Shown: positions 1-64,000, counted from the first letter of the stretch. The stretch: 64,000 nt of DNA from an uncultured Bacteroidota bacterium (GCA_902826215.1 CADEDY010000017.1:1-64000); one strand, 5' to 3'. Translations and numbers: made by a program. Notes: generated by a model from the sequence alone, not told the origin.

Positions 1-1
1 C

Positions 2-640
2 GTACCACAAGAGACCACGCTCTCCGTGTGGGAACTGATCAAGATGGGAGGCTGGTACATCATGGGGCCACTCGCCCTGATGTCCATGATCGCCGTGTAC
101 ATCATCATCGAGCGGACCATGGCCATCAACAGGGCCTTGCGTGATGAGAAGGACTTCATGGCCAAGATCCGCGACTACATCCATGAGGGCAAGATCGATA
201 GCGCCAAGAACCTGTGCCAGAGCAGCAATACACCTGTGGCCCGCATGCTCGAGAAAGGCATCAACCGCATCGGCAAGCCGCTCAAGGACATCGAGGTGAG
301 CATCGAGAACCAAGGCAAGTTGGAAGTGTATCAGTTGGAGAGCGGTCTTCCGATCATCGCCACCATTTCGGGTGCCGCGCCCATGATCGGTTTTTTGGGA
401 ACAGTTGTGGGTATGGTGATCACGTTCCACACCATGGAAGTGAGTGGCGCCGGGGTGGAACTCAGTCAGTTGAGCGGCGGTATGATGCAGGCCATGATCA
501 CCACGGTGGCCGGTCTCATCATCGGCATTCCGGCTTATGTGGGATACAACCTGCTCGTTGCCCGCGTGAACAAAGTGGTGCAGAAGATGGAGTCGCGCAC
601 CATCGAATTCATGGAAGTATTGGATTCACCCGCGAAGTAA
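2..640 (+). CDS. exbB: MotA/TolQ/ExbB proton channel family protein (5' end outside window)
   Basis: Proton-channel subunit of an ExbB-ExbD-TonB system that uses the inner-membrane proton gradient to energize TonB-dependent outer-membrane transporters. The frame is already open at base 2 with no stop. A GTG at 26 could start a 204-residue protein, but the preceding codons read VPQETTLS directly before VWELIKMGG, which looks like the normal N-terminus of the family, so the true start is probably upstream of the window. One TM segment lies near the start (GPLALMSMIAVYIIIER). Two more lie in the second half, including the glycine-rich AAPMIGFLGTVVGM segment and a later GLIIGIPAYVGYN helix typical of the MotA/TolQ/ExbB fold. 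Two exbD genes and tonB follow within a few bases, so the energizing complex appears to be encoded as one operon. Confidence 0.93.
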   Translation, partial: VPQETTLSVWELIKMGGWYIMGPLALMSMIAVYIIIERTMAINRALRDEKDFMAKIRDYIHEGKIDSAKNLCQSSNTPVARMLEKGINRIGKPLKDIEVSIENQGKLEVYQLESGLPIIATISGAAPMIGFLGTVVGMVITFHTMEVSGAGVELSQLSGGMMQAMITTVAGLIIGIPAYVGYNLLVARVNKVVQKMESRTIEFMEVLDSPAK

Positions 641-652
641 CCCGACTGCACA

Positions 653-1048
653 GTGGCATTACGCAGCAGCAATAGGATCGACTCGGGCTTCAGCGTGAGC
701 AGCATGACCGATCTGGTCTTTCTGCTGCTGATCTTCTTCGTGATCGTCAGCACCATGGTCAGCCCCACTACCATGCCCGTGGACCTGCCCATCAGCGCGA
801 ACAAAACGAAGGAGAAACCCCAGGTAGGCGTGCGCATCGATGCCGACGGCGCTTTCAGTGTGAACGATAAGTTCGTTGATCCTTTGGACCTCGAAGGTGT
901 ACTGCAGGACAAGATGGCCGTGATCCAGAAGAACCCGACGTTGGTGGTCCACGTGGATCAGCGTGTACCTGCGGGTGTCACCGTGGGCGTGCTCGATATC
1001 GCCAAGCGCAACAAGTGGAAGATCATTCTCGCCACCCGACCGAAGTGA
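653..1048 (+). CDS. exbD: ExbD/TolR family biopolymer transporter (first copy)
   Basis: Inner-membrane ExbD subunit, 131 residues, GTG start 12 bases after the exbB stop. A short cytoplasmic tail is followed by one TM helix (MTDLVFLLLIFFVIVSTMV) that holds the conserved Asp used for proton translocation. The remaining ~90 residues form the small periplasmic domain, which includes VVHVDQRVPAGVTVGVLDIAKR. It works with ExbB and TonB. The next gene is a close paralogue that shares almost the same TM sequence, so a local duplication is likely. Paired exbD genes are common in Bacteroidota, where the two products may form a heterodimer; that last point is inference for this strain. Confidence 0.93.
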   Translation: MALRSSNRIDSGFSVSSMTDLVFLLLIFFVIVSTMVSPTTMPVDLPISANKTKEKPQVGVRIDADGAFSVNDKFVDPLDLEGVLQDKMAVIQKNPTLVVHVDQRVPAGVTVGVLDIAKRNKWKIILATRPK

Positions 1049-1050
1049 CC

Positions 1051-1482
1051 ATGGCGATCAGAAGCAACAACAAGATCAGCGCGGGATTCAGCCTCAGCAG
1101 CATGACCGATCTGGTCTTTCTGCTCCTGATCTTCTTCGTGATCGTCAGCACCATGGTCAGCCCGTTCGCGCTGCCCATCGACCTACCGAAAGGGAAAGCT
1201 ACCGTGAGCAAGGAACAGCCGAAAGTGGCCCTGCGCTTAGAGGCCGAGGACGTGGTGAAGTTGAACGGCAAGGCCATACCTGCTGACGGTATCGAAGGCG
1301 CATTGAGCGCTGAAATGAGCAAGCTCGCGGAGACCGACGTGATCATTCTGCACGTGGCACAGGAAGTGCCTACAGGACAGATGGTGACGGTGCTGGACAT
1401 CGCCAAGCGACACAAGTGGAGGATCGTATTGGCTTCGGCGCCAACCCCACCCGGAGAACAACCAGAGAGCAGCACGCCATGA
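1051..1482 (+). CDS. exbD: ExbD/TolR family biopolymer transporter (second copy)
   Basis: Second ExbD paralogue, 143 residues. The ATG at 1051 lies three bases after the first exbD stop. The frame continues upstream to 1015, but that part overlaps the first exbD and lacks homology to it. The N-terminus (RSNNKISAGFSLSSMTDLV) aligns with that of the first copy, and the TM helix MTDLVFLLLIFFVIVSTMV is identical and carries the proton-relay Asp. The periplasmic part diverges more but keeps the ending VLDIAKRHKWRIVLAS. The C-terminal tail is longer and Pro/Ser-rich. The stop overlaps the tonB start as ATGA, which suggests translational coupling. Confidence 0.93.
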   Translation: MAIRSNNKISAGFSLSSMTDLVFLLLIFFVIVSTMVSPFALPIDLPKGKATVSKEQPKVALRLEAEDVVKLNGKAIPADGIEGALSAEMSKLAETDVIILHVAQEVPTGQMVTVLDIAKRHKWRIVLASAPTPPGEQPESSTP

Positions 1483-2261
1483 TAGCGAGCATCCAACACG
1501 ACCAGCGGCGCGACCGCAATACAGGGGTGATCGTAACGATCATGTTCCACGTGTTGTTGGCCATTCTATTCCTCTTCATCGGGCTCAAGACCTGGGACCC
1601 ACCGCTGCCGGAGGAAATGGTGGAAGTGGCGATGGCCGACTATGGCACAACGGATGATGGAGGTGGCAACACGCCAAAACCCGATCCGGGAGCGCAGCAG
1701 AGCACCCCTGTGAGCACCCCGGACAACCCAGAGGATGTTGCCACGGACGAGACCAGCGAGGTGGAAGTGGTGAAGCCAAAGGACCCCAAACCAAAGCCCA
1801 AGCCGGACCCGAAGCCCAAACCAAAGCCTGACAAACCCAAGGAGCCGACGATCGACAACCGCTTGAACGAGGCGATCAACAATTGGAACAAGCCCGGAAG
1901 TCAACCTGCGGATGGCCCGGACAGCAAGCCCGGCGACCCCGGCATCGAGACCGGCAAACCCGGAGGCATCGGCATGATGCGCGGCGATGGTTGGGAGATC
2001 CGTGGAAGCGGTCGTGGTTTGGCTCGTGGGCCCGATCTGAGCGAACGCCCCGAATTGCAGAATGCGACCTGGGTGGAAGTGAAAGTGATCGTGGACCGAG
2101 CAGGCAATGTGACCCGCGTGTCCATCGCAGGCACTGGGACACCGGACGTGGCCATTCAGAACGTAGCGCTGCGTGCCGCCAAGACCTGCAAATTCGTTGG
2201 ACTGCCCGATGGTCCGCCGGAACAGGCACATTACATCAAGCTCCGTTTCTTCCCAGGATAG
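1479..2261 (+). CDS. tonB: Energy transducer TonB
   Basis: TonB-type transducer, 260 residues, that spans the periplasm and links the ExbB/ExbD motor to outer-membrane receptors. The ATG at 1479 overlaps the exbD stop (ATGA). Layout: cytoplasmic start, one TM helix near residues 18-37 (IVTIMFHVLLAILFLFIGLK), an acidic linker, a periplasm-spanning Pro/Lys repeat region (KPK, PKPKP, DPKPKP units, about residues 105-130), then a Gly-rich linker. The C-terminal domain of about 75 residues holds the receptor-contact fold (WVEVKVIVDRAGNVTRVSI and the final AHYIKLRFFPG). Motor genes directly upstream support the assignment. The folC start follows one base after the stop. Confidence 0.9.
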   Translation: MIASIQHDQRRDRNTGVIVTIMFHVLLAILFLFIGLKTWDPPLPEEMVEVAMADYGTTDDGGGNTPKPDPGAQQSTPVSTPDNPEDVATDETSEVEVVKPKDPKPKPKPDPKPKPKPDKPKEPTIDNRLNEAINNWNKPGSQPADGPDSKPGDPGIETGKPGGIGMMRGDGWEIRGSGRGLARGPDLSERPELQNATWVEVKVIVDRAGNVTRVSIAGTGTPDVAIQNVALRAAKTCKFVGLPDGPPEQAHYIKLRFFPG

Positions 2262-2262
2262 G

Positions 2263-3480
2263 ATGACCTACGCCGAGACCTTGGCGTATCTCTTCGCTCA
2301 ACTGCCGATGTACCAGCGAATCGGTAAGGCGGCCTACAAGGCCGACCTCGCCAACACGCATGCATTGATGGAGCTCACGGAGCACCCGGAGCAGGGATTG
2401 CGCTGTGTGCATGTAGCCGGCACCAACGGAAAGGGCAGTACGAGCCATTTGATCGCAAGCGTTCTGCAAGAAGCAGGACATAAGGTCGGGCTGCACACCT
2501 CGCCGCATCTGAAGGACTTTCGGGAGCGTTTCCGGATCGATGGAGAAATGATCTCCGAAGCCGAAGTGGTGCGATTCGTCGAGCAATACCGAGAAGGCTT
2601 CGAACCCATCAAAGCGTCATTCTTCGAATGGGGCGTGGCACTTGCTTTCTGGTGGTTCAAGGAACAGCAGGTGGATATTGCCGTCATCGAAACCGGCATG
2701 GGCGGACGTTTGGATAGCACCAACGTGGTTTCGCCGGAGGTCAGCGTGATCACCAACATCGGCTGGGATCATATGGACTTCTTGGGCCACACGCTGGAGG
2801 CCATCGCCGCGGAGAAAGCCGGGATCATCAAGCAGGGCGTCCCCGTGATCCTTGGTGAAGGCTCTGAAGAAGTGGTCGCCGCGATCAAGCGAAAAGCTCA
2901 AGTAGAAGCCGCTCAAATCACCGTGGTCGATCAAACGGAGCCGATCACTTTTCGGACCGGACTGTCCGGTGAACACCAAGAGCGCAATGCACGGACCGCA
3001 CTGGCAACGATCACCGAACTACGCTCCAAGGGCTGGAGTGTAACCGATGAGCACGTTGCGAAAGGCTTTCAGAAGGTCATCAGCAACACGGGCCTGCTCG
3101 GACGATGGCAGACCTTGCAAGAACCTCCGCTCACCATCGCTGATGTAGCACACAACGTGGACGGCATGCGTGTCGTGAAGAGGCAGTTGGAGCGCATTCC
3201 TTTCGAGCGATTGCACATCGTTCTTGGGATGGTGAATGACAAAGACCTCGGTCGTGTACTGGCCGAACTGCCCCGGTCAGCGACCTACTACTTCTGCAAA
3301 GCGGATATCCCTCGTGGTCTTGCGGCTGACGAATTGCGCACCCAGGCAGCTGTCCATGAATTGCTTGGCGATGCTTACACTACTGTAGGCGAAGCATACA
3401 TCGCTGCCAAGCGTTCAGCCGCGCTGAACGATCTGGTCCTGGTAACGGGAAGTGTGTTCGTTGTGGCCGAAGTGATCTGA
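2263..3480 (+). CDS. folC: Folylpolyglutamate synthase / dihydrofolate synthase
   Basis: Mur-ligase-family enzyme, 405 residues, that adds glutamate to dihydropteroate and/or folates, using ATP, in the cytoplasm. The P-loop GTNGKGS is at residues 53-59, followed by HTSPHLKDFRERFRI, a folate-binding segment typical of FolC. VIETGMGGRLDSTN and ITNIGWDHMDFLGHT are further Mur/FolC landmarks, and IADVAHNVDG and HIVLGMVNDKD mark the C-terminal domain. The ATG at 2263 is one base past the tonB stop. Earlier in-frame starts would lie inside tonB. The gene seems to ride at the end of the tonB operon. It is unrelated in function, but pabB at 23979-25217 feeds the same pathway. Confidence 0.95.
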   Translation: MTYAETLAYLFAQLPMYQRIGKAAYKADLANTHALMELTEHPEQGLRCVHVAGTNGKGSTSHLIASVLQEAGHKVGLHTSPHLKDFRERFRIDGEMISEAEVVRFVEQYREGFEPIKASFFEWGVALAFWWFKEQQVDIAVIETGMGGRLDSTNVVSPEVSVITNIGWDHMDFLGHTLEAIAAEKAGIIKQGVPVILGEGSEEVVAAIKRKAQVEAAQITVVDQTEPITFRTGLSGEHQERNARTALATITELRSKGWSVTDEHVAKGFQKVISNTGLLGRWQTLQEPPLTIADVAHNVDGMRVVKRQLERIPFERLHIVLGMVNDKDLGRVLAELPRSATYYFCKADIPRGLAADELRTQAAVHELLGDAYTTVGEAYIAAKRSAALNDLVLVTGSVFVVAEVI

Positions 3481-3491
3481 ACCACCGCATG

Positions 3492-3517
3492 AAAAAGCCT
3501 CAGCACATGCCGAGGCT
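3492..3517 (-). terminator. Rho-independent terminator of the tRNA-Val unit
   Basis: Read on the minus strand, a stem AGCCTC/GAGGCT (pairing 3512-3517 with 3496-3501, loop of about 10 bases) is followed by five T residues at 3496-3492. Its orientation fits the end of the minus-strand tRNA-Val unit. On the plus strand no T run follows, so it is not a good terminator for folC. Confidence 0.7.
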
Positions 3518-3552
3518 ATCGTTCGTGATCGCTTCAGTTCCAGCGATCGAAG

Positions 3553-3627
3553 TGGGACGTACTGGATTCGAACCAGTGACCTCGTACGTGTGAAGCACGC
3601 GCTCTAAACCAGCTGAGCTAACATCCC
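3553..3627 (-). tRNA. tRNA-Val (anticodon CAC)
   Basis: Cloverleaf on the minus strand, 75 nt without CCA. The acceptor stem GGGATGT pairs with ACGTCCC (one T-G wobble). The D arm contains TTAGCTCAGCTGG. The anticodon stem CGTGC/GTACG carries loop TTCACAC, giving anticodon CAC (Val, GUG codons). The T arm contains GGTTCGAATCC. The discriminator base is A and CCA is not encoded. It is the second tRNA in a two-gene minus-strand unit that ends in the terminator at 3492-3517. Confidence 0.95.
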
Positions 3628-3675
3628 AAGAATGAAAACCGGGAAGCGCATTTCCTGCGCTTCCCGACCCGTGTG

Positions 3676-3750
3676 TGGAGGCAGCCGGATTCGAACCAGC
3701 GACCCTCTGCTTGTAAGGCAGATGCTCTGAACCAGCTGAGCTATGCCTCC
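3676..3750 (-). tRNA. tRNA-Val (anticodon TAC)
   Basis: Cloverleaf on the minus strand, 75 nt. The acceptor GGAGGCA pairs with TGCCTCC. The anticodon stem TCTGC/GCAGA has loop CTTACAA, giving anticodon TAC (Val). The T arm is GCTGG-TTCGAAT-CCGGC. Discriminator A, no encoded CCA. It lies 48 bases upstream (in transcription order) of the tRNA-Val(CAC) gene. Confidence 0.95.
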
Positions 3751-3804
3751 ATGACCCGAAGAAAAGAACGCCGTCGGGAAGGAACAGTTATCCCTAAGGG
3801 GCGG

Positions 3805-3812
3805 CAAATATA
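3805..3812 (-). promoter_or_regulatory. -7 box for the tRNA-Val pair
   Basis: On the minus strand this reads TATATTTG, a perfect match to the Bacteroidota -7 consensus TAnnTTTG. It sits about 55 bases upstream of the 5' end of tRNA-Val(TAC). No clear -33 TTG is seen at the usual spacing. Otherwise the 302-base gap 3751-4052 holds only this box and a possible sigma-gene promoter; I see no small gene in it. Confidence 0.55.
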
Positions 3813-3965
3813 GTCCTTCGATTGAACTGTGCATAGGCTCGTTGATCGGATCGACGACCTGACTATCCGTTCCCCGATCCATCGCATGCAGCAAGGTCTT
3901 GAAACCGGGATCCACCGGAATTGATCCAAGGCGATGGACTGCGTCGTACGTGGAGTTCAGCCCGG

Positions 3966-3999
3966 TTGAAAACTTTTGTTCAACCTTTTCGTCTATTTG
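3966..3999 (+). promoter_or_regulatory. Possible promoter of the ECF sigma/carotenoid operon
   Basis: A TTG at 3966-3968 and TCTATTTG at 3992-3999 (one mismatch to TAnnTTTG), 23 bases apart, lie in an AT-rich stretch about 55 bases before the sigma-factor ATG. It would be read by the primary sigma factor. If the operon autoregulates through its own ECF sigma, another unrecognised element must exist. Confidence 0.3.
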
Positions 4000-4052
4000 T
4001 TAAACAATAAGCCTAACTTAGCACTGTCGGAACCAACGCTAGCTCCCCAACC

Positions 4053-4562
4053 ATGTCAACGCTCGACTTCCAACAGAACCTACTCGGCTTCCGTGACCAG
4101 CTGTACTATTTCGCCTTAAGTCTGACCAAGGATCGCGATGATGCCTCAGACCTCCTCCAGGAAAGCATGGTACGGGCCCTGATCTATCGCGATAAGTTCA
4201 GGGAAAACACCAACTTCAAGGCATGGTTGTACACCATCATGAAGAACACCTTCATCAACGATCATCGCAGGTCGAAGCGCACAAAAGCGTTGATGGACTC
4301 GGTCGATCGGGAACGGGACGAGGTGCGCATGGTGCAAATGCCGAACAGCCCGGAATCGAGCATCAAGATGGACGAGATCCAGCGTAGTTTGGACCGATTA
4401 GAACCTGCGTTCCGCCTGCCGTTCACGATGCATCACGAGGGCTTCAAATACCAAGAGATCGCGGACCACCTCAACATACCCATCGGCACAGTGAAGAGCA
4501 GGATCTTCCAAGCACGTCATCGGTTGATGGAAATGTTAACGGACAAGAACGTTCCAGCGTGA
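4053..4562 (+). CDS. ECF-type RNA polymerase sigma factor heading the carotenoid operon
   Basis: Sigma-70 family extracytoplasmic-function factor, 169 residues, with regions 2 and 4 only. Region 2 covers about residues 10-75 (FALSLTKDRDDASDLLQESMVRAL and NFKAWLYTIMKNTFINDHRR). Region 4 covers about 110-160 (EPAFRLPFTMHHEGFKYQEI, then the helix-turn-helix HLNIPIGTVKSRIFQARHRL). The stop overlaps the crtI start (GTGA), so the sigma factor is co-translated with the carotenoid genes. No anti-sigma gene is adjacent. This suggests light- or stress-responsive control of pigment synthesis, by analogy with CarQ in Myxococcus; the trigger here is unknown. Confidence 0.92.
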   Translation: MSTLDFQQNLLGFRDQLYYFALSLTKDRDDASDLLQESMVRALIYRDKFRENTNFKAWLYTIMKNTFINDHRRSKRTKALMDSVDRERDEVRMVQMPNSPESSIKMDEIQRSLDRLEPAFRLPFTMHHEGFKYQEIADHLNIPIGTVKSRIFQARHRLMEMLTDKNVPA

Positions 4563-6049
4563 AAAAGACGGCCATCGTCATCGGCGCTGGATTTGCGGGC
4601 ATTTCGGCCGCAGCATCCCTTGCGCGCCGTGGATTCGCAGTGACCGTATTGGAGAAGAACGATGGACCCGGAGGTCGTGCCCGCGTATGGAGCGATCAAG
4701 GGTTCACCTTCGACATGGGCCCGAGTTTCTATTGGATGCCGGAGGTCTTCGAACGATTCTTCGCCGAATTCGGTGAGCGCGTACAGGACCATTATGAGCT
4801 TAAGCGGCTGGACCCATCGTATAGTGTAGTATTCGGCCCGGGTGAAGAATGGGCATTGCCTGCTGACCCGATCGCCTTGCGCGCCTTTTTCGAGTCCAAG
4901 GAGAAAGGGGCAGGTGCGCAACTCGACCGATTCCTGAATGAGGCCAAACTGAAATACGACCTCGGCATGGGGGAACTGGTCTATCGGCCTTCCCTCTCTT
5001 GGATGGAATATGCACACCCTGGTCTGCTCACCGGGTTGCTTCGCACGAAAGTGTTCCGTTCGTTACGGAACCATGTGAAAGCCCATTTCACGGATCCACG
5101 TCTGCGGCTATTGATGGAATTCCCGGTGCTCTTCCTGGGCGCTTCACCGCAGAACACTCCGGCCTTGTACAGCCTGATGAACTATGCGGACATGGAATTG
5201 GGCACATGGTATCCGATGGGGGGCATGGGCCGGGTGGTTGAGGCCATGGTCAAGGTAGCAGAGAAGCAAGGCGCTGAATTCCGCTACGACGAACCCGTAG
5301 AACACATTTCCGTCGAAAAAGGCCGGATCAAAGCGGTCACCACGGCCAAGGGTACCTATTCACCTGATCTGGTGCTTGCGAGTGCGGACTACCATCACGT
5401 CGACCAAGAACTACTCGACCGGTCCGCTCGTTCTTACTCAGCACCCTATTGGGAAGATCGCACAATGGCTCCATCCGGTTTGTTGTTCTATCTCGGCCTA
5501 GATCGCCAGCTCTCCGAGTTGGAGCACCACACGCTTTTCTTCGATGCCTCATTGGATGCCCATTCCACAGCGATATACGACGAACCAGCGTGGCCTGCTG
5601 AACCCTTGTTCTACACCAGTTGCGCCTCTCACAGCGACCCTGCTGCAGCGCCGCCTGGATGCGAGAGCATGGTCATCCTCATTCCCATCGCCCCCGGCTT
5701 GGAAGACACGGAGCCCACTCGGGAACGATACTATGACCTTGTGATGGAACGGCTGACCAAGCATCTGGGCTACGACCCTCGGCCACACGTGGTGCTGAAA
5801 AGGAGCTATTGCATCAACGACCTCAAAGCGGATCATAACGCCTTCCGTGGGAACGCGTATGGCTTGGCGAACACGATCCGACAGACCGGTCCACTGCGAC
5901 CGAGCATGAAGAGCAAGAAGGTCAAGAACCTCTATTACGCTGGGCAACTCACGGTACCTGGCCCTGGAGTTCCACCTGCCATCATCAGCGGTCAAGTAGT
6001 GGCCAAATTGATCGAGGAGGAATTCGAACACGATCTTCAGCACGCATGA
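4559..6049 (+). CDS. crtI: Phytoene desaturase (CrtI type)
   Basis: FAD-dependent CrtI-family enzyme, 496 residues, that introduces double bonds into phytoene to give lycopene or a related polyene at the membrane. The N-terminal dinucleotide-binding site VIGAGFAGISAAASLARRG is followed by GPGGRARV and FDMGPSFYWMPEVF. The C-terminal signature YYAGQLTVPGPGVPPAIISG is the classic CrtI end motif. The start is GTG at 4559, overlapping the sigma-factor stop by four bases. The stop overlaps crtB (ATGA). Length is normal for the family. Dehydrogenation number and a role as ketolase or desaturase on later intermediates cannot be read from sequence, but pairing with crtB strongly favours phytoene desaturase. 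Confidence 0.94.
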   Translation: MKKTAIVIGAGFAGISAAASLARRGFAVTVLEKNDGPGGRARVWSDQGFTFDMGPSFYWMPEVFERFFAEFGERVQDHYELKRLDPSYSVVFGPGEEWALPADPIALRAFFESKEKGAGAQLDRFLNEAKLKYDLGMGELVYRPSLSWMEYAHPGLLTGLLRTKVFRSLRNHVKAHFTDPRLRLLMEFPVLFLGASPQNTPALYSLMNYADMELGTWYPMGGMGRVVEAMVKVAEKQGAEFRYDEPVEHISVEKGRIKAVTTAKGTYSPDLVLASADYHHVDQELLDRSARSYSAPYWEDRTMAPSGLLFYLGLDRQLSELEHHTLFFDASLDAHSTAIYDEPAWPAEPLFYTSCASHSDPAAAPPGCESMVILIPIAPGLEDTEPTRERYYDLVMERLTKHLGYDPRPHVVLKRSYCINDLKADHNAFRGNAYGLANTIRQTGPLRPSMKSKKVKNLYYAGQLTVPGPGVPPAIISGQVVAKLIEEEFEHDLQHA

Positions 6050-6888
6050 ACACACTGGCCTTATATGATGAAGTGTGCATGCAAGCGAGTCGCAGCACGA
6101 CCAAAGCCTACAGCACTTCCTTTTCCATAGGCATACGTTCCCTGGACCGGCGATTCCATGATCCGATCCATGCCATCTATGGGTTCGTTCGCTTTGCGGA
6201 CGAGATCGTCGACACCTTCCACGGAACGGACAAAGCCTCGCTGTTGGATCGATTTCGCTATGACATGCGTCGTGCTGTGCAGGAGAAGATCAGCCTCAAC
6301 CCCATCCTGCATAGCTTCCAGCGTGTGGTGAATGAGTACGGGGTGGAACAAGAACTGTATGAGACGTTCATGGACAGCATGGCCATGGACCTCTCGGCCA
6401 CCTCGCATGACGTCAAAAGCTATGAGACCTACATCCTAGGCAGTGCCGAAGTGGTGGGCCTGATGTGTTTGCGTGTCTTTTGCGAAGGAGATGGCATGCG
6501 CTATGAGCGATTGAAACCATCCGCTATGCGCTTGGGCGCAGCCTTCCAGAAGGTGAATTTCCTGCGTGACCTGAAGGACGACCATCATAATCTCGGGCGC
6601 ACCTACTTTCCGGGCTTGGAAATTGCCCAGTTGGACCACGCCGCCAAGAGCACCATTGAACAGGATATACAGGTGGACTTCGACGCTGCGCTCATCGGTA
6701 TCAGGGAGCTGCCGAGAGGGGCTCGCTTCGGTGTCTACGTGGCATACTTGTACTACCTCAACCTATTCCGCAAGATCAAGGCCTTGCCCACGGAACGTAT
6801 CCTCACTGAACGGATACGCGTTCGGAACAGACGGAAGCTCGCGCTTCTGACCACCGGCTACTTGCGCCATAGTTTCGGGTTATTGTGA
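6046..6888 (+). CDS. crtB: Phytoene synthase
   Basis: Squalene/phytoene synthase family, 280 residues. It condenses two geranylgeranyl diphosphates head-to-head to phytoene, the committed carotenoid step. The two Asp-rich Mg-diphosphate motifs are visible: FVRFADEIVDTFHG around residue 45 and NFLRDLKDDHHNLGRTYFP around residues 170-190. An early basic/polar segment (SRSTTKAYSTSFSIGIRSL) matches the usual N-terminus. The ATG overlaps the crtI stop by four bases and the end touches idi (TGATG). It supplies phytoene to CrtI encoded just upstream. Confidence 0.95.
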   Translation: MNTLALYDEVCMQASRSTTKAYSTSFSIGIRSLDRRFHDPIHAIYGFVRFADEIVDTFHGTDKASLLDRFRYDMRRAVQEKISLNPILHSFQRVVNEYGVEQELYETFMDSMAMDLSATSHDVKSYETYILGSAEVVGLMCLRVFCEGDGMRYERLKPSAMRLGAAFQKVNFLRDLKDDHHNLGRTYFPGLEIAQLDHAAKSTIEQDIQVDFDAALIGIRELPRGARFGVYVAYLYYLNLFRKIKALPTERILTERIRVRNRRKLALLTTGYLRHSFGLL

Positions 6889-7436
6889 TGACCGTGGAAC
6901 GGAGTCGGATCGGCGTTGAGGAGGTTGTTCTCGTGAATGAGCGGGATGAAGCGCTCGGCACCATGGAAAAGCTGGAGGCACACCGGCAAGGAGTGCTTCA
7001 CAGGGCCTTCTCGATCTTCCTCTTCGATGAAAGCGGGCAGCTCCTCCTTCAGCAGAGAGCAGCAGGCAAATACCATTCGGCCTTGCTCTGGACCAACACC
7101 TGCTGCAGTCATCCGCGGCCGGATGAACCAGTTGCAAGCGCCGCCAACCGTAGGCTTCAGGAGGAAATGGGGCTTTCCGTGGAGCTGGATCACCGGTTCA
7201 CCTTCATCTACAAGGCCCGAGTGGCCGAATACCTTTGGGAACATGAGTTGGACCATGTGCTCTTTGGCACATTGAAGGGCACACCTACCCCAGACCCCAC
7301 GGAAGTGGAAGCTTGGAAACTGATCCCGTTGGACGAGTTGGAGTCCGATTTCGAACGTCATCCGGAGCGATACACGGCCTGGCTGAAGCACTGCTGGCCC
7401 AAGGTCATGCACGCCCTGAGGCAGGAGCGCGCATGA
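6888..7436 (+). CDS. idi: Isopentenyl-diphosphate delta-isomerase, type I (Nudix)
   Basis: Type I IPP isomerase, about 182 residues, that interconverts IPP and DMAPP to balance precursors for carotenoids. Active-site Cys is in NTCCSHP. The Nudix-like helix reads ANRRLQEEMGLSVEL, and the metal-binding Glu pair lies in YLWEHELDHVLFG. EAWKLIPLDEL is a typical late motif. The ATG at 6888 overlaps the crtB stop as TGATG; a GTG one codon earlier (6885) is an alternative start. The stop overlaps the photolyase ATG (ATGA). Placing idi inside the crt cluster fits raised isoprenoid demand when the operon is on. Confidence 0.95.
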   Translation: MTVERSRIGVEEVVLVNERDEALGTMEKLEAHRQGVLHRAFSIFLFDESGQLLLQQRAAGKYHSALLWTNTCCSHPRPDEPVASAANRRLQEEMGLSVELDHRFTFIYKARVAEYLWEHELDHVLFGTLKGTPTPDPTEVEAWKLIPLDELESDFERHPERYTAWLKHCWPKVMHALRQERA

Positions 7437-8776
7437 AGAAACCTCGGATCAGTATCCACTGGTTCCGCCGGGACCTGCGCTTGGAGGACAACCACGGTCT
7501 TTTCCGCGCATTGAGCGAACACGGGGACGTGCTCCCATTGTTCATCTTCGATACGAACATCCTGGACCGATTGGAGGATAAAGCTGACCGGCGTGTCGAC
7601 TTCATCCACCGCACGTTGTCCGAGATGCGCGAACGCATCCAGAGCGCTGGAGGCGCGCTCTTGGTGGAGATCGGTGCACCGGAGGCCGTTTGGGCTCGGC
7701 TCATGGATCGATTCGAGATCACGGCCGTTACGGCGAACCACGACCACGAGCCGTATGCTTTGGAACGTGACACCCGGATCGGTGCGATGCTCGAAGAAAA
7801 GGGCATTCCCTTCACCACGTACAAGGACATCAGCATTTTCGAACGGAACGAGGTGTTGAAGGATGACGGGGGGCCATATACGGTCTTCACACCGTACATG
7901 CGGAAATGGCGTTCGTTGTTCCGACCGGAGATGCTTGACCCGTTCCCGAGTGAAAGTTCCCTGAGCCGTTTCTGGCGAACGCCTGAACTGGACCTGCCCA
8001 CCCTCGAGATCATCGGTTTCGAACGAACGGATCTTGTTGTTCCTCGGAAGACCCTGACCGACAGCTTACTGGCTGACTATCAGGAAAACAGGAACATACC
8101 GGCCTTGGACGGCACCAGCCGCATGAGCACCCACCTGCGTTTCGGGACGGTGAGCGTTCGCGAGCTATTCCGGCGCAGCATGGCCAAGAGCACCACATAT
8201 ACCAACGAACTGATCTGGAGGGAGTTCTTCATGCAGGTCCTATGGCATTTCCCGCATCCCGAAAGGGCCTTCAAACCGGCATATGACAACATTCCTTGGC
8301 GCGCTGACGAAGCGGGGTTCAAAGCGTGGTGCGAAGGCCGAACAGGATACCCTTTGGTGGATGCCGGCATGCGCGAATTGAACGCTACCGGACTGATGCA
8401 CAACCGGGTACGCATGGTGGTCGCCAGTTTCCTCACCAAGCATCTGCTGATCGACTGGCGTTGGGGAGAAGCCTATTTCGCCCAGAAGCTCCTGGATCTC
8501 GAGTTGAGCAGCAACAACGGGGGCTGGCAATGGGCATCGGGGTCGGGATGCGATGCGGCCCCGTATTTCCGCGTTTTCAACCCGAAACTCCAACAGGAGC
8601 GCTTCGACCCGGAGTTAAACTATGTGAAGAATTGGGTTCCTGAGTATGGATCCGCAAACTATGCACCGCCGTTGGTCGTTCATGAGATGGCCCGCAAGCG
8701 TGCGATCGAGACCTACAAGCTCGGACTCGCGGATCGGACCGGAAAGATCGAACCCCAACAGCAACTTTTCAATTAG
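7433..8776 (+). CDS. phr: Deoxyribodipyrimidine photolyase (cryptochrome/photolyase family)
   Basis: FAD-binding photolyase-family protein, 447 residues, predicted to repair UV-induced pyrimidine dimers with blue light. The N-terminal antenna domain opens with IHWFRRDLRLEDNHGL. The FAD-binding half carries TSRMSTHLRFGTVSVREL, ELIWREFFMQVLWHFP, GYPLVDAGMRELNATGLMHNR and SSNNGGWQWASGSGCDAAPYFR, as in class I CPD photolyases. The ATG at 7433 overlaps the idi stop by four bases; longer in-frame starts lie within idi. Photolyase genes often sit with carotenoid genes, and the shared operon points to a joint light/UV response. A cryptochrome-like signalling role cannot be excluded. Confidence 0.93.
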   Translation: MKKPRISIHWFRRDLRLEDNHGLFRALSEHGDVLPLFIFDTNILDRLEDKADRRVDFIHRTLSEMRERIQSAGGALLVEIGAPEAVWARLMDRFEITAVTANHDHEPYALERDTRIGAMLEEKGIPFTTYKDISIFERNEVLKDDGGPYTVFTPYMRKWRSLFRPEMLDPFPSESSLSRFWRTPELDLPTLEIIGFERTDLVVPRKTLTDSLLADYQENRNIPALDGTSRMSTHLRFGTVSVRELFRRSMAKSTTYTNELIWREFFMQVLWHFPHPERAFKPAYDNIPWRADEAGFKAWCEGRTGYPLVDAGMRELNATGLMHNRVRMVVASFLTKHLLIDWRWGEAYFAQKLLDLELSSNNGGWQWASGSGCDAAPYFRVFNPKLQQERFDPELNYVKNWVPEYGSANYAPPLVVHEMARKRAIETYKLGLADRTGKIEPQQQLFN

Positions 8777-8778
8777 TC

Positions 8779-8940
8779 ATGCCACGGAAGAAGAAGATTC
8801 TCGTACTTAGCCAGCCGGTAAAGGAAGGCCTCAAGGCCATCAAGGTCCGGCTTGACGCCCGCACGGTCGTCACCCTCGCCAGTCGGAAAGCACTTGAATT
8901 CTGGCGCCAACGCTATCCAAAATTGGAAGTGATCGGTTGA
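8779..8940 (+). CDS. Small conserved-pair protein A (53 residues, unknown function)
   Basis: Short gene starting two bases after the photolyase stop. The 53-residue basic product begins MPRKKKILVL and ends WRQRYPKLEVIG. It has no TM segment, signal peptide or known motif I can name. The next gene encodes a paralogue of exactly the same length with 33 of 53 identical residues. The best-kept parts are IKVRLD.RT..T, KALxxW and RYPKLEVIG. The conservation and operon position argue that it is a real gene; a small nucleic-acid- or protein-binding adaptor is only a guess. Confidence 0.75.
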   Translation: MPRKKKILVLSQPVKEGLKAIKVRLDARTVVTLASRKALEFWRQRYPKLEVIG

Positions 8941-8966
8941 TCACTTCCTGAACGAACACAACGCCA

Positions 8967-9128
8967 ATGCCACGTAAGAAGCCCGCGATCATCCTCGAAC
9001 GACCCATCAAGAAAGGTGTGAAGGAGATCAAGGTCCGTCTCGATTCGCGAACGATCATCACCGTTTCGTCCCAGAAGGCCCTCGCAGCTTGGAAGCTGCG
9101 CTACCCCAAGTTGGAGGTGATCGGCTGA
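8967..9128 (+). CDS. Small conserved-pair protein B (53 residues, unknown function)
   Basis: Second member of the tandem pair, 26 bases after the first, 53 residues (begins MPRKKPAIIL, ends WKLRYPKLEVIG). Differences from copy A are mostly conservative (V/I, A/S, R/K) and the identical positions cluster in IKVRLD, RT, KAL and the last nine residues, which looks like purifying selection rather than chance. It ends eight bases before the SRPBCC gene. Function unknown. Confidence 0.75.
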   Translation: MPRKKPAIILERPIKKGVKEIKVRLDSRTIITVSSQKALAAWKLRYPKLEVIG

Positions 9129-9136
9129 GCCGCCCA

Positions 9137-9601
9137 ATGGCTCAACATGTTCTCGAGCGCGAGCAGGTCTTGCCTGTAACGCTGGAGGAAGCATGGACTT
9201 TCTTCAGTACTCCGAAAAATCTGGCGTTGATCACGCCGCCCGAAATGGGGTTCGTGATCCGGGAACCCTTCGATGACCAGCCTGCCTACACAGGACAGCT
9301 GATCTCCTACACGGTTCGACCGATGCTGGGCATTCCGCTCACGTGGGTCACGCGGATCGAAGAGGTGATTGGCCCGACCCGATTCGTCGACACCCAGTTG
9401 AAGGGTCCGTACAAGCGGTGGTGGCATGTGCACACGTTCCAATCCGTCTTCGAAGGCGTGCTGATGCGCGACCGGGTTGAATACGAGCTCCCCATGGGCC
9501 CGATCGGCGAACTTGCCCACGGTATCATCGTTCGGCGCAAGTTGACGGCCATTTTCGACCACCGGCATCGCACTTTGGAGCGTCTTTTCCCTCGGCAGTA
9601 A
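9137..9601 (+). CDS. SRPBCC family protein (START/cyclase-like fold)
   Basis: 154-residue protein of the SRPBCC ligand-binding superfamily, a helix-grip fold that holds hydrophobic ligands. Typical features are the opening EREQVLPVTLEEAWTFFSTP, the following ALITPPEMGF, the central ITWVTRIEEV-like strand (PLTWVTRIEEVIGPTRF) and the closing basic helix RRKLTAIFDHRHRTLERLF. The ATG at 9137 is chosen because earlier in-frame codons overlap small protein B. It sits between the carotenoid genes and crtZ, as such proteins often do in flavobacterial crt clusters. A role in carotenoid binding or transfer is plausible but unproven. Confidence 0.82.
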   Translation: MAQHVLEREQVLPVTLEEAWTFFSTPKNLALITPPEMGFVIREPFDDQPAYTGQLISYTVRPMLGIPLTWVTRIEEVIGPTRFVDTQLKGPYKRWWHVHTFQSVFEGVLMRDRVEYELPMGPIGELAHGIIVRRKLTAIFDHRHRTLERLFPRQ

Positions 9602-9635
9602 GAACAGCAGCAGCCTTCCGTTTGTTACCCACAGC

Positions 9636-10121
9636 ATGAGCACTTGGATGATCTTCGGGATCGTGGTCGTCACCTTCTTCGCTATGGAGTTCGTGGCGTG
9701 GGCGACACACAAGTATGTGATGCACGGCTGGCTCTGGAACCTGCACGCCGACCACCACAAGAAGGACCACTACAATTTCCTGGAGCGGAACGATAGTTTC
9801 TTCTTGATCTTCGCTGTGCCGAGCATGCTCCTCTTCTTCTTGGGAAGTATCAGAGGACTGGACGCACCTTGGCTATGGATCGGTCTGGGTATCCTGATCT
9901 ACGGGATAGCCTACTTCATCGTCCACGAGGTCTTCATTCACCAACGCATCAAGTGGCTGAAACGCACGAACAACGCCTACTTCATGGCCATCCGCAGGGC
10001 ACACAAGGTGCACCACAAGCACTTGGGAAAAGAAGATGGCGAGTGCTTCGGCATGTTAGTGGTCCCTTTCAAGTACTACGCTGAAGCACGTAAGGCTAGA
10101 TCTGCACAGAACGCCGATTGA
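9636..10121 (+). CDS. crtZ: Beta-carotene hydroxylase (CrtZ, fatty-acid hydroxylase superfamily)
   Basis: Integral-membrane non-heme di-iron hydroxylase, 161 residues, expected to add 3-hydroxyl groups to beta-rings (beta-carotene to zeaxanthin). All four His clusters are present: HKYVMH around residue 25, HADHH around 38, HEVFIH around 100 and HKVHHKH around 126. Several hydrophobic helices lie between (MIFGIVVVTFFAMEFVAWA, LIFAVPSMLLFFLG, IGLGILIYGIAYFIV). Length matches bacterial CrtZ. It is the last gene of the pigment operon. Its cyclized substrate requires a lycopene cyclase that is not encoded in this window. Confidence 0.92.
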   Translation: MSTWMIFGIVVVTFFAMEFVAWATHKYVMHGWLWNLHADHHKKDHYNFLERNDSFFLIFAVPSMLLFFLGSIRGLDAPWLWIGLGILIYGIAYFIVHEVFIHQRIKWLKRTNNAYFMAIRRAHKVHHKHLGKEDGECFGMLVVPFKYYAEARKARSAQNAD

Positions 10122-10196
10122 GATCATGACCGCGCGACCAACAGATCCGTGTTGATCCGTGAGCTGGACCAAGGCATTCGGTCCTGTGCACAGGGC

Positions 10197-10204
10197 TACC
10201 TTTG
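10197..10204 (+). promoter_or_regulatory. -7 box before the methyltransferase gene
   Basis: TACCTTTG, a perfect TAnnTTTG match, 27 bases upstream of the ATG at 10232. It supports a new transcription unit after crtZ and argues against the earlier TTG start at 10202, which lies inside the box. No clear -33 TTG is seen at standard spacing. Confidence 0.5.
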
Positions 10205-10231
10205 AAAGCCCCGTTCGACGTGTGCGGCGCG

Positions 10232-11026
10232 ATGAGGATGAGTGATCAGATCCGGCAGATCAGCAGCTACTTGGGCCACTTGGTGAAAGCCCGGACCCGT
10301 CACGGGGTGCACAGTCCGTTCGTTTACGACCTGATCAGCAACGTGCTGAGGCCCCATGTGGGCATCCCTGAATTCGAGACCATCGAAGCCCTGCGGCAGG
10401 ATCTGCTGGACAGTGAACAAGTGATCCGCGTGAATGATCTCGGAGCCGGGTCACGGGTCTTTGATCTTCCAAGCCGACGCGTCGCAGATATAGCGCGCTC
10501 TGCGCTGAAGCCGGCCGCACAAGCCCAATTGCTTTTCCGACTAGCGCGGTATTTCCAAGCGAAGAACGTGCTGGAACTGGGAACCTCTTTCGGCATCACC
10601 ACCTTGTACTTGGCCTTGGGGGCGGAGGAAGGCAAGGTGTACACCATGGAAGGCTGTCCGCAAACGATGCGGATCGCACAGCATCACTTCGACCAATTGA
10701 AGCAACGGAACATCGTTCCCGTACTCGGGAGCTTCCGCAATCATCTGCTGGAAACACTTCACCGGATGGACACCGTGGACCTGGTCTTCATCGACGGCCA
10801 TCACGCCAAGGAGCCAACCTTGGAGTATTTTGAACTGTGCATGACCAAGGCCCATGCCGACTCTGTTCTCGTTTTCGATGACATCCACTGGAGCCGGGGC
10901 ATGGAGCAGGCATGGCAAGCCGTGAAGAGTGATCCGAGGGTCACCGTCACGATCGATCTGTACAATTTGGGCCTCGTATTCCTACGATCGGAACAGGCCA
11001 AGGAGCACTTCACACTCCGTTACTGA
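10232..11026 (+). CDS. Class I SAM-dependent methyltransferase (O-methyltransferase-like)
   Basis: 264-residue protein with a Rossmann methyltransferase core. Motif I is VLELGTSFGITTLYLAL, followed by the acidic KVYTMEGCPQTMRIA segment that holds the SAM ribose. DLVFIDGHHAKEPTLEYF and VLVFDDIHWSRGMEQAW follow the pattern of catechol-O-methyltransferase-like enzymes with a metal-binding Asp pair. The N-terminal ~90 residues (SSYLGHLVKARTRHGVHSPFVYDLI) are typical of a Bacteroidota-specific group. Starts at ATG 10232 or 10238. The substrate cannot be told. The cobalamin adenosyltransferase gene follows nine bases later. Confidence 0.85.
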   Translation: MRMSDQIRQISSYLGHLVKARTRHGVHSPFVYDLISNVLRPHVGIPEFETIEALRQDLLDSEQVIRVNDLGAGSRVFDLPSRRVADIARSALKPAAQAQLLFRLARYFQAKNVLELGTSFGITTLYLALGAEEGKVYTMEGCPQTMRIAQHHFDQLKQRNIVPVLGSFRNHLLETLHRMDTVDLVFIDGHHAKEPTLEYFELCMTKAHADSVLVFDDIHWSRGMEQAWQAVKSDPRVTVTIDLYNLGLVFLRSEQAKEHFTLRY

Positions 11027-11035
11027 TCCCGTGCG

Positions 11036-11587
11036 ATGAAGATCTACACCCGATCAGGAGACAAAGGCCAAACCAGCTTGCTGGGCGGCGAACGCGTGCC
11101 GAAGGACAGCCTGCGGATAGAGGCGTACGGTACGGTGGATGAGCTGAACAGCCACATCGGTCTGCTTCGCGACCAGTGCAATGGGGAGCGCGACGCTGAA
11201 CTCATTCCGATCCAGGAGAAGCTCTTCAGCTTGGGGTCACGACTCGCGAGCGGTTCGGAAGAGCAGGCCGAGAAGTTCAAGGTTCCGGTCATCACCGATG
11301 CGGACATCGAAGCCATGGAAGTCGCCATGGACACCATGGAAGCCGATCTTCCGGAGATGCGCAACTTCATTCTGCCCGGAGGCCTCCTCGCTGCTTCGCA
11401 GGCCCATGTGTGCCGGACAGTGTGCAGAAGGGCCGAACGCTTGTTGGTGCACTTGGCAGGTCTGGAGCCGGTACCGGAGATCATCGTGCGGTACCTGAAC
11501 CGGCTCAGCGACCTCCTTTTCGTGCTCGCTCGTCACATCGCGCACCGGGCCGGGGTGGCCGACACGCCCTGGAAGCCCCGTCAATAG
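11036..11587 (+). CDS. pduO: Cob(I)yrinic acid a,c-diamide adenosyltransferase, PduO type
   Basis: PduO/MMAB-type ATP:cob(I)alamin adenosyltransferase, 183 residues. It transfers the 5'-deoxyadenosyl group of ATP to cob(I)alamin, making coenzyme B12. The N-terminal ATP motif is YTRSGDKGQTSLLGGERVPKD. FILPGGLLAASQAHVCRTVCRRAER and YLNRLSDLLFVLARHI are the other family signatures. It is a helical-bundle protein acting as a trimer. The window has no B12-dependent mutase, so the user enzyme (for example methylmalonyl-CoA mutase) would be elsewhere. The 9-nt spacing to the methyltransferase suggests cotranscription. Confidence 0.95.
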   Translation: MKIYTRSGDKGQTSLLGGERVPKDSLRIEAYGTVDELNSHIGLLRDQCNGERDAELIPIQEKLFSLGSRLASGSEEQAEKFKVPVITDADIEAMEVAMDTMEADLPEMRNFILPGGLLAASQAHVCRTVCRRAERLLVHLAGLEPVPEIIVRYLNRLSDLLFVLARHIAHRAGVADTPWKPRQ

Positions 11588-11637
11588 TGGATATTCGAGC
11601 GGTTGATAAGTCCTGCCGGACCAGCGGACGATCCGGT

Positions 11638-11645
11638 TATATTTG
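11638..11645 (+). promoter_or_regulatory. -7 box before the DUF2795-like gene
   Basis: TATATTTG, a perfect TAnnTTTG match, 34 bases before the ATG at 11680. It lies in the 92-base spacer after the adenosyltransferase gene and marks the small gene as a separate unit. Confidence 0.55.
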
Positions 11646-11679
11646 CGGCCAATTTCACAGACCCTAACAAGGCCGCTCG

Positions 11680-11901
11680 ATGTATTGGACACTGGAACTA
11701 GCGCAGTATTTGGAAGACGCACCTTGGCCTGCCACGAAGGATGAATTGATCGATTTCGCCATGCGGACGGGCGCTCCACTGGAAGTGGTGGAGAATTTGC
11801 AGGGCATTGAGGACGACGAGGAGGTCTTCGAAACGATCGAGGACATCTGGCCGGACTACCCATCGAAGGAGGACTTCTTCTTCAACGAGGACGAATACTG
11901 A
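11680..11901 (+). CDS. DUF2795-like small acidic protein
   Basis: 73-residue, strongly acidic protein (ends KEDFFFNEDEY). The sequence pattern YWTLELAQYLEDAPWPATKDELIDFAMR-TGAPLEVVENL is that of a DUF2795-type protein that I recognise as very well conserved across Bacteroidota. It is cytoplasmic and the function is not established. A perfect promoter box precedes it and a strong terminator follows, so it is transcribed alone. The high acid content and extreme conservation suggest a housekeeping binding role, but that is inference. Confidence 0.85.
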   Translation: MYWTLELAQYLEDAPWPATKDELIDFAMRTGAPLEVVENLQGIEDDEEVFETIEDIWPDYPSKEDFFFNEDEY

Positions 11902-11918
11902 TCGAACACGACGTACAG

Positions 11919-11957
11919 CAAGCCCCGACCTGAAAAGGCCGGGGCTTGTGCTTTCTA
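11919..11957 (+). terminator. Rho-independent terminator after the DUF2795-like gene
   Basis: A GC-rich hairpin pairs CAAGCCCCG (11919-11927) with CGGGGCTTG (11940-11948). An inner CCT-GAAA-AGG extension forms a tetraloop, and the tail TGCTTTCT follows. It separates the small gene from secA. Confidence 0.75.
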
Positions 11958-12019
11958 GCCTCACCTGACGTGTTGGCAGACATCCCATTGCGGCAAGGTC
12001 TCTGCTCCGAGCGGCCTGC

Positions 12020-12027
12020 TACCTTTG
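12020..12027 (+). promoter_or_regulatory. -7 box upstream of secA
   Basis: TACCTTTG, a perfect TAnnTTTG match, about 100 bases before the secA ATG. It implies a leader of about 95 nt. I see no known regulatory RNA fold in the leader. Confidence 0.45.
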
Positions 12028-12128
12028 CCACCCCAAATTCGACGTGCATGTGAGAACGTGTGAATGGATGCTACTTATTCGATCCAGCTTCACGACTTCG
12101 GCAACATGGCCATTTGAACATCTTCCCC

Positions 12129-15509
<3,381 letters not shown>

Positions 15510-15566
15510 GTCCTAGGAAAGTATAATCGCCTTACATTGAATGGACGTTTCACACAACGCCCATTC

Positions 15567-16262
15567 ATGCAATTGCGGCCGGCCTTCGGGCCAACATGGC
15601 TATTCATTCTAGTGTCGAGCCTTTGCTGCGGGCAGGCCGAGGTCGGACTGCACATCGGCGTGGGGCAGAATGAGCCATGGCGGTCGGAGAGCGAGGACCG
15701 TCGCGGTGACGTGCAGGTCGATCCAGGCCTGGCATTGTCCATTGCAGTAAGTTATGCTGACCGGATCGAGTCGGGCAAGACCACTTGGATGAGGTTCGAT
15801 CTGCAATACTCCAAGTATCGGATCAAGGTCGACGAACACGATCAGAGCCTTTGCTGCTCAACGCGGGATAGTGCCATCATCGATCTGCATCTAGCCACCT
15901 TACGCATGGGACCCGAATTCGAGATCGGGCGCCTAACAAAGCTCTTCATCCCTCTCGACCTTTCCTGGCCCATTTCATCCAAAGCATCCGGCTACAGGAA
16001 TTCGTTCATTCCCCCGAATCAAACGCAAAGGAACTACCAGAACGAGAAGTCCAACTACGGAAGGTTCAACCTAACGATCGGGGCGGGTGTGTCGTTCGGC
16101 TTCCCGATAAGCAGCACTTATGTTCTCTCCATCGGACCGGTCGTCTCGCTCGGATTGTTCGACCAAGCGGCCACGACCAGCGATGTCCGTCTCTACAATT
16201 ACTCGCTAATGGTTTCCCTACGGCGCCGGGTCAGCACCCCACGGTTCCTACCACAGGACTGA
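15567..16262 (+). CDS. Predicted outer-membrane beta-barrel protein
   Basis: 231 residues from ATG 15567 (a TTG at 15537 would add ten residues). The N-terminus is a signal peptide (GPTWLFILVSSLCCG, cleavage near QAEVG). The rest shows alternating hydrophobic/aromatic strands such as TTWMRFDLQYSKYRIKV, FNLTIGAGVSFGFPI and YNYSLMVSLRRRV, and the pattern of glycine/aromatic strands fits a small outer-membrane barrel. I do not recognise a named family. It follows secA by 57 bases and faces the TonB-like gene across a shared terminator hairpin. Confidence 0.65.
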   Translation: MQLRPAFGPTWLFILVSSLCCGQAEVGLHIGVGQNEPWRSESEDRRGDVQVDPGLALSIAVSYADRIESGKTTWMRFDLQYSKYRIKVDEHDQSLCCSTRDSAIIDLHLATLRMGPEFEIGRLTKLFIPLDLSWPISSKASGYRNSFIPPNQTQRNYQNEKSNYGRFNLTIGAGVSFGFPISSTYVLSIGPVVSLGLFDQAATTSDVRLYNYSLMVSLRRRVSTPRFLPQD

Positions 16263-16268
16263 AAAGCC

Positions 16269-16292
16269 GAAGGCCCCGCGAACGGGGCCTTC
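16269..16292 (-). terminator. Rho-independent terminator between convergent genes
   Basis: A perfect ten-base-pair stem GAAGGCCCCG/CGGGGCCTTC with a CGAA tetraloop. On the minus strand it is followed by GGCTTTTC, so it mainly ends the minus-strand block that closes with the TonB-like gene. It may also stop plus-strand transcripts. Confidence 0.75.
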
Positions 16293-16318
16293 ATGCTTAT
16301 GGTGTATGGAGTTTGGTT

Positions 16319-17017
16319 CTAGAATAGGACCGGAATGCGCATCTGCACTCTCACGGGAACGCCTTTGTCATTGCCCGGCGTCCAGGGCGAAGTGGACTTG
16401 ATCACATCCACGATCTGATCGTCCACAGCTTGTTCTTTACCCTCGATCACTTTCACATCCGAGAGGTCACCGTTCTTTTCCACGATGAAGCTCGTCATCA
16501 CCTTGCCCTTCACGGCTTTCCCATTCGGATTCACGACCTTTTGCTTGATGATCGTCACGAGGGCCTTCTCCCCTCCCGGATACTCCGGCATGGTCTGCGC
16601 ACGTGTGTACAGGATATTGGCCAATGGCTCCGGATCATAGATCTTCTCTGCTAGTGCCTCGCCGTATACGTCATACCGTTCCCAAAGACCGGACTTGTGC
16701 CCCATGACATATTCGCCGCGGCTCTCGACCTTTCCATTCACGTGGTAGAAAACGAACGGGCCATCTTCAATGGTCAATGCCTCATCCTTGAAACGTCCTT
16801 CCGCCTTCAGCTTACCGTCCATGGTGAAGATCTTCCCGATGAAAAGATCACCATCCTTGCCTTCAGCCTGAAGGAAGTAGGCTGCATTCTTCTTTGTGGT
16901 AGGCTCCAGAACCTCGCTCAGGAAGAGCTTGGTTTGCTTCGGATCCTGCGCGTCAGCACTGAACCCGACACAGGTGATCAGGATAAGAAGTCGGAGAGCT
17001 GTTGAGAGGTAGCGCAC
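16319..17017 (-). CDS. TonB C-terminal-domain protein with MORN-like repeats
   Basis: 232 residues, last gene of the minus-strand block. A signal peptide (LRLLILITCVGFSADAQ) is followed by a MORN-variant antitoxin-like region (GKIFTMDGKLKAEGRF, FYHVNGKVESRGEYVMGHKSGLWERYD). The C-terminal TonB-type domain starts near residue 140 (MPEYPGGEKALVTIIKQKVVNP) and ends WTPGNDKGVPVRVQMRIPVLF. Unlike a classical TonB it has a cleavable signal rather than a TM anchor plus Pro-rich spacer, so it may act as a periplasmic or outer-membrane partner rather than an ExbB-coupled transducer. Family proteins of this layout are common in Bacteroidota and mostly uncharacterised. Confidence 0.8.
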   Translation of the reverse strand: MRYLSTALRLLILITCVGFSADAQDPKQTKLFLSEVLEPTTKKNAAYFLQAEGKDGDLFIGKIFTMDGKLKAEGRFKDEALTIEDGPFVFYHVNGKVESRGEYVMGHKSGLWERYDVYGEALAEKIYDPEPLANILYTRAQTMPEYPGGEKALVTIIKQKVVNPNGKAVKGKVMTSFIVEKNGDLSDVKVIEGKEQAVDDQIVDVIKSTSPWTPGNDKGVPVRVQMRIPVLF

Positions 17018-17084
17018 GGCGTTCGGGAGGATTGTGGTTTCGCCACATTCCTACGCCCGACGACCAGGAAAGGTTTCAAACTGT

Positions 17085-18623
17085 TCAACCCGCCCAGCCT
17101 TCGCGGTCCAAACTGCGGTACTGGATCGCTTCTGCGAGATGCTCCGTTCGGATATCGGGGCTATCCGCAAGATCGGCAATGGTGCGCGCCACTTTCAGGA
17201 TCCGGTCGTAGGCTCGCGCACTGAGTCCTAGCCGATCCATCGCTTTCTCCAACAACGCCTTCCCCGTGTCGTCGATCCGGCAGATCTCCCGCAGTTCCTT
17301 GCTGCCCATCTGTGCGTTGCTGTGGATCTTCTTCCCGGTGTAACGCGCCTGTTGCACTTGCCGCGCTTTGATCACCCGCTCGCGCATGTCGGCACTCTTC
17401 TCGCTGTTGCGTTCGGCGCTCAATTCGCTGAAGGGGACCGGTGTCACTTCGATGTGGATATCGATCCGATCGAGCAGAGGACCGCTCACCTTGTTCAAGT
17501 ATTTCTGCACCACGCCTGGGGCGCAAACGCACTCCTTGTCGGGGTGATTGTAATAGCCGCATGGGCATGGATTCATCGCCGCCACCAACATGAAGCTTGC
17601 GGGATATTCCACCGTGAATTTTGCTCTACTGATGGTGACCACACGGTCCTCCAAGGGCTGACGAAGCACTTCAAGCACTTGTCGTTTGAACTCGGGCAAT
17701 TCATCCAAGAACAGCACGCCATTGTGCGCCAGGCTGATCTCACCCGGTTGCGGGAACGAGCCACCTCCTACGAGTGCTACATCACTGATCGTGTGGTGCG
17801 GTGAACGGTATGGACGCACGCTCAGCAAGCTGTCCTCCTTCTTCAGCTTTCCCGCAACGCTGTGGATCTTCGTCGTCTCCAGCGCCTCGTCGATATTGAG
17901 CGGAGGAAGTATCGTGGGCAGCCGTTTCGCCAGCATCGTCTTCCCCGCGCCCGGTGGCCCGATGAGGATCAGGTTGTGACCACCGGCTGCCGCGATCTCG
18001 AAGGCCCGCTTGATGTTCTCCTGCCCCTTCACATCGGCGATATCAACCGGATAACTGCGGCTGCTGTTAGCGAATTCGGCCTCGATGTCGACCACCATCG
18101 GTTGGATGGAAGAACGGCCATGCATGAGATCAACGACCTCCGTCAGGTGTTCGACACCGTACACAGTCAGTCCTGTGACGATGGCCGCCTCGCGCGCATT
18201 CGCCAACGGAAGTATGATGCCTTTGAAGCCATTGCTCTTCGCTTCGATCGCGATGGGAAGAGCCCCTTTGATGGGCCGCACACCTCCATCGAGGGAGAGT
18301 TCGCCCATCACCAGGTGCGTCTCCAACAGATCAGCGGGTGCTTGGTCCGTAGCGGCCAACAGACCCACCGCAAGCGGAAGGTCATAGGCCGTTCCCTCCT
18401 TGCGGATATCAGCCGGAGCCAAGTTGATGGTGACGCCTTTGCCACGAGGGAAATACAAGCCGTTGTTGCGAAGAGCAGCATCCATGCGCTGTTGGCTCTC
18501 CTTCACGGCGCTGTCGGGCAGGCCCACGAGGAAGAAGAAGCCTCCGTTCTCCACGTTCACCTCAGCGGTAACGATCGTGGCGTTGATGCCGAACACGGCG
18601 CTTCCGTATACCTTGACGAGCAT
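17085..18623 (-). CDS. comM: YifB/ComM family Mg-chelatase-like AAA ATPase
   Basis: 512-residue AAA+ helicase of the ComM/YifB family, known in other bacteria to promote branch migration during natural transformation. The start is ATG 18623 ([18 protein letters not shown] is the family N-terminus); earlier in-frame codons run into gmhA. Landmarks are the N-terminal LonC-like domain ([37 protein letters not shown]), Walker [17 protein letters not shown], Walker [12 protein letters not shown], and a Cys-rich zinc segment [15 protein letters not shown]. It lies seven bases after gmhA. Transformation competence in this organism is not shown by the window. Confidence 0.93.
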
Positions 18624-18630
18624 GGGATCC

Positions 18631-19230
18631 TCAGTGCTGATCAGCCCGGCGTGGCTCAGCCAGGTCGCGCTCAATGTGATCGATGAATGCGTGGATCACC
18701 TTGATGTGCACCTCTTGGATCCGGTCGGCGTAGCCCATGTGCGGCACGCGCACTTCCACGGTGCTGAGGTCAGCGAGTTTGCCGCCGTCCTTGCCGGTAA
18801 GTCCGATGACATGCATGTGCTTCTCACGCGCCACTTCGGCTGCGCGTAACACATTTGGGCTGTTGCCGCTGGTGCTGATCGCCAACAACACATCGCCTTC
18901 GCGACCATGGGCTTGCACGAAACGCGCGAACACCTGCTCGAAGCCGTGGTCGTTACCTACGCACGTAAGATGGCTCGGATCGCTGATCGACATCGCAGCG
19001 ATCGGTTCCCGGTCATCGCGGAAGCGGCCGGTCAATTCCTCCGCGAAATGCATGGCATCGCACATACTACCACCGTTCCCACAGCTGATGATCTTGGCCC
19101 CTTGCTTCAGGCAGTAGCTCATGAACGCCGCCGCCTGCTCAACCGCCGCGATATTGGCCGGATCGGCTACAAAGGCCTGCAGCACGGTGGCTGCTTCCGT
19201 GAAGTGGGATCGGGTACGCTCCGTGCTCAT
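18631..19230 (-). CDS. gmhA: Phosphoheptose isomerase (SIS domain)
   Basis: 199-residue SIS-domain protein of the GmhA type, converting sedoheptulose 7-phosphate to D-glycero-D-manno-heptose 7-phosphate for the LPS core. Typical segments are [23 protein letters not shown] and [19 protein letters not shown], both phosphosugar-binding loops, plus [13 protein letters not shown] and the C-terminal [15 protein letters not shown] with the metal-binding His. Other ADP-heptose genes are not nearby. A DiaA-like SIS protein is the alternative, but the motifs favour GmhA. Nearest upstream gene is dsbD, 45 bases away. Confidence 0.9.
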
Positions 19231-19275
19231 CTACCCGCGAAGATCGCAGATACAACGACACGCCGGACACCGGGC

Positions 19276-21747
19276 TTACCTGCTGGCTTGGAGACTGAGC
19301 TTCTTCATGGCGTCGAGGCCACGTTGCAGGAAGCCGGCATACTCGTTCTTATCCGGGGTGTATCCCACCGGATCGGTGAGCAGCTTGCCATCCGGGCTCA
19401 AGAGCGCATAGTAGGGTTGGCTGCTGATCACAAAGGTCTCCAATTGCACCGTGCTCCACTTGTTGCCGTTGGTCACGATCAACTTCTCTTTGCCCGTACA
19501 GGTCACGTATTCGTGCTGCTCCTCCTTCGGCAGTTCGCGCTTATCGTCCACATAGAGCGAGACCAGGACGTAATCGTTCTCGATCAACTCCTTTACCCCT
19601 TCCTTCGGCCAAACGTGCTCTTCCATTTTCCGACAGTTCACGCAGGCCCACCCGGTAAAGTCGACCATCACCGGTTTATTCACCTTCTTGGCATACGCCA
19701 TGGCCTCCTCCAGATCGTGGAAGGCCTCAGCTTTCTTGGGAAGTATCCAACTGTATCCCACGGGAGGCGCCAACCCGCTCATCAGGGCCATTGGTGTGAA
19801 GGTCTGTTCCTCTTTATCCACCCGCAGTCCAAAAGAGAGATAGATGGTCGCAGCGGTGAACAATCCGATGAATCCCCAACGCATGACCGAGCGCGACTTC
19901 ACGGGACTATCGTGCGGGAATCGGATCAGACCGAAGAGGTAAAGCACGATGCCCAAGGAGCAAAGCACCCAGACCACCATGAACAGCTCGTATGGAACGA
20001 TGGACCATTGCTTCACCAGATCCGCATTGCTGAGGAATTTGAAGGCCAATGCGATCTCGGCAAAACCCAGAACCACTTTCACACTGTTCAGCCAACTACC
20101 ACTTCGTGGTAACGAATTGAGCCAGCTTGGGAAGAGGGCGAACAAAGCGAACGGTAATGCGAGTGCAAGACCGAAGCCACCAAGCCCAGCCGTCAACTGC
20201 CACGCACCACCATCTGCTGTCAATGCGCCGGCCAACAAGGAGCCAAGGATCGGACCCGTGCAGCTGAAACTAACGAGCGCGAGGGTGAGCGCCATGAAGA
20301 AGATACCAATGAGCCCACCGAATCGTGAAGCCTTGGCGTCCATGCTGTTCACCCAACTGCTGGGCAATGTGATCTCGAAATAACCGAAGAAGGAAACTGC
20401 GAAGACCAAGAAGATCACGAAGAAGAAGATGTTGAGCCACGGGCTGGTGCTGATCTCGTTGAAGATCTCGGCATTCACCGAACCCAGAACGTGGAACGGA
20501 AGGCTGAAGAGCAAGTAGATCCCCAAGATGAAACCGCCGTAGGTCAGTGCGTTCCGTAAACCCTTGCCTTTGTCCTCACTCCCTTTGGTGAAGAAGCTCA
20601 CGGTGAGCGGGATCATCGGGAAGACACAGGGAGTGAGCAACGCAACAAGACCACCCAAGAATCCCAAGAAGAAGATCCGCCATAGCGACGCGTTGTCCCT
20701 GACCTCGTTCACCTCGTTCGAAACACTGACGACCGGATCATTGAGGTCCACCGTGCTCAGCTTGTACTTGCACTCGCTTCCAGCAGCAACTGTGCGCGAG
20801 CCGATGGAAACCAAGCCCGTTGAGAAGTTCACAGAGAAGGGCACAGGGTCCGGGAAGATGCATTTGCTATCGTTGCACGTCTGGTAATTCACCACTCCCT
20901 TGATGTCCTTCGAGGCATCGGTGACTTCCAATTCCTGGATGAAGGTGACCTTGTTCTTGAACTTGCGAACGAGTATGCCGAACATGTCATCCATGCCCTC
21001 CAGCATATCGGCACTTTCCTCCTTGGCTTGCCCAATGAACTTCGCCGGAGCAAGGCTGTCCAACACGAAACTCGTTGGGATAGGACCCTCGCCGAATTCC
21101 TTCATCGAATAGATCGCCCAGTGCTCTTGAATAGCCGCTGTGAACAGGAGTCGCCAGCGCCCCTCTTCGAGCTTCTCGGTGGCCAGGGACCATGTTACAG
21201 GCTCCTCCTCCACAGGTGGCCCATCGGCTTCCATTGGCTTCCCCTTGAACGGCAGACCCGAGAGCTCGGATCGATCGGTCGCGAGAACCACCCTGAAGAA
21301 CACCGTGGTCGGTGGGAGGCACATCTGATCGTTACAGGTCATGTACTCGAAAGCTCCTGTGACCGTCTGTGATGGATCCAATACACTCAGCTTCTGCGTG
21401 AAGGTGGCCGAGCCCTTGAACTTCTTCACCACCATGCCAAAGACCTCGTCCATGCCGTCCAGGATCTTCTCGCCTGTTTCATCGGCTTTTCCGTGAACTG
21501 TAAGGCCAGCGACGGGATCGAGAACGATGGACGTGGGCCAAGGCCCCATATCACCGTAGTTGTTCTGAGAATAGACGGACCACCCCTTTTCAATGGTGGC
21601 GTTGAAGTTCAACTCCCAAACTCCATTTTTCTCAATGCTGGATACTGTCAGCTTTACCGGCTCCGGTTCCGCTTGTCCAGAGGTTGGTTGAGAGGTTACT
21701 GGAAAGGAGATCAGGAAGCCGAGGAGAAGAACGAGGAAGTGTTTCAT
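19276..21747 (-). CDS. dsbD: Protein-disulfide reductase DsbD-type, with two tandem N-terminal domains
   Basis: 823-residue thiol-disulfide transporter that moves electrons from cytoplasmic thioredoxin to the periplasm. Order: signal peptide (KHFLVLLLGFLISFPVTSQ); two tandem DsbD-alpha-like domains, each with a CNDxxC pair (TCNDQMC near residue 150, TCNDSKC near 290); a multi-pass membrane domain with the two reactive Cys in LLTPCVFPMIPL and SFSCTGPILGSL; then a C-terminal thioredoxin-like domain with active site WACVNCRKME. The start ATG 21747 overlaps the stop of the gene before it (ATGA). The duplicated alpha domain is unusual compared with the single domain of E. coli DsbD. Confidence 0.92.
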   Translation of the reverse strand: MKHFLVLLLGFLISFPVTSQPTSGQAEPEPVKLTVSSIEKNGVWELNFNATIEKGWSVYSQNNYGDMGPWPTSIVLDPVAGLTVHGKADETGEKILDGMDEVFGMVVKKFKGSATFTQKLSVLDPSQTVTGAFEYMTCNDQMCLPPTTVFFRVVLATDRSELSGLPFKGKPMEADGPPVEEEPVTWSLATEKLEEGRWRLLFTAAIQEHWAIYSMKEFGEGPIPTSFVLDSLAPAKFIGQAKEESADMLEGMDDMFGILVRKFKNKVTFIQELEVTDASKDIKGVVNYQTCNDSKCIFPDPVPFSVNFSTGLVSIGSRTVAAGSECKYKLSTVDLNDPVVSVSNEVNEVRDNASLWRIFFLGFLGGLVALLTPCVFPMIPLTVSFFTKGSEDKGKGLRNALTYGGFILGIYLLFSLPFHVLGSVNAEIFNEISTSPWLNIFFFVIFLVFAVSFFGYFEITLPSSWVNSMDAKASRFGGLIGIFFMALTLALVSFSCTGPILGSLLAGALTADGGAWQLTAGLGGFGLALALPFALFALFPSWLNSLPRSGSWLNSVKVVLGFAEIALAFKFLSNADLVKQWSIVPYELFMVVWVLCSLGIVLYLFGLIRFPHDSPVKSRSVMRWGFIGLFTAATIYLSFGLRVDKEEQTFTPMALMSGLAPPVGYSWILPKKAEAFHDLEEAMAYAKKVNKPVMVDFTGWACVNCRKMEEHVWPKEGVKELIENDYVLVSLYVDDKRELPKEEQHEYVTCTGKEKLIVTNGNKWSTVQLETFVISSQPYYALLSPDGKLLTDPVGYTPDKNEYAGFLQRGLDAMKKLSLQASR

Positions 21748-22205
21748 TTCTGTGGCTTCGCTTTGATCATCGGAACTTCGAGCGAGAAGGTCACTACCTC
21801 TGGAGGCAGGCAGGTCTTGTCGCTGCACACCATGAATTCCACTTCGCCCTTCACCGTGAAGGAACCCTTCGCTCGCGGCTTGATCAGCTGCACGAAGCGT
21901 GGAGAGCCAGAATGGTACTGCACTTGCATCTCGAAATTCGGGTCGAAGACATCCACAGGTTCCGGCTCTTGCAACGCACCATCCAACGAATAGGAATCCG
22001 AGGGTTCAAAACGGATGGAGGTGGGGATGGGGCCGAGATCGTTCTCCAAATGAGTGGCGTAGATGTGCCAGCCGTCTTCAGCGGTAGCCGTGAGTTCCAC
22101 GGCTAAGGTGCCGTTCTCCATTTCCTTCGCCTCGAAGGTCCAACTGACCACGGGACCTGGAATAGATAGCACGGACAGGAATGATGTAAGCAGCAATGGA
22201 TGCAT
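21744..22205 (-). CDS. Periplasmic DsbD alpha-domain protein
   Basis: 153-residue secreted protein made of a single DsbD N-terminal (alpha) domain. Signal peptide at residues 1-20 (LLLTSFLSVLSIPGPVVS). The pattern AEDGWHIYATH, GPIPTSIRF and CSDKTCLPP matches the two alpha domains inside the next gene, so it is a third copy of that domain as a free protein. The Cys pair CSDKTC would be the redox-active site. Coupled to dsbD by a four-base overlap, so the two probably form a redox relay: DsbD membrane domain to free alpha domain to client. The client is unknown. Confidence 0.82.
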   Translation of the reverse strand: MHPLLLTSFLSVLSIPGPVVSWTFEAKEMENGTLAVELTATAEDGWHIYATHLENDLGPIPTSIRFEPSDSYSLDGALQEPEPVDVFDPNFEMQVQYHSGSPRFVQLIKPRAKGSFTVKGEVEFMVCSDKTCLPPEVVTFSLEVPMIKAKPQK

Positions 22206-22221
22206 GTTGGCCGAGTGGTCG

Positions 22222-22229
22222 CAAAAATA
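22222..22229 (-). promoter_or_regulatory. -7 box before the DsbD gene pair
   Basis: On the minus strand TATTTTTG, a match to TAnnTTTG, 17 bases upstream of the ATG at 22205. It suggests an internal start inside the long minus-strand block. No -33 match was found. Confidence 0.45.
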
Positions 22230-22297
22230 GGTCCACCCTTACGCCTACCGACCATGCGCTTGGCAAGATCCTAGGGATCCTACACGGACGTTCTGCG

Positions 22298-22588
22298 CTA
22301 GGGGAAGTCGACGCTCACCACGCGGGACACGGGAATGGTCATGCCATACTTGAGCACGATGTTCTCCGGGTCGAAGGTCCAGATCGTGGTTTCCACGGCT
22401 TTGAGGCCTTCGTCATCGTAGAAGCTGATGCGGCATTTGCCGTGCTCCACGTTCCCAAGCCGAGTGGCTTCGGCCATGTTCTGCAGGATACCCTTGCGTT
22501 CACTTTCGCTCAACATCAAGGGCTGTCGGGGGAACCGGAGCGAAGAGACCTGTTCCTTCGGGATGATCCGTGCGTTCGTCGTGGGCAT
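22298..22588 (-). CDS. Small conserved Bacteroidota protein of unknown function
   Basis: 96 residues, no signal peptide or TM helix. I recognise the pattern (QVSSLRFPRQPLMLSESER, then RISFYDDEGLKAVETTIW and NIVLKYGMTIPVSRVVSVDF) as a small protein frequent in Bacteroidota, with no assigned function. The beta-rich C-terminal half could be a binding or regulatory module. It lies 84 bases after tilS and 92 bases before the DsbD genes. Confidence 0.7.
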   Translation of the reverse strand: MPTTNARIIPKEQVSSLRFPRQPLMLSESERKGILQNMAEATRLGNVEHGKCRISFYDDEGLKAVETTIWTFDPENIVLKYGMTIPVSRVVSVDFP

Positions 22589-22672
22589 GATGACCGGGTT
22601 TTGAGCGTCCTGAAGTTATGCTCCGGAAAACCTCGATTCGACGATCGACCTGAAAATTTCATCTGTGTCCGG

Positions 22673-23989
22673 TCACGTGCCTGACCACACGAATCGGAGG
22701 ATGTGGCGCGTGGAAAGCCCTGTTTTAACGCCCTCGGCCAGACGATGTCCGCACAGCCAGATGATCCGATCACCCTGCACGAGCACATACGTACTCGCCT
22801 TGAGATGACGTGGCACTTTCGCATCGATGAGGATGTCGCTGATCAATTTGGAGCCACCAAGCCCGGCCGGCTGCATGCGGTCACCCTCCTGCCACGGGCG
22901 AAGGAAAAGCGGGAATTCGAGCGCATCGGCGTCCACCCAAGCCACGGATCGCGCTGCAGATGGGTCGATCTCCGACGCCACACCCGCTCGAATTCGTAGC
23001 GGCGCATTCGGCGGAACAGCCTCGGGCGAAGCGATCAACCAGCCGGGTGGTTCCTCCTTGCGGGGTTCGATCACGAGTTCGGAGCGATCCACCCAAACCA
23101 CATGCGACGCACTTTCGAACCGAGCACCGGTACGTGCTTGGTCCATAGCATCCAGGATCCGTTCATGAAGATCCGGGTGAAAGCCTTTATCGCGCAGCAG
23201 GTGATGCAAGAGGAGGTGCGGCATCGTACCAAGGACCGTATCGAAGGGCACGTGCACGGCGCCCTTGTCGTCAGGGATCAGATCCTTCACCAAGGCATCC
23301 AACACCGCTTGTATCACTCGATCCACTTCACGGAACAACACATTGTTGCGATGCCATGTGCGACGAACTCCGGGTCGCCACGCTTCGAGTTGTGGAAGAA
23401 GTTCGTGTCGGATCCGATTCCGCAAGTAGACCGTGTCCTCGTTGCTGATATCCTCCCGCCACGGAATGTTGCGCAGCGTTGCATGATCGAGGATCTCCTG
23501 GCGCGTCACTTCGATAAGCGGGCGAATGAACGGCCCATTCCGTGCTGGGATCGAACCCAGGCTCTTCGAACCCATGCCCTGCATCAACCCCATGAAGAAG
23601 GTCTCCACCGCATCGTCGGCATGGTGGGCGGTTGCGAGTTTGTTCGGCCCCCTGTTGCACAGATCCTGGAACCAAGCCATACGCAATTCACGAGCCGCCA
23701 TCTGTGTGCTTTCGCCAGTGGTCGCACGTCGATGGTGAAGATCGACCTGAGTTGCTTGGAACGGGATGTTCCGTACTTCACAATACCCCTCCACGAATTC
23801 ATGATCGGCATCACTAGCAGCACCACGCAGGCCGTGATCCACATGCGCGACATGGCACGCATGCCCGAGCTCTTGCAGGACGTCCAACAACACCATGCTA
23901 TCGACACCACCGCTTACGGCGACCCACACGGCTTCACCGGGTTGCAGAAGCGCATGCCGGCTGATGAATGCCCGGACCTTATTCAACAT
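22673..23989 (-). CDS. tilS: tRNA(Ile)-lysidine synthase
   Basis: 438-residue N-type ATP pyrophosphatase that converts cytidine-34 of the minor tRNA-Ile to lysidine, changing its decoding from AUG to AUA. P-loop SGGVDS at residues 26-31, followed by VAHVDHGLRGAASDAD. The ATP/lysine site continues with LATAHHADDAVETFFMGLMQGMG and RPLIEVTRQEILDHA, then NIPWREDISNEDTVYLRNRIRHELLP. The C-terminal substrate-binding domain ends WLCGHRLAEGVKTGLSTRHILRF. Its start overlaps the pabB stop by 11 bases, so the genes are cotranscribed. Essential in most bacteria. Confidence 0.96.
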   Translation of the reverse strand: MLNKVRAFISRHALLQPGEAVWVAVSGGVDSMVLLDVLQELGHACHVAHVDHGLRGAASDADHEFVEGYCEVRNIPFQATQVDLHHRRATTGESTQMAARELRMAWFQDLCNRGPNKLATAHHADDAVETFFMGLMQGMGSKSLGSIPARNGPFIRPLIEVTRQEILDHATLRNIPWREDISNEDTVYLRNRIRHELLPQLEAWRPGVRRTWHRNNVLFREVDRVIQAVLDALVKDLIPDDKGAVHVPFDTVLGTMPHLLLHHLLRDKGFHPDLHERILDAMDQARTGARFESASHVVWVDRSELVIEPRKEEPPGWLIASPEAVPPNAPLRIRAGVASEIDPSAARSVAWVDADALEFPLFLRPWQEGDRMQPAGLGGSKLISDILIDAKVPRHLKASTYVLVQGDRIIWLCGHRLAEGVKTGLSTRHILRFVWSGT

Positions 23990-25217
23990 AGCGCAAGGCT
24001 TCGATCACAGAACGTGCTTTCAATTCACACTCTTCCCACTCGCGTTCGGGTTCACAAAGCGCCGTGATGGCACTTCCGGTCCGGATCGAAAGTTCTCCAG
24101 TGCTTGCATCGAACAACGCCGTTCGTATTACGACGTTGAAGTCTCCGGTTCCATCGGGAGCGAAGAAACCCAGCGTTCCGCTGAAGAGACCACGCGGTCC
24201 AACCTCTACCTCGTCGATCAATTGCATGGCGCGTGTCTTGGGTGCGCCCGTCATGCTGGCCATTGGAAAGGCGGCGTGCAAGGCATCCAACGGTGTGTGC
24301 TCATCGCTCAGTTCCGCTGTGACCGTGCTGATCATCTGATGGACATGTGCATAGTTGACCACTCTGCAAAGGTCCACTACGCGCACCGATCGGCTTGCGG
24401 CAACGCGTGAAAGATCGTTGCGCATGACATCCAAGGCCATGATGTTCTCGCTTCGTTCCTTGGGGTCCGCTGCCAGTTCATTCGCCAGCCATTCGTCCTC
24501 CTGCGGATCGGTCGAACGCTTGCGTGTTCCTTTCATCGGTTGGCCTTTCATGCTTCGACCTTTCATGGCAAGAAAACGTTCTGGACTAGCGCACAAAGCG
24601 AAGCGATCCCCATTGCGATAGAAGCCAGCGAAGGGCGCCTGTGAAGCGGACAACAACCGATGGAAGGAACAGAACGGATCGAAGGTCGGGTCAAGGGCAC
24701 GACGTTCTGTGCAGTAGTTGACCTCGTAGATGTCGCCGCGTTGAATGTGATCCAGGAGAACGCCGACCTTCTGCAGGTACGAAGTGCGGTTCGTTCGGAC
24801 CTGCCACGTCAACGCACTAGCGCGGGGGCACGGGGGCATTGCGCCGAGCACGCGTTCGGCCTGAGCCGCTGCAATGGCATCATGCTCTCCATTCGTGTGC
24901 AGCCGAACCTCATCGCCCTTCCATTCCACCACCCATTGGGGAACGAACCATACAGAAGCATCAGCTTCCGCATTCGGCACGCTTGACGCGCCCCCCGGCT
25001 GCATCGACTCGTAGGTCAAGGCAGCGAAGTACCAATCATCGGCGTTCCCCGAACCGTCGAACAAGGGAGCGTTCACCCACGCTTTGACACCAACGGCCAG
25101 CACGGCGCGCTGCTGATCAGCGACACGGCGATACAGGAAGACCTTCTCCTCGCGCAGGATGTTCCAGTCGATCGTGGTAGATGAGGGAAGTTCCAAGGTT
25201 CGCCACATGGCAGGCAA
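23979..25217 (-). CDS. pabB: Aminodeoxychorismate synthase component I (PabB)
   Basis: 412-residue chorismate-binding enzyme that makes 4-amino-4-deoxychorismate from chorismate, first step to p-aminobenzoate and folate. Signature segments are GDIYEVNYCTE, GTRKRSTDPQEDEWLANELAADPKERSENIMALDVMRNDLSRVA, ASMTGAPKTRAMQLIDEVE and GLFSGTLGFFAPDGTGDFNVVIRTA. The catalytic region is intact. An odd feature is the run MKGRSMKGQPMKG just before GTRKR, where the family usually has a single QPIKG. The amidotransferase PabA is not in the window. The gene may start at M1 or at the Met three residues in. An anthranilate synthase TrpE role is less likely given the motifs. Confidence 0.92.
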   Translation of the reverse strand: MPAMWRTLELPSSTTIDWNILREEKVFLYRRVADQQRAVLAVGVKAWVNAPLFDGSGNADDWYFAALTYESMQPGGASSVPNAEADASVWFVPQWVVEWKGDEVRLHTNGEHDAIAAAQAERVLGAMPPCPRASALTWQVRTNRTSYLQKVGVLLDHIQRGDIYEVNYCTERRALDPTFDPFCSFHRLLSASQAPFAGFYRNGDRFALCASPERFLAMKGRSMKGQPMKGTRKRSTDPQEDEWLANELAADPKERSENIMALDVMRNDLSRVAASRSVRVVDLCRVVNYAHVHQMISTVTAELSDEHTPLDALHAAFPMASMTGAPKTRAMQLIDEVEVGPRGLFSGTLGFFAPDGTGDFNVVIRTALFDASTGELSIRTGSAITALCEPEREWEECELKARSVIEALRYVE

Positions 25218-25238
25218 AGCGCCAAGATAGACCGGTAG

Positions 25239-26957
25239 CTAGCGCCTTTCTGCGCGGGTTGGTCGGGGTTCCTTCCTTCGCTGCACCATGCGCACCATGG
25301 TCAACAAGAGCAGCAACGTGGAACACGCCATGGCCACTCGACCGATCTGATCGCCATGGAGCACGTAGAAGGTGAGTTCGTCATACAGTTGAACCGTTCC
25401 CCGTTCAGCGGTCGGCACCCACCAATCCGTCGCATCGCGGATAACGCCTTTACGATCGACGAAACACGAGATCCCTGTATTGGCCGAGCGCACCACTTCA
25501 CGCCGGGTCTCGATCGCGCGGATGGAGGCGAACGTGAGATGCTGCTTGTAGCCGGGCGTCTTCGCCCACCAACCATCGTTCGTGATGATGGCGATGACAT
25601 TCGCCCCGTTGCGGATATGCGCTGCCACATGCTCCCCGAAAACGGATTCGTAGCAGATGGCCGGGGCGATCCGCAGACCACTGCGGGAATCACGCAACAC
25701 TTCGCGTTCTTCCTGTTGACCCAAACTCCCTGAGGTGCCGCCAAGGTCCAGCGCCAGATCACCCAGGGGACCGAGGATCCTTTCAAAAGGCATCAACTCC
25801 ACCCCTGCCACCAACTTCGACTTGTTGTAGTGTTCCAACGGGCCTTCACTCGGCAGGAAGAGTGCCGCATTGTACGCCTCGTACCAACGCTGTCCGGATG
25901 GCGGCACGTGACCCGGAGGGAACAAGGGCCGGGCCGAAACAGGCACGTTCTCTTCCCGCGAGAAGAGCTTATCGGCGGACATGCCAGTGAGCAGTGCTGC
26001 AGTGGGGAACCGATCCTGGAACTCCTCCAATCGCCGCGTACTGCGGGCATTCGCGAGGTCATTCTCCCACAATCCATGATAAACGGGTTCGACACCGTAC
26101 ATGTCCAATGTGGCTCCTTCCTGCAACGCCGTTTCCGGCAACACGACCAGTGCTGTGCTATCGGTCATCAGCGGCTCGGCCAGAGCGAGCATTTCATCCA
26201 ACTGACGTAACGGGTCCATGCCACCGAACTTCTCCGTGTACGGATCGATGCAGGGCTGCACAACAACGACCTCGACGGATGGACCGCCATGTGTGTCCGT
26301 GGAATTGAACAACCATGCGGAGGATGCCCAAGGAAGAAGAACGAGCATCAACGCGCCGAAGAGGAAAGCAATTGATCCCGGCCGCCGTATGGTCCAGTTG
26401 AACGCCACACCATCCAACAACAGATTCACGACCAGCACCCACAAACTGCCACCCAACATACCGGTGTATTCGTACCACTGGATCCATGAAGGCGTCGTCC
26501 CGAAGACATTTCCAATGGAGAACCACGGCCACTGCAGATCCCAATCATGATGCAGGTGCTCGAAGGCCAACCAGAAGAACACGAAGCCATAGGACGCAGC
26601 CTTGGGATCCACGAAACGCCGCACTACCCGTTTCAGCCACCACGGAATGATCATAAGCAGCGAGTTCACGATCATGGGTGTGAAGCCACTGACCAAGCGG
26701 GTTCCCAAGGGTTCGCTTACAGCGAAGAACCACCAGGATGTCGCTGCGTTCCAGATGAACACAGCGAGCAACACATTGGGAACAAATGCGCGTTTGCGTT
26801 CAACGGTTCGTTCTTCGTGCAAGCGCTCAGCATGCAAGAGCGGCAACCAAGCAACGAAGGCCAGTGCTGTGAAGCCACCGACGGCAGGCCAAGCCAAAGC
26901 CCAGAGCACGCCACTGAGTGACGACCAAAGAAGAATGCTGCGACGCGAAGGGGCCAT
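25239..26957 (-). CDS. lnt: Apolipoprotein N-acyltransferase
   Basis: 572-residue inner-membrane enzyme that N-acylates the terminal Cys of lipoproteins, required for their sorting to the outer membrane. The N-terminal half has about seven hydrophobic helices (LLWSSLSGVLWALAWPAV at the start). The C-terminal nitrilase-like domain has the expected Glu-Lys-Cys triad region: VVLPETALQEG (Glu), YNKSKLVAGVELMPFE (Lys) and ICYESVFGEH (Cys). The end (YVLHGDQIGRVAMACSTLLLLLTMV) gives a last TM helix. It lies between porU2 and pabB in the minus-strand block. Confidence 0.94.
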   Translation of the reverse strand: MAPSRRSILLWSSLSGVLWALAWPAVGGFTALAFVAWLPLLHAERLHEERTVERKRAFVPNVLLAVFIWNAATSWWFFAVSEPLGTRLVSGFTPMIVNSLLMIIPWWLKRVVRRFVDPKAASYGFVFFWLAFEHLHHDWDLQWPWFSIGNVFGTTPSWIQWYEYTGMLGGSLWVLVVNLLLDGVAFNWTIRRPGSIAFLFGALMLVLLPWASSAWLFNSTDTHGGPSVEVVVVQPCIDPYTEKFGGMDPLRQLDEMLALAEPLMTDSTALVVLPETALQEGATLDMYGVEPVYHGLWENDLANARSTRRLEEFQDRFPTAALLTGMSADKLFSREENVPVSARPLFPPGHVPPSGQRWYEAYNAALFLPSEGPLEHYNKSKLVAGVELMPFERILGPLGDLALDLGGTSGSLGQQEEREVLRDSRSGLRIAPAICYESVFGEHVAAHIRNGANVIAIITNDGWWAKTPGYKQHLTFASIRAIETRREVVRSANTGISCFVDRKGVIRDATDWWVPTAERGTVQLYDELTFYVLHGDQIGRVAMACSTLLLLLTMVRMVQRRKEPRPTRAERR

Positions 26958-26984
26958 GCGATGCCCGCGAAAGTACGTGCTGCC

Positions 26985-29900
26985 CTAACGGAGCAGGTAC
27001 ATCTTTCCGAAGCCCTTGGTGAAGTAACCAGCCGCACCTGTTTGGCGGTACTCGATGTCCTCGCCGTTCATCTGGGCGATCACGCGGTACAGGTACACGC
27101 CACGCGCCAAACGATCCCCGAATTCGTCCGTTCCGTCCCACGCGAAATCGGTCATGTTGCGACCTACGCGCAAGGGGCCCAACTCATGCATCTTCACCTC
27201 CCGCACTACTTTACCGGTGATCGTCATGATCTGGATCTTCATGTAGGTCGGGATCTCCGTACCGGTCAACGTGAACACGAAGCGTGTGCTGGTGGTGAAC
27301 GGATTCGGGTAGTTGAGCACTTCCGTGATCGTCGTGCGGTTGATCACTTCGAACGCGATGCTGTAGTCCTTATCGCCGCTGGCGTTGTTGCTCAGATCCT
27401 TGGCACGGACGGTCAGCACGTATGTGCCATCGGTCGGCAAGTTGGGGCGATAGAAGATCCGCGCCTCGTTGTCCTGTCCATCCGCAGGAATGAACTGCAG
27501 GTTCTCATTGCCCATGCCATCGCGGAAATAGATGCGTTGGATCGGTGAGCCCGGTCGTGTAAGCAGGACCGTGAACTGTGCCGTATCGGCGGGCGAATCC
27601 ATGATCAGCGCGGTGTTCTCATCGTTCAAGAGGATCTCGATCTCCGGACGAGCGGACACGATATCACCATCCAGGATATGGATGCCATCGAAGGTCACAT
27701 CGAGCAAGGGGTTCTCCCTGTCGATCTCCACATCGAAGCGCCATTGAGCGATGTTGTTGAAGTGGTACTGCTCCAGCTGATCATAGACACCGGTGATCGA
27801 ATCCACCGGATTGGCCTCCACGATGAGCGTATTCGCACCACCGAAACCCAAGGTATTGAAGCGGATGGTATCCACCTGCCATGCACCGGCTGGCAACGGT
27901 GCTTTCCGCTGATAGTGGACCAGATGCTTGACGTTGAAGCGGTCCACGACCCACGCTGCCATGAGCAGGCTGTCCATGTCGTACTCGCTGATGTTCTGTA
28001 CCGCAAAAGCAACGGAAGCCTCCTGCCCTTGGAACCAGCCATCCAAACCGTAGAAGTATCCCAATTGCGGGTTGATGGCGCATTCCGGCACCGGTTCGTA
28101 CAAGAGCTGCCAGCGCTCCAATTGCGCCGGTTTTGGATCCGCAGCACCGATGTCGTGGAACTTGCCATTCAAGCGCACCTTGGGGTAGATCGATGCATTC
28201 ACATACGTTCCCAGATCGAGCACGTCATCCAATGCCGAATCGAATTCGGTCAGGTCCACCACGGTACCGTTCGACGTAACACCTTTCACCTGGATCATGG
28301 TACTGTCGTTCGGACTTGACAGCACTTCATTCCAATGCAGCGAGCCCCACGTTGTTGCTGGTCCCGCTTCCATGGTGGTGATGAACCCTTGATCACCAGA
28401 GCTCGCAACAAAAGCCGTCAACCGGATATCGGAATTGATGTCCAGGCCAATGGTATCCTGGAAGGTCTCCGGGAATCCCTTTCGCACGTAGCAGATGTAA
28501 GGCACACTATCCGGAAGGGAGCTGATGGGAATACCGAGTCCTTCCATGGTCGCTGTGAGCGTTGGCCCCATACCATCCTGATTCATGTACAACCACGTAT
28601 AGAAGATCAGGTGGTAGCCATCCGGAACGGTATTCAGCATACCGTTCATTCCAGCCATTTGCTCTGGAATGTTCTGTCGGAAGGCGAAATACTTCTTCAC
28701 CCTGCTCAAGCCGCAATTGGAAATGCCCCCGTCGTTCTGATTCCCGAAGTTGTGATCCGGATTGAGCCAGACCGGTGGATCCTGGCTGGTGTCGAAGAAT
28801 CGCGTACCCCACGATTCGAACGTGTACGGATCGACCACACCGACATGCCAAGATGCTTCAGCCGCGCATCCGCCGTAATCCTGGTTCACGAGATCCAAGC
28901 GCCAACCGATATCACCGAAGTAGTCATTGCCCGGCGACCAAGCAGAGATCTCGTGCGGCGCACTGGAGAAGTCGAAATCGCGCTCGGGTCGGTCGTAAAC
29001 GAGGGTACTGAAGTCATCGTTCTTGAACTGGAAATAGTGTGCCTGGCCCCAGCCTCGCTTGTTCGGGATGTACTGGAATGAGCGCTCGTACCATTGATAC
29101 CCACCATTGCCCGTACTATCGATGCTGCAACGCCAGAAGAAGACCGTGCTGTCCTGTAGGTTGTTCACACCATAGACCGATGTGGGTTGCCACGTGACCA
29201 CGCCACCGGGTGCCGTGATCGTGGTCGTTTCCCGAATGGGACTGTTGAACAGGTCGGTGGTATCGATCTGGAACACGTAGGAACGCAGTGGCGCCAGTGG
29301 ATCACCGGTACTGGCTTTCAACAACGGCGTGGGTTCCGGCACTATCGCAAAATCGTACGGATACGTCGGCACCAGATCACCGGAGGTGATGAACAAGGTG
29401 GTCGACGCCTCGTTGTTGGACGTGTTCTCGATCTCGTCGATCAGGTCAGGGTTGAGATCCACGGAGACCCGGAACTGGTTCACTCCTTGGCCGCCGGTGA
29501 AGGCCAGCGTTGGAACCCGGAATACGGCCGTGTCCTGCGAGGAGATCGTATCGAGCAGTACGGTGTAGGTCTGGGCGGCACCCAAGCCCGCATTGGTCCG
29601 TTCCAATTGCGCACGCACCGTATCGGGTACGATGCGACCGATATTCCGCACGCGGGCCTTGACCGAGAACGTATCCACATCCGCATTCACGGTCGCTGGG
29701 TCGAAGAGGATGTCTTCCGTACTGATCTCGAAGTCGGGCTTGTCGGGGGAATTCAGCACCAGCATCGGATCCCCTTGCAGTGTAAGGATATGGACCGAAT
29801 ACTTCCGCAGGATCTCCGGACTGGCATTCAGTGTCTGGAAGGACGCATAGCGCATGTGCTCGCCGATCCCACGACCGTAGTTCACGCCGCCCATGCTCTG

Positions 29901-32114
29901 GTAGAAGGCCTGTGAATAGTACGCCAGGTAATTGGTGAAGCCCAGATCGGTACTCGCCATGAAGGCGATGGGACCGCTCGCATCGCGCATCACCCAGTCC
30001 TCGCTCGTACTGTACCGGTCGGCGTTCAAGTGGATATTTCCGATGTAGCACGAACTGCCGATCACCATGGGGTAGCGCCCGTTCCAATCGTAGTTGGCGG
30101 GATCGTCGATGGTGATGTCGAAGCTCTCGGAATACGCGTGAGCGAAGAAGTTCATCAAGGTGACCCCATTCTCGATGAGGTTACGGACCGAATCCGCAGC
30201 AGCGGTGGAGAAGATGCTCGAGCTGTTCTTCTTGAATCGACTGAATACGGCACCGAAGGACGTTTCATCGTTCAGCCCAGGTTCCAAGGCGCGAAGGTTA
30301 TTCGCGAGTTGCTCTTGCTCGGCGGCATTGAATCCACCGCTCAAATGCACCACATTCTTCATCCAGGCTGCTGGCGCCTGCCCTTCGAACGACTGCACCT
30401 TGCCCAAGTAGTTGAAGACATCCTCCTCGTTGATCGCGCTGAGGCGGCCAACAGGGATCTCCATTCTGCGTTGGTCCAGGTTGAGACCAATGGTGAAACA
30501 TTGATCGGAGGAGGGATATCCGTAGGTGGGAACCAAGCATCGCGCATAGGCGCCGTTCACATTGGGGCGGTAGCCATCCTGCCGACCGGGCAAGGTGGGC
30601 GTGGAGACGGATTTGCCGATGAGGAAAAGTCCTTGCGGCGACGTGCTCCATGTGTCGAGGAGGTACTTGCACCACATGCGAATGGAGACCGAACTCTTGG
30701 GCACACCGCCTCCGAACTGGTCGTATAATTCATCCACGTCAGCCAGCACGGTAGGGCGCGGATCAGGAGCACCGGTCGCCCGATAGTTGGCATACGCAGT
30801 GGCTCCGTTCCAAAGGGAACGATGGGTGACGATCAAGAAAGCCGAATCCGGATCCATGTTGCCGTAGTCGACGAAATGGCCGTCGCCGTTGACAGGGGTG
30901 AGTGCTTCAATGGTGCGAATGCCCGTCTCTCCGAAGAGAAAAGTGGCCGTGGTCGCACTATCGGCATGAGAAGGCACCAAGGCTTGCCACACCCCAAGCG
31001 ATTGTGAAGGGATGATCCGGCGCATGGTATCGCCCGCGGCATAGAGGATCGGCGTGCCGGTGAAATTGATGAGGTCGAGCCGGGCGATATCCTCCCCAGC
31101 CTGGTTCTCGATCCACAGATCCAATGGCCCGCTCCCCGAGATCTGCAGATCGCGTGGATAGCGCACAGTGAGCGCGGAAGGGGCTTGGAAGTCGCGGTAG
31201 TTGGGTTGGGTGTTCAATAAGGGCAGATCACGTTCCACACGAAAGCGTGTGGTGAGCCCAGCGACGATCTCCGTTGTGGGCAACTCGAATGTATTGCGCA
31301 CGACCATGGCCCCCCGGAAAACTGTATCAGCAACAAGCGCGTTGCTCGCTCCTGCGAAGACCCTCAAATGGTGATCGTCGTAGATCCCATTGCCGTCCTC
31401 GGTCATGGAGCCCGAGGTAGCCGTGATGCGCGCCATGGGAGCACCCTGGCCTACATACGCTCTCAGCGTAGGTGTCAGTACGGTCACCTCGACCGGGGTC
31501 GAAGTGGTACTCAACCCTCCGCCGCCCCAACCCTCGCCGGGACCGTACAATCCACTGGAAGCGACGTACTGCGTATTCACGAGCCCTGGCCAATAGAAAT
31601 CAATGCAAGGCCGGATGGAATAGCCCCACACCCAAGGACGCGGGGTGTAGCTGGAAACATCGCTATTGGCATATGGCACCACCCGTTCCTTGGTCACCAA
31701 AGGATCCGGTTCCCACGTGAGGAAATAGCGAATGGTATCGTTGAACTGGCTGTAGTACGGATTGGCGTGTTGCTGGGCATTGCCGTACATCCGGGTATCG
31801 ATCCAACCATCGTTCATGCGGCCTACGAACTCGATGAAGTCACCTGCGTTCAGCACGCCATCTTCGCCTCCTTGGACGTACAACGGCACCTGCTTCTCAC
31901 GCCCGAAGAGCATCAATTCCGCTGGATCGATGGAAGCGATCGGAAAGCCGGAAGCCGCCAAGGTGGCGGAATCCAAACGGTGCAGACCGGTGCTGTAGAC
32001 CGGGAAACGCCAATACTGCCGGTCGTGATCCACCCATTCGTTACCGTAGGTGATCTGCGCCACCGAAAAGGCGGTTTGCAGAACGGCAAGGATCAGGAGT
32101 ACCGGTCTTATCAT
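26985..32114 (-). CDS. Putative type IX secretion sortase PorU2 (C25-type peptidase)
   Basis: 1709-residue secreted protein. Signal peptide (VLLILAVLQTAFSVAQ), then a long N-terminal region and a gingipain-like C25 catalytic domain around residues 480-800. The likely His-Cys dyad is visible in FFAHAYSESF and IGSSCYIGNIH. About 600 residues of Ig-like and beta-rich domains follow. The C-terminus carries a FlgD-like/T9SS-type segment (NYPNPFTTSTRFVFTL, DGTDEFGDRLARGVYLYRV). PorU is the T9SS sortase that cleaves C-terminal signals and attaches A-LPS; PorU2 is a paralogous family paired with PorV2, and its own substrates are not established. It starts directly after the porV2 stop. Confidence 0.9.
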   Translation of the reverse strand: MIRPVLLILAVLQTAFSVAQITYGNEWVDHDRQYWRFPVYSTGLHRLDSATLAASGFPIASIDPAELMLFGREKQVPLYVQGGEDGVLNAGDFIEFVGRMNDGWIDTRMYGNAQQHANPYYSQFNDTIRYFLTWEPDPLVTKERVVPYANSDVSSYTPRPWVWGYSIRPCIDFYWPGLVNTQYVASSGLYGPGEGWGGGGLSTTSTPVEVTVLTPTLRAYVGQGAPMARITATSGSMTEDGNGIYDDHHLRVFAGASNALVADTVFRGAMVVRNTFELPTTEIVAGLTTRFRVERDLPLLNTQPNYRDFQAPSALTVRYPRDLQISGSGPLDLWIENQAGEDIARLDLINFTGTPILYAAGDTMRRIIPSQSLGVWQALVPSHADSATTATFLFGETGIRTIEALTPVNGDGHFVDYGNMDPDSAFLIVTHRSLWNGATAYANYRATGAPDPRPTVLADVDELYDQFGGGVPKSSVSIRMWCKYLLDTWSTSPQGLFLIGKSVSTPTLPGRQDGYRPNVNGAYARCLVPTYGYPSSDQCFTIGLNLDQRRMEIPVGRLSAINEEDVFNYLGKVQSFEGQAPAAWMKNVVHLSGGFNAAEQEQLANNLRALEPGLNDETSFGAVFSRFKKNSSSIFSTAAADSVRNLIENGVTLMNFFAHAYSESFDITIDDPANYDWNGRYPMVIGSSCYIGNIHLNADRYSTSEDWVMRDASGPIAFMASTDLGFTNYLAYYSQAFYQSMGGVNYGRGIGEHMRYASFQTLNASPEILRKYSVHILTLQGDPMLVLNSPDKPDFEISTEDILFDPATVNADVDTFSVKARVRNIGRIVPDTVRAQLERTNAGLGAAQTYTVLLDTISSQDTAVFRVPTLAFTGGQGVNQFRVSVDLNPDLIDEIENTSNNEASTTLFITSGDLVPTYPYDFAIVPEPTPLLKASTGDPLAPLRSYVFQIDTTDLFNSPIRETTTITAPGGVVTWQPTSVYGVNNLQDSTVFFWRCSIDSTGNGGYQWYERSFQYIPNKRGWGQAHYFQFKNDDFSTLVYDRPERDFDFSSAPHEISAWSPGNDYFGDIGWRLDLVNQDYGGCAAEASWHVGVVDPYTFESWGTRFFDTSQDPPVWLNPDHNFGNQNDGGISNCGLSRVKKYFAFRQNIPEQMAGMNGMLNTVPDGYHLIFYTWLYMNQDGMGPTLTATMEGLGIPISSLPDSVPYICYVRKGFPETFQDTIGLDINSDIRLTAFVASSGDQGFITTMEAGPATTWGSLHWNEVLSSPNDSTMIQVKGVTSNGTVVDLTEFDSALDDVLDLGTYVNASIYPKVRLNGKFHDIGAADPKPAQLERWQLLYEPVPECAINPQLGYFYGLDGWFQGQEASVAFAVQNISEYDMDSLLMAAWVVDRFNVKHLVHYQRKAPLPAGAWQVDTIRFNTLGFGGANTLIVEANPVDSITGVYDQLEQYHFNNIAQWRFDVEIDRENPLLDVTFDGIHILDGDIVSARPEIEILLNDENTALIMDSPADTAQFTVLLTRPGSPIQRIYFRDGMGNENLQFIPADGQDNEARIFYRPNLPTDGTYVLTVRAKDLSNNASGDKDYSIAFEVINRTTITEVLNYPNPFTTSTRFVFTLTGTEIPTYMKIQIMTITGKVVREVKMHELGPLRVGRNMTDFAWDGTDEFGDRLARGVYLYRVIAQMNGEDIEYRQTGAAGYFTKGFGKMYLLR

Positions 32115-33215
32115 CTAGGTCGGCTTCTTGAACAGATCGAACTTCAGCGAGAAGATGTTCGAGTACAGGGCCACGCTGTTGTCGCCGATGTCGGTGAGAG
32201 CGTAATCCAAGGAAACGCTCTTGATCTTCAAGCCCAGCCCGATGTTCGGCTGGATGGAAAGTTGCTTCTTGTCGCTGAGGTCGGTGACGTACTGGATGTT
32301 GCTGACACCGGTGCGGACGTACACCACGCCGGCGTATCCCAGCTCCAGACCCACCCGTGGATCGACGCTAACGAGGCTGGTCTGGACCAGGGTGTTGCGG
32401 CGGCCGTCGAAGGTGTTCTCCAGATCCACTGCGGCGAGCAGATCGAACTTCGCACCGAACTTGAATTGACGGGCAGCACCAAGGTTCAGCCTGGGCAAGG
32501 TCACCTCCACGCTGTTCTCCGGAATGTCGTTGTTGGTCTGTTGGAACACTTCGATGGTGCGTTCGTCCAGCGTATAGCTCCAGGCGTTGAACGTGCTCGT
32601 GACATCGCGGGCCACCGCACTGAAACGCCAGCGGTCACGCTCGTACTGGGCACCGCCATCAAGACCGAAGCCCCACGCCTTGCCGAAGCTACCGACCCGA
32701 CGGTAGATCACCTTGGCGTTACCGCCGATGCTAAGTCCGGGCACCTTCATCTTGCGCGCATAGGTGATGATGAAGGCATGATCCGCAGAACTGAAGGAGG
32801 TGATCCTGTCGTAATCGATGTTGCCGGATGGATCGATGAGGTCAATGGTATTGGGAATGTTATCGATACCGAAACGGATGAATGAGAAGCCGATCGTGCT
32901 CACGGAATCGATCGGCTTGGCCAAACCGATGTAATCGTACTTGGCGATGCCCGCGAAGTACTCGCTGTGCATCAGACCCACTTGCAGGTCGCCCTTCACC
33001 CCAAGGATCCCGGCAGGGTTCCAATAGCCACTGGTAACATCGTTCACAGCGGCCGTGTACGCATTGCCCATGCCCAAAGCACGTGCCCCAACACCAACGG
33101 CCAGGAACTCGTTGCTGTACTTCGGTGCATCCTGTGCTTGCAGCGTTCCACAAGCAAGCATGGACACCATGGCCAGAGCGGCCATCTGCATCCCCTTCTT
33201 CATCACGATCTTCAT
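32115..33215 (-). CDS. PorV/PorQ family outer-membrane protein (PorV2-like)
   Basis: 366-residue outer-membrane barrel protein. Signal peptide (MAALAMVSMLACGTLQAQ). The PorV/PorQ N-terminal signature is FLAVGVGARALGMGNAYTA, followed by SGYWNPAGILGVKGDLQVGLMHSEYFAG. The remainder shows repeated amphipathic strands, ending LYSNIFSLKFDL. PorV is the T9SS shuttle that hands cargo from the translocon to the PorU sortase. The immediate PorU2 neighbour (adjacent stop and start, no spacer) indicates that the pair works together in cargo attachment. Upstream, 109 bases to the divergent pssA gene show no clear promoter match. Confidence 0.9.
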   Translation of the reverse strand: MKIVMKKGMQMAALAMVSMLACGTLQAQDAPKYSNEFLAVGVGARALGMGNAYTAAVNDVTSGYWNPAGILGVKGDLQVGLMHSEYFAGIAKYDYIGLAKPIDSVSTIGFSFIRFGIDNIPNTIDLIDPSGNIDYDRITSFSSADHAFIITYARKMKVPGLSIGGNAKVIYRRVGSFGKAWGFGLDGGAQYERDRWRFSAVARDVTSTFNAWSYTLDERTIEVFQQTNNDIPENSVEVTLPRLNLGAARQFKFGAKFDLLAAVDLENTFDGRRNTLVQTSLVSVDPRVGLELGYAGVVYVRTGVSNIQYVTDLSDKKQLSIQPNIGLGLKIKSVSLDYALTDIGDNSVALYSNIFSLKFDLFKKPT

Positions 33216-33324
33216 TCGCTATCTGGTTGACGCAGCTTCCAACGCTCGGTGGCCTCGATCATTGCTCGAATTTATCCCAACTTCGGCCCCGAAACGCGGT
33301 TGACCACTCATCCGTTCGTCCAAC

Positions 33325-34119
33325 ATGGCTCGCTTTCCTCGGATACCCGACCTGCTAACCACCGCGAACCTAGCCTGCGGGGTGGGTTCCATACTGCTGG
33401 CCTCCCAAGGACAGCTAACACTGGCGTGTTGGCTTGTGTTCGCCGGGGCCTTCTTCGATGTGCTGGACGGATTAGCGGCACGGGCCCTCGGTGGAGGCAC
33501 ACCACTCGGTGCTCAACTGGACAGTTTGGCGGACATGGTGACGTTCGGGGTGGCGCCGGGGATGTTGGTCTTTCAAGTCATCGCTCACCTCGGAAATACC
33601 ATCGACCTTCCACCGGAGTTGTCAACCGAAATGGTCGAACCTGAACATAGCCCGGTGACCGCTTCTATTTTGATGGCAATCGCTATCAGCGCTGTCATTC
33701 CTATCGCTTCAGCCTGGCGCTTGGCTAAGTTCAATGTAGATACCCGGCAATCCTCCGGATTTCTTGGATTACCTACTCCTGCCAATGCGTTGTTCTGGTC
33801 TTCATGGTGTATGCCAATTTTCCAACATTCACTTGACCCGAACTTGGGCCCTGGAATTCAATTGATTTTGGTTCGAGTTGATCCATGGGGCATCGGAATT
33901 ACCTCAATTGTGTTGGCCATTCTCATGCTCTCCGAGATCCCCCTCCCCTCCCTCAAATTCAAGCACTTCAAGTGGCAGGGCAACCAAGTGATCTACCTGC
34001 TTGGCGGTATCGGGTTGGCGCTGGTCGTCCTGTATGGCATCCTCGCTGTTCCGATGATCCTACTTTTGTACCTTCTCTCCCCCCTCTGGGGAAAGCTCTT
34101 CCCGAAAGAACCTGCCTGA
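33325..34119 (+). CDS. pssA: CDP-diacylglycerol-serine O-phosphatidyltransferase
   Basis: 264-residue CDP-alcohol phosphatidyltransferase that makes phosphatidylserine, precursor of phosphatidylethanolamine. The family signature DG-x2-AR-x8-G-x3-D-x3-D is seen in DGLAARALGGGTPLGAQLDSLAD around residues 50-72. Opening IPDLLTTANLACGVGSILLA is typical, and six or more TM helices follow. A stretch near 33720-33900 (about 46 percent GC by count) is more AT-rich than its flanks. Located divergently from porV2. The alternatives PgsA and CdsA are excluded by the motif spacing and N-terminus. Confidence 0.93.
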   Translation: MARFPRIPDLLTTANLACGVGSILLASQGQLTLACWLVFAGAFFDVLDGLAARALGGGTPLGAQLDSLADMVTFGVAPGMLVFQVIAHLGNTIDLPPELSTEMVEPEHSPVTASILMAIAISAVIPIASAWRLAKFNVDTRQSSGFLGLPTPANALFWSSWCMPIFQHSLDPNLGPGIQLILVRVDPWGIGITSIVLAILMLSEIPLPSLKFKHFKWQGNQVIYLLGGIGLALVVLYGILAVPMILLLYLLSPLWGKLFPKEPA

Positions 34120-34120
34120 A

Positions 34121-34205
34121 CTTTGAACCGCAACGTCGCAACGAACGCAACGGTCTCCGCCACGCAACCTGAACGTTGCGCTCCCTTGGCGTCTTTGCGG
34201 TGAAT
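34121..34205. repeat. Degenerate CGCAAAGACGC-type intergenic repeat
   Basis: The 102-base spacer between pssA and purS is filled by a sequence whose minus strand begins CACCGCAAAGACGCCAAG and continues through several GTTGCG/CGTTGCG units. It includes an inverted pair CGCAAC (34163-34168) and GTTGCG (34175-34180). I recognise this kind of element, known for producing false ORFs of the TAKTPRER type, as scattered in intergenic regions of several environmental phyla. Its function is not known to me. Confidence 0.5.
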
Positions 34206-34221
34206 GCACTTGCTACCGACC

Positions 34222-34479
34222 ATGAAGAACTTCCGCGCCTCCATCGATGTGATGCCTCACGACAACCTCTTGGACCCACAAGGCAAAGCCGTTACCGGTG
34301 CCATGGGCAACCTCGGCCTACCGGAGATCAGCGGTGTACGCATTGGCAAGCACATCACGCTGCAGGTGGAGGCCAAGGACAAGAAAGCTGCTGAAGCCAA
34401 GGTGGATGAAGCCTGCAAGAAATTGCTCGCGAACCAGATCATGGAGAAGTACAGCTTTTCCGTCGAAGAGTTGGCCTAG
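34222..34479 (+). CDS. purS: Phosphoribosylformylglycinamidine synthase subunit PurS
   Basis: 85-residue small subunit of FGAM synthase, fourth step of purine biosynthesis, acting with PurL and PurQ. The start ATG 34222 gives the family-typical KNFRASIDVMPHDNLLDPQGKAV; a Met six codons earlier (34204) lies in the repeat. GLPEISGVRIGKHITLQVE and LLANQIMEKYSFSVEEL match PurS. Neither purL nor purQ is in the window. A free PurS means this genome uses the small-PurL/PurQ/PurS type rather than the fused long PurL, unless both forms exist. Confidence 0.92.
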   Translation: MKNFRASIDVMPHDNLLDPQGKAVTGAMGNLGLPEISGVRIGKHITLQVEAKDKKAAEAKVDEACKKLLANQIMEKYSFSVEELA

Positions 34480-34611
34480 GGATACAGCGCTTAGCGAGAA
34501 GACCCTCACCGCTAGCGTCACCCCATCCGATGGCTCTAGGTGAAATTTTCACCCCGTGTCGGCCATGGAAGTGTGAGTCGATCCTCCGGGTCGACGTTAC
34601 GGTGTGTCAGA

Positions 34612-35340
34612 TCACACTTTCCTCCGCAACTCGAAGTTCTTCCCGAGGTACACGCGGCGCACGGTCTCATCCGCTGCCAGTTCCTCGGCCGATCCTTGTT
34701 TCAGGATCTTGCCTTCGAAGAGCAAGTACGCTCGATCGGTGATGCTCAACGTCTCCTGCACGTTGTGGTCGGTGATGAGGATCCCGATGTTCTTCTCCTT
34801 CAGCTTGGATACGATGCCTTGAATATCCTCCACGGCAATAGGATCCACACCGGCGAAGGGTTCGTCGAGCAGGATGAAACGCGGGTCGGTAGCCAATGCA
34901 CGCGCGATCTCAGTACGCCGGCGTTCTCCACCGCTGAGCACATCGCCCATGTTGGTGCGCACGTGTTGCAGGCCGAACTCGCTGAGCAACTCTTCCAACT
35001 TGGCGGCCTGTTCCGCCTTCGTTTTTCCACTCACCTCCAGGATCGCTTTTATGTTGTCCTCGACGGTCAGTTTCCGGAATACACTGGCTTCTTGCGGCAA
35101 GTACCCGATGCCACGCTGCGCACGTTTGTACATGGCCAGTTCGGTGATGTCCTCCTTGTCCAGGAACACACGACCCTCGTTCGGCTTGATGAGGCCGACG
35201 ATCATGTAGAAGCTGGTGGTCTTGCCAGCACCGTTCGGACCGAGCAAGCCCACGATCTCGCCTTGGTTCACTTCCACGCTCACCCCATTCACGACGGTGC
35301 GACGCTTATACCGCTTGAAGATGTTCTCCGCGCGCAGCAT
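34612..35340 (-). CDS. lptB: LPS export ABC transporter ATP-binding protein
   Basis: 242-residue ABC ATPase of the Lpt system, powering LPS extraction from the inner membrane with LptFG. Walker [16 protein letters not shown]-loop [12 protein letters not shown], signature [15 protein letters not shown], Walker [14 protein letters not shown] and the H-loop [10 protein letters not shown] are all intact. The LptB marker [14 protein letters not shown] is clear. The ATG at 35340 shares a base with the previous stop (TGATG), so it is translationally coupled to the DUF5686 gene. LptF/G/C are not in the window. Confidence 0.95.
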
Positions 35341-37844
35341 CAGAAGTTGATGTAGAGTTTCGCACGCAAAGCGAAAGGCGCCGTACGCGGGTGATCGTTG
35401 TAACGCAAGCGCCAAATGACATCGAAACGCAACACCTTCAGGATGTTCTCCACCCCTGCGCTCACTTCCATGAACGGACCGTTCCGCAGGGAATACATAC
35501 CGGGCAGCAACAGGACCTCGGTATAGTGCTTCGGATCCAACGATCCTGCTACCGCCTTGAAGCCCGCCACCTCGCGCCATTTCAACCGCCGCATCAGAGG
35601 AATACGGTTCAAGAATAGGCCCTCGAAGTGGTGTTCGGCGACGAACTGAACATAACGATCACTGATGAACTCGAAGAAATTCATGGTATTGAATGAGGCG
35701 TCGTCCAGATAGTATGTCTCGTTGCCGCTGTGGATGAACAGCAGAGGATAAGGTAGTGTTCCATAGATCTTTCCACCTTCGAGCGTCGTTCGCGTCCAAC
35801 CGAAAGCGCCCAACTGCCAACGCCGATAGATCCGTCCAACGACCTTGGTGTATTCGTAATCGCTGTTCAGGAAATTCGGCATGCCATAGGCCAAGTGCAA
35901 TTCCAACGTGGGATACTTGTTGATCCCCACGGCGACGCGATCGAACTCGCCGCTCACGTACTTCTCCCCGTATGCGAAGCGGGTGTTCAAACTGATCTCC
36001 GCTGTGCGTATGCTGCCGACATTGACGAGCATGGGTTCGGGCTCCAGCTGCACCCGCTCATACCGCAAGTTCCCCAAGGCTTGTAGGGTGCGATAACGCA
36101 GCTTCACCTCATTGGTGAAACCAGAGAACCATTCACGCTCCAAGCTGACCCGCCACTCTTCCACATCGGTGAGCTTCGTGTTCGGGCTTCGTCGGAAAAG
36201 ACTTCCGAGCAGGTTGTCGTTGCGGAACGCATTCAGGCTTTGCCCGAGCTGCTCCACATCGTGCTTGTAGCCCGCGCGATAGAGCAACCGTGGTTGTTTA
36301 CTGATGAAACCCCGTGTGAACAGACCGAACTTGAAGCGTTCATCTTGGACGCCATAAGCTGAATAGCCTTCGAACTCGACCCACGTGCTGAAGTTGTTGC
36401 TCGTGCGTCCACCGAGCCGGAAACGTGCACCCTCCACGGGATTGTAGCTCAACGTGGTGAAGTAGGGGCCCAGTTCGACCTTACCTTTCTCGTAATAGCC
36501 CGTGACCACTGTGCTGATTATATCCACATACGTACGGAACCGAGGAATGGTCTTCATGGTATCCACCATGTGGTAGATCGCATTCTCCTTGGCCGTCAAT
36601 GGCACGTGTCGGTTCTGATCCCAGTAATCGGCGCCCAAGCTGAGCGGGTCGATCTCCACCACCACTTTGTCTACGCCGTCGTAGAACGAATCGTCACGCA
36701 GCTGATTGATGACGAAATCCTTGTAGGTGGCCGTGCGTCGTCCGTAGAAACCCTGCACGGCATTCTTGTTCTTCGCCCCGGTATCGCGGATCATGTTCAG
36801 GTCCACGACCAGTTCATCCTTGGTGAGCATCCACACCTCGTTCTGCACTTGGTCGTACTGCTGCTTCACCCAAAAGCCTTGGACGAAATTGAGGTTCGCG
36901 CCGGATGCGATCCCCGCTTCGATCCGATGGACGGCGTACGTGGTATCGTTGATCCACATCTCCCCCTCAAAAGCGAGTTCCTGCACGCGCTTGGGCTTGA
37001 ATTCCAGTTTGTAGCACCAATGCTTTCCGATATAGGTGCTATCGGTGAGATAGTAATCGTAGAACCCGCGCCCACCATCGGCGATCGGGCTCACGAAGTT
37101 CTTTCCGAAGATGACGAGGAAGTTCTCGTAGATGTTCACGTTCTGGTACATGTCACCCATGAACTGCGACACACTCTCGTTCTCGATACCGCTCACCTTC
37201 GTACCCCGAATGAACTCCCGTTGCGTCTTCGGTGCTTGCCTGTAGAACACTTCCGATAGGCTCTCCGTCATGAAGATCGGGAGATAGGGTTTCGCGTCGG
37301 TGCTGTCGACGTTGTCGAAGATGAAAGCGAACGGTTTGAAGAGCTTCTTCTGCGTGAACTCCTCAGTGATGTTGTTCAGATCGAACTCGATCTTGTTGTA
37401 CGCGTCGTACTCATAAGCCGTCAACTTCTCGCGGTTGTTCACCGGCTTGTTATTGATCACCCGTCGAAGGATGGTGAACGCCGGGTTCTCATCGGGTGGC
37501 CTGATCACCACTTCGGCGAGCTCGAAACTGCTCGGATCAAGCGCAACGTTGATCACTTGGGCCTTGTCCTTCTTCACGGCCATGCTGCGGGTGATGTACC
37601 CGATGAAGGACACCCGGATGGAATCGGTGGCGTAGTAGGTATCGAAGCTGTAGTTGCCATCGATGTCCGTTGTGGTGCCGATGCGGCTATCGATGAAGGC
37701 GATGTTCACGAAAGGCAAGGTCTCGCCGGTCTTGGCATCGGTAACCTTTCCGGTCACACGCGTTGTTTGAGCTTCGACCTGCGGAACAAGCACGAGCAGG
37801 GCGATGGCGGGGAACCAGCGGGCTATGTGCCGAAGAGCCTTCAT
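35340..37844 (-). CDS. DUF5686 outer-membrane protein with carboxypeptidase-like regulatory domain
   Basis: 834-residue protein. Signal peptide ([17 protein letters not shown]), then a carboxypeptidase-regulatory/CNA-B-like beta-sandwich at about residues 28-105 ([21 protein letters not shown]), like the N-terminal extension of SusC-type receptors. The remaining ~700 residues form the DUF5686 region ([45 protein letters not shown]), whose last half has barrel-like strands and ends in [10 protein letters not shown]. The function of the family is not established. Its overlap with tatC upstream and lptB downstream suggests involvement in envelope assembly; this is inference. Confidence 0.85.
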
Positions 37845-38662
37845 GCGGATGGCCGTGCTTGGATCGCTATTGAACCAGAGGCGGCTTCCATGCGCCGGAG
37901 CGTCCGTGCCGAGATCATGATCCCGAATTCATAGAGCAACATCAAGGGTCCAGATACAATCAGCTGGCTCACCACATCCGGCGGTGTAAGAATGGCCGAA
38001 ACGATGAGTATCCCGACAAAGGCGTGCTTGCGATAGGTGCGCAACACCGGTGGGCTGACGATCCCTGCCTTGGTCAGGAAAAGGATGATCAAAGGCAGTT
38101 CGAAAACCAAGCCGGTCCAAAGTGTCACGGAGGTCACCATGGCGATGTAACTATCCAAGGCCACGGAGTTCTGCACCGAAGCACTCACCTGGTAGGTACC
38201 GAAGAACTGGATGCTCAGTGGAGCTAGCATGAAGTACCCGAACCCAACGCCCGTTAGGAAGAGGACAGTCGCAAAGGCCACCAGACCGCGCATGCTACCG
38301 CGCTCCGACGGGTGCAGTCCCGGAGCGATGAATCGCCACAATTCCCAAAGCACATACGGAAAGGCGATGATGAAGCCCGCAACGAACGACACCATGAGGT
38401 GCGTGAAGAACTGGCCGCTCATGCTGATGTTCTGAAGTGTGAACATCATATCCACCGGGCAAAGCGCGTCGCCCATGCCCAAGTGCTGGCCCAATGAGCA
38501 GAAGGCGCGGTAGGTGATGAAACTGGAGGATCGAGGCGCGAGCACGACCGTATCAAAGACGAAGTCCTTGGCAATGAAACAGGCCACCATCGCGATCGCG
38601 ATCGCGATAGCAGAGCGCACGATCGTCCACCGGAGCTCCTCGAGGTGCTCCAGGAAGGTCAT
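37841..38662 (-). CDS. tatC: Twin-arginine translocase subunit TatC
   Basis: 273-residue inner-membrane receptor for folded proteins with RR signal peptides. The family start TFLEHLEELRWTIVRSAIAI is at the ATG 38662. FPYVLWELWRFIAPGLHPSERGSMRGLV is the TatC signature, with six TM helices (including FATVLFLTGVGFGYFML and FVGILIVSAILTPPDVVSQ). The frame is open to 38746, but a TAnnTTTG box at 38708-38715 (minus strand) lies inside that extension, so the shorter start is chosen. It overlaps the DUF5686 gene by four bases. TatA/B are not in the window. Confidence 0.93.
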   Translation of the reverse strand: MTFLEHLEELRWTIVRSAIAIAIAMVACFIAKDFVFDTVVLAPRSSSFITYRAFCSLGQHLGMGDALCPVDMMFTLQNISMSGQFFTHLMVSFVAGFIIAFPYVLWELWRFIAPGLHPSERGSMRGLVAFATVLFLTGVGFGYFMLAPLSIQFFGTYQVSASVQNSVALDSYIAMVTSVTLWTGLVFELPLIILFLTKAGIVSPPVLRTYRKHAFVGILIVSAILTPPDVVSQLIVSGPLMLLYEFGIMISARTLRRMEAASGSIAIQARPSA

Positions 38663-38707
38663 TTCCTGCTGTGCTGGGGCTGCGGACAAAGGATTCGCCA
38701 AGTTCGC

Positions 38708-38715
38708 CAAAGATA
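38708..38715 (-). promoter_or_regulatory. -7 box of the tatC unit
   Basis: On the minus strand TATCTTTG, a perfect TAnnTTTG match, about 46 bases before the tatC ATG at 38662. It decides the tatC start, since any longer reading frame would begin upstream of the expected transcript start. Confidence 0.55.
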
Positions 38716-38858
38716 GCCCGAGCACCAAGGTCGAGCCGGTTCTCAAGCCTCAGTTTTCAACCATATATCGGTCAACCGACGGTGTCCGGCGAGAAGTGCG
38801 CAAGAAGTTGACGAACCCCGTCCGCACCTCGTTACGGATGTGTTACTTTTAAGCGTTC

Positions 38859-38884
38859 AAAAAAAGCGGTCCTGCTCAGACCGC
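38859..38884 (-). terminator. Minus-oriented terminator-like hairpin just upstream of recQ
   Basis: Stem GCGGTC (38866-38871) and GACCGC (38879-38884), 7-base loop, with seven A residues to its left, so on the minus strand a hairpin followed by seven T. No minus-strand gene ends here, as recQ (+) starts nine bases later. It would stop antisense transcripts coming out of recQ before they reach tatC. In the plus direction it sits in the recQ leader. Confidence 0.55.
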
Positions 38885-38892
38885 GACCCGTT

Positions 38893-41076
<2,184 letters not shown>

Positions 41077-41157
41077 GTGTTCGTTCCTGGTCGATGATCC
41101 GCGATGGTAGAAGAGTTGCCATTTCAGGTTTCTTGAACCGAAGACTTTGCTGAACGA

Positions 41158-41493
41158 ATGGGTCCGAACGAACTTGGTCTGGTAGCGAAGCATGTGATGA
41201 AACTGCTCGTGGAGCGGCGCTTCGAGGAATTGGAGGCTGCCACGAATGCGACGCGCTTGAGCGCTGACGAGATCGAGGAATCCGTGGACGACATCGGCGC
41301 CGCTTTGGTGATGCCACCTGAACCAAGTTGGAAGGACCTTCGGGTTTCCGCGGTCCGGAACTGGCCTGGTGCATTCGCTGTTCAGCTTTCGCTATGGACC
41401 AAGAACGGGCGCACGCCACACACCGTGGAATTGACCGTTCACACCAAGAACGGAACCCCGGTGATCGAGTTGGACGATATCATCGTCTCCTGA
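41158..41493 (+). CDS. Small conserved-looking protein of unknown function
   Basis: 111 residues, no signal peptide or TM helix. Helical N-terminal half (LGLVAKHVMKLLVERRFEELEAAT) and a beta-rich second half (VSAVRNWPGAFAVQLSLWTKNG, then TVELTVHTKNGTPVIELDDI). It resembles small soluble proteins that pair a helix bundle with a sheet, as in some immunity or regulator families, but I do not assign a family. It lies 81 bases after recQ; the 16-base gap to the convergent M20 gene holds no terminator I can see. Confidence 0.55.
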   Translation: MGPNELGLVAKHVMKLLVERRFEELEAATNATRLSADEIEESVDDIGAALVMPPEPSWKDLRVSAVRNWPGAFAVQLSLWTKNGRTPHTVELTVHTKNGTPVIELDDIIVS

Positions 41494-41509
41494 AAGGATA
41501 GCTGATCGC

Positions 41510-42721
41510 TCAGTCGTGTAATTCAGCCAGCGCTCCGCACGCCATCATCGTAGCCCCGATCGCCAGCGCATCCTCGTCGATGTCGAACTCGGCGCGATGA
41601 AGGCCGCTCGTCGTTCCGGGTTTCGCAGGATTCCCTGTTCCCAAGCGTACGAAGGCGCCGGGCATCACGAGGGTGTAGTAAGCGAAGTCCTCGGCACCCA
41701 TGCGCAGGTCCATGTCGACGACGTTCGCGGCACCAACAAGATCAACGGCTACCGCCCGCATCCGTGCCGTCAACTCCAGGTCGCATACCACAGCAGGCGA
41801 TCCCTTTACGAGGTTGAATTCCACATCACCGCCCATGCTCCGGCACAGGCCTTCGGTCATCTCCTTCAAGAGGTCATGCAACTTTGCACGCCAGACTTCA
41901 TCGAAGGAGCGCAGGGTTCCTTCGATCCGCACTTCGTCGGGAACGATGTTCGTTGCACCGTTCGCGATCACCTTGCCGAAGGACAACACCATGGGCTGCC
42001 CCGGCTTGTTCCGTCTGCTGACCACTTGTTGAAGCGAAGTGAGCAAGTGCGCTGCGATGATGACCGGGTCGATCAAGAGGTGCGGAGAACCCGCGTGACC
42101 ACCACGTCCTTTCACCGTGATGTACAGCTCATCCGCAGCGGCCATGAATGGTCCAGCACGGAACCCGAGCTTACCGATCGGCAGTTCGGGTGTAACGTGT
42201 TGCCCCATGATGCCCGAAGGCTTGGGGTTGTCGAGAACGCCTTCTTTCACGAACAACGAAGCTCCACCAGGTTCCTTCTCTTCACCGGGTTGGAACACCA
42301 ACATCACCGTACCGGACCATTCCGATCGCAAGCGATGGAGCGCGATACCTGCACCAAGGACCATGGTGGTGTGCGCATCGTGTCCACAGGCATGCATCAC
42401 ACCCGGGTTCTGCGAACAGTAGTTCTCCTTTCCAACTTCCGTGATCGGCAACGCATCGAGATCGCCACGGATCGCGAAGCACTTGTCAGACGGTGAGCGT
42501 GTGCCTCGCACAAGGGCTATGGCACCTGTCCCCGGCGATCCAGGTGTGAGCTTCCCAACTCCTTCCCTTACCTCGATGCCTTCAGCCTTCAACCGATCGA
42601 TCACATAGCGGACCGTATTCGATTCCTGGAAGGAAAGTTCCGGATGACGGTGGAGATGACGACGCCATTCCACCATGTCAGCGTTCAGGGCCGCAATGGC
42701 CGCTTTTACTAGATCGATCAC
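41510..42721 (-). CDS. M20 family amidohydrolase (N-acyl-amino-acid / hippurate hydrolase type)
   Basis: 403-residue zinc peptidase-family hydrolase of the M20D group, cleaving N-acyl or aromatic amides from amino acids. Metal ligands are seen in HACGHDAHTTMVLGAG and FQPGEEKEPGGA; LHRHPELSFQE and KGRGGHAGSPHLLIDPV are further signatures, and GAEDFAYYTLVMPGAFVRLG is near the end. Start GTG 42721 overlaps the TauE/SafE stop (GTGA), giving VIDLVKAAIAALNADMVEWRR; the frame upstream to 42808 lies inside TauE/SafE. The true substrate is not readable from sequence. Confidence 0.9.
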   Translation of the reverse strand: MIDLVKAAIAALNADMVEWRRHLHRHPELSFQESNTVRYVIDRLKAEGIEVREGVGKLTPGSPGTGAIALVRGTRSPSDKCFAIRGDLDALPITEVGKENYCSQNPGVMHACGHDAHTTMVLGAGIALHRLRSEWSGTVMLVFQPGEEKEPGGASLFVKEGVLDNPKPSGIMGQHVTPELPIGKLGFRAGPFMAAADELYITVKGRGGHAGSPHLLIDPVIIAAHLLTSLQQVVSRRNKPGQPMVLSFGKVIANGATNIVPDEVRIEGTLRSFDEVWRAKLHDLLKEMTEGLCRSMGGDVEFNLVKGSPAVVCDLELTARMRAVAVDLVGAANVVDMDLRMGAEDFAYYTLVMPGAFVRLGTGNPAKPGTTSGLHRAEFDIDEDALAIGATMMACGALAELHD

Positions 42722-43086
42722 TTGGCAAAGATGAGTTTCACCGAGACCACGAGCATGAGAACACCGAAGGCGCGCTTCACCACATCCTGTGGCAGGGCCA
42801 AGGACCACTTGCTACCGAGGTAACCACCGACCACGAAGGCAACGGCGATCACGGCGACGACCTTGGGATCGATGACTCCGGCCTTGTAATAGTTGCGAAC
42901 CGCGAGTGCCACGACGGGAAGCATCAGCACGGCCAAGCTCGTGCCCTGCGCTTGTTGCTGTCCATACCCGAGCAGCAGCACGAGCGCAGGCACCATGACA
43001 ATGCCGCCACCGATGCCAACGAATCCACTAAGAATGCCAGCAGCAAGGCCAACGCCTACCAGGATGCCTACGGTCTGTGTATCCAT
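42718..43086 (-). CDS. Half-size TauE/SafE sulfite-exporter family membrane protein
   Basis: 122 residues with about four TM helices and the TauE/SafE (TSUP) half-motif GFVGIGGGIVMVPALVLLLGY at residues 20-40. Standard TSUP proteins are ~250 residues and contain two such halves. Here only one repeat is present, without frameshift signs, so it would work as a homodimer if functional. Substrates of the family are sulfite, sulfoacetate and other organosulfonates. Starts seven bases after the end of the large propeller-barrel protein gene and is coupled to the M20 hydrolase. Confidence 0.85.
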   Translation of the reverse strand: MDTQTVGILVGVGLAAGILSGFVGIGGGIVMVPALVLLLGYGQQQAQGTSLAVLMLPVVALAVRNYYKAGVIDPKVVAVIAVAFVVGGYLGSKWSLALPQDVVKRAFGVLMLVVSVKLIFAK

Positions 43087-43092
43087 CGTTCG

Positions 43093-46000
43093 TCAAATAT
43101 CGAGAGCCAAGGAGAAATGGAAGACCCTTGGTTGGATCACGCCATCGTCAACGCCCCACGCCCAATCAGCGCGCACGAAATAACCCAGCAATCGGGTACG
43201 CAGACCGAAGCCGTATGCCGCCACGATGGGTTCGCGCTTGTTCACCAAGGTGATGGTGAGCGGGTTCCGCTGGATCACTACGCGGTTGAAGGTATTGTCC
43301 TCGGAGTAGGGGTCGCTGCCCGTCCAAGCTGCACCGGCATCCGCAAAGCCCACCACTTGGAAGTTGTGAAGGAAGTCGGATCGGATGGGACGATTCACGA
43401 GGTAGCGGAAGATCGGCAAACGCACTTCGGTGTTGAACACACCGAAACTGCTGCCGTTGCGAGCGTTGTAGAAGAAACCGCGCATCGGCACGGAGAGCGA
43501 TTGGTAGAAGTAGTTCTGACTGTAGTCGATGGGGATCGAATTGTCCACTTTCGCGAAGAGCCAGTTATCGACGCCGCCAAGGAAGTAGGCCACTTTACGG
43601 CTACCCAACGACGTGCTTCCGGCCAACCGTGTCACCCAGATCATCTCCCGGTGGATCTTGAGCGAGTGCCGGAGGTCTAGGCCGATCACTTCCATGTCCG
43701 ACTTGTCCTTCGGTTGCTGGTAGTATTCAGCGAACAGCTTCAACTTCCAACCGGTCCAAAGGTTGAGACCCATCGGCTTGGAGCTATCGTAGATGTATTC
43801 CAGCTTGCCACCAGCCATGTGGTCGAACTGGTTCGGCGTGCGCAGGCTGAGCGGGTCGATGCTCTGCAACACGTAGCGATCATTCCGGTACATCACCGAG
43901 GCTCGGATGCTCGCTAGTTCGCTGAACGGCCAACTGATCTGATAACGCACGTTGTGCGTGTGCACCTTCACCACACCGAAGTCGCTGAGGCCTTGGTACG
44001 CTTGCCGTTGGAAGGAGATTCGCTTGTCCAATCGCCGCTTCAGGTTCTCGTAGGCGAGCAGGTAGTCGTTGTTGTTCAGGTCTAGTGCCAAGCGGAAACC
44101 ACCCACGATCTTGTGATCCTCGAACAGGTCGCTCACGCCCATACGTGTGAGTGCACTGATACCGGGATTCAATGAGTTGGGGCCTGTGAAGGGTTGATAG
44201 AACTGGTTGGAGAAACTGTTGTCCACCTGGGTCACCACACCATCGATCGCGAAGTTGAGGTTGTAGTTACGCTGATCGGGGTACGAGAACGGCTTGGTAG
44301 CAGCGGTATCCGCCGGCGTCGACGTGGTTCGCGTGGTCGCTCCATCTGTTCCGTCAGTCGGCTTCTTCGAAGGTGTCGCACCGGCCACCTCATCCAAGAA
44401 CACGTAGTTGCGCACATCGATCGCATCGGCACCTGTGGGTCTCGGGTTCTGTGGATCGACTTTCACGACCGGGCTCATGTCGTTGGATAGCGAGGTGGAA
44501 TTCGCCGCATCCTGTGGCTGCGGGTCACTGCCATTGCCCCCGGCACCTTTGGCCGTTCGATCCTCGATCGTGCGACCGGTGTAGAAATGGTACCGGCCAT
44601 CCCGGAACTGCAATTGCGAGTATCGACCAAAACGCGCGTTCACGTCCTGTTCAAGGATGGATCGGCGCAGATCGGTCTTACGTTCCTCCACAGTGAAATA
44701 CCGGTAGTGGATCGTGGTGTCGATATGACTGATGGCACTGTCGTACCGCACCAGGAATCGATTGCGGATCCCATCCGCTTCGCTGAGGAAGGTGTAGTTG
44801 CTACTGTCGTATTGCGCAGGTTGGATCTCGTTCACACCTGGGGTATTCGTCAATCGCGTCAATATTGGAGATCGGTTCTCCAGATCGAAGAGGAAGACGT
44901 CCTTGTGGCCGTTCACGAGCGCCACATCGGCATTGGGCCGAAGGGTATCATTCTGCCGGTCGCTGCTGAAGATGATCCGTTTCCCACCATCCACGAAGCG
45001 GGGGTCGAGGTCGTCGAACTGGTCGTCGGTGAGCTGCTCCGAACGGTTGCCGATCACATGGTAGTAGTACAGATCGGTGCGACCATCACGCACACCGCTG
45101 AAGACCATGTTGCGGCCATCGTCGCTGAACGCCATGCTGAGTATCTTCTTCAGCATGAGCACCGGCTTTTCGCTGGTCTTGCGATCATCCAGCGTATAGG
45201 TGCGCATGTACAGTTCGCCGCGACGTTCGATGGAATAGCTCAGGGCTTGACTGGTCGGGTGCCAAGCGAGGATCGGGAAACTGCGATCAACGATACGGTC
45301 CAGCTTCTTCTCTCCTTTCACGATGCAACGCAGCTTCTTGGTGGAGATCTCGTACACCCACACCTTGTACTGCCCCATTTCATTGCTCACCCAGGCCAAG
45401 TAGCGGCCGTTCGGGCTCTGCTTGAATTCACTGTATGTTCGGGTCTTCCTTGTTCTGATCGGGATCTCATCCAAGGCGACATCCTTGCGGAAGCGATCCT
45501 CTTCCGCGAAGCGGCCCTTGTAGTACGCCAGGCATTCCTGGGTCAAGGTCTTCAGCGAAACACCGAGCACGAAGAGGAAACCGCTTTCAGGATTGCGGCT
45601 GACCCGCGTCATGTACAGGATGTTCGGGATCACACCGGGGCCGTATACATCGGCCACGTACTTCCAGATCATGTGCCCGGCGTACTTCGAATCCTCAGTC
45701 CCGAGCCGATTGAATTTGTCGTACCGGCCGCTCATCACCCCATCGCGAATGCGGTTGTTCAGGGTCGCATCCCACGGCTGACTGTGGTAGGACATGATAC
45801 CATCCGTATACCACGGTGGAAGGCTCATGAAGGTGGAGCTCTTGATCATGTCGCGCCAATTGCCGCCGAACATCATCTGATCGATGATCACGTGTGCAAT
45901 GCCCGAACGGATCTGCCGATCGAGCAATTCATGGTCGCCTTCGTAGTACACGAAGATCTTGGTGCCGACGATGCGCGTGAGTCCACCGATGTTCTGCTGG

Positions 46001-46353
46001 CCATCCACGCCACCGATGCCGATGTTGCTTTGGCGGAAGTCGGTCAAGGAATTGTAGACGATGAACTGCAAGCGCTCATCCAAGGCGAAGTCGAACTGTT
46101 TCTCCAGATCCTTCAGGTGAACCGTGGCGGCCTGAGCCGTGTACCGCGCGAGGTCGCGTCCTTCCTTGTAGAAGAACACTTCCATGTCCTTGAAGCGGTA
46201 CTGCTGCCACAGGAACTCTTGGTACTGAACCCGATTCTTGCCGTATTCCTGCTGCGAGCCAGAGTAGAACTGACCGAACGATAGTACCGCGCTCAATAGC
46301 GCAGCGGCAACGCCAAGGGTGCGAGGTAGGGAGAAGCGTGGATGCGCAGACAC
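43093..46353 (-). CDS. Large outer-membrane protein: peptidase-like N-terminus, beta-propeller and C-terminal barrel
   Basis: 1086 residues from GTG 46353, preferred because it gives a signal peptide (LGVAAALLSAVLSFGQ); an ATG at 46425 is in frame but overlaps the divergent MBL gene. Residues ~60-310 resemble an inactive zinc-peptidase-like fold (SSTFMSLPPWYTDGIMSYHSQPW, EECLAYYKGRF-type helices). Next, a TolB-like WD/PD40 propeller (TYSEFKQSPNGRYLAWVSNEMG, SQALSYSIERRGELY, FVDGGKRIIFSSDRQND). The last ~350 residues show barrel strands ending HFSLALDI. It is a recurrent Bacteroidota architecture of unknown function, perhaps a surface-exposed assembly or lipoprotein-handling factor. Confidence 0.8.
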   Translation of the reverse strand: MSAHPRFSLPRTLGVAAALLSAVLSFGQFYSGSQQEYGKNRVQYQEFLWQQYRFKDMEVFFYKEGRDLARYTAQAATVHLKDLEKQFDFALDERLQFIVYNSLTDFRQSNIGIGGVDGQQNIGGLTRIVGTKIFVYYEGDHELLDRQIRSGIAHVIIDQMMFGGNWRDMIKSSTFMSLPPWYTDGIMSYHSQPWDATLNNRIRDGVMSGRYDKFNRLGTEDSKYAGHMIWKYVADVYGPGVIPNILYMTRVSRNPESGFLFVLGVSLKTLTQECLAYYKGRFAEEDRFRKDVALDEIPIRTRKTRTYSEFKQSPNGRYLAWVSNEMGQYKVWVYEISTKKLRCIVKGEKKLDRIVDRSFPILAWHPTSQALSYSIERRGELYMRTYTLDDRKTSEKPVLMLKKILSMAFSDDGRNMVFSGVRDGRTDLYYYHVIGNRSEQLTDDQFDDLDPRFVDGGKRIIFSSDRQNDTLRPNADVALVNGHKDVFLFDLENRSPILTRLTNTPGVNEIQPAQYDSSNYTFLSEADGIRNRFLVRYDSAISHIDTTIHYRYFTVEERKTDLRRSILEQDVNARFGRYSQLQFRDGRYHFYTGRTIEDRTAKGAGGNGSDPQPQDAANSTSLSNDMSPVVKVDPQNPRPTGADAIDVRNYVFLDEVAGATPSKKPTDGTDGATTRTTSTPADTAATKPFSYPDQRNYNLNFAIDGVVTQVDNSFSNQFYQPFTGPNSLNPGISALTRMGVSDLFEDHKIVGGFRLALDLNNNDYLLAYENLKRRLDKRISFQRQAYQGLSDFGVVKVHTHNVRYQISWPFSELASIRASVMYRNDRYVLQSIDPLSLRTPNQFDHMAGGKLEYIYDSSKPMGLNLWTGWKLKLFAEYYQQPKDKSDMEVIGLDLRHSLKIHREMIWVTRLAGSTSLGSRKVAYFLGGVDNWLFAKVDNSIPIDYSQNYFYQSLSVPMRGFFYNARNGSSFGVFNTEVRLPIFRYLVNRPIRSDFLHNFQVVGFADAGAAWTGSDPYSEDNTFNRVVIQRNPLTITLVNKREPIVAAYGFGLRTRLLGYFVRADWAWGVDDGVIQPRVFHFSLALDI

Positions 46354-46423
46354 TGGTTGAAGATAGCTACTTTGGACCGCCGGGCCCGCAGCGCGATGGT
46401 GCAAATTTCGGGCTTTTCCAGCC

Positions 46424-47059
46424 ATGCTTCACGTTGCCAAGTTCACCTTCAATCCGTTCCAAGAGAATACCTACGTGGTACACGACGGTAGCGATGCTCT
46501 CGTGATCGACCCCGGATGCTGGAATTCTACGGAGCAACAGGAGTTGGAGGACTACCTGAAGGACAACGGCCTGAACCTCCGCCGTCTTGTGCTCACCCAT
46601 GCACACATCGACCATATCCTCGGCTGTGCTTGGATTCACGATCGCTTCGGACTCTTGCCGGAATTGCACGAAGCCGACCTCCCGATCTTGAAAGGTGGGG
46701 AGCGCACGGCCAACATGTACGGCATCCCGTATGACCCGTCGCCCACTCCGACCACCTTCATCGCTGCCGGTGACAAGATCCAAGTGGGGGCGAGCGAATT
46801 GAACGTCCTGTTCGTCCCGGGTCACGCGCCGGGGCATATCGCTTTCCACAGTCCTGCCGATGGCTTTGTGATCTCGGGGGATGTTCTCTTCAAGAACAGT
46901 GTGGGCCGTGTGGATCTGCCTGGCGGCGACATGGATACCCTACTGCGCAGCATTCGCGAAGAACTCTTCCCCCTAGGCGATGCCGTGAAGGTGTACAGCG
47001 GTCATGGACCGGAGACCACCATCGGCGCGGAGAAGAAGAGCAATCCGTTCCTGCGTTGA
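46424..47059 (+). CDS. MBL fold metallo-hydrolase (glyoxalase II-like)
   Basis: 211-residue metallo-beta-lactamase-fold enzyme. Zinc motif THAHIDHILGCAW (HxHxDH), then VPGHAPGHIAFH and SGDVLFKNSVGRVDLPGGD, ending VYSGHGPETTIGAEKKSNPFLR. This is the glyoxalase II-like/YcbL group that hydrolyses thioesters; the exact substrate is unknown. It starts divergently from the large propeller-barrel gene. Expected length for the group is about 210 residues, so it is complete. Confidence 0.92.
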   Translation: MLHVAKFTFNPFQENTYVVHDGSDALVIDPGCWNSTEQQELEDYLKDNGLNLRRLVLTHAHIDHILGCAWIHDRFGLLPELHEADLPILKGGERTANMYGIPYDPSPTPTTFIAAGDKIQVGASELNVLFVPGHAPGHIAFHSPADGFVISGDVLFKNSVGRVDLPGGDMDTLLRSIREELFPLGDAVKVYSGHGPETTIGAEKKSNPFLR

Positions 47060-47093
47060 TCAAGAATACGGTCCTTGGTTCCCCGATCCGCAC

Positions 47094-47933
47094 TCACGGG
47101 TGATAGCCGTCCTGCTTGTAGGTCTTCATCTGTCCCTTGTGCTTGATGGGCGGCGGACAGTCGAAGCCTTTCCGCGGGCGGAGGAAGAGGAAGCGCACAC
47201 TGAGGATCAGCGGTCGGTAGTGGCTGTTGAACCATTGAAGTCGCCCGAAGCCCTCGTCCTGTGGAACGAACGAGAACACCGGGGTCTCCACTGCGGGGAT
47301 CACGAGCAACTTTCCGGTGACCTTGAATCCATAGCCGAGCTTGACGTGGGCTTGGGCGATCAGATCCGGTGGGTAGGCATGCTGCGCCGTGAACGGTTCC
47401 AAAGGCACGGTGTAACTGCTACCGATCCGATAGTCGGCATTGGCACCCAAACTGAGCTGGATGAACTGGTAGTCGCGCACTTGGAAGAACTTGTTGGCAT
47501 TGACGTGCAGGGTGACGAAGCGTTCCGCGAAATCTCCTTCACCACTGAAGGTGCCGACCGAATCGGCGCGCGCGTAATTGCTCTCGAAGGCTTCGGAACC
47601 GCGCAGGTTCTTGTAGGCCAGCCCGACATCCCAATAGTCGAGTATCACCGGATCGCGCGTGGCGTAGAACCAACCGGCCTCGAGGTACAAACCAAGCCGA
47701 CCGTTGGGATCGTACGTGGCCGTATAGGTGGTATCCGCACTGCGATAGACCTCTTCCTCGGAATTCTTGCCTCGCGGCAACGTGTAGGTCACGCCTGGAG
47801 CAAAGTAGAACCCACCGCGCCGCGCCTGCCCTTCCAGCGGAATGATGTCGGGCCGTTTGCGCTGCATCAGCCGCTGCGACCAACCCGGCAGGGTGATCAT
47901 CATAAGCAACACCAAAGAGAGGAACCGTTCCAC
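47094..47933 (-). CDS. Predicted outer-membrane protein of unknown function
   Basis: 279 residues from GTG 47933, which gives a signal peptide (VERFLSLVLLMMITLPGWSQ); the frame is open to 47993 with an ATG that would add 20 residues. The mature part shows alternating strands with many aromatic residues (GGFYFAPGVTYTLPRG, LGLYLEAGWFYATRDPVIL, GFKVTGKLLVIPAVETPVF, LILSVRFLFLRPRKGF), consistent with an outer-membrane barrel. The C-terminus has a basic Cys-containing tail (GFDCPPPIKHKGQ). I do not recognise the family. It is convergent with the MBL gene. Confidence 0.65.
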   Translation of the reverse strand: MERFLSLVLLMMITLPGWSQRLMQRKRPDIIPLEGQARRGGFYFAPGVTYTLPRGKNSEEEVYRSADTTYTATYDPNGRLGLYLEAGWFYATRDPVILDYWDVGLAYKNLRGSEAFESNYARADSVGTFSGEGDFAERFVTLHVNANKFFQVRDYQFIQLSLGANADYRIGSSYTVPLEPFTAQHAYPPDLIAQAHVKLGYGFKVTGKLLVIPAVETPVFSFVPQDEGFGRLQWFNSHYRPLILSVRFLFLRPRKGFDCPPPIKHKGQMKTYKQDGYHP

Positions 47934-48098
47934 AGCGTCGAAATTGAGGATTCGCACCTTATACGAACGCAGTGCAACCATCGAAAGTGTCAACGCTGAA
48001 GTGTGCGTTGCGGCCCTGACCCGTTACCGGACCGGAAAATTGCGGAACCACGTAGCGCCATCATTCCGAAGCGCCGTACCGTACTTTTCCGCACGGCG

Positions 48099-48665
48099 AT
48101 GGGCAACTTTCTACGCAACACATTCTTGGGCCGTGTGCTCCAAGGGGATCGCAGGCTCGGCTGGTTCTTCTGTGCGTTCGCCTTTGTTCAGGTTGTCGCG
48201 CAACTGCTCACTGCCGAGGTGACCCCGTTCTTTCTGTTCGGCATGTATTCGGATCCGATCCATCCCTCACCCACCTACGTGCGCATGCGATGCGAAGTGG
48301 ATGGCGCCACGATCACGCAAGAGCAATTGCCGCGCTATGCCGGAGAATTGTTCTTCAGCACCTTGTACCGGTTCGAACAGTTGGATGCGAATGAGAATGA
48401 GGATCTGTTCCTGCCATTCATCGAAGAGCGATTCGGATGGTTTCCAGAGGAAACCAAGAACGCACTGAACGAACGGTTGGCCTACGACCCGAAGAACGAA
48501 CATGCTTTCGGCGAATGGATGATCCGCTACCTCTCCCGATCACTGGATCGGCCGATCGGCGAGGTGATCGTGGAACGTGAGACCTATCGTTACGAGGGCC
48601 AACGACCCATACTGGTGGAAACAAAAGAATTGATCACTGCGCATGCCGCCGTCGCTCAACCGTGA
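48099..48665 (+). CDS. Predicted membrane-anchored protein upstream of the HTTM-like gene
   Basis: 188 residues from ATG 48099 (a GTG at 48003 is open in frame). One TM helix near residues 15-35 (WFFCAFAFVQVVAQLLTAEV) with the rest presumably outside the cytoplasm, including PTYVRMRCEVDGATITQEQLPRY and a C-terminal strand ERETYRYEGQRPILV. No named family. The downstream gene starts 23 bases before its end, so both are cotranslated. By analogy with other paired HTTM proteins it may be an auxiliary subunit. Function unknown. Confidence 0.6.
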   Translation: MGNFLRNTFLGRVLQGDRRLGWFFCAFAFVQVVAQLLTAEVTPFFLFGMYSDPIHPSPTYVRMRCEVDGATITQEQLPRYAGELFFSTLYRFEQLDANENEDLFLPFIEERFGWFPEETKNALNERLAYDPKNEHAFGEWMIRYLSRSLDRPIGEVIVERETYRYEGQRPILVETKELITAHAAVAQP

Positions 48666-49506
48666 CCAATTCGACGTGTTGACACGGGTCTTCTTCGGAT
48701 GGATCCTGTTGGCCTTGATCTGGCGTTGGCACGATGGCGCCATGCTGTCGCAATTGGAAGCACCCGTGCTGGGCAATGTGTACAAGGACCTCACCTTCTG
48801 GGGGGTCGAACTGCTCGGCCTACCGGCCTATCTCACGAGCCACTGCTGGGCGGGCATCCTGCTGGATAGCGCAATGACCGCAAGTGTTCTCGCCATGATC
48901 CTGCTACCACGAAGCGTCCTTCTCGCCCGCCTTTACTGCGCAACGATCCTGGTCTACTTCATTGTCCATACCACCTACGCCAATCATCATTACCGACCGA
49001 TCATCGGTTTGCTTCTGGCGGGTGTACCGTTCATCTTCCGATCGCTGGATCGCAACAACTTCACCTTTCAAGCGGTGCGCTACTACGTGTTATTCGTGTA
49101 TTCGAGTGCCGGTTTGTACAAAGTGTTCCGTGGCTCTTGGTTGAACCTGGATCAGATGACCGGCATCATCGAGAACACGCAATTGGAATTGCTGCTGGCG
49201 CATCCTGATGGTTGGCACGCGCAGTTGTTCACATGGCTTCTGCAACATGAGCCGGTCAGTTGGGCGCTCTTTCTCTTGGCCACGCTCATGGAACTCGTGT
49301 TCCTGATCGGCTACTTCACGCGCCGCTTCGACCCATGGCTCTTCGCCACGGCCATGAGCCTGCACATCGGCTTCTACTTCACCATGCGCTTCTTCGCCTT
49401 CGAGCTGATCGTATTGGACCTGACCTTGTTGCCGTGGGAGCGGATACTCCAGCGCTTCAAGACCGGTGAGCCGATCGCGACACGACCGACGCCGATCAGT
49501 GGATGA
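48643..49506 (+). CDS. HTTM-like multi-pass membrane protein
   Basis: 287-residue membrane protein with about six to eight TM helices. The pattern of helices (WILLALIWRWHDGAMLSQL, LYCATILVYFIVHTTYANHHYRP, YVLFVYSSAGLYKVFRGSWLN, GYFTRRFDPWLFATAMSLHIGFYF) resembles HTTM/VKGC-related proteins, whose best-known member is vitamin K-dependent gamma-carboxylase. Bacterial HTTM proteins are poorly understood. It overlaps the end of the preceding gene by 23 bases and its 3' end overlaps the convergent YHYH gene by 11 bases. Confidence 0.65.
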   Translation: MPPSLNRDQFDVLTRVFFGWILLALIWRWHDGAMLSQLEAPVLGNVYKDLTFWGVELLGLPAYLTSHCWAGILLDSAMTASVLAMILLPRSVLLARLYCATILVYFIVHTTYANHHYRPIIGLLLAGVPFIFRSLDRNNFTFQAVRYYVLFVYSSAGLYKVFRGSWLNLDQMTGIIENTQLELLLAHPDGWHAQLFTWLLQHEPVSWALFLLATLMELVFLIGYFTRRFDPWLFATAMSLHIGFYFTMRFFAFELIVLDLTLLPWERILQRFKTGEPIATRPTPISG

Positions 49507-50863
49507 CCTCCACGCGCTTCGTCAACACCTGATCCCCATTACCGATCCGCACGATGTACTCGCCATCATGTAGCGTACGGGTATCGAGATGCCAGATCGT
49601 GCTTCCCTGAACGATCACGGTCTGCCGCACCGTGCGACCGACCCTATCGACGAGGCTCACTTGGAGATCACCGCGCAGAATACCGCTCACCTGGATCGCC
49701 ACTAGATCGACGGCCGGATTGGGGAATACGGAAACGCTCACCGAGCCATCCTCCAAGTTCACCACGCCGGTCGACAGCGGATCGTAGGTCTCTACGGATT
49801 CCGTAATGGAAGTGACCTTACTCGCGGTCCGCACACCGTAGAACGTGGGACCGACCACATATGGGTAGGCGGAGTTCCAGTTCTCATCCACGGTGCAGAA
49901 ATAGGCGTAGGTGCCATCGGGGTACTCCGGGGTCACGCAGAAGCGACCGTTGTGCTCGTCCAGATAGTAGGGCTCAACGTGGCTTACGAATTCGTAATCC
50001 TCGCGGAAATAGCCACGTACGTATTGAGCGAAGGTGGGCCCCACAGGCGTTGCGGCGGCACCGCTGGGCAAGGTGGTACGATCGGGCGTGGAACCCAATT
50101 GATAGCTCGACCGCATCCGTTCTATACCGCCGGTCCCATCGGTATTCGCGAAGCCAAAGGCACCGTAGATCGGGAAACCGTCGTAGGCGTAGCCGATCAA
50201 TGGAGAATGCTGCCCAGCGTCGATCACGTACAGTCCATCAGCAGGGTACAGGTCGCAGACGTTCGAGATCACAGCCAGGTCCAAGTTGAAGGCGCTGGGA
50301 TTCTGGTGATGGTGGTAGTTTCCCATGGCCGGATGCGCTTTGGCACAATCGAAACCGGGTCGCTCTGCTGGAATGGCATCGCGGTTCCAGGTCTGCGTGG
50401 CTCCCATTCCACCCGGACAAGGCGGATTACCCGGTCCACCGCACAGTGCCGTGCCGCTCCATGCGACACCATCGCGGTAATCGAACAAGGACACTCCATT
50501 GATGAACACGCCGATATTCCCTCCGGTAGTGGCCATGGGCGTTCCGGTGTTCTGTACCGGCACTCGCGGAAAGCGATAGATCGCGCTCTGGTCCGTGGCG
50601 ATCGATGGATTACCGTCTTGAAAAGGGCCCGTGATGTAGGCCGGAATGCCATGCGTGCTCACGTACGCCCAGTTGTTGGAATACTGCACCGCCTGCACAT
50701 TGGCCAATACGTTGTCCTGGATCGGCGTTGGGTTCCCGGCGACGTAATGTTGCCCCATGATCCCCGTGGTATTGATCAGCCAGTTCGTGACGACGGGATC
50801 CGTCTGAGCGAAGGACGTGAGGCATGCACCGAAGAGGGCGAGGGTCAGCAGTTTCCGTTCCAT
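49496..50863 (-). CDS. YHYH-domain secreted protein with T9SS type A sorting domain
   Basis: 455 residues from ATG 50863 (an in-frame ATG at 50908 adds 15). Signal peptide (KLLTLALFGACLTSFAQ), a YHYH-domain region (NYHHHQNP near residue 185, GYAYDGFPIYGAFG, EHNGRFCVTPEYPDGTYAYF), and a C-terminal T9SS sorting domain (FPNPAVDLVAIQVSG, then HDGEYIVRIGNGDQVLTKRV). The YHYH domain is of unknown biochemical role; it often lies next to MbnP/MbnH-like genes. Located 63 bases after the peroxidase gene and probably cotranscribed with it. It is the T9SS-exported member of the metal-linked cassette. Confidence 0.85.
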   Translation of the reverse strand: MERKLLTLALFGACLTSFAQTDPVVTNWLINTTGIMGQHYVAGNPTPIQDNVLANVQAVQYSNNWAYVSTHGIPAYITGPFQDGNPSIATDQSAIYRFPRVPVQNTGTPMATTGGNIGVFINGVSLFDYRDGVAWSGTALCGGPGNPPCPGGMGATQTWNRDAIPAERPGFDCAKAHPAMGNYHHHQNPSAFNLDLAVISNVCDLYPADGLYVIDAGQHSPLIGYAYDGFPIYGAFGFANTDGTGGIERMRSSYQLGSTPDRTTLPSGAAATPVGPTFAQYVRGYFREDYEFVSHVEPYYLDEHNGRFCVTPEYPDGTYAYFCTVDENWNSAYPYVVGPTFYGVRTASKVTSITESVETYDPLSTGVVNLEDGSVSVSVFPNPAVDLVAIQVSGILRGDLQVSLVDRVGRTVRQTVIVQGSTIWHLDTRTLHDGEYIVRIGNGDQVLTKRVEVIH

Positions 50864-50926
50864 GAGCGGGATCGTTGGGTGGAGGTTTGTCTGGTTGGAC
50901 GACATCAATTCGGGAATCCTTCGCGC

Positions 50927-51949
50927 TCACTCCCGCGGGTAAGCATGTTGCGGGTCGAAGCAGAATTCCTTGTCCGTCAATGTGAGCAGGAAGGCGTACA
51001 GGTCGGTGCGTTCATTCTTCGTTAACGGGATGCCTCCGCGCAGCGCGGGCGACAGTGTAGGGCTGGTCTCGATCCCTTCGGCATAGTGGTCCAGCACATT
51101 GCGCAAGGTCTTGAACCGCCCGTCGTGCATGTAAGGGAACGAGAACTCCACGTTCCGCAGGGATGGGATCTTGAACAGGCGTTCATCCTTCAGGTCGCCG
51201 CTGATCTTCATTCGACCCATGTCCTGATGTACCGTATCCAGCGAAAGCCCGTTGTTCGCGAATTCACCGGTGGTGAAGAGGGGTTCACTGTGGCAGCTGC
51301 TGCAATGGGTTCGGAAGAGCTCGTAGCCGACCGACTCCTGATCCGTGAACGCTTCGGAGCCCGCCATCACCCGATCGTACTTGGTATTCGCCGAGATCAG
51401 GGTCATCTCGAATTGGCTCAAGGCCTTCAGCAACCGTTCACCCGTGATCCTACCATCGCCGAATGCGGCCTCGAACAACTTGGGATACATGGTGGTGCGC
51501 TGCAGCTTGGCCACCACATGGGCGGTCTCCTCCCCCATTTCGTCCGGGTGGTTGATCGGTGCCAAGGCCTGCATGTCCAGGTGGTTCATCGCACCGTCCC
51601 ACATGAAGGTCTTGCTCCAGGCAAGATTGGACAGCGCCATGGAATTGCGTGTGCCGATGCGGTCATTGACCCCGTGGCTGACCGCGTGATCCACGTGCGT
51701 GAAGGCCGTGTACGAAAGGTGGCAACTGCTGCAGGACACGATGCTATCCGAGGACAGGATGGGGTCGTAGAACAGCCGGCGGCCCAATGCGATGCCTTCA
51801 GCGGTGAGGGGGTTCTCTTCGAGGTCGTACGTGATCGCGGGCCAACCGGCAGGCACCTTCAGCGTCACCGGAGTAGGCGTACGTATCGTTGCTGCGACCA
51901 GCACGAATGCCGCCAGCCCTGCACCAACGATGCCCCCCCTGACCCTCAT
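50927..51949 (-). CDS. Diheme cytochrome c peroxidase (MbnH/MauG-like)
   Basis: 340-residue diheme c-type protein. ATG 51949 (MRVRGGIV) overlaps the MbnP stop (ATGA). A TM/signal helix (GAGLAAFVLVAATI) is followed by two CSSCH heme sites, one near residue 75 and one near residue 212. SKTFMWDGAMNHLDMQALAPINHPDEMG and LFKIPSLRNVEFSFPYMHDGRF are CcpA/MauG-family landmarks. MbnH is known to oxidize a Trp of MbnP to kynurenine, creating its copper site, in methanobactin operons. Here the partner MbnP gene is directly upstream. A plain peroxide-scavenging CcpA role is the alternative. Confidence 0.9.
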   Translation of the reverse strand: MRVRGGIVGAGLAAFVLVAATIRTPTPVTLKVPAGWPAITYDLEENPLTAEGIALGRRLFYDPILSSDSIVSCSSCHLSYTAFTHVDHAVSHGVNDRIGTRNSMALSNLAWSKTFMWDGAMNHLDMQALAPINHPDEMGEETAHVVAKLQRTTMYPKLFEAAFGDGRITGERLLKALSQFEMTLISANTKYDRVMAGSEAFTDQESVGYELFRTHCSSCHSEPLFTTGEFANNGLSLDTVHQDMGRMKISGDLKDERLFKIPSLRNVEFSFPYMHDGRFKTLRNVLDHYAEGIETSPTLSPALRGGIPLTKNERTDLYAFLLTLTDKEFCFDPQHAYPRE

Positions 51950-52629
51950 CGGTCCATCGTGAAACAAGCAGCCGCGATCCGTGCCAGTCGAACCGCATTG
52001 TCACTGGGCGACATCACCGTGCATTCCACGGCAAGGTCAACACCGTCGAGCAGCCTGGCTACATCGACCTGCACGTCCAAGGGCACATCCTTGGGTACCG
52101 CAAGGCCCACCCATTGTGCGTTGAAGTGCGGAGGAAGAAATCCACCCAAGTGGAATTGGAACATATTGCCTTTGGTCGTGCACTTCGCACACTCCCCTTC
52201 CAGCTTCAGGTTGATGTAGCCGCTGTTCCAGGTCCAGTACATGCCGGTTGTAGGATCAAGACCTCCGCCGTGCACACCGCTCACGTTGGTGATACTGTCC
52301 ACACCGAGCAGAAAGCGGATCGAATCGACGCTCTCCCTCTCGACCAACGGCAGTGCGAGCTCCCAGCTTGACCTGTTCGAAGCGTCGATCAGATGACTGG
52401 CCGTATCCGATGACACCGCGCGCCCGTTCGCGAAGAGCGCAAGGTGGCTTACGTAGAAGCGGAACTGGGTCACGCTCACTTCGGTCCCGTCGGAAAGCAC
52501 CTGTTGATCTTCGAGCACAAAAGGCTGACCGTTGAAACTCGGTGTGAAGCGAACGACCGATGCGGAAGTTTGCGCGCCAGCGCAATATGCGAACGCGATG
52601 AAAAGGGTCGTGGCCCAAGCATGCAACAT
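51946..52629 (-). CDS. MbnP family copper-binding-type protein
   Basis: 227-residue secreted protein. Signal peptide (LFIAFAYCAGAQ). The MbnP pattern is seen in VTQFRFYVSHLALF, then GVHGGGLDPTTGMYWTWNSGYINLKLEGEC (residues ~125-150, two Trp in the YWTW stretch) and MFQFHLGGFLPPHFNAQ. MbnP from methanobactin operons binds copper with kynurenine made by MbnH. Cysteines CAKC suggest a second metal or disulfide site. Cotranscribed with the diheme peroxidase that follows. It begins four bases after the Spy/CnrX-like gene ends. Confidence 0.87.
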   Translation of the reverse strand: MLHAWATTLFIAFAYCAGAQTSASVVRFTPSFNGQPFVLEDQQVLSDGTEVSVTQFRFYVSHLALFANGRAVSSDTASHLIDASNRSSWELALPLVERESVDSIRFLLGVDSITNVSGVHGGGLDPTTGMYWTWNSGYINLKLEGECAKCTTKGNMFQFHLGGFLPPHFNAQWVGLAVPKDVPLDVQVDVARLLDGVDLAVECTVMSPSDNAVRLARIAAACFTMDR

Positions 52630-52632
52630 GGC

Positions 52633-53091
52633 TCAATGCGGTTTCCGCCGTGGACCATTGAATAGCCCGGCCAGGTCATCCACCAAGTCCTCGAACAGGG
52701 GCATCTGGTCGGCACGGCACAGATCGCGGATCGCCCTGAAATGGGCCAGATGTGTAGACTCGATCGTCCGTTCCACCTCGGCGATCACGGCGAGCAGCGA
52801 GTCCTGCACGAGCGGTTCCGCACTCTTCAATCCTTGGAACAAGAGCTCACGGTCCTTCATCTTGCGTCCATCCAAGCGGTCGATCGCTGCGCGATGCTCC
52901 TTGATCAACGCTTCGTAGGCCTTGACCTGATCGGCATCGAAGTGCAGGCGCTCGATCACGATCGCCTTCGGACCTTCTCCACGAGGTGGCCCATGATGTC
53001 CGGGTCGTCCGAAATACAGAGCGCTCAAGGCTCCGATATTCACCAGGACGAGAACGACCACCGCAATGGTCAGCAGCTTCACCTTGGTCAT
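52633..53091 (-). CDS. Spy/CpxP/CnrX-like periplasmic metal-sensor protein
   Basis: 152-residue protein anchored by an N-terminal TM helix (LLTIAVVVLVLVNIGALSALYF), with a helical-bundle periplasmic domain. The segment after the anchor has metal-friendly residues (GRPGHHGPPRGEGP). The helical part reads LHFDADQVKAYEALIKEHRAAIDRLD and continues with long amphipathic helices. The layout matches the family of Spy/CpxP chaperones and CnrX-type heavy-metal sensors (CnrX is 148 residues). Overlaps the preceding small TM gene by four bases and the MbnP gene follows three bases later. Its ligand is unknown; copper is the context-based guess. Confidence 0.8.
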   Translation of the reverse strand: MTKVKLLTIAVVVLVLVNIGALSALYFGRPGHHGPPRGEGPKAIVIERLHFDADQVKAYEALIKEHRAAIDRLDGRKMKDRELLFQGLKSAEPLVQDSLLAVIAEVERTIESTHLAHFRAIRDLCRADQMPLFEDLVDDLAGLFNGPRRKPH

Positions 53092-53396
53092 GGGTACAAG
53101 TGGTTATCAACCTGTAGACCTACCGATGCCGCGATCCGCTCTGCTCCTTCGGAATTCCCATTCGACACCCCGCGTACCACCAGGACCGAATTCACCACCA
53201 GCACCAACATGATCGACAGCGCCATGGCCGCGACCCAGCTACGGGAGGGGCGTTCGCCGCTTCGTGCCGCAAGACGCGCTTCGATCCGCGTGAGCAGAAA
53301 AGGCGGGGGATCCACCCGTTCCACCTTATCCAACAAGTTCATTCCGCGTGCGCTCATGGTGTCTTTCAATGGGTTCGACGACATTACATCCTTCAT
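53088..53396 (-). CDS. Small single-TM protein, putative CnrY-like anti-sigma factor
   Basis: 102 residues. About 55 cytoplasmic residues (a basic stretch LLTRIEARLAARSGER), one TM helix (SWVAAMALSIMLVLVVNSVLVV, about residues 53-75), then about 25 periplasmic residues. No classical zinc-binding anti-sigma (ZAS) motif is present. Size and topology are those of CnrY-type anti-sigma factors (about 95 residues), and it lies between an ECF sigma factor (overlap of four bases) and a CnrX-like gene (overlap of four bases). The role as anti-sigma factor is inferred from topology and position. Confidence 0.65.
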   Translation of the reverse strand: MKDVMSSNPLKDTMSARGMNLLDKVERVDPPPFLLTRIEARLAARSGERPSRSWVAAMALSIMLVLVVNSVLVVRGVSNGNSEGAERIAASVGLQVDNHLYP

Positions 53397-53923
53397 CCTT
53401 CGCTCCTCTCCAGCTCATCCTGCAATTTCCGTCTCGCTCGGGAGAGCAGCGATTCCACCGCCTTCGCGGACACGCCCATCACCTCGGCGACCTCGTTCTG
53501 CGATAAACCCTCCATGGTCTTCAGCAGCAAGGCCGTGCGCTGTTGTTCAGGCAAGGCGTTGACCCTTTTGAAGATCCGTTCGGTGGCTTCGCGGTGCTCC
53601 AGTTGCACACCGGGGTGATCGAAGGCGGAACCCGGCACCTGCTCCGCCAGATCATCGTGGCTGCGGAACAAGTTGAACAACGAACGCTTCTTGCGCTTGC
53701 GTGCCTTCACATGATCAAGACAGCAATTGATCGCGATCCGATAGATCCACGTCCGCAACGCCGCTTCGGCCCGGAACTCGCCGAGCCCGTCATGCGCCTT
53801 CACGAACGCATCTTGCGTGACCTCCTCCGCCTCCTCGCGGTTCTGCACATAGTTCAAGCACAGGTTGAACACCATGCGCACATGGCGGTCGTAGACGTTC
53901 TTGAATGAATGCTGTTCGGCCAT
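53393..53923 (-). CDS. ECF-type RNA polymerase sigma factor of the MbnP/MbnH cassette
   Basis: 176-residue sigma-70 family ECF factor. Region 2 at about residues 10-80 (VYDRHVRMVFNLCLNYVQNREEAEEVTQDAF and TWIYRIAINCCLDHVKARKRKK). Region 4 at about 120-170 (LPEQQRTALLLKTMEGLSQNEVAEVMGVSAKAVESLLSRARRKL). Basic linker KARKRKKRSLFNLF. First gene of a six-gene minus-strand unit, overlapping the small TM gene by four bases. A TACTTTCG box at 53972-53965 (one mismatch to TAnnTTTG) lies about 42 bases upstream. By position it should control the metal-linked genes behind it. Confidence 0.92.
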   Translation of the reverse strand: MAEQHSFKNVYDRHVRMVFNLCLNYVQNREEAEEVTQDAFVKAHDGLGEFRAEAALRTWIYRIAINCCLDHVKARKRKKRSLFNLFRSHDDLAEQVPGSAFDHPGVQLEHREATERIFKRVNALPEQQRTALLLKTMEGLSQNEVAEVMGVSAKAVESLLSRARRKLQDELERSEG

Positions 53924-54163
53924 GCCCCGGTCGATCCTCAGTAGACTGGGACAACGCTGGGCCTCGAAAGTAGAATGGACCTGCCGAACGAAAACGGATC
54001 ATAGGAATTCCAGCAACCCAGTGCCTTCCGTTACACCTCCTCATTCTCCCACTTCTCCAGATGCCCGGCAAGGCAAGCACCGCCTCCAGCATGCGGTCTT
54101 GGTCAAGGATAGTCCAACTTCACCTCCTCTGTTGTCAGTTCCTACTCAGATCTTGAGCTTTGG

Positions 54164-54661
54164 TCAGTACTTGTACACCTTAAGCTCGTGATCAACGTAA
54201 GAGGCGTTCGTCATTAGTCTTTGATGTGACGCGCTATCCGCAGAGAGCGGTAGTGCGATCAGGATCCGAAATAGGTCAGTGTCCAGTTCTTGATCGAAAT
54301 CACCGATCATCACGGTTTCGCCATCATCGAGTGAATAGGACAATTCGTATGTCAACGCATCAAGGACTCGGAACCTGATAGGGCGTTCCAGAAGCCGATC
54401 ATCCATCTTGGAGACGGACACGTCGAACGTTGACTCCTTTATGGGCGATTTCTTGAAACGCCCCGCGAGGAAGTATGCAACATGGTACCCGTGCTTACCT
54501 GCTGACGAGAGCGAGTCCATCAGTAGGGAGATACGCTTCGCTGATGCACGTTGTTCTTTGACCTCCGCACTTACGCAGGAGGTGGTTCCCGTGATGATGA
54601 ATAACAGATTCATCCCAACAGCCGATCGCACTAACAACTTTCGCCAATCAGTATTGATCAT
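54164..54661 (-). CDS. Putative lipoprotein of unknown function
   Basis: 165 residues. N-terminal helix RSAVGMNLLFIITGTTSC could be a lipoprotein signal, though the lipobox (TTSC) is atypical. The mature part has alternating charged/hydrophobic strands (FKKSPIKESTFDVSVSKMD, YELSYSLDDGETVMIGDFDQELD). No family recognised. It is somewhat less GC-rich than neighbouring genes, especially near its 5' end. The 240-base gap 53924-54163 next to it shows nothing except the weak sigma-gene promoter box. Confidence 0.5.
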   Translation of the reverse strand: MINTDWRKLLVRSAVGMNLLFIITGTTSCVSAEVKEQRASAKRISLLMDSLSSAGKHGYHVAYFLAGRFKKSPIKESTFDVSVSKMDDRLLERPIRFRVLDALTYELSYSLDDGETVMIGDFDQELDTDLFRILIALPLSADSASHQRLMTNASYVDHELKVYKY

Positions 54662-54706
54662 CCAAATAGACGCATGAATTTGTCATGTGGTCTTGAAACC
54701 ATAGCG

Positions 54707-56050
54707 TCACACCTGCTCCAACAACCCCAACACCTTCATCTCCACTTCCTCGCTCTCCCAACGTTCAGCGATATCGGGCATGGCCAACACCTCCTCCATG
54801 ATGCGATCGTGGCGCAGGCCTTCGTTCCACGCATCCACGTATGGGGTGTCGGTGAACTTCACTTGGCTGTAGAGCGGCAGCCACTTGTCGGGGTGCTTTG
54901 CTTGCATGCGCCCTTCGATCTTCTTGCGCAGGATGAAGCGTGGATCGGCAACCAGGTCGCGCATCTCGACGAAGTTGCGGAGGGATAGGTCCGCGATGGC
55001 GTCTCCGTTGGGCTTGCGGGCGGCGTTGTACGCATCGAGCACAACGCCCCAATTGTCATCGCCGTGGTCGTTCAGCAGGTCGTTCAACACCTTGCAATCC
55101 TCGTAGCCGGCGTTCATGCCTTCGCCATAGAAGGGCACGATGGCGTGGGCCGCGTCGCCGATCAGTGCCACCTTGTCGGTATGCGTCCACGGGCCGCAGC
55201 GGATGATGGCCAGGTTGCTCTGCGGATTGCGGAAATACTGCTCGGTAAGGTCGGGCAGCATGGGGATGGCATCCGCGAAGTGGGCCTCGAAGAAGCGCTT
55301 GAGGTCCTTCTCATCCTTGATGCCATCGAAGGAGAACTCGCCGGAGTGCGGCATGAAGAGCGTACCGGTGAAGCCGCCATCCTGATTGGCGAGGCCCATC
55401 ATCATGAAGTAGCGCCGCGCCCAGATGTGCAGGCAATTGGGATCCATCTGCGGCGTGCCATCGGCATTCGGCGGAAAGGCGATCTCCTTGTAATCGTGCT
55501 CGATGTACTCCTGGCTGAAGTTGAAACGGCCTTTCATCATCTCTTGCCGCACGGCGCTGGGCGCACCATCGGCGCCGAAGACGACATCGGCCGTCACGGC
55601 CACATTCTCCCCATTCTCCTCGTTGTGGAATGTGCAGGTCGCGGTATCGAGATGGACGCTCGTGCAGCGATGATCGAAATGCACGGTCACATTCGGATAC
55701 TTATCGGCTTCGGAAAGCAGCACCTTGTTCAACTCGCCGCGGCTCACGCTGTGGATCGGCCGACCATCAATGCTGTACGGTAAGCGTGTCAACTTTCCAT
55801 CGCGGTCGTGCGTCATGCGCGCATGCACGGGTACCACGATGCGCTCCACCGCCTCCTTGACACCAGCGGCCTTCAAGGCGGTCCAACCGCGATGGCTCAC
55901 CACCAGGTTGATACTGCGACCTGCGTAGACGCTTGCCTTCCGGGGATCGGAGCGACGCTCGTACACATGGACCGCGTGTCCACGCTTGGCCAGGAATACA
56001 GCGAGCAGACTTCCTACGAGCCCACCTCCAACGATGGTTATTTGTTTCAT
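54707..56050 (-). CDS. kmo: Kynurenine 3-monooxygenase
   Basis: 447-residue FAD-dependent hydroxylase that converts L-kynurenine to 3-hydroxykynurenine, using NADPH and O2. FAD motif ITIVGGGLVGSLLAVFLAKRG at the N-terminus; second FAD motif VALIGDAAHAIVPFYGEGMNAGYED (GD motif) near residue 300. YAGRSINLVVSHRGW and LPYSIDGRPIHSVSRGELN match KMO. C-terminal helices form the usual membrane-contact tail. The kynU gene lies directly upstream in transcription order with a hairpin-rich 78-base spacer. With kynU it forms 3-hydroxyanthranilate, a route to NAD; the dioxygenase is not in the window. Confidence 0.95.
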   Translation of the reverse strand: MKQITIVGGGLVGSLLAVFLAKRGHAVHVYERRSDPRKASVYAGRSINLVVSHRGWTALKAAGVKEAVERIVVPVHARMTHDRDGKLTRLPYSIDGRPIHSVSRGELNKVLLSEADKYPNVTVHFDHRCTSVHLDTATCTFHNEENGENVAVTADVVFGADGAPSAVRQEMMKGRFNFSQEYIEHDYKEIAFPPNADGTPQMDPNCLHIWARRYFMMMGLANQDGGFTGTLFMPHSGEFSFDGIKDEKDLKRFFEAHFADAIPMLPDLTEQYFRNPQSNLAIIRCGPWTHTDKVALIGDAAHAIVPFYGEGMNAGYEDCKVLNDLLNDHGDDNWGVVLDAYNAARKPNGDAIADLSLRNFVEMRDLVADPRFILRKKIEGRMQAKHPDKWLPLYSQVKFTDTPYVDAWNEGLRHDRIMEEVLAMPDIAERWESEEVEMKVLGLLEQV

Positions 56051-56065
56051 TTCAACATGCGTTAA

Positions 56066-56124
56066 GTCGACCCTCCCGGCTCCAGGCCGGGATGACAGGG
56101 TCGACGCTACAGGTGACCTGTAGC
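56066..56124. repeat. REP-like nested hairpin element between kynU and kmo
   Basis: Two adjoining inverted repeats. The first has an outer arm GTCGACCCT (56066-56074) pairing with AGGGTCGAC (56097-56105) and an inner hairpin TCCCGGC/GCCGGGA (56074-56080 with 56086-56092). The second is a perfect 9+1+9 palindrome, GCTACAGGT-G-ACCTGTAGC (56106-56124). The minus strand contains GTCATCCCGGCCTGGAGCCG, the same kind of sequence as dispersed hairpin repeats in other genomes. It could act as attenuator or mRNA-end stabilizer for the two-gene operon. Confidence 0.7.
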
Positions 56125-56128
56125 GAGA

Positions 56129-57409
56129 TCAGTGCGAACCGGCGAGGCATTCCTTCAAGATCTGTCCGAAGCGCCACACATCTTCGAATGAATTGTACAT
56201 CGGTACAGGGGCTACGCGGATGACGTTGGGTTCTCGCCAATCTGCAACAACGCCGAGGCGGGTGAGTTCATCAAAGAGGCCTTTTCCATGGCCATGGGCG
56301 AGGATGCTGAGTTGACAACCGCGTTGTGCAGGATCGTTCGGTGTGATCACTTCGAGCCGGGTGCCTGTTTCCTTGGCCACCTCCGCGATGATGAACGCTA
56401 AATACCCGGTGAGTACTTCGCTCTTTGCACGCAAATTCGAGATGCCCGCCCGGTCGAACTGCTCTAGTGCCACGCGGTGCAAGGCCATGCTGAACACGGG
56501 CGCGTTGCTCACCTGCCAAGCTTCGGCCGTGGGCATGGGCTTGAAGGTGCGTTCCATCTTGAAACGCTCCTTCTTGTCGTGGCCCCACCAGCCGGCGAAA
56601 AGTGGAAGTCCCACGCCCAAGTGACGCTCATGGACGAAGGCCCCGGCAACACTCCCCGGACCGCTGTTGAGGTATTTGTAGCTGCACCAGCAGGCGAAAT
56701 CCGCGTTCCAATCGTGCAGCTTCAGTTCCAGATTACCTGCAGCATGTGCGAGATCGAATCCAGCGATCGCACCAACCGCATGCGCGGCCTTTGTGATCGC
56801 GGCCATGTCGAAAGCCTGTCCCGTGTAGAAGTTGACGCCGCCGAAACAGACCAGCTCGAGTTCATCGCCGAGCTCGTCGATCTTGGCAAGGATGTCCACG
56901 GTCCGTAATGTGTGCTCACCAGTGCGAGGCTGCACTTCGACCAGGTCCTTTTCCGGATCACCACCGTGAAAAGTGATCTGCGATGCGAACGCATAGGTAT
57001 CACTTGGGAAGGGCCGCGTTTCTGTGAGGATCTTCCGGCGCTTTCCAGAGGGCCGATAGAAACTCACCATCAGGAAATGCAGGTTGCTGGTGAGTTGGTT
57101 CATCACCACCACCTCCTCGTTCTTCGCTCCGACCAAGCGCGCGGCGCTAGCCGTAAGCTCTTCGTGATAGCTGAGCCAAGGGTGCATCGCGTGGAAATGA
57201 CCCTCCACTCCGAACCGGGCCCAGTCGTCCAATTCCTGCTTCAGGGCGCCAGCAGCAGCCTTTGGTTGGAGGCCAAGTGAGTTACCGGTGAAATAGACCA
57301 CAGGTCGGCCATTGTGTTGAGGGAACAGGAACTCGTCCCGGAAGGCGCGCAAGGGGTCGGCCGCATCGAGGGCTTGGGCGAAGGCCGCATCGTTCTTGAA
57401 AGTGCTCAT
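56129..57409 (-). CDS. kynU: Kynureninase
   Basis: 426-residue PLP enzyme that cleaves (3-hydroxy)kynurenine to (3-hydroxy)anthranilate and alanine. Signature GNSLGLQPKA near residue 42; HAMHPWLSYHEELTASAARLVGAK; PLP lysine in WCSYKYLNSGPGSVAGAFVH; LAHAAGNLELKLHDWNADFA before it gives the Asp contact. C-terminal NVIRVAPVPMYNSFEDVW is typical. First gene of the kynU-kmo unit, with a promoter box immediately upstream. Length is normal for bacterial kynureninase. The start ATG 57409 lies close to the expected transcript start. Confidence 0.96.
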   Translation of the reverse strand: MSTFKNDAAFAQALDAADPLRAFRDEFLFPQHNGRPVVYFTGNSLGLQPKAAAGALKQELDDWARFGVEGHFHAMHPWLSYHEELTASAARLVGAKNEEVVVMNQLTSNLHFLMVSFYRPSGKRRKILTETRPFPSDTYAFASQITFHGGDPEKDLVEVQPRTGEHTLRTVDILAKIDELGDELELVCFGGVNFYTGQAFDMAAITKAAHAVGAIAGFDLAHAAGNLELKLHDWNADFACWCSYKYLNSGPGSVAGAFVHERHLGVGLPLFAGWWGHDKKERFKMERTFKPMPTAEAWQVSNAPVFSMALHRVALEQFDRAGISNLRAKSEVLTGYLAFIIAEVAKETGTRLEVITPNDPAQRGCQLSILAHGHGKGLFDELTRLGVVADWREPNVIRVAPVPMYNSFEDVWRFGQILKECLAGSH

Positions 57410-57419
57410 CGTAAGCGTT

Positions 57420-57448
57420 CAAAAGTAGGTTCTTCGGAAGTGTCCAAA
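57420..57448 (-). promoter_or_regulatory. Promoter of kynU-kmo
   Basis: On the minus strand TACTTTTG (57427-57420), a perfect TAnnTTTG box, with a TTTG at 57448-57445, 17 bases upstream, as a possible -33 element. The ATG at 57409 is only about ten bases downstream, so the leader is very short. Confidence 0.55.
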
Positions 57449-57559
57449 ATGACTTTGCCCCATGCTTGCCCCCCGGAACTTGAGCAGGGTCACTGCTGGT
57501 ATCGATCCCTTCACCATCTTCGTGGCAGGCGGATGCGTCACATCGTATCCTCTGGAACC

Positions 57560-57925
57560 ATGGGCGTTTCGATCAAAGGCATTGAGGGTCTGACCCCGGA
57601 AATGATCGCTAAGGAAGTAGCGAACGGTGGTCGTTTCAGGATGTTCGACTATACCATTTCGATCATCGTCATGAGCTTTCGCCGCTCATCGGATGTGTAC
57701 TTCATCAAGCACGACGAGACCCATTGGAAGCGCAGCGCTCCGTACACGGCACTTTCCTTTTTCCTCGGTTGGTGGGGTATTCCTTGGGGATTGATCTACA
57801 CCCCGATGTCCTTGTACACGAATTTGAGCGGAGGGCGTGATGTAACGCAAGAGATCATCCGGTTCAACGCGGACAGGCACGTCTCGCCCGAAGAACTTGC
57901 TACACTGGAACGGACCGGTCAGTAG
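57560..57925 (+). CDS. Small membrane-associated protein of unknown function
   Basis: 121 residues from ATG 57560; other in-frame starts (57533, 57314) lie in or near the kynU promoter and coding region. Two hydrophobic stretches (FDYTISIIVMSFRRSSDVYF and SFFLGWWGIPWGLIYTPMSL) suggest two TM or membrane-contact segments with a short basic loop between. The end HVSPEELATLERTGQ looks regulatory or cytosolic. Resembles small Bacteroidota membrane proteins without a defined role. A TGACTTTG box at 57449-57456 (one mismatch) could promote it. Confidence 0.55.
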   Translation: MGVSIKGIEGLTPEMIAKEVANGGRFRMFDYTISIIVMSFRRSSDVYFIKHDETHWKRSAPYTALSFFLGWWGIPWGLIYTPMSLYTNLSGGRDVTQEIIRFNADRHVSPEELATLERTGQ

Positions 57926-57932
57926 ACTCGGA

Positions 57933-58793
57933 TCAGAGGGATCGACCGATCAGGAAGAGAACGGGTACGAGGAACAACGACCCATCCAAGAGAATGGCAA
58001 AGAACCACCACGGCCGTTCGATGGCTGACCGGGTAATGAGGACCGCGGTCAGCACATAGCCCAAGAGCGGCAGGGTCGTCGAGACGTGACCGAAACCATG
58101 AAAGACCGATAGCATGAACCAATAGGTCATCCAAGGGATCAAGAGCACCACAGTGAGCACCTTGGCTCCTTTCGGGCCTGTCAGCTGTGGGATGGTGCGC
58201 AGGGAGGCGTGATCATAGCGCAAGTCTCCGATATCGAAAGCAATGGCGATCGCTGCAAAAAAGCAGAACTCCATGGCGGCAAAAGGGACCGCAAGTTGGA
58301 GCCCCCGATCAGCAGGTGCACCGGTCGAGAGCCCGCACGTGACGAAGGTCCATGCCAAAGCGACCAGGATCACTTTGATGCCGGGCACTTCCCGCAAGCC
58401 CATGGAGCGACCGGATCGTCCTCGGACCGGAACGAGATACAGGCCAAGCAGCGGTATGATGAGCAGACTCCAAGGGCCGAATACGAGAAATTGCCCCCAC
58501 ACACAGACCATCGCCGAAAGGGCGGTCAGGGCGACGAGCACGATCGTGGCTTTCCGGTGCATCCGGAACCACTGGATATGCTCCGATGGAATGGGATCAT
58601 TCTCCGAGGCGCGCACCAAGCGCAGGTAGCCGTAACCAGCGACCACCGATAGACCCGTTGCGAGCAGACCGCGAAGATCCGTGCGGAAACCCAACTCCCC
58701 CATCAGCCAACGCTGCGCCATGGCACCGAGCGCGAGCCAGAAGTGACCATAAAAGAACACGCGAAGGACCGGATGCCGAACGGTCCCGGTCAT
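57933..58793 (-). CDS. UbiA-like polytopic membrane protein
   Basis: 286 residues with about nine hydrophobic helices (LRVFFYGHFWLALGAMAQRWL, IVLVALTALSAMVCVWGQFLVF, VLTVVLLIPWMTYWFMLS and others). The segment AFDIGDLRYDHASLRTIPQLTG looks like the second Asp-rich loop of the UbiA prenyltransferase family. The usual first NDxxD motif is not seen; ENDPIPSEH lies at the expected place but is rearranged. It may be a degenerate or divergent prenyltransferase. The neighbour at 58797-59438 starts upstream on the same strand, three bases apart. Confidence 0.65.
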   Translation of the reverse strand: MTGTVRHPVLRVFFYGHFWLALGAMAQRWLMGELGFRTDLRGLLATGLSVVAGYGYLRLVRASENDPIPSEHIQWFRMHRKATIVLVALTALSAMVCVWGQFLVFGPWSLLIIPLLGLYLVPVRGRSGRSMGLREVPGIKVILVALAWTFVTCGLSTGAPADRGLQLAVPFAAMEFCFFAAIAIAFDIGDLRYDHASLRTIPQLTGPKGAKVLTVVLLIPWMTYWFMLSVFHGFGHVSTTLPLLGYVLTAVLITRSAIERPWWFFAILLDGSLFLVPVLFLIGRSL

Positions 58794-58796
58794 GCC

Positions 58797-59438
58797 CTAT
58801 TCGTAATCCAAGTTCGGGTTGATGATGAGCTGCCGGACAGCGAGGCCGACGCCGACGCCAACGAAAGCGGCAACCAATGAACGCACAACGCGTTTCGATC
58901 GACCTACGCGTGCATAGCCCGTGGCGTAGTACTCATCACCTTCCATCAGCGGATCCGTTATGGAGCCAGGTGTGATATGAACGCGGGGCAAGGACATGGC
59001 CGCCGCAGTAAGTGGTGGAATGAAGAGTCCATTCGTCTCCAGATTGAGTCCGATGGTGAGACCGGCGCCTACCGCGAAAGCCTCCACCATGGGCCAAAGT
59101 GGCTTGTAACCCGCACGTGCATCCTGCTCCCCTTTGATGAACCATCGCATCTGATCGATGGTGAGGTCGTTGCCGAAGACCGTATCATAGAAGTACCAGA
59201 TCCGCTCTCGCCCTAGGCTATCGGTCACCGAGAACACCTCTTCCGTTGGCTCGGCACGTTCGCGCACCTTTCCGTTCTTCCGTGTCTCGATGTATCGCAC
59301 TTCCAATGTGCTTTGACCGACCACTTTCGCGTCGATCGTTTCCCCGTTCATCAATTGGATACGATCCTGCCCGAATACGGTCATCAGCCCGGCAAGCGGC
59401 AGCAACAAGACGAAGAGAACACGTAGTACGGTCTGCAT
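58797..59438 (-). CDS. Secreted or membrane protein of unknown function
   Basis: 213 residues. Signal peptide (VLFVLLLPLAGLMTVFGQ), an N-terminal beta-rich domain of about 65 residues (RIQLMNGETIDAKVVGQSTLEVRYIE) as in some Bacteroidota surface proteins, then two or three hydrophobic segments (MVEAFAVGAGLTIGLNL, SLVAAFVGVGVGLAVRQL). Family not recognised. It has a TAnnTTTG box just upstream and shares a 128-base divergent region with gcvP. Confidence 0.6.
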   Translation of the reverse strand: MQTVLRVLFVLLLPLAGLMTVFGQDRIQLMNGETIDAKVVGQSTLEVRYIETRKNGKVRERAEPTEEVFSVTDSLGRERIWYFYDTVFGNDLTIDQMRWFIKGEQDARAGYKPLWPMVEAFAVGAGLTIGLNLETNGLFIPPLTAAAMSLPRVHITPGSITDPLMEGDEYYATGYARVGRSKRVVRSLVAAFVGVGVGLAVRQLIINPNLDYE

Positions 59439-59452
59439 GTTTCGAGGGCGGC

Positions 59453-59460
59453 CAAAGATA
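59453..59460 (-). promoter_or_regulatory. -7 box of the unit 58797-59438
   Basis: On the minus strand TATCTTTG, a perfect TAnnTTTG match, 14 bases upstream of the ATG at 59438. The leader would be very short. No -33 match seen. Confidence 0.5.
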
Positions 59461-59530
59461 GGCCTTGGTACTCAGCACAGAAGCCCGACCCCTGCGTAAC
59501 TCGAACAGGGGTCCACGGGTGGCCCGCCAG

Positions 59531-59538
59531 TATATTTG
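59531..59538 (+). promoter_or_regulatory. -7 box of gcvP
   Basis: TATATTTG, a perfect TAnnTTTG match, 28 bases before the gcvP ATG at 59567. It lies inside any longer reading of the frame and so supports the ATG 59567 start. Confidence 0.6.
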
Positions 59539-59566
59539 CACGCCTTTCCAAGAACCCAACGACCCT

Positions 59567-62434
59567 ATGCGATACGTCAGTTATCAGGAGCGACACATCG
59601 GCCCCAATGAGACGGAAACCAACGAAATGCTCAAGGCCATCGGGGTGGGCAGCCTCGACGAGCTTATCCAGCTTACCATACCGAAAGGGATCCGTTCCCC
59701 ACAGCCATTGGATGTTGGTCCTGCGCTGACCGAGCTGCAGCATCTGGAGAACATGAAGGCGCTGGGCGCCAAGAACAAGGTGTTCCGCAGCTACATCGGC
59801 ATGGGCTTCAGTGGCACCGTGTTGCCTTCACCGATCCAGCGCAACATCTTCGAGAACCCGGGTTGGTACACGGCGTACACACCTTATCAGGCAGAGATCT
59901 CGCAAGGCCGCTTGGAAGCTTTGCTGAACTTCCAGACCATGGTGAGCGACCTCACCGGTCTTCCGATCGCGAATGCGTCGTTGTTGGACGAAGCGACGGG
60001 CATCGGAGAAGCAATGCACATGCTCTTCGCTGCACGCCCGAAAGAGATGACCGCAGCGAAGAAACTCTTCGTCGATCGAGGTCTGTATCCACAGAACATC
60101 GATGTGTTGCGTACGCGCTGTGCACCGATCGGTGTGGAAGTGGTGGTCGGTGATGCCAGCACCTTCGAGCCTGACGGAACCTATTTTGCTTTGGCGTTAC
60201 AATACCCGGCCGTGGATGGCAGCGTAGGCGATCATCGCGAACTCGTTGCGCGCGTTAAGAGCGCTGGTTTGCGCGTGGCCGTTTGTGCCGACCTGCTGTC
60301 CTTGGTGATGCTCACGCCACCCGGCGAATGGGGTGCGGATGTGTGTGTAGGCAATAGCCAGCGTTTCGGTGTACCGATGGGTTACGGCGGTCCGCATGCT
60401 GCTTTCTTCGCCACTACGGAAGAGTTCAAGCGGATCATCCCCGGACGCATCATCGGCGTGAGCCAGGATCGTCGCGGCCGCCGTGGATTGCGCATGGCAC
60501 TTCAAACACGTGAGCAGCACATCCGCCGTGACAAGGCCACCAGTAACATTTGTACCGCCCAAGCACTCCTCGCGGTCATGGCGAGCATGTATGCCGTCTA
60601 CCACGGCCCACAGGGTCTTCAACGGATCGCGAAAAACGTGTACGGCCATGCGAACCACTTGGCCGATGCCGCGAAAAGCATGGGCTATGGCCTGGTCAAC
60701 ACGACCTTCTTCGACACCATTACGCTCACGCCAGCGGCAGGGGCCACCGTTGAGAAGATCCGCGCAGCTAGTGAGGCCCGTGGCATCAACTTCCGCTACA
60801 CGAATGGACAAGTCAGCATTGCACTGGACGAGACCGTTCGCCCGAACGACCTGGCGGATGTGATCGCTGCACTGACTGAAGCGGCCGGAGCGAAGCAACC
60901 CGCGTCGGGTGGTGAAGGCAAAAGCACATTGCCGAAAGCACTGCAACGCACGTCTTCTTTCCTCACGCACCCGGTCTTCAACGCCTATCACACCGAGTTG
61001 GAATTGCAGCGGTACATCCGCCGGTTGGAGAACAAGGACTTCAGCCTCGTGCATGGCATGATCCCATTGGGCTCGTGCACCATGAAGCTGAACGCGGCAA
61101 GCACCTTGCTTCCACTTAGCTGGCCGGAATGGGCGAACCTTCATCCCTTCATTCCGGTTGAACAAGCCGCTGGCTACCAGGAAGTGTTCCGCGAATTGAG
61201 CGATGCGCTCGCCAAAGCGACCGGATTCACGGCTGTGAGCTTGCAACCCAACAGCGGCGCTCAAGGCGAATACGCCGGACTGCTGACGATCCGGGCCTAC
61301 CACAAGGCGCGCGGCGATGAAAAGCGCAACATCGCGCTCATCCCGAGCAGTGCGCACGGCACCAACCCTGCCAGCGCCGTGATGGCCGGGATGCAGGTGG
61401 TGGTCGTGAAGGCCGATGAAGAAGGTCACGTGGATGTGACCGATCTGAAAGCGAAAGCCGAGCAGTACAAGGACACCTTGGCATGCCTGATGGTCACCTA
61501 CCCGAGTACACACGGTGTGTATGAAGAAGCGATCCGCGAGATCACGTCCGCGATCCATGCGAACGGCGGCCTGGTATACATGGACGGTGCCAACATGAAC
61601 GCACAGGTCGGCTTGACCAGTCCGGGTGAGATCGGCGCTGATGTGTGCCACTTGAACCTGCACAAGACCTTCGCGATCCCGCACGGCGGTGGTGGACCTG
61701 GCATGGGCCCCATCTGTGTGAACGACAAATTGGCTCCGTTCCTACCCGGCCATTCGTTGATCAAGACCGGTGGAGAACACGCGGTGCACGCGGTGAGCAG
61801 CGCACCATGGGGCAGTTCCTTGATCCTGTTGATCAGCTACGGCTACATCAAGATGCTGGGCGGCGTGGGTCTTACGGATTCAACCCGATACGCGATACTG
61901 AACGCCAACTACCTACGCGCCAAATTGGAACCGTACTACCCGATCCTGTACACCGGTGAAGAAGGCATGGTGGCGCATGAGATGATCCTCGATTGCCGTG
62001 GCTTCAAACGCACCGCTGGCGTGGAAGTCGAGGACATCGCAAAGCGCTTGATGGATTATGGATTCCACGCGCCTACCGTGAGCTTCCCCGTCGCGGGCAC
62101 CTTGATGGTAGAGCCAACGGAAAGCGAAGCCAAAGTGGAATTGGATCGTTTCATCGAAGCGATGATCGGTATCCGGAAGGAGATCGATGAGGTCGAGAAT
62201 GGCACCTCCGACAAAGCCGACAACGTGTTGAAGATGGCACCGCACACCAACGAAGAGGTCTGTGGTGACACTTGGGCCCATTCATATGGTCGTGAGAAGG
62301 CCGCGTTCCCTGTTCACGTGAACCGTGAATGGAAATACTGGCCGACCGTGAGCCGCGTGGATAGTGCATACGGCGACCGCAATCTGGTATGCACCTGTCC
62401 ACCGATCGAGGACTATGCGACCGTAGAAGCATGA
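59567..62434 (+). CDS. gcvP: Glycine dehydrogenase (decarboxylating), P-protein
   Basis: 955-residue PLP enzyme of the glycine cleavage system, releasing CO2 and passing the aminomethyl group to lipoylated GcvH. Both halves of the long, single-chain P-protein are present: RHIGPNETETNEMLKAIG at the start, PYQAEISQGRLEALLNFQTMV in the first, PLGSCTMKLNAASTLLPLSW in the second. PLP lysine in HLNLHKTFAIPHGGGGPGMGP near residue 700. C-terminus VSRVDSAYGDRNLVCTCPP. ATG 59567 chosen over the in-frame GTG further upstream because of the promoter box and the family N-terminus. GcvH and GcvT are not in the window. Confidence 0.97.
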   Translation: MRYVSYQERHIGPNETETNEMLKAIGVGSLDELIQLTIPKGIRSPQPLDVGPALTELQHLENMKALGAKNKVFRSYIGMGFSGTVLPSPIQRNIFENPGWYTAYTPYQAEISQGRLEALLNFQTMVSDLTGLPIANASLLDEATGIGEAMHMLFAARPKEMTAAKKLFVDRGLYPQNIDVLRTRCAPIGVEVVVGDASTFEPDGTYFALALQYPAVDGSVGDHRELVARVKSAGLRVAVCADLLSLVMLTPPGEWGADVCVGNSQRFGVPMGYGGPHAAFFATTEEFKRIIPGRIIGVSQDRRGRRGLRMALQTREQHIRRDKATSNICTAQALLAVMASMYAVYHGPQGLQRIAKNVYGHANHLADAAKSMGYGLVNTTFFDTITLTPAAGATVEKIRAASEARGINFRYTNGQVSIALDETVRPNDLADVIAALTEAAGAKQPASGGEGKSTLPKALQRTSSFLTHPVFNAYHTELELQRYIRRLENKDFSLVHGMIPLGSCTMKLNAASTLLPLSWPEWANLHPFIPVEQAAGYQEVFRELSDALAKATGFTAVSLQPNSGAQGEYAGLLTIRAYHKARGDEKRNIALIPSSAHGTNPASAVMAGMQVVVVKADEEGHVDVTDLKAKAEQYKDTLACLMVTYPSTHGVYEEAIREITSAIHANGGLVYMDGANMNAQVGLTSPGEIGADVCHLNLHKTFAIPHGGGGPGMGPICVNDKLAPFLPGHSLIKTGGEHAVHAVSSAPWGSSLILLISYGYIKMLGGVGLTDSTRYAILNANYLRAKLEPYYPILYTGEEGMVAHEMILDCRGFKRTAGVEVEDIAKRLMDYGFHAPTVSFPVAGTLMVEPTESEAKVELDRFIEAMIGIRKEIDEVENGTSDKADNVLKMAPHTNEEVCGDTWAHSYGREKAAFPVHVNREWKYWPTVSRVDSAYGDRNLVCTCPPIEDYATVEA

Positions 62435-64000
62435 TGGATACACGAAGGTCTTCGCTCGCATCCGCGCTCTTTGCGCTGCTCACCTGTGTTGCTATGCAGG
62501 GGTACGCCCAACCGCGGGCAGCGGAGTGCTTCTTCAATGCCGACTTCGAAGGAGAGGATCCATTGCAAGGATGGGACCTGGGTGCGACGGTTGAGCGGCA
62601 GGATGAGAATGGCAATGGGCTGAGCGAATTCGTTCCTGCATGGATCGTCGGTAACGCGGATGAGGCCAATGTCGCAGGGTACTTCCCTGTACCCGATGCC
62701 CCTATTGGTGGCCGTTTTGCCATGGCGAATGATGCTGCGCCGCCGTGCAACTGTGCCATGGGCGAGGTAGGGCTTACGACACCTTCGCTCGACTTCACGG
62801 ACCGGACGGGAGTCGGCATGGAGTGCCGCGTTTTCAACGACGGGCAATTCGGTGGCGGATCGGCCTTCATCGAGAGCAGCGTTGGCGGTGGACCATGGAA
62901 CCTGATCGAGAACATCGGAACGGTCGGCGGCGACTGGCAACAGCTGTCCTTCGATCTCTCCAGCTTGGATGGCCTGCCCGATGTGCGCTTGCGTTTCCGA
63001 TGGAGCGATGGTGATACCTGGGCCAGTGGTTTCGCAGTTGACGACATCTGCATCCGTGAGCGACTGACCTATGATGTCTCCATGATCGCAGCGACGATCG
63101 GAGATGTAACAGTATCAGCATTCGATGGCAGTGCGAGTACACTTTCTTACCGTGAGATGCCGCTGGAACAAGCATCCTTCTTGAGCGTGAGCGTGCGCCT
63201 TCGGAATCGGGGTGTCGACCCGGTTCCTGTAACAGGTGTGGATGTGAATGTGATCCAGAACGGCGTATCACAAACCGTTGCGGGACAATTCCCGATCGGC
63301 ACGTTGCAACCCGGTCGCGATACCACGATCGTGATCGCCCTGAACTGGACGCCTTCCGAAGTGGGATCGGTGGAACTGGATTGCTCGATCAACAGCAGCA
63401 CCCCGGACAACGACCCAACCGACAACAGCATGAGTGCACATTTGCGCATGACCGGACCGGGCTGGGATGGTGGGTACAGCGCAATGAGCTGCGATGCTGG
63501 AAATGCCACGGGATCGGTGAGCAGCACCGATCAATACATCGTATCGAACCGGATGGAGATCACGTCGAGCAACAGCACGGCGGCTGGTATCAGCGCCCTG
63601 TTGGCTCCAGGAACCGAGGAGGGATCGGTCATCCGCGCGATCCTCATGGATGCCAACTTCGCCTTGATCGACACCTCCCGACGCTACACGTTGACACAAG
63701 AGGATATCGATGGACTTTGGAACGGCGTTCCGATATACCTAGCGCTGAATGCACCGCCGAACCTCAGTGTGGGTGATGTTTTCGTGGGTATCCAACACAT
63801 CACCACTTCGACGGACCTGCGCATGAACGTTGCTGTCGGTGGCGAAGCAGCCTTCGGTCGATCGGCCTTGCAGGAAGGACTGGGTTTTTCGCTGAGCTAC
63901 TTGGCGAGCACACCGATGGTGCGGCTGCATCTTTCGGAAGTGGCGGTCGGTCTTGCTGAATTGACTTCGAGCTACACCCAGTTCAGCGCGTACCCGAATC
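62431..64000 (+). CDS. Secreted T9SS cargo protein, 3' end cut by window edge
   Basis: Frame open from ATG 62431 (alternative ATG 62434) to the last base, at least 523 residues. The start overlaps the gcvP stop (ATGA). Signal peptide (LASALFALLTCVAMQGYAQ). Residues ~35-210 look like a jelly-roll domain (ADFEGEDPLQGWDLGAT, FAVDDICIRERL). Next is a CARDB-like Ig region with the SVRLRNRGVDPV pattern. The last visible residues are QFSAYPN, the usual beginning of a T9SS type A sorting domain, so about 70 residues are missing. Cargo of the type IX secretion system; the function is unknown. Confidence 0.85.
   Translation, partial: MMDTRRSSLASALFALLTCVAMQGYAQPRAAECFFNADFEGEDPLQGWDLGATVERQDENGNGLSEFVPAWIVGNADEANVAGYFPVPDAPIGGRFAMANDAAPPCNCAMGEVGLTTPSLDFTDRTGVGMECRVFNDGQFGGGSAFIESSVGGGPWNLIENIGTVGGDWQQLSFDLSSLDGLPDVRLRFRWSDGDTWASGFAVDDICIRERLTYDVSMIAATIGDVTVSAFDGSASTLSYREMPLEQASFLSVSVRLRNRGVDPVPVTGVDVNVIQNGVSQTVAGQFPIGTLQPGRDTTIVIALNWTPSEVGSVELDCSINSSTPDNDPTDNSMSAHLRMTGPGWDGGYSAMSCDAGNATGSVSSTDQYIVSNRMEITSSNSTAAGISALLAPGTEEGSVIRAILMDANFALIDTSRRYTLTQEDIDGLWNGVPIYLALNAPPNLSVGDVFVGIQHITTSTDLRMNVAVGGEAAFGRSALQEGLGFSLSYLASTPMVRLHLSEVAVGLAELTSSYTQFSAYPN

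Follow-up and report, generated by a model that had tools for sequence, protein, structure and literature searches.

A conserved Bacteroidota gene cassette combining an ECF sigma factor and a CnrX-like sensor candidate with an MbnP-MbnH-type pair

In the cobalt/nickel system CnrYXH of Cupriavidus metallidurans, an ECF sigma factor is accompanied by a single-TM protein of about 100 aa and a membrane-anchored periplasmic sensor of about 150 aa; the gene order is cnrY-X-H and the output is RND efflux. MbnP-MbnH pairs, found in methanobactin operons and elsewhere (MopE/SACCP, CorA/CorB), consist of a WxW protein of a copper-binding family and an adjacent MauG-like diheme enzyme. The MbnH of Methylosinus reportedly forms kynurenine on MbnP. 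Such pairs were reported in 2013 to occur far beyond methanobactin producers (PMC3621798), and MbnPH-like genes occur in copper-related operons (PMC9426467). Isolated MbnPH pairs in Methylosinus are close to genes of the MbnI/MbnR (ECF sigma/FecR) type, so that an ECF sigma factor and a membrane anti-sigma factor adjoin MbnPH, in some cases away from methanobactin operons (PMC3621798); signaling there proceeds via a TonB-dependent transporter and the FecR protein.

The locus described here lies in a 64,000-nt stretch of DNA from an uncultured Bacteroidota bacterium (the window) and comprises six genes, designated S, A, X, P, H, and Y. It has the same three kinds of component as CnrYXH, but in the order S-A-X and with copper-protein families instead of RND efflux as output. 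Compared with the known MbnP-MbnH pairs, P and H have diverged from the NCBIfam equivalogs, Y is a recurrent third partner, and control is CnrX-like; no methanobactin genes were recognised among the neighbours of P-H. Unlike the MbnI/MbnR loci, the cassette has a candidate sensor of predicted Spy/CnrX fold and a small new anti-sigma candidate, and contains no transporter. The original prediction that no sigma factor system with MbnP-MbnH had been described apart from methanobactin went too far, given the isolated Methylosinus MbnPH pairs near MbnI/MbnR (PMC3621798). A CnrX-like relay with an MbnP-MbnH pair was not encountered in the part of the literature that was read, and an earlier description is therefore possible; searches for a heavy-metal sensor with a sigma factor, and for YHYH proteins with copper or a sigma factor, returned nothing relevant. 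The parts are of known kinds, and their combination seems to be undescribed.

Gene content and conservation of the cassette

The six genes were as follows.

53393..53923, minus strand: S, ECF sigma factor, 176 aa (Pfam Sigma70_r2, 63 bits; Sigma70_r4_2, 61 bits; 35 homologues aligned)
53088..53396, minus strand: A, single-TM protein, 102 aa, candidate anti-sigma factor (no Pfam family)
52633..53091, minus strand: X, membrane-anchored periplasmic four-helix protein, 152 aa, CnrX/Spy/CpxP superfamily, candidate metal sensor
51946..52629, minus strand: P, member of the MbnP family carrying a signal peptide and the WxW motif MYWTW (PF20243, 131 bits)
50927..51949, minus strand: H, 340 aa when begun at ATG 51949, a diheme enzyme of MbnH/MauG-like type (CCP_MauG, 178 bits)
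49496..50863, minus strand: Y, 455 aa when begun at ATG 50863, containing a signal peptide, a YHYH domain, and a C-terminal sorting tail for T9SS (PF14240, 183 bits; Por_Secre_tail, 33 bits)

The positions, strand, and close joins of the genes agreed with those originally predicted. Overlaps of 4 nt were found between S and A (53393-53396) and between A and X (53088-53091), and X and P were separated by 3 nt. ORF finders proposed TTG starts further upstream for H and Y; these starts are better set at ATG 51949 and ATG 50863, because the homologues align there, most of them beginning at these codons. With these starts, P and H overlap by 4 nt and H and Y are spaced by 63 nt.

Scanning of genome contigs with the MbnP profile yielded 80 loci from named organisms, mostly metagenome-assembled genomes, spanning Chitinophagaceae, Saprospiraceae, Lewinellaceae, Crocinitomicaceae, Flavobacteriaceae, Sphingobacteriaceae, and Cytophagaceae, together with one Kapaibacterium and one Ignavibacteria MAG. 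The predicted order S-A-X-P-H-Y was borne out in 19 of them and, with a second Y, in two more (19-21 of 80), across many families; it was strictly contiguous in 17 loci. In Neolewinella persica, which also carries the cassette, P and H are separated by a few genes. The six genes occurred in no other relative order, save in one locus having an unrelated sigma gene about 6 kb downstream. The median overlap of A/X, X/P, and P/H across loci was 4 nt. When all genes around P were clustered, those of the cassette ranked first (81, 79, 59, 36, 34, and 27 of 82 loci) and no seventh associated gene was found, the next cluster being present in only 8 of the 82. Recurrence of the order in distant genomes, with proteins averaging only 26-60% identity, argues against a chance arrangement. 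These results indicate that the cassette is real and widely conserved.

The other large group of loci consisted of P-H-Y without S-A-X, and S-A-X is thus regarded as a control module that may or may not accompany a widespread P-H-Y output. Since S-A-X was absent from about half of the P-H-Y loci having enough upstream sequence, P-H is under other control as well. A single origin of the S-A-X association was not supported; on the P tree, which was poorly resolved, 18 changes were counted versus 24.9 in shuffles, with locus L066 wrongly scored as being without S-A-X owing to an overlapping ORF.

The sigma factor, the candidate anti-sigma factor, and the candidate sensor

Among solved structures, CnrH (62 bits) ranked behind an RNA polymerase sigma-H factor (6in7, 82 bits) as a match to S; CnrH is not its nearest relative among ECF sigma factors, and S is a generic member of the group. 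No promoter motif shared upstream of 65 S genes was detected, k-mers and spaced dyads being essentially like those of shuffles.

Homologues of A are about 90-100 aa long. The hydrophobic TM segment of the window protein (residues 56-74) is oriented N-in, and K/R residues are commoner before than after it in 28 of 28 homologues. The motif DPPPFLLTRIEARL, with the conserved form (A/P)PPFL-TRI, precedes the TM segment, and NxLY is conserved close to the C-terminus. Neither the window protein nor its homologues matched a Pfam family; the CnrY family PF17524 was unmatched in the window protein and 27 homologues, with an hhalign probability of 0.9%. Two NCBIfam anti-sigma models matched weakly (9 and 8 of 28 homologues; best, 2.9e-6). 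The topology, a short cytoplasmic segment and a single TM, fits that of CnrY, two helices of which wrap around CnrH according to structural studies cited in PMC7406223; by analogy, the segment of A may be of the right size to wrap S in the same way. In the window's genome, the only clear match to A was in the cassette. In Bacteroidetes, only about 6% of ECF sigma factors come with a class I anti-sigma domain (PMC7406223), and proteins of the A family are definite candidates for controlling some of the remainder.

The window's X matched Pfam Metal_resist with an E-value of 0.0012, under the cut-off, and 12 of 34 X homologues matched this family. By sequence, the X profile matched Spy (E 4.7e-5) and NccX/CnrX marginally. 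An AlphaFold2 model (mean pLDDT 90.1) displayed an N-terminal membrane helix (residues 2-27) and a four-helix domain, for which CnrX and NccX were at the top of the Foldseek list with modest E-values (0.02-0.07). VIA-align gave Z scores of 12.0 to CnrX over 105 residues, 9.0 to CpxP, and 8.7 to Spy; for helical bundles the background is high and values below about 13 need caution, so that the ordering counts more than the absolute Z. As originally predicted, X is thus CnrX/Spy-like, and its modeled fold is closer to CnrX than to Spy or CpxP. X occurs once in the window's genome.

CnrX from pMOL28 aligned to X along most of its length. The metal ligands of CnrX, which we take to be H42, H46, E63, H119, and M123, were checked in the CnrX sequence; only H119 is kept in X (as H117), the other four being replaced. 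Among X homologues, H66 is invariant, H117 is conserved in 92%, and C125 in 84%. Because one of five CnrX ligands is kept and X has an invariant His of its own, X is CnrX-like rather than CnrX, and any action of X in the manner of CnrX would involve another metal site. The original comparison with CnrH/CnrY/CnrX accordingly stands for the architecture and the fold of X and falls for orthology, with A showing no similarity to CnrY, X lacking four of five ligands, S being generic, and the gene order differing.

Co-evolution was assessed by protein distances in 25 loci having S, A, X, P, and H. After removal of the effect of H, distance correlations were 0.52 for S-A, 0.69 for S-X, and 0.53 for A-X, versus 0.12, 0.01, and -0.09 for S-P, A-P, and X-P, respectively. 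The distances of P and H were correlated at 0.55. S-A-X is one co-evolving unit and P-H another, a pattern expected of a three-part relay and an enzyme-substrate pair. Together with joint occurrence across loci, these correlations uphold the original view that the sigma factor, the one-TM protein, and the periplasmic sensor candidate act as a unit.

The MbnP-MbnH-type pair and the YHYH protein

P passed the cut-off of PF20243 MbnP (131 bits; cut-off, 27) but failed that of the equivalog TIGR04052 (36.6 bits; cut-off, 140), which 24 of 24 homologues matched at E <= 0.001; by these profile scores, P belongs to the wider MbnP family and not to the equivalog. W132, W134, M130, and H160 were conserved in all 81 homologues and M206 in 98%, the identity of the His and Met ligands being taken from the copper ligands that MbnP reportedly uses. 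As the first P set had been picked partly by a pattern containing WTW, the WxW motif was checked again in P genes that had been reached by way of X, and M-[YF]-W-x-W was present in 28 of 28; in the H proteins of the X-recruited set, two CxxCH were present in 30 of 30. A sequence search of the PDB with P retrieved no structure of an MbnP.

The best NCBIfam match of H was TIGR04039 MbnH (222 bits, under the cut-off of 363) and its best PDB match was 6e1c (MbnH). The CxxCH haem sites are conserved in 99-100% of homologues and Tyr295 in 97%; Tyr295 aligns to a Tyr in 6e1c and to a Met in the classical peroxidase 3o5c. As judged from these alignments, H has MauG/MbnH features, namely two haem sites and a Tyr in place of the peroxidase Met ligand. 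By analogy with the Methylosinus pair, we infer that H may form kynurenine on P.

The motif NYH[HY]HQNP is conserved among 31 aligned homologues of Y. The AlphaFold2 model of Y had a mean pLDDT of 44.6, too low for assignment of a fold. With a candidate controlling sensor in the same operon, the cassette may help to show the role of YHYH proteins.

Output genes, possible signal, and genomic site

When 395 genomes of the class were searched for X, 66 strong X genes were recovered, of which 31 are immediately followed by P, 9 lie no more than 12 kb from P, and 26 are elsewhere. In nine of the last group, S-A-X was followed by genes for a short YHYH protein, a MORN-repeat protein, and SCO1 (A was not detected in one of these, and X alone was recognised in another); one more X gene precedes a multicopper oxidase and AhpC. 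In several of the nine near cases, genes for CotH, multicopper oxidase, or AhpC intervene between X and P, the latter two kinds of gene in two of the nine, and a multicopper oxidase follows S-A-X in three loci in all. On a reading of the gene lists, about 55 of the 66 X genes lie upstream of genes of the MbnP, MauG-type, YHYH, SCO1, or multicopper oxidase families; counted manually, these families were within two genes upstream of the module in about 3 of 36 contexts and within three genes downstream in about 25. Because S-A-X precedes YHYH-MORN-SCO1 and multicopper oxidase genes as well, its outputs point to a shared theme of copper, not nickel or cobalt.

S-A-X-P-H-Y is probably a copper-responsive trans-envelope sigma relay driving a copper-protein cassette; by analogy, this mechanism is well supported in its relay architecture and moderately so in its link to copper. 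In the model, we infer that A binds S and that the operon is autoregulated, and likewise infer which metal is sensed, the direction of the response, the formation of kynurenine, and the role of Y. X would be anchored in the inner membrane with its Spy/CnrX-fold sensor domain in the periplasm, and A would be a small single-pass anti-sigma factor that tethers S to the membrane. X would undergo a change, most likely by binding copper around H66/H117 and possibly C125, and this change would be relayed to A, which would then free S to transcribe its own operon. Metal binding by X remains a candidate function because X is without the CnrX ligands H42, H46, E63, and M123. Also counting against the model are the weakness of the anti-sigma matches of A, the P-H-Y loci that have no S-A-X, the failure to detect a common promoter motif upstream of S, and the scores of P and H under the NCBIfam equivalog cut-offs. 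P would be a secreted copper-binding protein of the MbnP family, the first Trp of its WxW motif being oxidised by H to kynurenine, thereby completing the copper site, and Y would be a surface or secreted protein exported by T9SS. The original reading of a copper-oxidizing surface system is at most a candidate. It is conceivable, though a little short of probable, that S-A-X represents a widespread undescribed class of Bacteroidota periplasmic copper sensors with a CnrX fold, a rebuilt metal site, and a new family of small anti-sigma factors, and that it governs copper-protein cassettes that include a kynurenine-made site and a T9SS surface partner.

Members of the Spy superfamily are able to respond to unfolded protein instead of metal. 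X might act in the manner of Spy/CpxP, sensing periplasmic proteins that are misfolded or oxidised, with S-A-X driving repair and peroxide handling, H acting as a peroxidase, and P and Y as its partners. The matches of X to Spy in sequence (E 4.7e-5) and structure (Z 8.7) and the AhpC and CCP-type genes in some operons are in keeping with this explanation, which we nevertheless consider unlikely, as the closer fold is that of CnrX, H66, which is invariant, and H117 have the look of ligands, the outputs of S-A-X are mostly copper-linked families, and H has the MauG/MbnH-type Tyr295 where 3o5c has Met. Sensing of Ni, Co, or Zn as in CnrYXH, with P-H-Y in a non-copper role, would agree with the overall architecture and the fold match to CnrX. 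It is made very improbable by the outputs (MbnP, SCO1, and multicopper oxidase families), by the finding that no other gene cluster, whether for RND efflux or not, accompanies these genes about as often, and by the replacement in X of CnrX ligands including Met123, which is required for Ni/Co signaling (PMC7689651).

A sub-case of the copper relay would have starvation as the signal, with apo-X freeing S and P-H scavenging copper. CorA/CorB of Methylomicrobium, a similar pair, is lowered by copper (PMC3621798), which favors it, whereas metal-bound CnrX releases its sigma factor (PMC7689651) and the multicopper oxidases of related operons fit copper excess; we hold starvation to be doubtful, and the present data fit both signs. 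The cassette offers a genetic handle on the role of MbnP-MbnH outside methanobactin producers, with a candidate controlling sensor in the same operon, and the operon could be switched on by loss of one small gene, giving usable access to the roles of P-H and Y.

Among 45 genomes, all of one genus, the cassette was present in three, namely the window's genome, G014, and G016 (split over two contigs). In the first two it is flanked by a kynurenine 3-monooxygenase-like gene on one side and a conserved gene (47094-47993) on the other; in G016 the same monooxygenase-like gene is close by. These two flanking genes are less than 250 nt apart in at least 10 other genomes of the genus. The idea that the cassette is directly linked in function to the kynurenine-pathway genes beside it was discarded, the monooxygenase being an old neighbour of the slot that is present also without the cassette. 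Other MbnP paralogues in the genus often adjoin one or two MauG-type genes and, in the loci read, are without S-A-X.

Cassette slot and apparent kynurenine-pathway neighbours

The six-gene cassette occupies a variable interval of the window, next to genes whose names were assigned by eye from the sequence:

47994-54706, variable interval between the monooxygenase gene and the gene at 47094-47993
54707-57409, genes that appear to encode kynurenine 3-monooxygenase and kynureninase, directly upstream of the cassette

The spacing between the monooxygenase gene and the 47094-47993 gene was less than 250 nt in at least 10 relatives and several kb in others. The cassette may yield protein-bound kynurenine; its adjacency to the apparent kynurenine-pathway genes is probably coincidental, because the monooxygenase gene, an old neighbour of the slot, was found also where the cassette is absent.

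MbnP paralogues and other outputs of the putative sigma relay

Across the genus, MbnP paralogues adjoined one or two MauG-type genes (loci L002, L007, L013, and L019), and no sigma module was seen beside them in these four loci.

The putative sigma relay, S-A-X (ECF sigma, candidate anti-sigma, and CnrX-like candidate sensor), formed operons with a multicopper oxidase and an AhpC/redoxin gene in L184, L183, and L213, the oxidase of L184 carrying a T9SS tail. A second recurrent output comprised a short YHYH protein, a MORN-repeat protein, and SCO1 (L188, L190, L191, L194-L197, L201, and L208), possibly another undescribed copper cassette.

On pMOL28, cnrYXH has beside it a very small gene (L203:12905-13027) whose annotation reads YHYH domain-containing protein; that this gene shares the YHYH name with PF14240 may be accidental.
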